From the NCBI GenBank assembly GCA_030524665.1, contig JAUNGL010000014.1:1-36781 (forward strand): DNA of 36,781 nt. The letters run 5' to 3'. This document shows, piece after piece, positions 1 through 36,781 of this stretch (its first letter is position 1; each line of letters starts with the position of its first letter). The DNA comes from Lachnospiraceae bacterium (GTDB taxonomy: Bacteria > Bacillota > Clostridia > Lachnospirales > Lachnospiraceae). A program made the translations under genes and the position numbers. The notes beneath the pieces were generated by a model. That model worked only from the letters and a program-made list of their open reading frames with translations, was not told the origin of the DNA and did not search any database.

Positions 1-118
1 CCCCTGCCGCTGCCCTCCGATGTCTTTTGAAAACCTACAGAGCAGCCCAAACGCGAATTCCCGGCGTCCGTTCGTAGTTAACAAAACACGAATATTCCAA
101 TTCTTTTTTACTTTATGC

Positions 119-147
119 TTGCAATATACCCCTGATGGGTATATAAT
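119..147 (+). promoter_or_regulatory. copA promoter with operator in the spacer
   Basis: A TTGCAA -35 box (119-124) and a TATAAT -10 box (142-147) are separated by 17 bp, an ideal sigma-A spacing. The spacer is almost entirely filled by the first CsoR-like operator, so a bound repressor would block RNA polymerase directly. A second TATAAT lies at 182-187, just after the second operator copy, but has no convincing -35 box. The copA start is at 213. Confidence 0.75.
124..144 (+). promoter_or_regulatory. CsoR-like copper operator, copy 1
   Basis: An inverted repeat of the form ATATACCCC-N4-GGGTATAT sits between the -35 and -10 boxes of copA. Its G/C-rich TACCC...GGGTA halves flanked by A/T resemble operators of CsoR-family Cu(I) sensors, which repress copper-export genes until Cu(I) binds. 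No csoR gene is in the window, so the cognate repressor is inferred. Confidence 0.65.
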
Positions 148-164
148 ATGCCCAGAAGCGCATA

Positions 165-182
165 AATACCCCCATTGGGTAT
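165..182 (+). promoter_or_regulatory. CsoR-like copper operator, copy 2
   Basis: A second TACCCCC...GGGTAT inverted repeat lies about 40 bp (about four helical turns) downstream of the first, between the main -10 box and the ribosome-binding site AAAGGAGGT (197-205). Both copies are followed by the same TATAAT sequence, so the unit looks duplicated. Placement on the same DNA face would allow two repressor tetramers to bind together. Confidence 0.6.
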
Positions 183-212
183 ATAATACATTTTATAAAG
201 GAGGTACTTTTT

Positions 213-2876
213 ATGGAACAATACATTGTTACCGGCATGAGCTGCGCGGCATGCAGTGCCCGGGTGGAAAAGGCAGTTTCCAAGGTTCCGGGTGTCACTT
301 CCTGCTCCGTCAGTCTGCTGACTAACTCCATGGGAGTGGAAGGTACAGCCTCTTCGCAGGCAGTCATTGCAGCAGTCGAAGCAGCCGGATACGGCGCCCA
401 GCCAAAACGTACGGCTTCCAAAGCATCAGCTGCGCCTTCCACAGACAGCAGTGAAAATGCCCTTGCAGACAGAGAAACACCTCTGCTCAGACAAAGGCTG
501 ATCTACTCTCTCGGATTCCTTCTGGTCCTGATGTACTTTTCCATGGGACATATGATGTGGAACTGGCCGGTTCCATCATTTTTCGAAGGCAATCATGTGG
601 CTATGGGACTTCTGCAGCTTCTCTTAACTGTTATAATTATGGTCATTAACCAGAAATTTTTCATAAGCGGCTTCCGTGGACTGATCCACAGGGCCCCAAA
701 TATGGATACGCTGGTAGCACTCGGCTCCAGTGCTTCTTTCCTTTACAGCACGTATGCACTGTTCGCCATGACGGATGCACAGGTGAGAGGTGATATGGAT
801 GCAGTCATGGCTTACATGCATGAATTCTATTTCGAATCCGCCGCTATGATTCTGACCCTGATCACGGTTGGCAAGATGCTGGAGGCCCGTTCCAAGGGCC
901 GGACCACAGATGCCCTGAAGAGCCTGATGAAGCTCGCTCCCAAGACCGCGGTTGTCCTGCGGGATGGTCTGGAAACGACTGTATCCATCGACCAGGTGCG
1001 CAAGGGTGACATTTTTGTTGTGCGTCCCGGTGAAAATATCCCGGTCGATGGTATCGTTCTCGAGGGCAGCAGTGCAGTCAACGAAGCGGCCCTTACCGGA
1101 GAAAGTATCCCGGTCGATAAAGCAGCCGGTGATCCCGTCTCTGCCGCTACGCTGAACCAATCCGGGTTCATCCGCTGTGAAGCTACCCGCGTCGGTGAAG
1201 ATACAACACTCTCCCAGATTATCCAGATGGTCAGCGATGCCGCTGCCACAAAAGCCCCGATCGCCAAGATTGCCGATAAGGTTTCCGGTGTATTTGTTCC
1301 CGCCGTCATCACGATTGCCGTAATTACCCTGATCGTATGGCTGGCTGCCGGGGAAAGCATCGGCTTTGCACTCGCCCGCAGCATATCTGTTCTCGTCATA
1401 AGCTGTCCATGTGCACTCGGTCTTGCCACTCCGGTAGCCATCATGGTAGGGAACGGTATGGGCGCCAAAAACGGAATTCTGTTTAAGACTGCTGTCACAC
1501 TGGAAGAAGCAGGGAAGGTTCAGATCGTTGCACTCGACAAGACCGGGACGATCACTTCCGGTGAACCGAAGGTGACCGATCTCATCCCTGCTCCCGGAAT
1601 GACCGAAGAGGAACTCCTTTTTCTCGCTTATGCTCTGGAGCAGAAAAGTGAACATCCGCTTGCAAAGGCCATTCTTCAGGAAGCCTCTGCCCGCCATCTG
1701 AGACCAGCGGAAGTGACAGATTTCCAGGCGCTTCCCGGCAACGGACTAAAAGCAGTCCTGAACGGAAGTATTTTAAATGGAGGGAACTACAAATTCATCA
1801 GCAGCCAGACCACGGTCCCGCCCGAAATAAAAACCCAGTCCGAGCGTCTCGCAGAGGAAGGGAAAACACCTCTGTTCTTCAGCAAAAACGGAACGCTGGC
1901 AGGCATTATCGCCGTCGCTGATGTAATCAAAGAGGACAGTCCTCAGGCAGTCCGTGAAATGCAGAATATGGGAATTCACGTTGTCATGCTGACAGGCGAC
2001 AACGAACGTACCGCCAGGGCCATCGGCAAACAGGCTGGTGTAAATGAGGTCATCGCGGGTGTGCTTCCGGATGGAAAAGAAAATGTGATCCGCGCTCTGA
2101 AGGAAAAGGGAAAGGTAGCCATGGTCGGTGACGGCATCAATGATGCGCCTGCCCTTACAAGGGCCGATATCGGTATCGCTATCGGTGCCGGAACGGATGT
2201 CGCTATCGATGCGGCTGACATCGTACTTATGAAGAGCCGTCTGAGCGACGTTCCTGCTGCAATCCGTCTGAGCCGTGCCACATTGAAAAATATCCATGAA
2301 AATCTGTTCTGGGCATTTTTCTACAATATAATCGGCATCCCGCTTGCTGCCGGAATATGGATCCCTCTTTTCGGCTGGAAGCTGAATCCAATGTTCGGAG
2401 CTGCAGCGATGAGCCTGTCAAGCTTCTGTGTCGTGACCAATGCTCTGCGCCTCAATCTGTTTAAGGTACATGATGCCGGAAAAGACCGGAAAGCCAAGCA
2501 CCCGGTCGGCAAAATAAACTCCGGCAGCACGATCCAGTCTACAGAAGAGGTGCACGCCAAAGCAGAGCCTCCGGAAAGCGTATCAGATCAAACCTGCAGT
2601 ACAGCAAATCAGGGCATTTCCGGAGCACAGCCTGACAAACAAGACTATACCATCAATACTGCTGGTCTGAAAAAGACACTTCGGATCGAAGGCATGATGT
2701 GCGGCCATTGTGAGGCAAGAGTCAAAAAGGCACTGGAATCTGTTCCCGGTGTTGCAGAAGCTTCCGCGAATCACGAAGCCGGAACCGCTATCGTCCTTCT
2801 GAACCAAAAAGTTCCTGACGAATTGCTGAAGAAGGCAGTGGAAGAACAGGATTATGAGGTTCTGTCCATTCAATAA
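213..2876 (+). CDS. copA: Cu(I)-exporting P1B-type ATPase with N- and C-terminal metal-binding domains
   Basis: This 887-residue membrane pump uses ATP to export Cu(I) from the cytoplasm. It has an N-terminal HMA domain with GMSCAAC (Cys11, Cys14), transmembrane helices from about residue 93, the actuator motif TGES near 295, the transport motif CPC at 398-400 typical of Cu+/Ag+ pumps, the phosphorylation motif DKTGT (Asp442), an HP motif in SEHPLAKA, and the hinge TGDN...GDGINDAP. After the last helices, a polar linker of about 90 residues leads to a second HMA domain with GMMCGHC (Cys830, Cys833). A C-terminal HMA is less usual than tandem N-terminal ones and could be a copper-chaperone module fused to the pump. 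The start is fixed by AAAGGAGGT 7 nt upstream. Regulation is probably through the two CsoR-like operators. A silver substrate is also possible. Confidence 0.95.
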   Translation: MEQYIVTGMSCAACSARVEKAVSKVPGVTSCSVSLLTNSMGVEGTASSQAVIAAVEAAGYGAQPKRTASKASAAPSTDSSENALADRETPLLRQRLIYSLGFLLVLMYFSMGHMMWNWPVPSFFEGNHVAMGLLQLLLTVIIMVINQKFFISGFRGLIHRAPNMDTLVALGSSASFLYSTYALFAMTDAQVRGDMDAVMAYMHEFYFESAAMILTLITVGKMLEARSKGRTTDALKSLMKLAPKTAVVLRDGLETTVSIDQVRKGDIFVVRPGENIPVDGIVLEGSSAVNEAALTGESIPVDKAAGDPVSAATLNQSGFIRCEATRVGEDTTLSQIIQMVSDAAATKAPIAKIADKVSGVFVPAVITIAVITLIVWLAAGESIGFALARSISVLVISCPCALGLATPVAIMVGNGMGAKNGILFKTAVTLEEAGKVQIVALDKTGTITSGEPKVTDLIPAPGMTEEELLFLAYALEQKSEHPLAKAILQEASARHLRPAEVTDFQALPGNGLKAVLNGSILNGGNYKFISSQTTVPPEIKTQSERLAEEGKTPLFFSKNGTLAGIIAVADVIKEDSPQAVREMQNMGIHVVMLTGDNERTARAIGKQAGVNEVIAGVLPDGKENVIRALKEKGKVAMVGDGINDAPALTRADIGIAIGAGTDVAIDAADIVLMKSRLSDVPAAIRLSRATLKNIHENLFWAFFYNIIGIPLAAGIWIPLFGWKLNPMFGAAAMSLSSFCVVTNALRLNLFKVHDAGKDRKAKHPVGKINSGSTIQSTEEVHAKAEPPESVSDQTCSTANQGISGAQPDKQDYTINTAGLKKTLRIEGMMCGHCEARVKKALESVPGVAEASANHEAGTAIVLLNQKVPDELLKKAVEEQDYEVLSIQ

Positions 2877-2895
2877 CCCTCCTCCAAACCTCGCA

Positions 2896-2931
2896 AAAAA
2901 GCTGACAGGCCCAAACGTCTGTCAGCTTTTT
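2896..2931. terminator. Bidirectional intrinsic terminator between copA and tcdA
   Basis: GCTGACAG (2901-2908) pairs with CTGTCAGC (2919-2926). The stem is flanked by A5-6 on the left and T5 on the right, so it can end transcription from both strands. It separates the convergent copA (+) and the long minus-strand operon ending in tcdA. Confidence 0.85.
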
Positions 2932-2945
2932 CATTCACTGCCTAT

Positions 2946-3737
2946 TCAAAATGTTTCCTTTTCACACGTGGGAATATCCTTCATCAGATCGCGGATAACC
3001 TCTCCCGCTATCATTAATCCGGCTACCGAAGGCACAAATGCATTGCTTCCCGGTACCTGACGCTGTCTTGGACTTTCTGTTTGTTCTTCCCCGCCCGGAT
3101 TGGATGTGCTTTTTTTCTCTTCACTCAGATCCGCTTCTATTTCCAGCGGAGTCATCGCTGTTTCCTCCGAATATACGACCTTCAGATGCTTGACCCCGCG
3201 CTTTTTCAGTTCCCGGCGCATCACCTTCGCTAATGGGCATACGGACGTTTTGTACAGATCCGTGATCCTAAATGCGGTGGGATCTAATTTATTTCCTGCC
3301 CCCATAGAACTGATGACCGGGACTCCTACTGCCTGGGCCTGCATGACCAGCGCGATTTTCCCCGTTACGGTATCGATGGCATCCACCACGTAATCATACT
3401 GCGTAAAATCAAACTGTCCGGCGGTATCCGGCATATAAAAGGTCTTATACGTATGAACTTCCGCCTGAGGGTTAATATCCAGAATTCTTTCCTTGGCAAC
3501 ATCGACCTTGTACCTTCCCAACGTACTGTGTGTTGCGATAATCTGGCGGTTCAGGTTCGTCAGGCACACTTTGTCGTCATCGATCAGATCCAGTGTTCCG
3601 ATGCCGGTTCTCGCCAGCGCTTCCACGACATAGCCGCCGACACCACCGATACCGAAAACTGCAACTCTGGCCTTCCGGAAGCGTTCCATGTTCTCTCTCC
3701 CCACCAGTAATTCTGTTCTTGAAAACTGACTCAGCAT
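2946..3737 (-). CDS. tcdA: tRNA threonylcarbamoyladenosine dehydratase (ThiF/E1-like)
   Basis: The 263-residue product belongs to the E1/ThiF/MoeB ATP-binding fold, in the TcdA (CsdL/YgdL) branch, which uses ATP to cyclise t6A37 of tRNA to its hydantoin form. Visible are the nucleotide-binding glycine motif GIGGVGGYV near residue 30, an acidic DDD motif, the NLNRQ segment, and VCPLAKVMRRELKKRG in the second half, which carries the conserved cysteine. The length fits TcdA, and there are no CxxC zinc pairs as in MoeB. It is the last gene of the minus-strand tig-to-tcdA group and stops just before the bidirectional terminator. A GAGGGATGAA Shine-Dalgarno precedes the ATG. Confidence 0.9.
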   Translation of the reverse strand: MLSQFSRTELLVGRENMERFRKARVAVFGIGGVGGYVVEALARTGIGTLDLIDDDKVCLTNLNRQIIATHSTLGRYKVDVAKERILDINPQAEVHTYKTFYMPDTAGQFDFTQYDYVVDAIDTVTGKIALVMQAQAVGVPVISSMGAGNKLDPTAFRITDLYKTSVCPLAKVMRRELKKRGVKHLKVVYSEETAMTPLEIEADLSEEKKSTSNPGGEEQTESPRQRQVPGSNAFVPSVAGLMIAGEVIRDLMKDIPTCEKETF

Positions 3738-3796
3738 TTCATCCCTCTTTCCAGACCCAAATTATTCCTGTTCACTTCGTGTCCTATAACACTCCA

Positions 3797-4675
3797 TCAT
3801 GCCTTTTCCAAAACTTCATTCATACTTCCCGTCCGGTATCCCTTCAGGTCAAGACTTACGTATGAAAAACCATACTCCCGAAACTTTTCTATAATCACCA
3901 TTCTGATCTCTTTCTGCACCACACGCTCCAGATCTTCGGGCGGAACCTCGATCCGCGCCATCGTTCCATGAATCCGTACACGCACCTGACGGAACCCTAA
4001 TTCCATCAGGAGCTGTTCTGCCTGTTCCACCATCCGAAGCTTCTCCTGTGTGATTCCTTCTCCATAGACGAATCGCGAAGCAAGGCAGGCAAAGGACGGC
4101 TTTTCCCAGGTCGGAAGTCCCATCTCTCTGGAGAGCTCACGGATTTCCTGCTTCCAAAGCCCGGCTTCACGCAGCGGACTCCTGATCCCAAGCTCAGTAA
4201 TTGCCTGAAGTCCCGGGCGGTAGTCACCGCTGTCATCCATATTTGAGCCTTCTATTACATATGGAATTCCCTGCTGCCGGGAAATTTCCCGGATTCTGCC
4301 CATAAATTCCTTCTTGCAGATATAACACCGATTCGGCGGATTCTCACAGAAGCCCCCGATCTCAAGTTCATTGATTTCGCAAACGAACTGGCGGATACCT
4401 TCTTTTTTGCAAAATTCCGACGCCTCTGACCACTCCCGTTTCGGAAACCAGCAGGAAGAAACCGTCACAGCAATCACATGTTCTCCCAATACCTCATGGG
4501 CTGCTTTCAGCAAAAATGTGGAATCGACACCGCTCGAAAAAGCAACTGCCGCTGCTCCCATATCGCTCAGGATCTGCTTCAGTTTTTCATATTTTCTATA
4601 CAATTCTGTCCTCTCTGCCGTCACCAGCCCTGTGCGCTTCGGTTCAGTCATACTGTCATCTACCTTCACTTTCAT
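3797..4675 (-). CDS. larE: LarE-type PP-loop sulfur transferase
   Basis: The product (292 aa from the chosen start) is a PP-loop ATP pyrophosphatase of the LarE family. LarE adenylates the carboxylated nicotinate precursor and gives it sulfur during synthesis of the nickel-pincer nucleotide cofactor of lactate racemase. The PP-loop is FSSGVDST. An RCYICK motif provides two cysteines and FACLASRF a third at the site of the sacrificial cysteine. Three such cysteines are associated with LarE forms thought to use an iron-sulfur cluster, which is my inference here. ATG at 4675 is preferred because GGAGGAAGG precedes it; it overlaps the end of ysxC by about 20 nt, so the two are probably translationally coupled. 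No larA, larB or larC is present, so its client cofactor pathway must lie elsewhere or differ. Confidence 0.85.
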   Translation of the reverse strand: MKVKVDDSMTEPKRTGLVTAERTELYRKYEKLKQILSDMGAAAVAFSSGVDSTFLLKAAHEVLGEHVIAVTVSSCWFPKREWSEASEFCKKEGIRQFVCEINELEIGGFCENPPNRCYICKKEFMGRIREISRQQGIPYVIEGSNMDDSGDYRPGLQAITELGIRSPLREAGLWKQEIRELSREMGLPTWEKPSFACLASRFVYGEGITQEKLRMVEQAEQLLMELGFRQVRVRIHGTMARIEVPPEDLERVVQKEIRMVIIEKFREYGFSYVSLDLKGYRTGSMNEVLEKA

Positions 4676-5279
4676 CCTGTACCTTCCTCCGCTCCGGAAA
4701 ACAGATCCTCTCAATCTCATTCCAGATATCCTCCCGCCCCTGCTTTGTCTCAGCAGAAAACGGAATCACAAGAGTTCCAGGCTTCACCCCGAGTCCTTCC
4801 TTGACAAGCTTAACCTGCTTCTGAATCTGGCTGCGCTTAATCTTATCAAGCTTCGTTGCAATGATAATCGGATCATACCCATTGTGGCAGATCCATTCAT
4901 ACATCATTTTGTCATTCTCTCCCGGCTCATGGCGGATATCTACCAGCAGAAACACCGCACGAAGCTGTCTGGAACCGTGCAGATACCGTTCTATCAGCTG
5001 GCCCCACTTCTCTTTTTCACTATGTGACACCCGGGCGAATCCATACCCCGGCAAATCCACCAGATAGACCTCCTGATTGACATTATAGAAATTGATCGTC
5101 TGCGTCTTACCGGGCTGGCCGCTGGTTCTCGCCAGTGCCTTGCGGTTGACCAGGGCATTAATCATGGAGGACTTCCCGACATTCGATTTCCCCGCAAACG
5201 CGATCTCTGCCAGCAGGTTCTCCGGAAGCCTGCTCGTGATACCGCAGACTGTCTCCAATTCCACATTCTTTATTATCAT
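4656..5279 (-). CDS. ysxC: Ribosome biogenesis GTPase YsxC/EngB
   Basis: This 207-residue TRAFAC GTPase assists late assembly of the 50S ribosomal subunit. The G motifs are complete: G1 GKSNVGKSS, G3 DLPGYGFA, G4 TKLDK and G5 SAETKQG. Length and the early LPENLLAEIAFAGKSNVGKS segment match the EngB/YihA family. It follows lon by 33 nt on the same strand, the classic Firmicutes clpX-lon-ysxC arrangement, and has an AGGAGAG site upstream of its ATG. Confidence 0.95.
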   Translation of the reverse strand: MIIKNVELETVCGITSRLPENLLAEIAFAGKSNVGKSSMINALVNRKALARTSGQPGKTQTINFYNVNQEVYLVDLPGYGFARVSHSEKEKWGQLIERYLHGSRQLRAVFLLVDIRHEPGENDKMMYEWICHNGYDPIIIATKLDKIKRSQIQKQVKLVKEGLGVKPGTLVIPFSAETKQGREDIWNEIERICFPERRKVQDESEGR

Positions 5280-5312
5280 GCTGTCTCTCCTGTTCTTATA
5301 TCCATCTCACAG

Positions 5313-7640
5313 CTATTTCGTTCCTGCTGCCACCAGTGCCTCTTCCAGCACTTCCCGCATGATCTTCACATAGACGATCCTCAGGCCGCCCGTGATCTCC
5401 TCCGAAATCTCTTCCACATCCGGCTTATTCTCTGCCGGCACGAGCACACGGCTCATCCCTGCCTGATTCGCAGCAAGAAGCTTTTCCTTCAGACCGCCGA
5501 TCGGAAGCACACGTCCCCGAAGTGTAATCTCTCCCGTCATCGCCACATCCGCATAGACTGGAATTCCGGCAATTGCGGACAGGATAGCGGTCGCCATCGT
5601 AATTCCGGCAGAAGGTCCATCCTTGGGAACCGCACCTTCCGGAATATGGATATGGATGTCATTCTTCTGGAAAAATTCTGCATCAATCCCATACTCAGCA
5701 CTGATGGAGCGGATATAGCTGATGGCCGTCCTTGCGGACTCCTTCATCACATCACCAAGCTGTCCCGTCAGCAGGAACTCGCCTTTGCCCGGCATAATAT
5801 TAACCTCTATCTGAAGTGTATCGCCGCCTACGCTGGTCCAGGCCAGTCCTCGCACGATCCCGATTTCATTTTCTGAATTCTTCTTCTGTACGGAATACTT
5901 CTTCCGGCCCAAATATTTTTCCAGACTCTTTTCTGTTACCCGGATACTTTCTGTCCGGTTCTCTGTCAGCTCACGCGCCGCCTTCCTACATATCTCGCCA
6001 ATCCTGCGCTCCAGCTGACGCACTCCTGCTTCCTTCGTATAGCCGCCAATCAGCTTCGCCATCGCAGGCTTCGTAATGGTAAGCTGCTTTTTCGTCAGCC
6101 CATGCCGTTCAAGCTGTTTCTTCATCAGATGCTCACGCGCGATATGAAGCTTCTCATTCTCCGTATAGCTGGTCACTTCGATCAATTCCATACGGTCGAG
6201 CAGCGGCCGAGGAATCGTATGGACATCATTCGCAGTCGCAATAAACAATACCTGTGACAGATCAATCGGAAGCTCAATGTAATGATCACGGAACTTCACA
6301 TTCTGCTCCGAATCCAGTACCTCCAGCAATGCCGAGGAAGTGTCTCCCTTATAATCACTGCTCACCTTATCGATCTCATCCAGAAGCATCAGCGGATTCT
6401 TCACGCCTGCCTGCCGCATCCCGTTCGCAATCCGTCCCGGCATCGCTCCCACATAAGTCCGTCTGTGCCCGCGAATTTCGGCCTCATCATGGACTCCTCC
6501 GAGGCTGATACGGACGTATTTCTTATCCAGTGCACGGGCAATCGAGCGGGCAATCGATGTCTTTCCGGTTCCTGGCGGCCCCACCAGACAGATAATCGGG
6601 CTGTCACCCTTTTTCGTCAGTGTACGTACCGCAAGGAATTCCAACACACGCTCCTTCACCTTCTCCAGACCGTAATGATCCTCCTCCAGTACCTTCTTCG
6701 CATTCTTCAGTTCCTCATTGTCCTGAGACATCCTGTCCCACGGCATCTCCAGCAGTGTCTCAATATAGCTGCGAAGCACGGAAGACTCTGCCGAATTGTT
6801 TCCAACACCTTTCAGGCGCTCTGCTTCCTTGACAATCTTCTGCTTCACTTCCTCGGAAGCTTCCAGTTCTCCTGCCGCTTTCTTGTAATTCTCCGCCTCG
6901 GAAAGCAGCGTATTCTCTCCAAGCTCTTCCTGTATCACCTTCATCTGTTCCCGCAGAATATACTCGCGCTGGTTTTTATCCACACGCTCCTTCACCTTCT
7001 GCTGGATGGCATTGCGGATCTGGATAATTTCTATCTCATTCACAAGTATCGTACAGAGCATGTCATACCGCTCCATCAGACCTGAGGCATCCAAAAGCCG
7101 CTGGCGCTCTGTATAATACATCGGCAGATTATTAGATACCGCGGATACCAGTTCCGGCAGCTCCCGGATCTCCAGAAGATGACCGAGCATTTCCTTGCCG
7201 AATTTCTGATTTAACTGACCGTAGCGCTGCAGCAGCTCCTTCAGTGCTCTCACCATGGCATCCCGCTCTGCGGCGCCAGCCTCAACCTCCGGTTCTTCAG
7301 GGATTTCCAGTCTGGCACACAGGTAGCCGTCATATTCCTCCAGTCCTGTCAGTCTGGCACGTGCTTCCCCTTCAACCGTCAGATGAATGATGTTTTTGGG
7401 ATGCTTTGCCACACTTCTGATTCTGGCAATTGTGCCAAACTCGTATAAACCTCGCAAACCCGGATTGTCATCATCCGGGTTTTTCTGTGCAACTAAAAAT
7501 ATGTTCTGATCGTGATTCATAGATGCTTCCACTGCCTTGATTGACGGCTCCCTGCTGATATCAAAATGCAGCACCATGGAAGGCAGCAGCGTCAGCACCC
7601 GCATTGGCAGCGCAGGCATCATTTTTATCGTTTCATTCAT
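5313..7640 (-). CDS. lon: ATP-dependent Lon protease (LonA)
   Basis: The 775-residue protein is a full-length LonA, a cytoplasmic AAA+ protease that degrades misfolded and regulatory proteins. An N-terminal substrate-binding domain (about 1-210) and coiled-coil segment precede the AAA+ module with Walker A GPPGTGKT (354-361) and Walker [10 protein letters not shown]. The C-terminal protease domain has the Ser-Lys dyad: Ser677 in DGPSAGIT and Lys718 in GGLKEK, almost exactly as in other LonA enzymes. The start has GAGGTGA 11 nt upstream. It sits 125 nt after clpX on the same strand, in an operon devoted to protein quality control. Confidence 0.97.
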
Positions 7641-7765
7641 ATCCTGTTCATCACCTCAATTGTATCATTAAGACTCTGTCCGCTCAGTAATTTTGTACCT
7701 TGGCAGTCTCACCCGCAGTTCAGGCAAGCCGCCGCCAGAGCAGCTTCTGTCTGTGACGGGACAAT

Positions 7766-9052
7766 TCAGGCACTCTCTATGATTCTGCCTGTTCTGCGCT
7801 TTCTTCTCGCAGGAAGCCCCTCTCTATGGGTCACTACCGGTTCTCCGGTTCCCTCTACCGCATCTTTCGTGACAACACATGTGTCAATCGTATCATCAGA
7901 TGGAATCTGGTACATCAGATCCATCATGGCAGACTCCATAATCGCACGCAGCCCCCGCGCGCCGGTCTTTCGTGCCAGAGTCTTATCCGCGATTGCCTCA
8001 ATCGCCTCCGGCTCAAACGTAAGTTCCACATCGTCCAGTTTGAACAGCCCCTGATACTGCTTTACAATCGCATTCTTAGGCTCTGTCAAAATCCGGATCA
8101 GCGCATCCTTATCCAGTTCATCCAGCGATACAACGACCGGTACTCGTCCGACAAACTCCGGGATCATACCGAACTTGATAAAGTCTTGAGGCAGCACCTG
8201 CTTGAGCAGCTCACCTGCCCGGTGTTCCGTCCCTCCGGATATCTCTGCGTTAAAACCGATTGATTTCCGGTCCATACGCGTCTCAATAATCTTCTCAATT
8301 CCTTCAAACGCACCGCCGCAGATAAAGAGAATGTTCGTCGTATCAATCTGTATCAGTTCCTGATGCGGGTGCTTCCTGCCGCCCTGCGGCGGAACAGATG
8401 CAACCGTACCCTCGAGAATTTTCAGCAGCGCCTGCTGCACACCCTCGCCCGATACATCTCTCGTAATCGATGCATTTTCTGATTTTCTTGTAATTTTGTC
8501 AATCTCGTCGATATAAATAATACCGTACTCTGCTTTCTTTATATCATAATCTGCTGCCTGAATAATCTTCAGCAGAATGTTTTCCACATCTTCCCCCACG
8601 TAACCGGCTTCTGTCAGTGCGGTCGCATCCGCAATCGCAAACGGCACATTCAAAAGTCTTGCCAGTGTCTGCGCCAGCATGGTCTTGCCGCAGCCGGTCG
8701 GTCCCAGCATCAGTATATTACTCTTCTGAAGCTCAACATCGAGATACTTTCCGCTCGTAATCCTCTTGTAGTGATTATAAACGGCTACGGAAAGTGCCTT
8801 TTTTGCTTCATCCTGTCCAATCACATATTCGTCGAGATAAGACTTGATTTCCATCGGACGAAGCAGATTGATTTCCGTATCGTCCTCCGGTACGTAATCC
8901 TCATCCAGTTCTTCCTCGATGATCTCCGCACAGATATCAATACATTCATCGCAGATATATACTCCGTTCGGTCCGGCAATCAGCTTGCGTACCTGGTCTT
9001 CCGTCTTATTGCAAAAAGAACATCTGATCTTATCTCCAATTTTTCCCGGCAT
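7766..9052 (-). CDS. clpX: ClpX ATPase subunit of the ClpXP protease
   Basis: The 428-residue AAA+ unfoldase recognises tagged substrates and feeds them to ClpP. The N-terminal zinc-binding domain has four cysteines (11, 14, 34, 37) in the ClpX pattern. Walker A is GPTGCGKT (117-124), Walker B is IIYIDEIDK, and the sensor region [14 protein letters not shown] is intact. The ClpP-docking loop is not the textbook IGF but an IGFNAE stretch is visible. GAGGTG precedes the ATG. It lies about 80 nt downstream of clpP with a weak hairpin between them. Confidence 0.97.
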
Positions 9053-9092
9053 CTTTTCACCTCATATTAGCTTCTTTGATAGACACAACAGA

Positions 9093-9124
9093 GGGACTGT
9101 CACAAAAATCTTCTGTAACAGCCC
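9093..9124 (-). other. Weak hairpin between clpP and clpX
   Basis: GGGACTGTCACA (9093-9104) can pair with TGTAACAGCCC (9114-9124) with one bulge and one mismatch. No U-run follows on the minus strand, so it is not a convincing terminator. It may be an RNA processing or stability element that sets the clpP to clpX ratio. Confidence 0.35.
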
Positions 9125-9131
9125 CATCCCC

Positions 9132-9716
9132 TTACTGTCTTGATGTAATCACTTCATCGATCAGGCCGTATGCCTTCGCCTCCTCGGCGGTCATCCAACG
9201 GTCTCTCTCCGTATCCGCCGCTATTACGTCAAGCGGCTGTCCCGTATTCTGTGACAGAATCTCATTCAGCTTCTGTCTCGTCTGCAGAATCTTATCTGCT
9301 ACAATCTTGATATCACTTGCCTGTCCCTGTGCTCCGCCGGACGGCTGGTGGATCATAATCTCTGCATTCGGCAGCGCCATGCGCTTGCCCTTCTTACCTC
9401 CTGCAAGCAGGAATGCTCCCATGCTCGCCGCCATTCCCATACATATCGTAGATACATCGCACTTGATATACTGCATCGTATCATAAATCGCCATCCCTGC
9501 CGATACGGAACCGCCCGGGCTGTTGATATACATATGGATATCTTTATTCGGGTCCTCTGATTCCAGGAAAAGAAGCTGTGCTACAATCAGATTGGCACTG
9601 ACGTCCGTCACTTCTTCTCCAAGGAAAATAATTCTGTCCTTCAGCAGTCTGGAAAAGATGTCGTAAGAACGCTCCCCTCTTCCGGTCTGCTCAATCACAT
9701 AAGGTACCAGACTCAT
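9132..9716 (-). CDS. clpP: ATP-dependent Clp protease proteolytic subunit ClpP
   Basis: The 194-residue serine peptidase forms the two-ring tetradecamer that degrades polypeptides delivered by ClpX and other Clp ATPases. The catalytic triad is visible: Ser98 in GMAASMGAF, His123 in MIHQPSG and Asp172 in DTERDRWM. The length and the [21 protein letters not shown]-terminus are standard. GGAGGG precedes the ATG. It sits between tig and clpX, the Clostridia arrangement. No clear CtsR tandem heptad operator was seen upstream. Confidence 0.97.
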
Positions 9717-9760
9717 TCTATTCCCTCCTTCAGATGCAACCTTCCTGAATTCAGACTATT

Positions 9761-11047
9761 TCAGACTTCTTTAGCTGCCTCTACGATCATATCAACTGCT
9801 GCCTGAATTGCAAGGTCATTCTTCATCTGCTCTTTCTCATAATCTCCGAGCAGCTCTTTCAGTTTATCAGCTTCCATCTTGTAAGCCTGAGCCATCTTAC
9901 CGATTTCCTCGTCCATCTTCTCCTCAGGAACTTCAATATTCTCAGCCTTGGCAATTGCTTCCAGTACCAGACTGTTCTTGATACGCTTCAGAGCTTCCGG
10001 CTTCGACTGCTCCTGCAGCTGTTCTGCAGTCATTCCGGTGAACTGGATATACTGTTCAAATGTGATACCCTGAGATTCAATTCTTCTCTTGAAGTCATCC
10101 AACATACGGCCCGCCTGTTCACGCACCATAGCGTCCGGAACCTCCAGAGAAGCATTCTCAACAACCTTATCCACTACCTTTGTCTCTTTCTGACGCTTTG
10201 CATCAGCAGTCTTTCTCTCAACAAGCTTTGCACGGATATCGTCTCTGTACTCGGCAATGGTATCAAACTCAGAAACATCCTTTGCAAACTCATCGTCTGC
10301 TTCCGGGAGTTCTTTCACCTTGATCTCATTGACCTTGCACTTGAATACAGCCGGCTTACCTGCCAGCTCTGCTGCCTGATACTGCTCCGGGAAAGTAACG
10401 TTTACTTCCACTTCAGCACCGATCTCTGCACCTACAAGCTGATCCTCGAATCCCGGGATGAAGCTTCCGGAACCGATCGTAAGCGGATAGTCTGTACCCT
10501 TGCCGCCTTCGAATGCAACACCATCTACAAAGCCTTCAAAATCAAGCTTGATCATGTCGCCTTTTTCTACTGCACGGTCATCAATATCAATCATTCTGGA
10601 GTTGTTGTCGCGCTCCTTGTCAACTTCCTTGTCGATTTCTTCCTCAGCTACTTCTACAACTGTCTTCTCTACTTCTACGCCCTTGTACTCGCCAAGTGTT
10701 ACTTCCGGCTTCAGCGCAACCTCTGCGGTAAAGATGAACGGCTTGCCTGCTTCAATCTGCACTACGGAAATCTCCGGACGTGTCACAATATTCTCGCCGC
10801 ATTCTTCAGCTGCTTTTGTATATGCTCCCGGAATCAGCTCATTGGCTGCATCTTCATAGAAAATGCCTGCGCCATACATCTTCTCGATCATCTTGCGCGG
10901 TGCTTTTCCTTTTCTGAATCCCGGAAGAGAAATTCTGTTTTTATTCTTCTGATAAGCTTTTTCCAGACCAGTCTCAAATTCTTCTGCCGAAACCTCAATC
11001 GTGAGCTTCGCCATATTCTTTTCCAGTTTTTCTAACTGTACACTCAT
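9761..11047 (-). CDS. tig: Trigger factor, ribosome-associated chaperone
   Basis: The product (428 aa) binds the ribosome exit tunnel and protects nascent chains. It has the ribosome-binding domain with the signature LPGFRKGKAPRKM near residues 43-55, a central FKBP-type prolyl isomerase domain (about 150-245) and a helical C-terminal arm rich in Glu and Lys. The start at 11047 is chosen because MSVQLEKLEKNMAKLTIEV is the family N-terminus and AAGGAGGAAT precedes it. An in-frame upstream extension of 88 codons is open but has no family similarity and is probably untranslated leader. Confidence 0.96.
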   Translation of the reverse strand: MSVQLEKLEKNMAKLTIEVSAEEFETGLEKAYQKNKNRISLPGFRKGKAPRKMIEKMYGAGIFYEDAANELIPGAYTKAAEECGENIVTRPEISVVQIEAGKPFIFTAEVALKPEVTLGEYKGVEVEKTVVEVAEEEIDKEVDKERDNNSRMIDIDDRAVEKGDMIKLDFEGFVDGVAFEGGKGTDYPLTIGSGSFIPGFEDQLVGAEIGAEVEVNVTFPEQYQAAELAGKPAVFKCKVNEIKVKELPEADDEFAKDVSEFDTIAEYRDDIRAKLVERKTADAKRQKETKVVDKVVENASLEVPDAMVREQAGRMLDDFKRRIESQGITFEQYIQFTGMTAEQLQEQSKPEALKRIKNSLVLEAIAKAENIEVPEEKMDEEIGKMAQAYKMEADKLKELLGDYEKEQMKNDLAIQAAVDMIVEAAKEV

Positions 11048-11428
11048 TGTACCAAATTCCTCCTTAAACTTCGAAATAGCCGTTCCGTACCTCAAGTTTG
11101 TCTGACGAAACGTAATTGTCATCCAGAAAGCATTTCTGTTCACTTCAACAAATACCGTCAGGCAACCGTCCTGTACCCTACAGTTACTCGGAAAGCTCTC
11201 TTCTGTATGACCTCGGGCAGCATTACCCAGTATGCAGTCATTAAAGCAGTATAGCACAGTCATTTCAAAAATACCAGTACTTTTTTCCTTAAAATCAAGG
11301 TTTACGGGCATTTTTCGAATGAATTCTGTCGTCGTTTTTCGACGTTTTCTCCTTCTCCCTGTCAGATATCTGTTCGAAACAGCTATCTGGAACGTTTATA
11401 ACAGCCCAAAGCAGGTCATAATTCCCCG
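11048..11428 (-). other. Leader and promoter region of the tig operon
   Basis: This 381-base gap holds no gene I can support. On the minus strand an extended -10 sequence, TGcTATACT, lies at 11248-11256 but without a good -35 box. Two hairpins are present: an 11-bp stem with one mismatch (11363-11389, loop TTCGAA centre) and CGTCG-T5-CGACG just below position 11345. A perfect 8-bp inverted repeat (about 11413-11435) covers the stop codon of the DJ-1 gene. Neither stem has a U-run on the minus strand. Confidence 0.4.
11248..11256 (-). promoter_or_regulatory. Candidate extended -10 promoter of tig
   Basis: On the minus strand TG-C-TATACT matches the extended -10 form. A -35 match at 16-18 bp is poor. 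It would give a leader of about 190 nt before the trigger factor start. Confidence 0.35.
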
Positions 11429-11977
11429 TTATGACCAGATGATAGCTCTGCCAAGCTCATCTGATGTTTCCTGATCCTTGAGCTGGGCCACCAAAGCCAG
11501 TGCAAATGGGATCGCAGTTCCCATTCCGCGGCTTGTTGTCACAGTGCCGTCAACAGCCACCTGATCAGATGTTACTTCCGCTCCCGTAAGCCGTGCTTCA
11601 AAACCCGGATAGCATGCTGCCTTCTTTCCACGGAGGATTCCAAGATCTCCAAGCACACTTGGTGCTGCACAGATAGCCGCTATCCGTTTCCCTGCCGTGA
11701 AGGAATCCAGCAACAGCTTCCTCAGTCCCTCATGTGCTCCGAGATGCTTTGTGCCCGGCATTCCTCCAGGCAGAACGTACAGTGTCCCGTCCTCAAAATC
11801 AACATCCTCAAACACTGCATCTGCTTCTACCTGAATCCCGTGGCTTCCTGTTACTGTATGCTTACCCATAATAGACACCGTCACTGTCTCCACCTGCACT
11901 CTTCGCAGAATATCAACTACCGTCAGTCCCTCAATCTCTTCAAATCCATCTGCCAGAAATACGTATACTTTCTCCAT
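11429..11977 (-). CDS. DJ-1/PfpI family protein (YajL/ThiJ-like)
   Basis: The product (182 aa) has the DJ-1/PfpI fold: VYVFLADGFEEIEGLTVVD at the N-terminus with the conserved Glu (about residue 16), and the nucleophile elbow AAICAAPSVLG carrying Cys103. The family includes glyoxalase III-like deglycases and redox-responsive chaperones; the true substrate cannot be read from sequence. The start at 11977 is chosen over an upstream in-frame ATG because GGAGG lies 9 nt before it and the family N-terminus begins there. It lies between a small hypothetical gene and tig, all on the same strand. Confidence 0.88.
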   Translation of the reverse strand: MEKVYVFLADGFEEIEGLTVVDILRRVQVETVTVSIMGKHTVTGSHGIQVEADAVFEDVDFEDGTLYVLPGGMPGTKHLGAHEGLRKLLLDSFTAGKRIAAICAAPSVLGDLGILRGKKAACYPGFEARLTGAEVTSDQVAVDGTVTTSRGMGTAIPFALALVAQLKDQETSDELGRAIIWS

Positions 11978-12079
11978 CGTCAGATACCTCCTGCATTTTT
12001 TCTCTATCATATCAATCCGGAAATCAGGAATCAATCTCTTTTTCAAAAAACTTATCTGACTGCTGTTGTTTCCGTGCTT

Positions 12080-12313
12080 TTACCCTCTTCCTTTATCATT
12101 GTTTTCCGTCCCTTTTTCCTGAATCTCCTGCATGAGCCTCTTCAGAAATTCCTCGTCACTCTCCTCTTTCGGAAACTCAATCTTTTTCAGGTCCGTCCAC
12201 CATTCTATTATGTCGGCTTTCTTCTTTGCAATAGAAAGTGCGATCATTGCGAGCCTCCTTCTGACTGCAGATGAATGTCTTCTGTTTTCCATTCCAAATT
12301 TCAGTAGATCCAT
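12080..12313 (-). CDS. Small charged hypothetical protein (77 aa)
   Basis: I do not recognise this protein. It is short, with a basic N-terminal half (many Arg and Lys) containing a mildly hydrophobic stretch MIALSIAKK, a Trp pair, and an acidic Glu-rich C-terminal half ending in KGTENNDKGRG. No signal peptide or transmembrane helix is visible. A strong GGGAGGAG site 3-4 nt before the ATG argues that it is translated. It precedes the DJ-1 gene by about 100 nt on the same strand and may share its transcript. Confidence 0.6.
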   Translation of the reverse strand: MDLLKFGMENRRHSSAVRRRLAMIALSIAKKKADIIEWWTDLKKIEFPKEESDEEFLKRLMQEIQEKGTENNDKGRG

Positions 12314-12457
12314 ATTCTCCTCCCTTTCCGCTCCAATGGCTGCTCACAATTTACAGCTGCATATATCTTCTTACTATCTATGAAACGCAACAATCCGTTT
12401 CCTATCACGCTAAAAAGTACACAAATCGTTGCTTTTTCGGAAATTTCAGTCAGATAT

Positions 12458-12466
12458 TGCTATAAT
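12458..12466 (+). promoter_or_regulatory. Extended -10 promoter for the first XRE gene
   Basis: TGC-TATAAT forms a full extended -10 element about 100 nt upstream of the start at 12565. No strong -35 box is at the expected distance. A 6-bp inverted repeat ATCCGG...CCGGAT (12479-12505) follows within the likely leader and could be an operator for autoregulation. Confidence 0.5.
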
Positions 12467-12564
12467 ACCCCCGTTTCTATCCGGAATGAATCTAAAAACC
12501 CGGATTCAAAACAAAAGAGGGCCCCTCAATTTGAACTGTTTCCCAATTCAATGGAGGTATTTTT

Positions 12565-12909
12565 ATGAAAGAATCTGCTTTATCCAACAGACTCCGCACT
12601 CTGCGTGAGGAAGCCGACTATACACAGGAAGATGTCAGCCGACAGCTTCATGTACGAAGGCAGACATACAGCAACTACGAAACCGAGCGGCGAACACCAT
12701 CTATCGATACTATCGTGGCCCTCGCCGAGCTGTACCACGTTTCTGTAGACTATCTGATCAATAAAACCGATGTCTTCACCAGACAGCATCTGACATCTTC
12801 TCAGAAAAAAGCCGGTGAAAAACTTTTAAACGAGTTTTTTGCACTTTCCGCACATAAACAGAAGGAAGTCTTCGAATTTATCCGTTTCAAAAAGCATCTT
12901 CCGGACTGA
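12565..12909 (+). CDS. XRE-family helix-turn-helix regulator (114 aa)
   Basis: The N-terminal half is a Cro/C1-type DNA-binding domain: LSNRLRTLREEADYTQEDVS, then the recognition helix region RRQTYSNYETERRTPSID and the typical end LAELYHVSVDYLI. The C-terminal tail of about 45 residues is helical and charged with no recognisable ligand domain. A GGAGG site lies 8 nt before the ATG. It sits alone with a second small XRE gene 145 nt downstream. It has no adjacent toxin or phage genes, so its targets are unknown and autoregulation is the simplest guess. Confidence 0.85.
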   Translation: MKESALSNRLRTLREEADYTQEDVSRQLHVRRQTYSNYETERRTPSIDTIVALAELYHVSVDYLINKTDVFTRQHLTSSQKKAGEKLLNEFFALSAHKQKEVFEFIRFKKHLPD

Positions 12910-12921
12910 TATGTGTATTTG

Positions 12922-12936
12922 CAATGTTATACATTG
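12922..12936 (+). promoter_or_regulatory. Palindrome upstream of the second XRE gene
   Basis: CAATGT-TAT-ACATTG is a perfect inverted repeat with 6-bp arms, 13 bp after the first XRE stop codon. A further palindrome, ATTTGCAAAT, is at 12974-12983. Both lie in the A/T-rich 145-bp gap before the second XRE gene and are plausible operators for one of the two regulators. Confidence 0.35.
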
Positions 12937-13054
12937 TATCATACCAATAATAGTTTTTAATAGCAATACTTATATTTGCAAATGCAATATCTTAGATTGT
13001 TTCGTTTCCTTCCTGAAAATACTAAACTTGATACCAGAAAAAGGAGGGAATCAT

Positions 13055-13288
13055 ATGACAATGAAACATGAAAAAGAGTACCGCCAGCTTGGTCTTACGA
13101 TTGCTTATTACCGCAAAATGCAAAACCTCTCACAGCTGAATCTTGCAGAACGTGCGAATTTAAGCAGAACACATATCAGTAATATCGAGGCGCCTAATAT
13201 GCATACCTCCGTATCTCTGGAGGCACTATTTGATATTGCAGATGCCCTGGGGATTCCGATCAAAGCTCTGTTCGACTTCCGGGAATAA
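13055..13288 (+). CDS. Small XRE-family regulator (77 aa)
   Basis: This is essentially a single Cro/C1-type helix-turn-helix domain: KEYRQLGLTIAYYRKMQNLS, LAERANLSRTHISNIE and LEALFDIADALGIPIKALF. It is preceded by AAAGGAGGG and starts at ATG 13055; a second ATG two codons later is possible. The open frame extends further upstream, but that part is intergenic A/T-rich sequence without a start signal. It has no partner domain, so it is either a free repressor or one acting with its upstream neighbour. Confidence 0.82.
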   Translation: MTMKHEKEYRQLGLTIAYYRKMQNLSQLNLAERANLSRTHISNIEAPNMHTSVSLEALFDIADALGIPIKALFDFRE

Positions 13289-13320
13289 CGTTACTTCACA
13301 GGAATATATCGTAATATGAT

Positions 13321-13362
13321 AAAAAGTCTCCGGACAGACAATTCGCTGGCCGGAGGCTTTTT
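13321..13362. terminator. Bidirectional terminator between XRE and SGNH genes
   Basis: AAAAAGTCTCCGG pairs with CCGGAGGCTTTTT (one T-G wobble). It has A-runs and T-runs on both sides, so it can serve both convergent genes. Its right arm reaches the stop codon of the SGNH gene at 13361. Confidence 0.85.
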
Positions 13363-14566
13363 ATTGTATTTTGGTGATAATGAAATTGTAAATCGCGCGG
13401 TAAGTCGTCGCTGCATAGTGCAGCCCGTCTACCGTCTTAAATCCCTTTTTCTTCATATAATTGTAGCAGTCCAGATACTTCTTTCCAAATGCCGCAGAAA
13501 GCTTTTTATTAAAAGACTCTATAGTGGAATTCTTCACACTCGGCCACTTCGATTCTACGACCGGATTTACAGACAGGAAATAAAATTCCGTATCCGGGTA
13601 GCTTCGAACCAGTTCTCTGTAGTAAGTAATATAGGACTGTATATTCCCAAGGTCATTCATGCCGAGGGCAATGACTACCTTGACATCCGGGTTAGCGTCA
13701 AGATATTTCTTCAGAAGCGGTCCGGCCGTTGTCTTCAGCCAATTATATCCCTGCGAGATTTCCGCAATATAAAGCCCATCCCCGGAGGAAACCGCCTGTT
13801 CCATCCCTACAGTCCGCGAATCACCGAGGAAAATATATTTCCCCAGAAATGCCTTGACACTCTTCTTCCCGGTCTTATCCAGATAGTATCCATCTACGAT
13901 ACAGTTCGTCTGACGGAGTCCGTTCTTATCCACATGGTACTTATTGTTAATCCACCGGTTCACGGCCATAGAGCCATCTGACATGAAATAATAGTATCCC
14001 GCATTCTTCTTCAGCCAGGTACTCCTCAGCCGCTTTCCATCCGCACCGAAATAATACCTTGTCCCGTTTTTTCTCACAAGCCAGGCAGATTTGATCCTGA
14101 CTCCGCTCTTATTCACGTAATAGTTTCCTACCAGACAGCTGCGTGCCATTTTTCCATTTTTCAGGAAATAATAATACTTACCATTTGATTTAAGCCATAT
14201 AGAAGCAGCACATTCGCCGTTCTCGCAGAAATAATATCTCTCTCCTTTTTCCGTAAGCCATCTCTGGTAATATACAATACCGTTTTTGTCCGCGTAATAC
14301 TTTTTCTTATTGTATGTAAACCATCCGGATACACGGTATCCGTTCGTCCCGATCCGGTACACCTTCCCTGAAACCTTGATCCACGCATTCTTCGCATAAG
14401 TTCCATTTGCATACCGATATCTGGTACCCTTTGTCAGCTTTACCCATCTGCCACCCTTCACTGTTTTTGCAAGTGTTATCACATTCTTCTCCGCTGCATC
14501 AGCCGTATGAGGGACAGCCATAAATGCAACACAGAGGAACAACAATGCAAAAACCAGTCTCTTCAT
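13361..14566 (-). CDS. Secreted SGNH/GDSL hydrolase with cell-wall-binding repeats
   Basis: The 401-residue protein has a Sec signal peptide (1-24, ending TADA), then about nine 20-residue choline-binding-like repeats with the W...YYF...G pattern (about 40-235), then an SGNH hydrolase domain. Catalytic blocks are visible: GDS with Ser250, GMND with Asn304 and Asp305, and DGLH with Asp380 and His383. It probably removes acetyl or acyl groups from a cell-wall or host glycan while bound to the wall. The nearby membrane acyltransferase gene makes an acyl-cycling role attractive but unproven. The Shine-Dalgarno GGAAGGAGG is about 20 nt from the ATG, unusually far, yet the signal peptide fits this start. 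Confidence 0.88.
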   Translation of the reverse strand: MKRLVFALLFLCVAFMAVPHTADAAEKNVITLAKTVKGGRWVKLTKGTRYRYANGTYAKNAWIKVSGKVYRIGTNGYRVSGWFTYNKKKYYADKNGIVYYQRWLTEKGERYYFCENGECAASIWLKSNGKYYYFLKNGKMARSCLVGNYYVNKSGVRIKSAWLVRKNGTRYYFGADGKRLRSTWLKKNAGYYYFMSDGSMAVNRWINNKYHVDKNGLRQTNCIVDGYYLDKTGKKSVKAFLGKYIFLGDSRTVGMEQAVSSGDGLYIAEISQGYNWLKTTAGPLLKKYLDANPDVKVVIALGMNDLGNIQSYITYYRELVRSYPDTEFYFLSVNPVVESKWPSVKNSTIESFNKKLSAAFGKKYLDCYNYMKKKGFKTVDGLHYAATTYRAIYNFIITKIQ

Positions 14567-14657
14567 CGAACGATAAATACTCTTCTCCTCCTTCCAGATT
14601 AATACACCGCGTCATGAGCAGTAATTAACTTCTCATACTGTAAATAGATTTTCCTAA

Positions 14658-14686
14658 AATATAACTCATATTACATAATTTGTCAA
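14658..14686 (-). promoter_or_regulatory. Promoter of the SGNH hydrolase gene
   Basis: On the minus strand a perfect TTGACA -35 box (14686-14681) and TATATT -10 box (14663-14658) are 17 bp apart in very A/T-rich DNA. The SGNH start is about 90 nt downstream. Confidence 0.8.
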
Positions 14687-14780
14687 TCTATATTATTTCA
14701 AATTTATTACAAAAAAATTACCATCTGTTACAAACCCGTTTTTCCGATTTCGACAGCAACTGAACAAAGCTCCCACCACC

Positions 14781-14816
14781 AAAAAAGCCGCCCTGAAGCC
14801 AAAGCTTCAAAGCGGC
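14781..14816 (-). terminator. Terminator of the HPr-like gene
   Basis: On the minus strand a stem of GCCGC/GCGGC plus GAAGC/GCTTC with a short loop is followed by T6. It lies about 65 nt past the HPr-like stop codon. Confidence 0.85.
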
Positions 14817-14879
14817 CCGCTTAATCATCGGATTCGTATGAACAATTATAACTGTATTCAGTATCAATATTGCGTGATG

Positions 14880-15098
14880 CTATGCAAGAAACGGTGCAAC
14901 GGCTGCCGGGATCATACCAGTCTCTGTCCTCAGCTCAATTGGTCTGGTAAGGTCAAGACTGAAAATTCCCATAATTGACTTTGCATCAATGACATACTTG
15001 CCTGACACCAGTTCAAAATCCCCATCGGCATTCTTCAGTGTGTTCACAAAATCCTTGACTGCCTCGATACCATTTAATTTTACCTGACATGTTGACAT
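14880..15098 (-). CDS. HPr-like protein lacking the active-site histidine
   Basis: The 72-residue protein resembles the PTS phosphocarrier HPr in its second half: GKYVIDAKSIMGIFSLDL aligns with the HPr regulatory-serine segment, placing Ser41 at the position of HPr Ser46. The first half lacks the GIHARPA loop, so the phosphorylatable His15 is missing. Such a protein cannot carry phosphate from Enzyme I, but might be phosphorylated by HPr kinase or act as a signalling decoy, as Crh does in Bacillus. A true HPr is encoded at 33,704-33,967. GGAGG precedes the ATG, and the gene has its own promoter and terminator. Confidence 0.75.
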   Translation of the reverse strand: MSTCQVKLNGIEAVKDFVNTLKNADGDFELVSGKYVIDAKSIMGIFSLDLTRPIELRTETGMIPAAVAPFLA

Positions 15099-15177
15099 AA
15101 TACATACCTCCTTAATAACAAAAACCGGAACCTGCAGCTGCTGTAATTTAAGCTCCCCTTTGCATCACTGCACCTGC

Positions 15178-15206
15178 ATTATATGACTGCCTTTTCAAAA
15201 ATGCAA
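15178..15206 (-). promoter_or_regulatory. Promoter of the HPr-like gene
   Basis: On the minus strand TTGCAT (15206-15201) and TATAAT (15183-15178) are 17 bp apart. A perfect palindrome GTGCA-TTT-TGCAC (15208-15220) lies immediately upstream of the -35 box and may be an activator or repressor site. Confidence 0.7.
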
Positions 15207-15283
15207 TGTGCATTTTGCACAAATTAAACTTTCTTTTTCCTTGGTAAAATCGAATTCTATTGTGTATTATTCATAAATTTAGG

Positions 15284-16387
15284 CTATTTTGCCGTCTTTC
15301 GAAAGGATGAAAGCGTTTCCACAATACAGTGTATCCCATCACGCAGCAAATACAATATGCAGGCACCCAGAAATGACAGTCCGAAGACGGCCGGGGCAAT
15401 CAGCGGATAATATCTCCAGCGTTCCGTCACTGCCGGAACCAGTTCGTTAAAATGTCTGTAAACTATCTGATCCGCAATCCACGAAATCAGGTATATGCCA
15501 AGCGACACCTGAGATACCGTAACAAGAATTTTCCGGCTCCATCCCGGCCAGCGGTCCGGATGCAGATGCAGAAGAAACACAAAAAGTAGTCCCGCCGTAA
15601 TCAGATTCTCTCCTCCCCAGGTACTGTTTACCCCCCATACAAAATTCTGACCGTCACTCCGATAAAAATTCCAGGTTCCAAACAGCCACACAAAAAAGAC
15701 AAGCAGGAGCAGATTCTTCTTCCGGCTCAGACTGCAGCCGTATTCTCTCAGATAAGCCCCTAGAAAATAATAGGTGATCGGATACATGCCTGTGAAAAAG
15801 CTGGGAATCAGTTTCTGGTACTCCTTGGAAAGAGACGGGGAAAGCCACCATCCTTCTACTGTAAAGTTAAAATTGTTCACAAGCTTTGGAAACATAGTCA
15901 AAACAATCATGGTCCATACAAGAATCTGCTTCTGGCGCTTCCCTTCCAGACTGTGATACGCCCCGTTCAGGAACGGGATAATCAGAAACAGGCCGAAATA
16001 CATCTCAATATACCACGCATAATTTGCCCCGTCATAATCCAGAATATCAAAGATACCGCTCACAAATGTCACACCGGTATAACCGAGCACATATTCTTTG
16101 TATAGAAGACATGCGATACTCGCCAGAACATAAATTTCAACAGTTTTCCCAATACCTTTATAGTATGCTTTTGAGAGCTTCTTCTGCCACATCAGATATC
16201 CGGTCAGAATCATAAACAGTGGAACACACACCATAAAGCACGCACGCATCAGGCACATGAAATACATATCAAATCCCACCACCGGCTGACTGTAAAACTT
16301 AGAGTTCAGCAGAAAATGAACTGATATCACACTGTATACAGCAACACACCGGATCAGATCCGCATTTAGATTTCTCTTCCTTTCCAT
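15284..16387 (-). CDS. Acyltransferase-3 family integral membrane protein
   Basis: The 367-residue protein has about ten hydrophobic segments and the family N-terminus: NADLIRCVAVYSVISVHFLLN, with the conserved Arg followed by His in helix 1. Family members move acetyl or other acyl groups across the membrane onto cell-wall peptidoglycan, teichoic acid or exopolysaccharide. There is no fused extracellular SGNH domain, as OatA has; a separate secreted SGNH enzyme is encoded two genes away. The ATG at 16387 is preferred; an in-frame TTG two codons upstream overlaps the preceding stop codon. The ribosome-binding site is weak (GAGAG), and it starts 2 nt after the upstream gene, suggesting coupling. 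Confidence 0.85.
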   Translation of the reverse strand: MERKRNLNADLIRCVAVYSVISVHFLLNSKFYSQPVVGFDMYFMCLMRACFMVCVPLFMILTGYLMWQKKLSKAYYKGIGKTVEIYVLASIACLLYKEYVLGYTGVTFVSGIFDILDYDGANYAWYIEMYFGLFLIIPFLNGAYHSLEGKRQKQILVWTMIVLTMFPKLVNNFNFTVEGWWLSPSLSKEYQKLIPSFFTGMYPITYYFLGAYLREYGCSLSRKKNLLLLVFFVWLFGTWNFYRSDGQNFVWGVNSTWGGENLITAGLLFVFLLHLHPDRWPGWSRKILVTVSQVSLGIYLISWIADQIVYRHFNELVPAVTERWRYYPLIAPAVFGLSFLGACILYLLRDGIHCIVETLSSFRKTAK

Positions 16388-16389
16388 GT

Positions 16390-17769
16390 TCAACTCTCGC
16401 TTTCCATTTCTTCCATTCTCATTTCTTTTGCCTTCTGTACTCCGGTTTTCCCGACAATTTTTGCTTTCGGATAAATCTGCTCCATCCGTTCATCCGGGAA
16501 ATGTTCATCCAGAAACATTCCAAGCTCTGTCTGCGCAGGTTCCCCCGTATACCTTACCGAATACCGTATAAGTGCAAACGAAGAAACCGCCACATTCACC
16601 GTCATGAACACGATCATCATCCAGGTCAGGACAGGACCTGTTCTGACTGGTATTTTCTCAATCAGTGCTGACAGGCGCGGGTAAATTCCCTTCAGCCATA
16701 TAATTGCAACAATCCCCCAGAAAAAGCAGTAAAGCAGGTTGACACGTCCTCCCAGATTAAACGGAATCGCACTGTAATCCCAGAAAACCGTCCCGAATAC
16801 CAGTTCCGTGAATACGCTGCACAGATACTCATATGCACCTCCGAGTACTGTTCCATACAGAAAAATATAACGGTCATCTTTATTCCTATATTTATACAGC
16901 ATTCCGGTCAAGAGCACACAGCCAAGTCCCCACACAATGCTGAAAGGGCCATATACGACACTGCTGCGGCTCATCCACCATCCCATGGTCACCCGGCAGA
17001 ATATCATCTCTACCAGATCCCCCAGAAAAGAACCGATAAAAAAAAGCCAGACAAGCTTATAAAAACAACACCCCTCCGCAAAACATTTCTCCTCAACCTT
17101 TTCCCGGAGCATCCCATCCTCCAGAAGCTTCTCGGTCTGAATGTTCGGAAAGGATTTTTCCAGTCGTTTTCTGACACGGCGTGTGATCGCATTTCCAAAA
17201 GTAATGGAAATCTGCTGCATATTCTCTGTCATTTCATCAATCTGCCTGATCTGGATCCGCCATTTCCAGACTACGGTCAGCACACCAAAAAGATCAATTA
17301 CTAAAAAAGCTGCCCCTGCAATCTGTATGATTTTCCCAAGTCCATACGGGATCCATCCCGCCAGCCGCAGGATCAGAGGATTGCCAAGCCACAGTACGAA
17401 TACCGCATAGCCCCCGCTCAGAAGCAGAAGGGGAACCGTAATGTAGCCATCCTCCTGAAGCCGGAACCGTTTGAAATCCCACCATTTCCTCCGGAAGATT
17501 CTCTGCAGCACAACTCCCGTCAGGACGGTAACCACAGAGGTGAAGACCATACCTCCCAAAAACAGGAAGAATAGCTGCTCTTTCAATTCAATCAGAAATA
17601 TGCTGAAGCTCACAGCCGTCACTCCATAGATCGGGCAAAAAGGCAAGTTCAGAACTCCCGTATTTACGAATGTCCTGCGTCTGACCGCAGCGGCTGCCAC
17701 GCCGATACACCAGCCTGCCAGTGAATAGACAAAAAAAAGCCACGTCAGTTCATACAACGTATATTCCAT
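16390..17769 (-). CDS. Duplicated CmpB/DUF1113-type membrane protein
   Basis: The 459-residue protein has many transmembrane helices and two copies of the putative ABC-transporter type IV (CmpB, PF06541-like) pattern. Copy one begins WLFFVYSLAGWCIGV with FVNTGVLNLPFCPIYG; copy two begins WLFFIGSFLGDLVEM with SSVVYGPFSIVWG. Between them is a hydrophilic, charged segment (about 180-250). The family is common in Clostridia but its function is not established. The start at 17769 has GGAGG 7 nt upstream; the frame is open further but without a better site. It is followed directly by the acyltransferase gene, so a shared envelope role is likely. Confidence 0.75.
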   Translation of the reverse strand: MEYTLYELTWLFFVYSLAGWCIGVAAAAVRRRTFVNTGVLNLPFCPIYGVTAVSFSIFLIELKEQLFFLFLGGMVFTSVVTVLTGVVLQRIFRRKWWDFKRFRLQEDGYITVPLLLLSGGYAVFVLWLGNPLILRLAGWIPYGLGKIIQIAGAAFLVIDLFGVLTVVWKWRIQIRQIDEMTENMQQISITFGNAITRRVRKRLEKSFPNIQTEKLLEDGMLREKVEEKCFAEGCCFYKLVWLFFIGSFLGDLVEMIFCRVTMGWWMSRSSVVYGPFSIVWGLGCVLLTGMLYKYRNKDDRYIFLYGTVLGGAYEYLCSVFTELVFGTVFWDYSAIPFNLGGRVNLLYCFFWGIVAIIWLKGIYPRLSALIEKIPVRTGPVLTWMMIVFMTVNVAVSSFALIRYSVRYTGEPAQTELGMFLDEHFPDERMEQIYPKAKIVGKTGVQKAKEMRMEEMESES

Positions 17770-17856
17770 AGATATCCTCCGTTTTCTCATCTGTAATCCC
17801 ACACAGTATACCAGATGCATACAGCCACTGTAAAATCTGAAATTCTTAAGATATCC

Positions 17857-18711
17857 TTATTCTCTGCCTCCTTCGGAGGTATTCTCTTTTCTGCTCTCCC
17901 TGTACTGTCTCGGTGTCTGGCCGATTCTTTTTTTGAATATCCGGCTGAAATACTGGACATCCGTAATGCCGACCTGTTTCGCCACTGTCTTGATCGGCAT
18001 CTGCGAAGTCAGCAGAAGATTCGCTGCGTGACGGATACGCCGTGATGTCACATATTCCGTAACCGGAATTCCCGTTTCCTTTTTAAACAGGTTAGACAGG
18101 TATGAGCCATTCACATTCAACCGTTCGGCAAAATAATTCAACGTCAGCGGCTGGCTCAAATCCATATCCACTGCCAGTATAATCCTTTTCACAAGAGGCG
18201 AATAATTTCCAAAAGACTTCAGCCTGTTCAGTTCACAGTATTTTCTGGCAACCTCCTCCGCAATCACTCCGCACTCTTCCATACTTTGGGCCTGTTCAAT
18301 CCTGCTGATTCCCTCCGTATAGACACGGTCCAGATGTAAATCCTCAACCCCGCTCTCCCGAAGTGCCTGCCCCATTAATCCTGACAGAAGCACCAGATCA
18401 AATTTATATTCTGTGAGGTTATCTTTCAGTCTTCCCGCAACTCCGAGTGCGCGGCGTTCCCGCATCACCAGACACGCCTGATACTCATTTCCTTCACGCA
18501 CGCTCTGAAGCAGCCGGTCTACCTGCTGATACCTTACCGTAATTTCTTGTACATCATACGAAATTTCCTGTCCTCTGCGCTCCATACTCTGTCCTGCAAA
18601 TTTATAAACTTCTTCCTTCACTTTATCACTCCTGTATTTCTTTTTCTTCGGAACAGCTTTTATTGTTCTTTTTTCAGAACAATTTGATACATCTGTATGA
18701 TTCCGAATCAT
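17857..18711 (-). CDS. AraC-family transcriptional regulator
   Basis: The 284-residue protein ends in a classical AraC/XylS double helix-turn-helix domain (about 180-275): LTLNYFAERLNVNGSYLSNL, then RIRHAANLLL and VGITDVQYFSRIFKKRIGQTPRQYR. The N-terminal part is helical and charged with no cupin fold, so the signal it senses is unknown. It is divergent from the tat-rnf cluster and 177 nt from it, so control of that cluster is possible; it also lies upstream of the CmpB-acyltransferase pair on its own strand. The start has AAGGA 4 nt upstream. A perfect 15-bp palindrome (18697-18711) covers the start codon and an 8-bp inverted repeat lies at 18662-18683. Confidence 0.85.
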   Translation of the reverse strand: MIRNHTDVSNCSEKRTIKAVPKKKKYRSDKVKEEVYKFAGQSMERRGQEISYDVQEITVRYQQVDRLLQSVREGNEYQACLVMRERRALGVAGRLKDNLTEYKFDLVLLSGLMGQALRESGVEDLHLDRVYTEGISRIEQAQSMEECGVIAEEVARKYCELNRLKSFGNYSPLVKRIILAVDMDLSQPLTLNYFAERLNVNGSYLSNLFKKETGIPVTEYVTSRRIRHAANLLLTSQMPIKTVAKQVGITDVQYFSRIFKKRIGQTPRQYRESRKENTSEGGRE

Positions 18712-18781
18712 ATATCCTTATTCAATAGTAACATTATAGCAAAAAAACAAAAATTATTCAAAAAAAACTAAAATTTATACG

Positions 18782-18810
18782 CTGAAAGAAGTAATAAAAA
18801 CTGGTATTCT
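18782..18810 (+). promoter_or_regulatory. Candidate promoter of the tat-rnf cluster
   Basis: CTGAAA (18782-18787) and TATTCT (18805-18810) are 17 bp apart, with a TG extension before the -10 box. It lies about 80 nt before the first tat start in the divergent gap with the AraC gene. TGTGCATTTTGC (18824-18835) just downstream also occurs upstream of the HPr-like gene. Confidence 0.5.
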
Positions 18811-18888
18811 AATAGTGATTTATTGTGCATTTTGCCTAAAATTTAACAAAAAGCACCCAGATTTTACATGAAGGGAGGTACCTACACT

Positions 18889-19326
18889 ATGAAAATCGGC
18901 ATACAGGAACTGCTTCTTGTCTTTGTTGTCGCTCTTTTCGTATTCGGTCCCGACAAATTACCGCTGTACGCCAGAAAATTCGGGCAGGCCCTCGGCCAAT
19001 TCCGGAAGTTTTCCGATGAGGCGACAAAAGATATCCGCGAAAGCATCGTAGAGCCTCTGGAAGAAGCCCAGCGTCCTTTACGTGAAGCGATGGAACCGAT
19101 TACTGATCTTGAGAAAACGGTAAAAGGAAATCTGAACGATATCCAAAAGTCATTCTCCGATATTGGAAAACCGAAAAAGACACCGGATTCCACCGCGTCT
19201 CAGACTTCAGAACCGCCAGCAGCTCCGGGCGCAGATCTTCAGAATGCATATGCGCAGACTGATACTTCGGATACGCCTGTCCGGGACACAACCGACGCGG
19301 CCGACACAGTCTCTGCAAATATATAG
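18889..19326 (+). CDS. TatA/TatB-like Sec-independent translocase subunit
   Basis: The 145-residue protein has the TatA/B architecture: one N-terminal transmembrane helix (IGIQELLLVFVVALFVFGPDKLP), the FGP hinge, an amphipathic helix (ARKFGQALGQFRKFSDEATK) and a long polar tail rich in Ser, Asp and Thr. The Glu-containing IQELLLV start and the tail length are more TatB-like than TatA-like. ATG 18889 is chosen because GGGAGG lies 9 nt before it; an ATG seven codons upstream lies before that site. It is the first gene of the tat-rnf cluster. With the next two genes it should form a complete twin-arginine translocase for folded proteins. Confidence 0.88.
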   Translation: MKIGIQELLLVFVVALFVFGPDKLPLYARKFGQALGQFRKFSDEATKDIRESIVEPLEEAQRPLREAMEPITDLEKTVKGNLNDIQKSFSDIGKPKKTPDSTASQTSEPPAAPGADLQNAYAQTDTSDTPVRDTTDAADTVSANI

Positions 19327-19375
19327 ATACATACAATTATTTTTCAGGAGGAAGGCAGATGCGCAGCATTTTTTA

Positions 19376-19441
19376 ATGCCTTTCGACGGCCTGCCGCCAA
19401 AGGAACATACGCGGCATTACATATTATATGAGGAGGATTGA
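19376..19441 (+). CDS. Possible 21-residue micro-ORF between tat genes
   Basis: A five-codon frame (ATG 19359, well spaced from AGGAGGAAGG) ends in TAATG, where a second frame of 21 codons begins. That frame ends three bases before the next tatA start. I do not recognise the peptide; it starts MPFDGLPPKEHTRH and ends in acidic residues that overlap the GAGGAGG site of tatA. The arrangement could be translational coupling through a leader or the remnant of a gene. Real translation is uncertain. Confidence 0.3.
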   Translation: MPFDGLPPKEHTRHYILYEED

Positions 19442-19444
19442 AGC

Positions 19445-19615
19445 ATGAAAATTGGAACTACCGAATTACTTGTCATTCTGGCGATCGTCGTTCTGCTGTT
19501 CGGACCGACACAGCTCCCGAAGCTGAGCCGGATGTTCGGAAAGAGCATCAAAAATTTCCGTGAAAGCATGTCTGAGGAAGAAAACAGCAGCTCCGCAGAC
19601 CATACGGAACAGTAA
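19445..19615 (+). CDS. tatA: Short TatA/TatE-type translocase subunit (56 aa)
   Basis: The frame encodes a minimal TatA: MKIGTTELLVILAIVVLLFG as the membrane helix, then the FGPTQLPKL hinge and the amphipathic helix SRMFGKSIKNFRESM, with a tail of only about 14 residues. TatA oligomers form the variable pore of the twin-arginine translocase. At 56 residues it is at the short end of the family. GAGGAGG lies 7 nt before the ATG. Its TAA stop overlaps the tatC ATG (TAATG at 19613-19617), so TatA and TatC synthesis are coupled. Confidence 0.93.
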   Translation: MKIGTTELLVILAIVVLLFGPTQLPKLSRMFGKSIKNFRESMSEEENSSSADHTEQ

Positions 19616-20364
19616 TGGGTGCGCAGTCTGATAAAAATATGACTCTGGCAGGTCATCTGCGCGAACTTCGCAATCGGCTTGTCGTCTGCATTATCTGTCT
19701 CATCATCTCTTTTCTGGTCGGACTGCATTTTGCCCCCCAGATTGTAGATAAATTGACAGGACTTGGGGAAGTATATGGATATGTTTATGTATTCATCTCC
19801 CCTCAGGAGCTTCTGATGCAGTATTTTTCTGTCGCGCTGCTCGCCGGTGTCATAATTACACTTCCGGTAATTCTTTTCAATATCTGGGCTTTTGTCCAGC
19901 CGGGTCTGCGTAAGAATGAAAACCTGCTGTTCCTGTCTGCGATGATTTTCGGATTAATCTGCTTCGCGCTTGGTGTTTTGTTCGCCTACAAGGTCATGTT
20001 TCCTTTCATGCTCCATTTTCTGATTGAGCTGAGTGAAGGAAGCAAGATCACCTCATCGATCAGTGTACAGAATTACATGGACTTTCTGCTCAGTATTTTC
20101 CTTGTCTTCGGGCTTGTCTTTGAGCTTCCGGTCGTATCTGTACTTCTGACACAGATGGGCCTGCTGAAACCCGCCTGGATGAAAAAAGGCAGAAGAGTCA
20201 TCATTGTAGTTATTTTTCTGGTGGCTGCATTTATCACGCCGCCAGATATTGTTTCACAGATTATGGTCGCCATCCCAATGGTCGGCCTGTATGAATTGAG
20301 TATTATCCTGTGTACTTTTTCTCTGAAGCTAAAACGGAACAGGAAGCAGGAGGAAGAGGAATAA
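19615..20364 (+). CDS. tatC: Twin-arginine translocase receptor TatC
   Basis: The 249-residue protein has six transmembrane helices and the conserved cytoplasmic N-terminal motif LAGHLRELRNRL, which binds the twin-arginine signal. The periplasmic-side LLMQYFSVALLAGVIITLPV segment and the PAWMKKGRR loop are typical. It recognises folded, often cofactor-containing substrates. The start overlaps the tatA stop codon. The next gene, 29 nt downstream, encodes a protein with a Tat-like signal, so this translocase may serve mainly that substrate. Confidence 0.95.
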   Translation: MGAQSDKNMTLAGHLRELRNRLVVCIICLIISFLVGLHFAPQIVDKLTGLGEVYGYVYVFISPQELLMQYFSVALLAGVIITLPVILFNIWAFVQPGLRKNENLLFLSAMIFGLICFALGVLFAYKVMFPFMLHFLIELSEGSKITSSISVQNYMDFLLSIFLVFGLVFELPVVSVLLTQMGLLKPAWMKKGRRVIIVVIFLVAAFITPPDIVSQIMVAIPMVGLYELSIILCTFSLKLKRNRKQEEEE

Positions 20365-20393
20365 AACGAATAATATAAGAAAGGAAGAGAAAA

Positions 20394-22418
20394 ATGGAAA
20401 AAGGAAATATTCCACGGAAAACTTTTGTCAAAGGCATCGCTGCCGGCGGAATTGCCATTGCTACCCTTGGCATTCTGCAGGTCGGTGAATATACGCTTGA
20501 ACAGAAGACCGGAAAAAATGAGATCGGTCCTGGAAGCACGTACAGCACAGATGCGCCAAAAGGCTCTGCCGAAACCGCCTCTGTCATGCCGGCCTCACTT
20601 ACCCCGGGTACGTATACTGCTACTGCACCCGGTATCTCCAGTGACATTACCGTCACCTGTACCTTCGATGAATCCGGCATCACAGAGATGACCGCTGACG
20701 TTTCCGGTGAAACTGCCGGACTTGGCGCGGACATCGGAGATACCATGATTGAACAGATTCTTGCCGCTCAGTCCGCAAATGTGGACGGGGTCAGCGGTTG
20801 TACAATTACTGCGGATGCCATCAAAGCTGCAGTTGCTGAGTGTATCGCTCAGGCGTCCGGCGGAGAATCCGGAGCAGAGAATCCCGATTCGCAGGAGGCT
20901 TCTTCGGAGCTTTCCACAGAAGCAGCCAATGCGGAAGCACAGACCGATGCTTTCTCTGAAAGCGGCAATGCAGAAGCCCAGGCTGAAGTTTCCTCTGAAA
21001 ACGGCAATGCCCCGGCCGAAGCTGCTTCCGCCGGAGCCGGCGTGTTCACACCGGGCACTTATATGGCTACAGCATCCGGTATTTCCAGTGATGTCACCGT
21101 GACCTGTACCTTTGATGTGTCCGGTATCACAGAGATGAGCGTAGATGTTTCCGGAGAGACAGCAGGACTCGGTGCAGATATCGGCGATACGATGATCGAG
21201 CAGTTTCTCGCTGCCCAGTCTTCGGAGGTGGAAGGTGTGAGCGGCTGTACCATCACCGCAGATGCACTGAAGGCTGCTGTTGCAGACTGTATGGCACAGG
21301 CATCCTCTTCTGTTCCGGCCGGAGCATCAGAAACGGAATTGGAAACTGCCGCTTCTGATGAAACAGAAGTCAGTGCTGAACTGACCGAAGTGACAGAGCT
21401 TGAACCTGGAACCTACATGGCAACTGCCAAAGGTATGGTAAGTGATATTACCGTGACCTGTATTTTCGGCGATTCCAGTATCACAGAAGTGATCACCAAT
21501 GTATCCGGTGAGACCGATGGAATCGGCGCTGCGATCGGTGATATGATGGCGAGACGTTTTCTGGAAGCACAGTCTGCGGAAGTAGACGGTGTATCAGGCG
21601 CTACCGTCACGTCAGACGCATTGAAAGCTGCTGTTGCCGATTGTATTTCCCAGGCCGAAACTGACGGAATCGAACTGAAAGTACCGAAAACAGAAGAAGC
21701 TGTTGAAACAGTTACAGAAGCTGTATCCGAAGAAGAAACCGAAACTGTACCTGAGACAGAGGCTGTATCCGAAGCTTCCGAAGAAGAAACAGAAAATCCA
21801 AATGCGTTTTCCTACACTGCTTCCGCAAAAGGGATGGAAAGTGATGTTACTGTCACCTGTACGTTTGACGGAACTGATATGATCGCTATGACTGCGGATG
21901 TATCCGGCGAAACAGACGGAATCGGTGCTGCAATCGGTGACATGATGGCAAAACGTGTTCTGGAAGCACAGTCTGCTGAGGTAGACGGCGTTTCCGGCGC
22001 TACAATCACATCCGACGCAATCAAAACCGCCGTTGGTGAGTGTCTCGCACAGGCTGGCGTTACCACAGAAGGAAGCGCTGAAGCTTCAGATGCTGAGTCT
22101 GAAAACAGCACCGGGGCAGACGATGCTTCCGCCGGGCAGAGTGCCACAGCTTACACACCTGGTACCTACACTGCCACCGCAAAAGGGATGGAAAGCGATG
22201 TTACCGTGACCTGCACCTTCGACGAGACTGGTATTACGGAGGTTACTGCGGATGTATCCGGCGAAACTCAGGGAATCGGTGCTGCCATTGGCGACATGAT
22301 GGTCAAAAGAATTCTGGAAGCACAGTCCGATGAATTTGACGGAGTATCTGGCGCCACCATCACATCCGATGCAGTCAAAGCAGCTGTTGCCGACTGTATC
22401 GCACAGGCTACTGCCTGA
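20394..22418 (+). CDS. Exported protein with five tandem FMN-binding domains
   Basis: The 674-residue protein starts with a Tat-like signal: IPRKTFVKG followed by a mild Gly/Ala-rich hydrophobic stretch (about 14-31). Arg-Lys replaces the usual Arg-Arg pair. Five FMN_bind (RnfG-type) repeats follow, joined by acidic, Ser/Glu-rich linkers. Flavinylation motifs end at Thr137, Thr286, Thr404, Thr537 and Thr655. Repeats 3-5 have the canonical DGVSGAT; repeats 1 and 2 have SGCT. Each repeat also has one Cys in the VTC strand and one in the final helix, which could pair outside the cell. There is no lipobox or wall anchor, so the signal helix may stay as a membrane anchor. FMN would be attached by an ApbE flavin transferase, which is not in the window. 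Lying between tatC and rnfC, it probably carries electrons to or from Rnf. Confidence 0.88.
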   Translation: MEKGNIPRKTFVKGIAAGGIAIATLGILQVGEYTLEQKTGKNEIGPGSTYSTDAPKGSAETASVMPASLTPGTYTATAPGISSDITVTCTFDESGITEMTADVSGETAGLGADIGDTMIEQILAAQSANVDGVSGCTITADAIKAAVAECIAQASGGESGAENPDSQEASSELSTEAANAEAQTDAFSESGNAEAQAEVSSENGNAPAEAASAGAGVFTPGTYMATASGISSDVTVTCTFDVSGITEMSVDVSGETAGLGADIGDTMIEQFLAAQSSEVEGVSGCTITADALKAAVADCMAQASSSVPAGASETELETAASDETEVSAELTEVTELEPGTYMATAKGMVSDITVTCIFGDSSITEVITNVSGETDGIGAAIGDMMARRFLEAQSAEVDGVSGATVTSDALKAAVADCISQAETDGIELKVPKTEEAVETVTEAVSEEETETVPETEAVSEASEEETENPNAFSYTASAKGMESDVTVTCTFDGTDMIAMTADVSGETDGIGAAIGDMMAKRVLEAQSAEVDGVSGATITSDAIKTAVGECLAQAGVTTEGSAEASDAESENSTGADDASAGQSATAYTPGTYTATAKGMESDVTVTCTFDETGITEVTADVSGETQGIGAAIGDMMVKRILEAQSDEFDGVSGATITSDAVKAAVADCIAQATA

Positions 22419-22562
22419 TGGATCAGTGACAGTCAAACCACCTGATCCAGTATCATCCAATACCGGAAAGATCCGGTTTATATATAAAACATTTATCATA
22501 GTTGCGGTTTCACATGACTGAACTGTAACCACAAAACACCGCAGTATCTGCGGTTCAGGAGG
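22419..22562 (+). promoter_or_regulatory. Structured leader upstream of rnfC
   Basis: Three inverted repeats follow the FMN-protein stop codon. TGGATCAG/CTGATCCA is at 22419-22449. ACCGGA/TCCGGT is at 22462-22477, followed by an A/U-rich stretch. ACCGCAG-TAT-CTGCGGT is at 22538-22554, two bases before the AGGAGG site of rnfC. A copy of TGCGGT at 22503-22508 can pair with the same ACCGCA, giving two mutually exclusive structures beside the Shine-Dalgarno. This could tune rnf expression separately from tat and the FMN protein. No known riboswitch class was recognised. Confidence 0.5.
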
Positions 22563-22571
22563 TAGTAGCTT

Positions 22572-23906
22572 ATGAGCCATAAAACGTTTCGGGGAGGCGT
22601 TCATCCCGACGGGCACAAGGAGCTTTCGAAAGGTACACCGGTCGAAGCTTTTCTGCCCAAAGGTGACATGGTTTTCCCACTCAGCCAGCACATCGGTAAG
22701 CCGGCAAAACCCATTGTAAAAAAGGGTGATTCCGTCCTTGCCGGACAACTCATCGCAGAAGCAGACGGATTTGTATCCGCAAACATCGTCAGCTCCTGTT
22801 CCGGTACGGTCAAAGCAGTCGAGGAACGTCATCTCGGCACTGGCGGACGTGCGATGTGTATTGTAATTGAAAATGACGGTCAGTTCACACCTGCTCCCGG
22901 TGTCGGAGTGGAGCGTGACCCGGATTCCCTCTCAAATGAAGAGATTCTGGCAGCCATCAAAGCGGCCGGAATCGTCGGCCTCGGCGGTGCAGGATTCCCA
23001 ACCCATGTAAAGCTTGCCCCCAGAAATCCGGAGGATATTGAGTATATTATCGCTAACGGTTCGGAATGTGAACCTTACATCACCTGTGATGACCAGTTGA
23101 TGCAGCGCGAAGCAAAAGGGATCGTAACAGGAATCAAGCTTCTGATGCAGCTTTTCCCGAATGCAGTCGGTGTGATTGCCGTCGAGGACAATAAGCCGGA
23201 AGCGATTGAAACACTGAAAGGTGTCTGCAATGGTGAAAAGGGCATCACGGTGATGCCTGTCATGGCAAAATATCCGGAGGGCGGTGAGCGAAGCCTGATC
23301 GGTGTCGTGACCGGACGCCAGCTTCGTTTTGGACAGCTCCCCGCTGAACTTGGGTGCGTTGTCTGTAACGTAGCATCCCTGAATGCTATTTACCGCGCAG
23401 CCTGCAAATCAGAACCGCTGATGGAGCGTCTGTTTACCGTATCCGGTGACGCCGTAGCTTCTCCGCGCACGATGTCTGTTCGTATCGGTACCAGCTGTAC
23501 CGAAGTACTTGAAGCGGCTGGCGGCATCAAGCCGGGTGTGGAAGTGAAAAAAGCAGTATTCGGCGGTCCGATGATGGGTGTTCCTCTGACAACACTGGAC
23601 ACTCCGGTCTGCAAAAACAACAATGCGCTGACCGTTCTCGCGGAAGATGAAGTGGAGCTTGCGGAAGAACAAATGACCGCCTGCATCCGCTGCGGACGCT
23701 GCGGACAGGTCTGCCCGATCGGACTCGTCCCGCAGATGATGGCTGAGGCCGCTGAGCGCAAGGATTTTGAACGTTATGAGAAAAAACTGTACGGGCTGGA
23801 TTGTATTGCCTGTGGTACCTGCACCTACATCTGTCCGGCCAAACGCCCGCTGATGCAGCTCTTCAAGCAGACCAAGGCCGCAATCATGGCATCGAAGAGA
23901 AAGTGA
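22572..23906 (+). CDS. rnfC: Rnf complex subunit RnfC (NADH-side Fe-S flavoprotein)
   Basis: The 444-residue peripheral subunit is the NAD-reactive end of the Rnf complex, which couples ferredoxin:NAD+ electron transfer to Na+ or H+ pumping. The N-terminal barrel-sandwich region (THKxFRGGVHP-type start) precedes the nucleotide and FMN segment GLGGAGFPTHVKL and NGSECEPY. The C-terminal part has two [4Fe-4S] motifs, CIRCGRCGQVCP (Cys371, 374, 377, 381) and CIACGTCTYICP (Cys411, 414, 417, 421). The start has CAGGAGG 9 nt upstream. It is the first of five contiguous rnf genes. Confidence 0.96.
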   Translation: MSHKTFRGGVHPDGHKELSKGTPVEAFLPKGDMVFPLSQHIGKPAKPIVKKGDSVLAGQLIAEADGFVSANIVSSCSGTVKAVEERHLGTGGRAMCIVIENDGQFTPAPGVGVERDPDSLSNEEILAAIKAAGIVGLGGAGFPTHVKLAPRNPEDIEYIIANGSECEPYITCDDQLMQREAKGIVTGIKLLMQLFPNAVGVIAVEDNKPEAIETLKGVCNGEKGITVMPVMAKYPEGGERSLIGVVTGRQLRFGQLPAELGCVVCNVASLNAIYRAACKSEPLMERLFTVSGDAVASPRTMSVRIGTSCTEVLEAAGGIKPGVEVKKAVFGGPMMGVPLTTLDTPVCKNNNALTVLAEDEVELAEEQMTACIRCGRCGQVCPIGLVPQMMAEAAERKDFERYEKKLYGLDCIACGTCTYICPAKRPLMQLFKQTKAAIMASKRK

Positions 23907-23919
23907 GGGGACAGACAAG

Positions 23920-25464
23920 ATGAATGAAAAACTGCTGAATGTTTCTTCCAGCCCGCATATCAGGCATAAACTGACAACCGGCTCCGTCATGTTTGACGTG
24001 ATCCTGTCACTGTTGCCTGCTACGGTGTTTGGTATTTACCATTTCGGACTGCATGCATTTCTGGTGATTGCAGCTTCTATCATCGCCGCAGTCCTGACAG
24101 AATTTATATTTGATTACATAGCAAAGAAACCGAATACCGTCACGGATGGAAGTGCCGTTGTCACAGGTCTTCTGCTGGCGCTCTCACTCTCCCCATCCGT
24201 ACCATTGTATATTCCGATTCTTGGCGGTATCTTTGCCATCCTGTTCGTCAAGTGCTTTTTCGGAGGACTTGGCAAGAACTTTATGAACCCGGCACTCGCT
24301 GCCCGCTGTTTCCTGCTGATCTCCTTCGGAAACACAATGACCAGCTTTGCAGTAGACGGTGTCAGCTCTGCTACGCCGCTCGCAGCCCTGAAGGCCGGAG
24401 ATATTATCAATGTCTCCAAGGTTTATCTGGGCTATTCCAACAGCGTCATCGGCGGCTCCGCACTGGCATTGATCATCGGCGGACTCTTCCTCTGGGCATC
24501 CGGCGGAATTACCTTTGAAATTCCTGCTTCCTGCCTTGTGGTATTTACCGCTTTTATGGCAATCTTCGGCGGAAAGGGCTTCGATATCCCCTTCCTGCTC
24601 GCGCACCTCTGTGCAGGCGGTATCCTGATGGGTGCATTCTTCATGGCTACCGATCCGGTGACCAGCCCGGTGACTTCGAAGGGGCAACTGATCTACGGTG
24701 CGATTGTCGGTCTTCTCGCAGGCCTCTTCCGTGTGTACGGAAGCTCTGCAGACTCCGTCAGCTACGCAATTATCCTTTCGAACCTGTTTGTACCGTTTAT
24801 TGACAAATACTCTGTTCCGAAGCCGCTCGGCTACCGTGAGACAGGCGCTTCCGGAAAGAAGGAATTCCCGAAGGCTGCTGTCAACCTCGCTGTCATCACT
24901 CTGGTTGCAGGACTTGCACTCAGCAGCGTTTATCTGCTGACCAAGGACCGGATCGAGGAACAGCAGATGGCTGCAAATGCAGCTTCTTATCAGGAGGTTT
25001 GCCCGGATGCAGCTTCGTTTACCTATGACGATGCAATCGTATCCGCAGTCGATGCACTTGGCGGCGAAGCATACGATGAACAGTTCGGACGTACCTATAT
25101 TAACGAGATGGTGACAGGACTTGGATCAGACGGCTCCGTTGCAGGCTACGTCATCAGCGTCACATCCGCAGACGGTTTCGACGGAAATATCACACTGGCA
25201 GTCGGTCTCTCGGCAGATGGTACGGTCAATGGAATTTCCTTCACAGAACTGAATGAGACAGCCGGTATGGGTATGAAGTGCGGCGAAGACGAATTCAAGA
25301 ACCAGTTCAACGGCGTGAACACGGATCAGTTTACTCTGGATAAGTCCGGTTCTGCTTCTGCGGACAATGAGATCAATTCCGTCTCCGGTGCATCCATCTC
25401 CTCCGGTGCCGTTGTCAATGCAGTTAATACCGCACTTGCCTTCTATACGGCAACAGTTGAGTAA
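23920..25464 (+). CDS. Fused RnfD-RnfG membrane flavoprotein
   Basis: A single 514-codon frame contains an RnfD domain (about 1-310) and a complete RnfG domain (about 315-514). The RnfD part has multiple helices and the flavinylation motif DGVSSATPL with Thr152. The RnfG part has its own membrane helix (VNLAVITLVAGLALSSVYLL) and an extracellular FMN_bind domain whose attachment motif is NSVSGAS, with Ser492 rather than Thr as the likely FMN acceptor. In most Rnf operons rnfD and rnfG are separate. The linker between them is short (about KPLGYRETGASGKKEFPK). The two subunits contact each other in Rnf and Nqr, so the fusion is structurally sensible. No frameshift is involved, as the fused frame reads through cleanly. 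Confidence 0.93.
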   Translation: MNEKLLNVSSSPHIRHKLTTGSVMFDVILSLLPATVFGIYHFGLHAFLVIAASIIAAVLTEFIFDYIAKKPNTVTDGSAVVTGLLLALSLSPSVPLYIPILGGIFAILFVKCFFGGLGKNFMNPALAARCFLLISFGNTMTSFAVDGVSSATPLAALKAGDIINVSKVYLGYSNSVIGGSALALIIGGLFLWASGGITFEIPASCLVVFTAFMAIFGGKGFDIPFLLAHLCAGGILMGAFFMATDPVTSPVTSKGQLIYGAIVGLLAGLFRVYGSSADSVSYAIILSNLFVPFIDKYSVPKPLGYRETGASGKKEFPKAAVNLAVITLVAGLALSSVYLLTKDRIEEQQMAANAASYQEVCPDAASFTYDDAIVSAVDALGGEAYDEQFGRTYINEMVTGLGSDGSVAGYVISVTSADGFDGNITLAVGLSADGTVNGISFTELNETAGMGMKCGEDEFKNQFNGVNTDQFTLDKSGSASADNEINSVSGASISSGAVVNAVNTALAFYTATVE

Positions 25465-25478
25465 GGGAGGGTCACAGC

Positions 25479-26159
25479 ATGAATCAATATATGGAACGAA
25501 TCTATAATGGAGTCGTAAAGGAAAATCCCTGTATCATCCTGATGCTCGGTATGTGTCCGACACTCGCTGTTACGACCTCCGCAATCAACGGTCTCGGTAT
25601 GGGACTTTCCACACTGGCCGTACTGATTTTTTCAAACCTGATCATATCCCTGATGCGTAAAATCATTCCGGATCAGGTACGTCTTCCGGCCTACATTGTG
25701 ATCGTGGCTACCCTCGTAACAATCGTAGACCTCGTACTTCAGGCATACGTGCCGAGCCTTTACAGCGCTCTCGGTATCTACATCCCTCTGATCGTTGTAA
25801 ACTGTATCATCCTCGGCCGTGCAGAAGCCTATGCAAATAAAGTAACACCAGTCCTTGCCATGTTCGATGGCATCGGTATGGGACTTGGATTTACCATTGC
25901 GCTTACCGTCATCGGTGTCGTACGTGAATTTCTCGGTTCAGGAGCTGCTTTCGGAATCACGCTTCTGCCGGAAAGCATCCCGCCAATCGCCATCTTCGGC
26001 AAGGCGCCCGGTGCCTTCCTCGTTATGGCCATTCTGGTAGCAATCCTAAATGCACTGAGCATCCGCACCGCAGCGAACAAAAAAGTCGAAGGCTGTGACG
26101 GCTGCTGCTCTTCCTGCAGTTCTTCCTGCAGCGATAACGGAAAGGAGGGAACAAAGTAA
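25479..26159 (+). CDS. rnfE: Rnf complex subunit RnfE with Cys-rich tail
   Basis: The 226-residue protein is an RnfE/NqrD-type membrane subunit with about six helices. It includes the ENPCIILMLGMCPTLAVTT segment, whose cysteine helps hold the intramembrane Fe-S centre shared with RnfA. After the last helix a tail holds five cysteines in a Ser/Gly setting, CDGCCSSCSSSC. This is longer and richer in Cys than I would expect for RnfE and could bind metal or a cluster. GGGAGG precedes the ATG. Its stop overlaps the rnfA start (TAATG). Confidence 0.94.
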   Translation: MNQYMERIYNGVVKENPCIILMLGMCPTLAVTTSAINGLGMGLSTLAVLIFSNLIISLMRKIIPDQVRLPAYIVIVATLVTIVDLVLQAYVPSLYSALGIYIPLIVVNCIILGRAEAYANKVTPVLAMFDGIGMGLGFTIALTVIGVVREFLGSGAAFGITLLPESIPPIAIFGKAPGAFLVMAILVAILNALSIRTAANKKVEGCDGCCSSCSSSCSDNGKEGTK

Positions 26160-26740
26160 TGTCAACTTCCCTGATTATGATTGCTATTACTGCTGCGCTG
26201 GTCAACAATGTCGTACTCAGCCAGTTCCTGGGAATCTGTTCCTTCCTGGGTGTATCAAAACAGATTAAAAACTCCGCAAGCCTCGGCGGCGCAGTTATCT
26301 TCGTTATCACGATTTCCTCGGCTGTAGCGAATCTGCTTTATCAGTATCTGCTGCTTCCGCTTCATCTGGAATATCTGGAAACGATTGTATTCATCCTTGT
26401 CATCGCAGCACTTGTACAGATGGTTGAGATGTTCCTGAAAAAAACATCCCCTGCGATCTATCAGGCACTCGGTATCTACCTGCCGCTGATCACAACGAAC
26501 TGTGCAGTGCTCGGAGTCGCTCTGACGAACGTACAGAATGATTACAACTTCATCCAGAGTGTTACTGCAGGCTTCGGTACCGCAGTCGGCTACACAATTG
26601 CTATCGTGCTGCTGGCCGGTATCCGTGAACGTATCAACGAGGCAGACCTCCCGGCTCCGTTCCGCGGTGCTCCGGTTGTACTGCTCTCCGCTGCACTGAT
26701 GGCCATTGCATTTATGGGCTTCAGCGGTCTGTCATTTTAA
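26159..26740 (+). CDS. rnfA: Rnf complex subunit RnfA
   Basis: The 193-residue hydrophobic protein is homologous to RnfE in inverted topology and pairs with it to form the membrane core that carries electrons past an intramembrane [2Fe-2S] centre. The signature VNNVVLSQFLGICSFLGV near the N-terminus and LPLITTNCAVLGVAL in the middle carry the two conserved cysteines. The start overlaps the rnfE stop, with AAAGGAGGG just upstream inside the rnfE end. Length is normal. Confidence 0.96.
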   Translation: MSTSLIMIAITAALVNNVVLSQFLGICSFLGVSKQIKNSASLGGAVIFVITISSAVANLLYQYLLLPLHLEYLETIVFILVIAALVQMVEMFLKKTSPAIYQALGIYLPLITTNCAVLGVALTNVQNDYNFIQSVTAGFGTAVGYTIAIVLLAGIRERINEADLPAPFRGAPVVLLSAALMAIAFMGFSGLSF

Positions 26741-26753
26741 AAGGAGGTAACAT

Positions 26754-27542
26754 ATGCAGTCAATTATTATTGCAACCACTGCAGTGGCGGTCATCGGCCT
26801 CCTGATCGGACTGCTGCTGATTACGGTCGATAAGAAATTCAAAGTAGAAGTGGATGAAAGAGAAGCGGCTGTCCGCGAATGCCTGCCAGGCAACAACTGC
26901 GGCGGCTGCGGATATGCCGGATGTGATGCGATGGCTTCCGCTATCGTCAATGAAGAAGCTCCGGTCAACGGATGTCCGGTCGGCGGCGCTCCAGTCGCTG
27001 AGAAAATTGCCCGTATCATGGGTGTGGATGCCGGTGAAGCAGAGAAAGTAGCTGCCTTCGTAAAATGCTCTGGTGACTGTGAGAACGCAGCTTCAAGATG
27101 TCACTATGTTGGTATCCATGACTGTGCTTCCGCAGTAGCCAGCGGACTCTCACCATGGATCTGTGACTACGGATGCATTGGCTTCGGTACCTGTGCAGCA
27201 GCATGTCCGTTCGGTGCAATCTCCGTCCACAACGGTGTGGCTTCCGTAGACCGCTCCAAATGTATGGCGTGCGGCAAATGCGTTGCTGCCTGCCCGCGCC
27301 ACCTCATCGAGCTGGTACCGGATTCCGCAGTCTATGCGGTACGCTGCTCCAGCCGTGACCGCGGTGCCGCTGTGAAAAAGGCATGTTCCGCAGGCTGTAT
27401 CGGATGTAAGCTCTGCATGAAGCAGTGTGAATTCGGTGCGATTGAAGTCATTGACAACGTAGCACGCATCGATTACTCCAAGTGTACCGGCTGCGGCAAG
27501 TGCGCTGAGAAGTGTCCGGTCGGTGTAATCAAGAAAAAATAA
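26754..27542 (+). CDS. rnfB: Rnf complex subunit RnfB (ferredoxin-side)
   Basis: The 262-residue subunit accepts electrons from reduced ferredoxin. One N-terminal membrane helix (about 4-24) is followed by a [4Fe-4S] site ECLPGNNCGGCGYAGC (Cys43, 49, 52, 57). A central Cys-rich segment (CSGDCENAASRC...C...C) follows, then ferredoxin-type cluster motifs CIGFGTCAAACP, CMACGKCVAACP, CIGCKLCMKQCE and CTGCGKCAEKCP. AAAAGGAGG precedes the ATG. It is the last gene of the operon and is followed by a strong terminator. Confidence 0.96.
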   Translation: MQSIIIATTAVAVIGLLIGLLLITVDKKFKVEVDEREAAVRECLPGNNCGGCGYAGCDAMASAIVNEEAPVNGCPVGGAPVAEKIARIMGVDAGEAEKVAAFVKCSGDCENAASRCHYVGIHDCASAVASGLSPWICDYGCIGFGTCAAACPFGAISVHNGVASVDRSKCMACGKCVAACPRHLIELVPDSAVYAVRCSSRDRGAAVKKACSAGCIGCKLCMKQCEFGAIEVIDNVARIDYSKCTGCGKCAEKCPVGVIKKK

Positions 27543-27563
27543 GATCTGGAAGTACATAAAATC

Positions 27564-27592
27564 GGGGAGATGCAGACAGCATCTCCCCTTTT
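27564..27592 (+). terminator. Terminator of the tat-rnf cluster
   Basis: GGGGAGATGC (27564-27573) pairs perfectly with GCATCTCCCC (27579-27588) around a 5-nt loop and is followed by TTTT. It lies 21 nt after the rnfB stop codon. Confidence 0.9.
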
Positions 27593-27666
27593 CCATATCA
27601 CTTTTCCAATGCTCAGACACTTCTTCTCTGTGTCATCTCATTGCCGCCACCAATCCATACCGCACA

Positions 27667-28419
27667 TCACAGCTGAATCCTTTTCCAGGCTTCCAGAATC
27701 CGGTTCGCTGACCGTGACATCTCCACACTGAAATCACTGTTCCATTTTCTTGTGCAGAATGCCCGCAGGTAATCCTCCATCTCCTCTTCCGCCTTTCCTT
27801 CGCGTTCCTTTATCATCTCATACATACGGTCCGCTCTTTCCGCACAATAACCGTTCTCATGTACCATATCTTCCAGACGGAATCTCGGAGTCTGCTTCCT
27901 TTTTGCCTGTCCCGGCATCGGATATCCGAATACCAGCATGGAGACAGGAGCCACATACTGCGGAAGCTTCAGCAACTCCTGATGGATTTCATAATTCTCC
28001 AGAATATCTCCGATATAGCAGGAACCGATCCCAAGCGACTCTGCCGCCAGCACCGCGGTCTGCGCCGCAGCCATTACATCCTCGAACGCCAGCAGAAAAT
28101 CTCCCATATCCGGCTTGCGCACCGGATAATCCTCCGATTCCAGCCGCCGGAAGCAATGATACCAACGGTAATAATCCACACAGAATACGAGTACCATCGG
28201 CGCCCTTCCGATAAACGGCTGATGGTCGCACGTCTCAGACAGACGTTCCTTCAGACTCTGATCTGTGATATCCAGAATCGTATACAAACTCATATTTCCG
28301 GCTGTCGGCGCACGGAGCGCAGCCTGTAGAATTGCCCCCTTCTGCTCCGGTTCAATCTCACGTGGTTCAAATGCACGGATTGATTTCCGTGCCATGATTG
28401 TTTGGATCACTTCATTCAT
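27667..28419 (-). CDS. Nitroreductase-family flavoprotein
   Basis: The 250-residue product is an FMN-dependent nitroreductase-fold oxidoreductase. The N-terminal MARKSIRAFEPREIEPEQ and ALRAPTAGNMS carry the Arg-Ser-x-Arg and Ala-Pro-Ser-like FMN-phosphate contacts; AAESLGIGSCYIGDI is the second cofactor segment. The C-terminal part (about 185-250) is longer than the minimal family. The start at 28419 is chosen because AAGGA precedes it and the family N-terminus begins there. It overlaps the upstream peptidase gene by 8 nt, so they are translationally coupled. The substrate is not predictable. Confidence 0.87.
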   Translation of the reverse strand: MNEVIQTIMARKSIRAFEPREIEPEQKGAILQAALRAPTAGNMSLYTILDITDQSLKERLSETCDHQPFIGRAPMVLVFCVDYYRWYHCFRRLESEDYPVRKPDMGDFLLAFEDVMAAAQTAVLAAESLGIGSCYIGDILENYEIHQELLKLPQYVAPVSMLVFGYPMPGQAKRKQTPRFRLEDMVHENGYCAERADRMYEMIKEREGKAEEEMEDYLRAFCTRKWNSDFSVEMSRSANRILEAWKRIQL

Positions 28420-29779
28420 GGCAAATTCCTTCTTTCCCATTATTTGATCTGTCATACATCTTACATTTTGGAAGTGCTTCCTGATTGGCAGTATACGGAC
28501 GAAGCAGCTCCAACGCAATTCTCAGCCCATCCGCCAGTGAATCCCTTTCGATATACTCTTCCCGCGTATGCGCCCCTGCTCCCCGGCAGGTTCCGACACA
28601 TACGGAAGGAATTCCCAAAGACAGCGGAATATTGCAGTCCGTCGAACACAGGACAGGCTCCGGGACTTTTCCTGTCACACGTTTTACCGCCTGCTCGACC
28701 TGATCAAAAAGCTGCTTTCTCTTTTTCCTGTCAACCTCTGTTTCACAGGGACGGCTTCCAATCAATTCTATATTTATCTGTACAGGTGCTTTCCGGCTTC
28801 TGCCTGTTTTCCTGCCGCATTCCTCCTGCTCTGATATTCTTGCTGTTCCCCTGCCACTTTCTTCCCGTTCCGGTATTCCTGCTGTTTCCCTGCCGCTTTC
28901 TTCCCGTTCCGGTATTCCTGCTGCATCGTTACGGAATGCTTCTTCACAAGCCTGTACGGTTTCGAAGAATCTTTGCTTCATCTCTTCCAGATCAGCCGCC
29001 TCATCCGACCGAATTTCATACAGTGCTTCCGCATGCTCCGCAATTGTATTTACAGACGTTCCGCCTGAAATAATCCCGACATTATACGTAGTCTTTCCAC
29101 GCCCCGGCACCGAAATCTGATACAGGTTCAGAATCAGTCTGGAAAGCACCACATTGGCATTCGTATTTCCAAAACAGTGAAATGAATGTCCTCCCTGTGC
29201 CTGTACTGAAATCCGATAGCGCAGGGAGCCGACCGCCCGTGCCGTATAGGAGTCCATCGTCAGGTCAAACGCATAAAAAGCTTCTGTCTGTTCCGCATAC
29301 TCCGCACAGATTTCCCGCGCGCCCTTCAGATTGCCAAGCCCTTCCTCACCGACTCCACATACAAGCAGAAAACCGTATTCTCCCGTATCCGGCCTGTTTT
29401 CTGCCACAAATTTCGCCGTCATCAGAAGAACCGCCAGATTCGCCGTATCATCTCCGACCCCCGGGCAGAAGACCCGCCCATCCCGTTCATACAGCGGCAG
29501 CTCCGTCAGATCAGGGAATACGACATCCATATGCGCCATAAAGATGACTAACGGCTTTCCTTCCCTCACATGGTACGGATACACTACATTGCCTGCCCGA
29601 TCCGTAAAGACTCCCCCGGCTCCCTGACCTGTGAGCCAGTCACGGCAGAATGCCGCCCGCCGTTCCTCCCTGCCCGTTGGCGCCGGAATCTTCGCAAGCC
29701 GGATCAGGAGTTCATACAGTTCTTCCGAATGTGAATTTACATACTTCTCTTCCGACAGCTCCGTCTGTTTTCTATGCAT
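28412..29779 (-). CDS. M20-family metallopeptidase with internal repeat insertion
   Basis: The product (455 aa from this start) is an M20 zinc peptidase resembling peptidase T or aminoacyl-histidine dipeptidase types. Metal and catalytic residues are visible: MAHMDVV (His83, Asp85), GDDTANLAVL (Asp110/111), GVGEEGLGN (Glu145/146) and GAHTREEY with a late His. The dimerisation domain (GGHSFHCFGNTNAN) is present. Between about residues 287 and 325 lie three 13-residue repeats rich in Glu, Arg and Gly. ATG 29779 is preferred since AAGGAGGG precedes it. A TTG at 29842 with its own GGAGG and an ATG at 29830 are in frame, but that extension lies in the structured repeat-like element and does not look like M20 sequence. 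It is coupled to the nitroreductase gene. Confidence 0.87.
   Translation of the reverse strand: MHRKQTELSEEKYVNSHSEELYELLIRLAKIPAPTGREERRAAFCRDWLTGQGAGGVFTDRAGNVVYPYHVREGKPLVIFMAHMDVVFPDLTELPLYERDGRVFCPGVGDDTANLAVLLMTAKFVAENRPDTGEYGFLLVCGVGEEGLGNLKGAREICAEYAEQTEAFYAFDLTMDSYTARAVGSLRYRISVQAQGGHSFHCFGNTNANVVLSRLILNLYQISVPGRGKTTYNVGIISGGTSVNTIAEHAEALYEIRSDEAADLEEMKQRFFETVQACEEAFRNDAAGIPEREESGRETAGIPEREESGRGTARISEQEECGRKTGRSRKAPVQINIELIGSRPCETEVDRKKRKQLFDQVEQAVKRVTGKVPEPVLCSTDCNIPLSLGIPSVCVGTCRGAGAHTREEYIERDSLADGLRIALELLRPYTANQEALPKCKMYDRSNNGKEGICHE
28805..28921 (-). repeat. Intragenic minisatellite, three 39-bp units
   Basis: Units lie at 28883-28921, 28844-28882 and 28805-28843. The first two differ at only 2 of 39 bases; the third is more diverged. 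The period is a multiple of three, so copy changes keep the frame. Each unit encodes a 13-residue segment like AGIPEREESGRET inside the M20 peptidase. Confidence 0.9.
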
Positions 29780-30141
29780 GATTCCCGTTCCCTCCTTTGT
29801 ATCCTGTTTCCCGGAGATTGCATTACTCATATCGATACCCAACTGGCACGTACCTCCTACCTGAGAATTACGTTCATCTACCAGCGCTGCACCGCCACAT
29901 TGGTCTCCCGTCGTTACTGTTCACACGTCTGCCAGAATGGCAGCCGTCTGACCAGCAACGACGCTTCGCAATGCACAGAAATCGCATTTCATGCGATTTC
30001 GCGCCTCAAAACTCGGGATTCCGGTGCGAAACCGCACCTGAACACCTCGCGGGACAGCTCCCCCATAAACAGTACCCTCCCGTCACTTTAAACTGAAGCC
30101 ATTCTTTCTCTCTCCTGTACAAACACACCGTCTTCTGAATC
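29780..30141 (-). other. Structured intergenic element upstream of the M20 gene
   Basis: This 362-base gap holds no conventional gene. From 29910 to 30038 it contains three precise hairpins. One has 25-nt arms (29910-29934 with 29938-29962, only three mismatches and one G-U, 3-nt loop). One is a 10-bp perfect stem with a 3-nt loop (29978-30000). One is GGTGCG/CGCACC (30023-30038). On the minus strand micro-frames are chained by ATGA overlaps: 30066-29989 (25 codons, GGGAGGG upstream) and 29992-29921 (23 codons). The density of structure suggests a dispersed repeat element or a non-coding RNA. Its family resemblance to other Lachnospiraceae intergenic repeats is my impression, not verified. 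The ends are not defined. Confidence 0.55.
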
Positions 30142-31701
30142 TCACAGTTGGAAAAACGTCACCGAAGCAGCCGGAACTGTCAGCCTGCCATCTTCCAAAA
30201 CGGCCTCTCCATGATTGGAGTAAATCACCTCTCCCTGCCCTTTTACAGGAATTGTGCATACTGCTTCCGCATCCGACGGATTGATGACTGCCAGAATCTG
30301 TTCTGTTTTTCCGTTTCTCAGATATACAAACGGATATGCTTCTTTCTTTGCATACAGGAACTCAACCTTTGCCATACTCTGCAGCGCTTCGTGCTCTTTA
30401 CGCAGAGCGATCAGTTTCTTCACTTCCTGATACAACGGGGATTTGCCCTGAAGTGCATCCTCCACGTTCGGACGGTTCCGGTCCGGATCAATTGGGAGAT
30501 ACAGACGCTCCCCGGAAGCACTCGAAAAGCCCGCGTTCGCCTGATGATTCCACTGCATCGGAGTACGCGATCCGGTACGCTGGAAGCCGCCCTCTCTGGA
30601 CTTCAGATCATGCACATACTTCATTCCGATCTCATCCCCATAATAGATAAACGGCGCCCCAGGCATAGACAGCAGAAATGCAAAAGCCAGCTTCATCTCC
30701 TCCTCATCCAGCGTTTCGCGGATACGGATCATGTCATGATTACCGGAAGGAATACAGATCAACCCTTTCCCATCCGTCGGACCGTAATTCTCCATATAAC
30801 GGGCAACAAACTCCGAGATATCGCCTTTTCCCCTCCGCGAAAAGTATGGTTCCTCCACACGGAACAGATCCAGATAATGAGACGGTCCGAAATGCAGAAG
30901 AAAATCCATATGAAATCCGCCGCGCAGTGATTTTCCTGGCTCTCCCCACTCAGAAAGGATCGCACAATCCGGGAACTCCTCATCCATAAATCTGCGGAAT
31001 TCCTGCCACAGTGCAATCGTCGCCTCCTGATCCGGATCATTCTTTACGAGGGAACCAGCCATATCCACCCGGAATCCGTCGCATCCCATCGACATCCAGA
31101 ATCGCATTACGTCCATCATCGCCTCTCTGGTCGCCCGCGGTCCTGAAGCATCCACCGGCTGCATCCACTCTTCCGTACATTCCGCGAATCCATAGTTCAG
31201 AGCCGGCTGTGTCGAAAAAAAGTTCACCGCACAGCAGCCATTCCTGTCAGAAATCCCGCGAAGGCTTCCGGTAATATTTCCTACATTTTTAAAATCATCC
31301 CAGATATTTTTGCTCCACACATAGCGGTCCGTGAATTCATTCTCCTCCGCCCTGCATGATTCTGCAAACCAGCGATGCTGCACGGAAGTATGGCCCGGAA
31401 CCAGATCGAGGATCACCCGCATCCCCTTCTCATGTGCCTTCTCAAACAGTTCCTTCAGATCTTCATTCGTACCGTAGCGCGGAGCAACCTTCTTGTAATC
31501 TGCCACATCGTATCCGGCATCCGCAAACGGGGATTCAAAGCACGGATTCAGCCAGATCCCGTCACATCCCAGTTCCTTAATATAATCCAGCTTCCGGATG
31601 ATTCCCTGAATATCCCCGATTCCATCCGCATTCGTATCCAGAAAGCTCTGCGGATATATTTCATAAAATACAATATTTTCGAGCCATTTCGGCATTGACA
31701 T
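30142..31701 (-). CDS. GH13 alpha-glucosidase/amylase-family protein
   Basis: The 519-residue protein has the full GH13 (beta/alpha)8 barrel and C-terminal beta domain. Motifs are VFYEIYPQSFLDTNADGIGD at the start, DLVPGHTS, GFRVDMAG with nucleophile Asp213, ILSEWGEP with acid/base Glu251, and SGNHD with Asp323. No signal peptide is present, so it is cytoplasmic and acts on short, imported oligosaccharides. The DGIGDIQGI motif is typical of oligo-1,6-glucosidase, trehalose synthase and related alpha-glucosidases, but the HTS and SEWGEP motifs vary, so the exact substrate is uncertain. AAGGAGAGAGG precedes the ATG. It has its own promoter. Confidence 0.88.
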   Translation of the reverse strand: MSMPKWLENIVFYEIYPQSFLDTNADGIGDIQGIIRKLDYIKELGCDGIWLNPCFESPFADAGYDVADYKKVAPRYGTNEDLKELFEKAHEKGMRVILDLVPGHTSVQHRWFAESCRAEENEFTDRYVWSKNIWDDFKNVGNITGSLRGISDRNGCCAVNFFSTQPALNYGFAECTEEWMQPVDASGPRATREAMMDVMRFWMSMGCDGFRVDMAGSLVKNDPDQEATIALWQEFRRFMDEEFPDCAILSEWGEPGKSLRGGFHMDFLLHFGPSHYLDLFRVEEPYFSRRGKGDISEFVARYMENYGPTDGKGLICIPSGNHDMIRIRETLDEEEMKLAFAFLLSMPGAPFIYYGDEIGMKYVHDLKSREGGFQRTGSRTPMQWNHQANAGFSSASGERLYLPIDPDRNRPNVEDALQGKSPLYQEVKKLIALRKEHEALQSMAKVEFLYAKKEAYPFVYLRNGKTEQILAVINPSDAEAVCTIPVKGQGEVIYSNHGEAVLEDGRLTVPAASVTFFQL

Positions 31702-32013
31702 AAGACCTCTCTCCTTTGTTTTGGTAGTTTCTCATCATTTATCAGTTAATGCTACTATATCAAAAAAAGACATCACAGACAATATCCCATCACCAAAACT
31801 GCCGCAAAATCATGACATTCCATCTGATCGTTCTGGAAAATTTCTCCCATCCCGTTCCGGAAAATCTGCATTCTGCGGCAGTTCGTTCTATATCTATTTT
31901 GTTTTTGCTTCTTACTCAGAACCGTCATTCTTTCATCAAATCCATCCGGTTCTCATTTCCCCCATTTATTCACAAAAATACCATATCCGGCTTCTTCAGT
32001 TTCTCCGTAATTA
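31702..32013 (-). other. Intergenic region between ptsI and the GH13 gene
   Basis: This 312-base stretch holds no gene. It contains the GH13 promoter and a long-range 10-bp inverted repeat, AACTGCCGCA at 31797-31806 and TGCGGCAGTT at 31874-31883. Between the arms are two direct copies of CGTTC[T/C]GGAAAAT about 24 bp apart. No clear terminator for ptsI was found. Confidence 0.5.
31754..31782 (-). promoter_or_regulatory. Promoter of the GH13 gene
   Basis: On the minus strand TTGTCT (31782-31777) and TATAGT (31759-31754) are separated by 17 bp that include a T7 run. The GH13 start is about 50 nt downstream. The inverted repeat at 31797-31883 lies just upstream and could bind a regulator. Confidence 0.7.
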
Positions 32014-33693
32014 TCAGCCCAGAATACCCATAACTTCTTCGATTGTCCTACACGTCTGAACCTTCCCGGCCTTCTCCTGCGCCCGGGCATAGCTCAGATT
32101 GCGGATCGTATAACGGATATTTGACGCCTCACCGGAGGACATGCTGAATTCATCCAGCCCCATTCCAAGCAGAAGGACACTTGCCTTTGCATCACTTGCA
32201 AACTCTCCGCACATTCCTACCTTAATTCCTGCTGCGTGACCTGCCCTGATTACTTTTGCAATGGCACGCAGTACCGCCGGATGGAAAGAATTGTACATTC
32301 CGGATATCCTTTTATTTCCTCTGTCTACCGCCAGCAGATACTGAGTCAGATCATTCGTGCCGATACTGAAGAAATCGGCTTCCTCTGCCAGCTCCTCCGC
32401 CATCAGGACAGACGCCGGAGTTTCGATCATCATTCCGGCCTGAATTCCGGCATCGAAATCAATCCCTTCGGCCGCCAGCTCCGCCTTGCACTCCTCGAGC
32501 ACTGCTTTTGCCCCACGCAGCTCCTCGACAGAAATGATCATCGGGAACATAATCCGGATCGTTCCAAAGGCGCTGGCACGCAGGATCGCGCGAAGCTGTG
32601 TCTTGAACATCTCTTTCATATCCAGTGAAATGCGGATCGCTCTCCACCCAAGGAACGGATTTTCTTCTTCGTCAAACTCATAATACGGAAGTTCCTTGTC
32701 GCCCCCGATATCCAGAGTACGGATGGTCAGTTCCTCCGGGCAGAGTTCTGCGGCCTTCCGATATACCTCAAACTGCTCTTCCTCGGTCGGGAAATGGCTG
32801 CTTTCCATATAAAGAAACTCGCTGCGGAACAGTCCAATTCCATCCACATGATGGTTTACCGCATTTTGAACATCCTCGACATTGCCGACGTTACCGCAGA
32901 TGGATACCCTTCTGCCGTCAGTGGTCTCTGCCGGAAGCTGGCTCACCTGTTCCAGCATCTTCTGCCATGACTCATATTCCTGCTGCTTCGTCCGGTATTC
33001 TGCCAGAGTCTCTTCGTCCGGCTCCACGAAAATTTCTCCGGTAGATGCATCCATACAGAGAAGTGTCCCGTTATCCACAGCCTCCAGAATCCCTTCCACC
33101 CCGACAAGTGCCGGAAGCCCGATCCCCTTTGCCATGATGGAGACATGACTGGTCACGCCGCCTTCCTGTGTGATAAAGCCTTTGATATATTCCAGATTCA
33201 GACGGGCCGTATCCGACGGGAACAGGTCTCTCGCCACCAGAATCACCGGCTCCTGAATATCAGAAAAATCACCTGCCTGAACACCCTTCAGATTTGCCAT
33301 AAAGCGTTTCCCGACATCCTTCACATCCGCAGCACGCTCTTTCATATAAGCGTCATCCATCATGTCGAAAATCGCAGCAATCTCCTCCACGGTCTGACTG
33401 AGTGCAAGCTCCGCATTCAGGTATTCGACGCGGATTTTTGAAACAACGCCCTCCTCAAGCGTAAAATCGTCCGCCATCATCAGGTGCGCCCCAAATATTT
33501 CATTTTTCTCAGCGAGAACTTCCAGTTCTGCTTTCACTTCTTCCTTCGTTTTCAGAAAACGGTTTACCTCAGCCTGCACCAGCTCCTCCGGAATTTTATC
33601 TCCGCACGGCTCCAGATTCACTTCCTGCTTTACGTATACTTTTCCGGTCACAATCCCCCTGGATGCAGTTTTCGGTGCATATAATCTCTTCAT
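32014..33693 (-). CDS. ptsI: PTS Enzyme I (phosphoenolpyruvate-protein phosphotransferase)
   Basis: The 559-residue enzyme transfers phosphate from phosphoenolpyruvate to HPr, the first step of PTS sugar uptake. The phospho-histidine domain contains GGVTSHVSIMAKG with active-site His183. The C-terminal barrel has DIGGDKELPYYEF, FPMIISVEELRGAK and the signature FFSIGTNDLTQYLLAVDRGN. The length is slightly under the usual 570-575. The ATG at 33693 matches the family N-terminus (KRLYAPKTASRGI); the longer open frame would overlap the HPr gene. The ribosome-binding site GGGGA is modest, so coupling with HPr, which stops 10 nt upstream, is likely. Confidence 0.95.
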   Translation of the reverse strand: MKRLYAPKTASRGIVTGKVYVKQEVNLEPCGDKIPEELVQAEVNRFLKTKEEVKAELEVLAEKNEIFGAHLMMADDFTLEEGVVSKIRVEYLNAELALSQTVEEIAAIFDMMDDAYMKERAADVKDVGKRFMANLKGVQAGDFSDIQEPVILVARDLFPSDTARLNLEYIKGFITQEGGVTSHVSIMAKGIGLPALVGVEGILEAVDNGTLLCMDASTGEIFVEPDEETLAEYRTKQQEYESWQKMLEQVSQLPAETTDGRRVSICGNVGNVEDVQNAVNHHVDGIGLFRSEFLYMESSHFPTEEEQFEVYRKAAELCPEELTIRTLDIGGDKELPYYEFDEEENPFLGWRAIRISLDMKEMFKTQLRAILRASAFGTIRIMFPMIISVEELRGAKAVLEECKAELAAEGIDFDAGIQAGMMIETPASVLMAEELAEEADFFSIGTNDLTQYLLAVDRGNKRISGMYNSFHPAVLRAIAKVIRAGHAAGIKVGMCGEFASDAKASVLLLGMGLDEFSMSSGEASNIRYTIRNLSYARAQEKAGKVQTCRTIEEVMGILG

Positions 33694-33703
33694 ACGGTTT
33701 CCC

Positions 33704-33967
33704 CTATTCTCCAAGTCCACTCTCAATCAGCGCTACCAGCGTGTCAAGGTCCTCCTGCTCCGTCTCACCGTTACACTCTACTGTGATTTCTGTTCCGCAG
33801 CGGATCATGGCAGCCATCAGATTCAGTACGCTCTTCGGATTCACTCTCTTATCTCCTGCTACGATCGTCACTTCCGATTTACATTTCATTGCTACTTTCG
33901 CCAGCTCACTCGCCGGTCTTGCATGAATCCCCGATTTATTTACAACAGTCACATTCTTTGATACCAT
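33704..33967 (-). CDS. ptsH: PTS phosphocarrier protein HPr
   Basis: The 87-residue protein carries phosphate from Enzyme I to the EIIA domains. SGIHARPAS holds His15, and NPKSVLNLMAA holds regulatory Ser46, the HPr kinase target used for carbon catabolite control in Firmicutes. AAGGAGG precedes the ATG. It lies between a zinc dehydrogenase gene and ptsI, within a sugar-specific operon rather than a separate ptsHI operon. Confidence 0.96.
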   Translation of the reverse strand: MVSKNVTVVNKSGIHARPASELAKVAMKCKSEVTIVAGDKRVNPKSVLNLMAAMIRCGTEITVECNGETEQEDLDTLVALIESGLGE

Positions 33968-34026
33968 CTCTGCTTCCTCCTTGATTATAACGATACTACC
34001 TGTATTTCTGTCTCTTTACAGTAAAA

Positions 34027-35292
34027 TTAAATTTCTACTCCGAAATGCTCAAACAAAATCTTCTCTGCCTCTCCGTTCCAGAGTCCCTTATGCGCCTTGC
34101 AAGACTCGGCAAGCCTTGCAAACAGCGGATCGGTCTCTCCAAGCTTTTCAAAATCATCAATGGCAGTCAGCGGCATATCAAACTGTGTATAGGTCAGCTT
34201 CTTTCCGCCCGGAATCTTCGGAAGATTCTTTGTCGCCTCAGCGATACTGTCAATGCCTCCCACATGAGTTACCATAACGGCCGGATTGATCGCACCCTTA
34301 GCTGCCAATGTGTTGGCTTCGATCAAATCATCATTGTTTCCGCCTGTCGTTCCCATGATATGCGTGCTGGTATAATGACAGTTATAAAGGTTAATCTCTG
34401 CACGGAACTGGTTATCAGTCGGGCCTGCAAAGAAATTCATGCAGCCATCAAAGGCCAGAAGCCTGTCCCCCATCTCCGCCACCTGCTTTATCGGGACATA
34501 GACAAATACATCATCATATCCGTGTCCGTCCGTCAGCTTAAGCAGCTCCTCTACCGGGTCTGCCATCGCAGCCGTATTGACATACAGCAGTTCTACACCG
34601 TTCTCTTTTGCAGCTTCCTCAGTGATCACTTCTCTTGCGCGTGCAATTCTTTCATCGCTGACATCGGTCACAACAATCCTCTTCGGACGGTTTTCAAACT
34701 GGATTCCGTAGCTGACTGCTCCGAGACCCATCGGACCGCAGCCTCCCATGATCAGGATATTGCCGCCTTCCTTCGTTCCCATCGTGTGCTGGTAATTCTT
34801 CTTATTGGTGTGATAATTTGCGTGATATCCTCCAATGATACAGCTCATCGGTTCACCGAGTGACGCTTCAAAGAAGCTTTCTCCTTTGTACTCCATCAGG
34901 CATCCCAGCTCCATCACCTCGTGCGGAATTACGCAGTAAGTACATGCACCGCCGAAATACTCGTAGGAATATCCCGGTGAAGCAAGACTTCCCTTATAAT
35001 TCAGGGCCGGCTGCTGTGCAAATTTCATGCCCGGATGAAACTGATCCTTCCACTTTTCTCCTACTTCTACGATCACGCCTGCAAATTCGTGCCCAACGAT
35101 GATCGGATTCGTATCAATATTCTGCGGTGCGCGTTTATGACGCTTTCCCTGCTTTACCAGCTTGTAGGTTGACATGCAGATACTGTCGCTGATTACCTTT
35201 ACCAGTATCTCATCATCCTTGATCTGCGGCAGTTCAAATTCTTCCAGTCTCAGATCATCTTCCCCATACATTCTGACTGCTTTTGTCTTCAT
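34027..35292 (-). CDS. Zinc-dependent medium-chain dehydrogenase (sorbose-1-phosphate reductase-like)
   Basis: The 421-residue protein is a medium-chain dehydrogenase/reductase. Catalytic zinc ligands are visible as Cys39 (SICMSTYK), His68-Glu69 (VGHEFAG) and Glu147 (LGEPMSC). The four-cysteine structural zinc lobe of classical alcohol dehydrogenases is missing. The Rossmann motif is MGGCGPMGLGAV, followed by an acidic residue in VVTDVSDERIARA that suggests NAD. Its length and operon context suit reduction or oxidation of a sugar or polyol phosphate, such as sorbitol-6-phosphate to sorbose-1-phosphate or similar. The exact substrate is inferred. GGAGGA precedes the ATG. Confidence 0.8.
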   Translation of the reverse strand: MKTKAVRMYGEDDLRLEEFELPQIKDDEILVKVISDSICMSTYKLVKQGKRHKRAPQNIDTNPIIVGHEFAGVIVEVGEKWKDQFHPGMKFAQQPALNYKGSLASPGYSYEYFGGACTYCVIPHEVMELGCLMEYKGESFFEASLGEPMSCIIGGYHANYHTNKKNYQHTMGTKEGGNILIMGGCGPMGLGAVSYGIQFENRPKRIVVTDVSDERIARAREVITEEAAKENGVELLYVNTAAMADPVEELLKLTDGHGYDDVFVYVPIKQVAEMGDRLLAFDGCMNFFAGPTDNQFRAEINLYNCHYTSTHIMGTTGGNNDDLIEANTLAAKGAINPAVMVTHVGGIDSIAEATKNLPKIPGGKKLTYTQFDMPLTAIDDFEKLGETDPLFARLAESCKAHKGLWNGEAEKILFEHFGVEI

Positions 35293-35364
35293 TTCCGATT
35301 CCTCCGATTCCTAATCTGTCGATTTCCTGTTCCATGCGATAACAGCTGTTTCATACTCTTCCCA

Positions 35365-36294
35365 TCACAGACGTTCCAGCTTCACCTGCTTCAGCAATTC
35401 ATCCACAACTTCCCGTGACGGCGGCTTCGTTCCCGTGGTAGTGACGGCTCCTGCCGAAACTGCCATACCGAGCTTCGCTGCATCCTCCATACCCATCTTC
35501 CTGTCCCATCCGTAAGCAAGTGCAGCTACCATCGCATCGCCTGCCCCTACCGTAGAATGAGCCTTCACAGACAGCCCCCGGCATTTGTACTTCTGCTCTT
35601 TTCCAAGAAACAGCGCTCCCATCTGTCCCATCGAAACTGCCACCATACCGACTCCCTGTTCCAGAAGACGTCCGCCCAGCTCTACAAGCTGTTCCTCCGT
35701 AGCACGATAATCAATCTGATAATACTCTTCCAGCTCCACGCGGTTCGGCTTAATAATATCCGGTCCTGCTGCCAGTGAATTAACAAACAGCTCACCATCC
35801 GCATCCAGAAGCACGGAGGCTCCTTTTTTATGTACCTTCTCTGTGATTACGCGGTAGATGTCTTTGCCGACTCCTCTCGGAATGCTTCCTGCCAGCACGA
35901 ACAATGTCTCTTCCGAAGCATATCCTTCCAATTTCCCGATCAGTTCCCCGAGCTGCTCCGACGATACCACAGGTCCCTGCTCATTCAGCTCAGTCACGAT
36001 TCCATTCGGCTCTACCACTTTCATATTGGTTCTCGTCTCGCCCTGTACCTGTACGAAATCTGTCCTGATACCGTACTCCTTCAGCACCTTCTCAATGACC
36101 GCTCCGCTGCTTCCTCCCAGAAACCCGGTCGCTACCGTTGTACCTCCCAGCTCTCTGACCGTCTTTGAGACATTGATACCCTTTCCACCTGCATCCAGTA
36201 CGATATTCTGAATCCGGTTCAACCCTCCCCGTTCCATCTCTCCGATATCGACTGTCTTGTCAATCGCAGGATTCATTGTAACTGTAACAATCAT
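35365..36294 (-). CDS. fruK: PfkB-family sugar-phosphate kinase (1-phosphofructokinase-like)
   Basis: The 309-residue kinase shows both PfkB signatures: DAGGKGINVSKTVRELGG near residue 35 and AHSTVGAGDAMVAAL near 250, the latter with the catalytic Asp. The N-terminus MIVTVTMNPAIDKTV is typical of FruK and LacC, which phosphorylate fructose-1-phosphate and tagatose-6-phosphate. Next to an EIIA and a polyol-phosphate-type dehydrogenase, fructose-1-phosphate (or sorbose-1-phosphate derived) is the likeliest substrate; tagatose-6-phosphate cannot be ruled out. AAAGGAGGA precedes the ATG. The EIIA gene stops 4 nt upstream. Confidence 0.85.
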   Translation of the reverse strand: MIVTVTMNPAIDKTVDIGEMERGGLNRIQNIVLDAGGKGINVSKTVRELGGTTVATGFLGGSSGAVIEKVLKEYGIRTDFVQVQGETRTNMKVVEPNGIVTELNEQGPVVSSEQLGELIGKLEGYASEETLFVLAGSIPRGVGKDIYRVITEKVHKKGASVLLDADGELFVNSLAAGPDIIKPNRVELEEYYQIDYRATEEQLVELGGRLLEQGVGMVAVSMGQMGALFLGKEQKYKCRGLSVKAHSTVGAGDAMVAALAYGWDRKMGMEDAAKLGMAVSAGAVTTTGTKPPSREVVDELLKQVKLERL

Positions 36295-36298
36295 GGAG

Positions 36299-36778
36299 TT
36301 AATCCTCCTTTGTCAGTATTTCATAAACTTCATCCACACTTCCTGATACCAGACGGTCTACATCTTCCGGAGTCGCCATCTTAGCTGCAATATTTCCGAG
36401 GATCGTCAAGTGTTCATCACCCACTCCGGCGATTCCAATGACCAGCTTCACATCGCCGGTTCCCCAGTCTGTTCCTTCCGGAAACGTCATCACTGCGATT
36501 CCGGAAGCCTTAATATCCTTCTTCGCTTCCTCAACACCGTGCGGAAGTGCAATTGCATTTCCCATATTCGTCGAGAAGGTCAACTCACGCTTCAGCATTG
36601 CATCAATATAACCGCTCTCTACGTAACCACTGTCGACAAGCATCTGTCCCACCTCACGGATGACATCCTCCTTTGCCTTCGCACTGCATCCCATACGAAT
36701 ATTTTTCTTCATCAACAACTCCGGCTTCTTTGCCTCAACCTTTACTTCTGCTTCTTTTTTCTTTCTTCCAAAAAACAT
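36299..36778 (-). CDS. PTS EIIA component, mannitol/fructose type
   Basis: The 159-residue protein is a PTS_EIIA_2 domain (mannitol/fructose family). The phospho-accepting histidine is His80 in NAIALPHGV, and KRELTFSTNMGN and VGDEHLTILGNIA are family segments. It has a charged N-terminal stretch (FFGRKKKEAEVKVEAKK) that looks like a linker. The ATG lies three bases from the window edge, so the ribosome-binding site cannot be seen and the gene could be longer or fused to an EIIBC part outside the window. It starts the visible part of the operon with the kinase, dehydrogenase, HPr and Enzyme I. Confidence 0.88.
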   Translation of the reverse strand: MFFGRKKKEAEVKVEAKKPELLMKKNIRMGCSAKAKEDVIREVGQMLVDSGYVESGYIDAMLKRELTFSTNMGNAIALPHGVEEAKKDIKASGIAVMTFPEGTDWGTGDVKLVIGIAGVGDEHLTILGNIAAKMATPEDVDRLVSGSVDEVYEILTKED

Positions 36779-36781
36779 ATC

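Follow-up and report, generated by a model that had tools for sequence, protein, structure and literature searches.

The window, by which we refer to the whole stretch of DNA under analysis, encompasses 36,781 nt from a Lachnospiraceae bacterium (GCA_030524665.1, contig JAUNGL010000014.1, positions 1–36,781). Between positions 18889 and 27542, nine genes follow each other on the forward strand in the order tatA–tatA–tatC–(FMN_bind)5–rnfC–rnfDG (fused)–rnfE–rnfA–rnfB (Table 1). This contiguous arrangement of Tat genes, a penta-flavin protein and a set of Rnf genes on one strand had been proposed in an initial annotation and is borne out by profile matches. The cluster genes encode TatC and at least one TatA, by which we define a Tat translocase, and include the single tatC match in the whole source MAG, which is 82% complete. 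A profile search identifies RnfA, B, C, D and E together with an FMN_bind-containing RnfG, and the Rnf set is thus complete as initially described, with the refinement that a separate rnfG is absent and that rnfD and rnfG form one open reading frame of 514 residues. The RnfG part of this fusion scores 99.3 bits with TIGR01947, just below the cut-off of 102, and exceeds the Pfam cut-off for FMN_bind.

Both TAATG overlaps noted initially are found, joining tatA to tatC and rnfE to rnfA. The two tatA genes are separated by 118 nt and tatC is followed by the FMN gene after 29 nt, while 153 nt containing two hairpins, which possibly constitute a processing or attenuation site, separate the FMN gene from rnfC. 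As for the strong terminator assumed at the end of the cluster, a hairpin of 10 pairs followed by TTTTCC is present, but its match is weak evidence, since the scan gave 12 sites where 8.2 would be expected.

Table 1. Genes and sequence features of the cluster, in window coordinates
Feature	Position	Strand	Evidence
tatA/B-like, long, 145 aa	18889..19326	+	PF02416 49.2 bits; tatB model 50.9 bits, below cut-off of 56.5
tatA, short, 56 aa	19445..19615	+	PF02416 55.7 bits; TIGR01411 above cut-off
TAATG overlap, tatA/tatC	19613..19617	+	
tatC, 249 aa	19615..20364	+	PF00902 210.8 bits; TIGR00945 above cut-off
Penta-FMN_bind protein, 674 aa	20394..22418	+	Five FMN_bind stretches; five in-register 258-nt repeats starting at 20601, 21048, 21402, 21801, 22155
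Two hairpins, FMN gene–rnfC gap	22462..22554	22462..22477 (+), 22538..22554 (-)	Consensus match
rnfC, 444 aa	22572..23906	+	TIGR01945 497 bits, above NCBIfam cut-off
rnfD-rnfG fusion, 514 aa	23920..25464	+	PF03116 residues 8-304; RnfD NCBIfam model above cut-off; PF04205 FMN_bind residues 419-506
rnfE, 226 aa	25479..26159	+	TIGR01948 above cut-off
TAATG overlap, rnfE/rnfA	26157..26161	+	
rnfA, 193 aa	26159..26740	+	TIGR01943 above cut-off
rnfB, 262 aa, several Fe4S4 motifs	26754..27542	+	TIGR01944 above cut-off; PF04060
Terminator-like hairpin, 10 pairs, then TTTTCC	27564..27588	+	Hairpin scan

The protein encoded between tatC and rnfC contains, as had been proposed, five FMN_bind domains and thus belongs to the multi-FMN proteins, which we define by two or more such domains. 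Pfam matches and the in-register repetition of its sequence rule out chance or low complexity as the origin of the repeats. Its acceptor motifs read DGVSGCT, EGVSGCT and three times DGVSGAT, with the acceptor threonine in all five and three SGAT next to two SGCT compared with the consensus [S/T]GA[S/T]. Among multi-FMN proteins this threonine is kept in 86 of 87 readable repeats, another four of the 91 repeat rows having no letters at the motif. At the N-terminus, IPRKTFVKG precedes a hydrophobic segment with a mean hydropathy of 1.84; the paired arginines of an SRRxFLK-type motif are absent (RK instead), and inspection by eye revealed neither a lipobox nor a clear cleavage site.

Conservation of the slot between tatC and rnfC

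The co-occurrence of Tat genes, a multi-FMN protein and Rnf in relatives, suggested initially as a check, was found. In 15 of 20 genus loci, tatC is followed by rnfC, and four of the other five end at a contig edge. The same holds for 32 of 80 named tat loci, and Oscillibacter and Lachnospiraceae records also show this order. Such conservation shows that the genes did not come together by accident. The slot in the 32 named loci is occupied by a fumarate-reductase-like FMN_bind+FAD enzyme in 16, by a multi-FMN protein in 14 and by both in two cases, and the slot reductases carry a canonical SRR signal.

If the Tat genes and the FMN–rnf genes were separate units that are merely adjacent, the gaps of 118 and 153 nt, the latter with its hairpins, would find a ready explanation, as would the 31 of 80 named tat loci where no FMN_bind/FAD gene starts within 700 nt past tatC and rnfC is missing there, though more than 2.5 kb follow (in four of the 31, an FMN_bind/FAD gene is located further down). 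Similarly, tatC and rnfC are about 34 kb apart in genome G152 and on different contigs in G235. We nevertheless regard such independence as highly improbable in view of the conserved order and the gene content of the 17 of 40 genus genomes that are tatC-negative, 16 of which show 0–4 FMN_bind matches among those listed, although 11 of the 17 retain a full-length rnfC of 69–86% identity. Eight of the 23 tatC-positive genus genomes show only 0–3 FMN_bind matches among those listed, and all these counts are lower bounds.

The kinship of the repeats was investigated in a quick tree of FMN domains calculated without bootstraps (89 columns, 118 rows, 34 near-identical rows dropped). Among reductases, all 67 multi-FMN repeats are nearest to slot-type domains, where 'slot-type' is assigned by signal pattern and not by position, here and in the comparisons of hydrophobicity and ORF numbers described below. 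Two truncated single-FMN proteins (of L029, L031 and L101) contained in the tree are also nearest to a slot-type reductase. The FMN-only relatives mostly carry a multiplied FMN_bind domain with three to seven copies. In the tatC-negative Lachnospiraceae genomes G065 and G121, FMN proteins with three repeats and plain membrane segments are located inside rnf clusters.

Twin arginines and FAD domains

The presence of a twin arginine separates both groups of proteins: it is found in 47 of 48 FAD-containing proteins, the exception being RK in L059, and in none of 24 FMN-only proteins (Fisher 3e-18, kinship not corrected). The FMN-only set consists of 22 complete proteins and of L067_24 and L079_7, which may carry an FAD domain further on since each breaks off at a contig end, the former behind its third and the latter behind its second FMN domain; 11 rows of the FAD set are also cut. 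Proteins without the searched motif type, such as L019_12, L020_13, L063_11 and Sec-type reductases, are outside these counts, as are the SQTT proteins of G152 and G235. An artefact of shortened ORFs was rejected as the sole source of the split: four RR fragments had been set aside (L117_23 and L133_30, which are the front portions of reductases that contain an in-frame TAG, and L025_49 and L129_18, which run off contig ends), and in the worst case, with all four scored as FMN-only RR proteins, Fisher is 1e-14 (kinship not corrected). A pyrrolysine reading of the in-frame TAGs was discarded, with no PylS above cut-off in 8/8 genomes searched.

Other positions of the signal are affected to different extents. 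The phenylalanine of the motif is retained in 48/48 FAD proteins vs 13/24 FMN-only proteins, and the FMN-only motif is otherwise mostly intact, with the first arginine in 22/24 and the lysine in 21/24 cases. The mean hydropathy of the hydrophobic segment amounts to 2.06 in FMN-only (n=22), 1.64 in slot-type (n=23) and 1.55 in other proteins (n=24), with p 1.6e-7 for FMN-only vs slot-type and overlapping ranges; this test excludes three rows whose signal stretches are short. The truncated single-FMN proteins of L029, L031 and L101 show RG in place of RR, with SRGTFVLG in truncated forms, whereas the single-FMN proteins preceding rnfC in G152 and G235 contain SQTTFLKG, without any arginine, and segments of 1.80 and 1.78. 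Since some FAD reductases, including at least one in the window genome, show by eye Sec-like signals, FAD does not always imply Tat.

These features bear on how the penta-FMN_bind protein leaves the cytoplasm. It might be a true Tat substrate, exported as a folded chain as initially inferred, with a rare natural signal whose greater hydrophobicity makes up for the missing second arginine. A Tat review (PMC7317946) describes such compensation for a lost arginine, and the combination of arginine loss and higher hydrophobicity is found in many FMN-only relatives. The FMN gene adjoins tatC in the window and in relatives, the first arginine and the lysine are largely retained, and the RK variant of the window protein recurs in the FAD reductase L059. 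Against this reading, which we consider rather unlikely, stand the SQTT signals that lack a stronger segment, the SRGTFVLG sequences, the relaxed phenylalanine and the plain segments of multi-FMN proteins whose genomes lack tatC; moreover, FMN would be added by ApbE, which in the window genome itself bears an export signal (by eye). The window protein, with its RK signal and a segment within the range of both groups, may use either route. The evidence does not support the initial claim that the flavin chain has a Tat system of its own: besides the lack of RR in all 24 FMN-only proteins and the multi-FMN proteins of two tatC-negative genomes, the window genome, which encodes four FMN_bind+FAD proteins, contains at least three canonical SRRxFLK flavin reductases as predicted other Tat clients. 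Together with the comparison of relatives, this suggests that Tat chiefly exports partner reductases. If the FMN-only proteins do use Tat, they would provide an alternative that is equally new, as natural Tat signals without an arginine pair that are rescued by hydrophobicity.

A putative Rnf-linked flavin relay and its relation to known systems

Additional FMN_bind ORFs of reductase length are frequent where the slot contains a multi-FMN protein. At least one such ORF was found in 20/21 multi-FMN genomes (median 3) vs 3/14 reductase-slot genomes (median 0; p 5e-6), in hand counts of ORFs of at least about 300 aa that exclude RnfDG and the slot protein, with the FAD domain checked in part of them and relatedness not corrected, as in all counts and tests of relatives. 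From the reductase-slot set, G252–G255 (4/18) had been removed, since they either lack a linked rnfC or contain a further multi-FMN-like ORF, and with G252 and G253 restored the proportion is 5/16 (p 1e-5). The comparison excludes the tatC-positive genomes G207, G221, G232, G152 and G235, and named loci with a multi-FMN or mixed slot number 19, of which 10 entered the search, eight were taken as genus genomes with lower-bound counts and L123 was left out. In one genome, G256 (L065), RnfDG is the only FMN_bind ORF besides the multi-FMN gene. Such a chain could donate its electrons straight to an acceptor outside the cell, be it diffusible or solid (free flavin, iron or humics), instead of exported reductases, and a longer-distance transfer by multi-flavinylated proteins is proposed in PMC8238504. 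We judge this distinctly unlikely in light of the many other reductase-length ORFs in multi-FMN genomes, and a Pfam search of the nine cluster proteins (E 0.01) detected neither cytochrome domains nor domains that bind the cell wall.

That study (Meheust et al. 2021, PMC8238504) describes extracytosolic proteins that are multi-flavinylated, as well as RNF clusters whose RnfG is multi-flavinylated. As in the window, these systems combine several FMN_bind domains, an association with Rnf and a proposed outward electron branch, and they include clusters with fumarate-reductase-like domains. Unlike these clusters, the window contains a single-FMN RnfG fused to RnfD, a chain that is a separate protein, and tatAC genes, and its slot alternates with a Tat-type reductase; the terms 'tat' and 'twin' are absent from the main text of PMC8238504. 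SaFMN3 and CbFMN4 (BBA Adv 2023, PMC10339131) share tandem FMN_bind domains and an N-terminal membrane sequence, whereas the sections of PMC10339131 covered place neither tat nor rnf genes beside them. PDB 8p2b (Clostridiaceae bacterium FMN4 domain 1, E 8.7e-7) was the single relative of known structure detected, while the slot reductase at 7001-9037 of L027 matches 1d4c (E 2.3e-29). Flavocytochrome c fumarate reductase and UrdA-type flavin reductases, a name taken from papers and not from a sequence match, resemble the slot reductases and the four FMN_bind+FAD proteins of the window genome, but compared with flavocytochrome c the slot reductases have FMN_bind instead of the haem domain, a Tat signal and an rnf operon. 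In the Listeria PplA/FmnB/FrdA system, Ndh2 presumably takes the place of Rnf. PMC9973259 describes for this system an exported ApbE-like enzyme, EetB FAD export, a flavinylated relay and an exported fumarate reductase, as shared features, while the window differs by the Rnf alongside and the Tat genes inside the cluster. Titles and abstract beginnings among the literature matches listed contain no description of a tat–FMN–rnf cluster, with supplements and most subscription journals outside the scope.

On the basis of gene order, domain composition and signals, we favor as probable that Tat exports FAD reductases, whereas the multi-FMN chain, a FAD-less relative of these enzymes, is Sec-inserted and anchored and relays electrons from Rnf to several reductases. 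The whole cluster would then constitute an extracytosolic flavin-respiration operon, where Rnf, with its fused RnfD and RnfG, would supply the membrane's outer face with low-potential electrons and the Tat translocase would export folded, FAD-loaded fumarate-reductase-like flavoenzymes with FMN_bind and FAD domains and SRRxF[LIV]KG signals. Such a reductase alone occupies the slot in half of the rnfC-linked related operons, and in the window organism and its Lachnospiraceae relatives the slot is held or shared by the FAD-less relative lacking the twin arginine. The latter would most likely use the general Sec route with an uncleaved N-terminal anchor, would be flavinylated outside by exported ApbE and would act as tethered flavin relay from Rnf to a pool of reductases that are encoded at other loci and exported by Tat or Sec, allowing a single Rnf to serve several electron acceptors. 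Weighing against this reading are the RK signal and intermediate segment of the window protein, the arginine-free proteins of G152 and G235 without a stronger segment, the frequent retention of the first arginine and the lysine, the 31 named tat loci with no FMN_bind/FAD gene close behind tatC, the eight tatC-positive genus genomes with few FMN_bind matches among those listed, the lone chain of G256 and the Sec-like signals of some FAD reductases. The flavin relay at the outer face initially linked to Rnf is plausible because of the conserved co-occurrence, the acceptor threonines, the ApbE with export signal and an EetB-type FAD-exporter subunit encoded in the window genome. More tentatively, we propose that a flavin reductase shed the FAD domain, gained extra copies of its FMN domain and in this way left Tat, converting a private link between Rnf and its reductase into a flavin bus that is tethered to the membrane and shared by a whole set of exported reductases.

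The natural series RR, RK, RT, RG and QT pairs the absence of the twin arginine with the absence of an FAD domain that would need loading prior to export. The proposed relay offers a testable account of how one Rnf complex could power more than one extracytosolic reductase in Lachnospiraceae and related bacteria, and the order tatC–slot–rnfC provides a genomic marker by which Lachnospiraceae and Oscillospiraceae with a possible Rnf-linked anaerobic respiration can be recognized.

Organization and distribution of the cluster

The cluster comprises, in this order, genes of a TatA/B-like protein, a short TatA, TatC, a protein with five FMN_bind repeats, RnfC, a fused RnfD-RnfG, RnfE, RnfA and RnfB, and is closed by a terminator-like hairpin 3' of rnfB. 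The single cluster of Tat, five-FMN_bind protein and Rnf described in the initial annotation is confirmed. The annotation was also correct in its coordinates, the count of five repeats, both TAATG overlaps and the terminator, while the rnfD-rnfG fusion, the signal of the FMN protein lacking a twin arginine and two SGCT motifs had not been mentioned. Most related loci having the complete gene contain an open frame of similar length to the fusion (about 512-555 residues). At the position of the regulator, which is divergent from the operon, several relatives carry a divergent SRRDF reductase.

Coordinates of features in the window and in loci of relatives
Feature	Position	Strand
Tat-FMN_bind-Rnf cluster	18889-27542	+
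Five-FMN_bind protein, 674 aa	between tatC and rnfC	+
rnfD-rnfG fusion	23920-25464	+
AraC-type regulator (named by eye)	17857-18711	
Slot reductase, one in-frame TAG	L117:5303-7429	
Slot reductase, one in-frame TAG	L133:6077-8302	
rnf cluster without tatC	L149:1821-10098	

Uncommon in the family (above cut-off in 8/200 genomes, including that of the window), tatC is present in 23/40 genomes of the genus, again including that of the window and with G213 counted on a weak fragment with stops only. The gene order is maintained in relatives, with rnfC located downstream of tatC on the same strand in 15/20 genus loci; of the remaining five, four are truncated by the end of their contig and G235 lacks the linkage. 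In G152, about 34 kb separate both genes on the same contig. The RnfC of the window is matched in all 40 genus genomes, with some matches weak and partial. Among the matches listed, FMN_bind counts range from 0 to 4 in the 17 tatC-less genomes, save for a 65%-complete genome with seven, and from 0 to 16 in tatC-positive genomes (0-3 in 8/23). Five genomes (G208, G213, G228, G233, G234) contain a TatC-like stretch of only 36-38% identity to that of the window, which is interrupted by stop codons in three and, in four of the five, is additional to another TatC. The closest named relatives by tatC are Lachnospiraceae, and two other tatA-tatC pairs of this family (L019, L020) adjoin genes of an Fe-S protein that starts with TRRQFLKISGKS and of an FMN_bind protein.

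Occupants of the slot between tatC and rnfC

Among the best 80 of 173 loci of named relatives, identified with a tatC alignment, 32 contain rnfC after tatC on the same strand. The slot between both genes is occupied by an FMN_bind- and FAD-containing reductase in 16 of these, a multi-FMN protein in 14 and both in two. In 31/80, the 700 nt after tatC contain no start of an FMN_bind or FAD gene (in four, one is found further down), in eight the contig is too short for judgement, and in L087 and L132 rnf genes are located upstream of tat. In a quick tree of tatC without bootstrap, multi-FMN slots are confined to one Lachnospiraceae-rich group (support 85), whereas reductase slots are found in the same group and in Oscillospiraceae-type groups. 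This distribution, in a tree whose root is unproven, suggests that the reductase occupied the slot first. The TAG codons of two slot reductases (Table) are at different sites in the two MAGs; L119 contains an intact homologue, and a search for PylS in eight genomes found none above cut-off. A 3053-residue open frame in G255:C589 shows two FMN_bind matches.

A tree calculated from 118 FMN domains places all 67 repeats of multi-FMN proteins and both truncated single-FMN proteins, among reductases, nearest to slot-type domains. This kinship fits an inferred course in which the FAD domain was lost and the FMN domain multiplied. Compared along 34 residues counted from the motif, the signal of the window's protein shares a mean identity of 46% with slot-type reductases, 44% with other FMN-only proteins and 32% with other Tat reductases.

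Export signals

The proposal of a Tat route dedicated to the flavin chain is not supported. In a comparison of FMN_bind proteins bearing a motif of the searched type, with duplicates removed, the twin arginine is found in 47/48 proteins with FAD domain (RK in one) but in 0/24 without, where the pair is RT in 12, RE and RG in three each, RK in two, followed by RN, PK, KS and RA (two of the 24, L067 and L079, are cut at contig ends). The phenylalanine of the motif is retained in 48/48 versus 13/24 proteins and, by loose patterns, lipobox-like sites are found in 9/48 versus 0/24 and AxA-like sites in 35/48 versus 4/24. The hydrophobic segment averages 2.06 in FMN-only proteins, 1.64 in slot-type and 1.55 in other FAD reductases, with overlapping ranges. 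It measures 1.84 in the window's protein, which carries RK and so may take the Tat or the Sec route, and 1.80 and 1.78 in single-FMN proteins preceding rnfC in G152 and G235, whose SQTTFLKG motif contains no arginine.

The window's MAG (3.39 Mb, 82% complete), where we found one tatC, encodes four FMN_bind- and FAD-containing reductases. Three contain an N-terminal SRRDFLKG or SRRSFLKG motif and the Tat system therefore has other predicted clients; the start of the fourth (MKQRRSKLTALLG) is Sec-like or ambiguous. Without tatC match, G065 and G121 encode three-repeat FMN proteins with plain N-terminal hydrophobic segments within rnf clusters. In G121, the frame 3' of the FMN gene is ApbE-like and the one before rnfC EetB-like (both named by eye). 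The cluster in L149 contains two three-repeat FMN proteins and two rnfD genes. According to PMC9973259, Tat exports in folded form those proteins that acquire their cofactor in the cytosol, whereas Sec carries the others unfolded, and these receive it on the outside.

Predicted flavinylation and electron transfer at the outer face

FMN_bind domains receive FMN from ApbE, of which the window's genome encodes one copy with an N-terminal export signal judged by eye, besides one EetB-type FAD-exporter subunit above the PF07456 cut-off. The acceptor threonine is present in 86/87 readable repeats of 20 multi-FMN proteins. Multi-flavinylated proteins with Rnf are of a kind already known (PMC8238504, consulted in part), whereas the excerpts of the literature searched contained no description of the Tat link, the alternating slot or the division of twin-arginine signals by FAD domain.

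At least one other reductase-length FMN_bind frame is found in 20/21 genomes with a multi-FMN slot (median 3) versus 3/14 with a reductase slot (median 0; p 5e-6), or 5/16 if two dropped genomes are restored (p 1e-5), in counts made by hand, ignoring kinship and with the FAD domain tested in part of the frames. On the same terms, the comparison with five Lachnospiraceae-titled reductase-slot genomes, all with zero such frames, yields p 0.001. The idea of a shared flavin bus draws mainly on this excess, and G256 provides a counter-example. Of the initial proposal, the flavin relay at the outer face of Rnf is conserved and plausible, while a Tat route reserved for its flavin chain finds no support.
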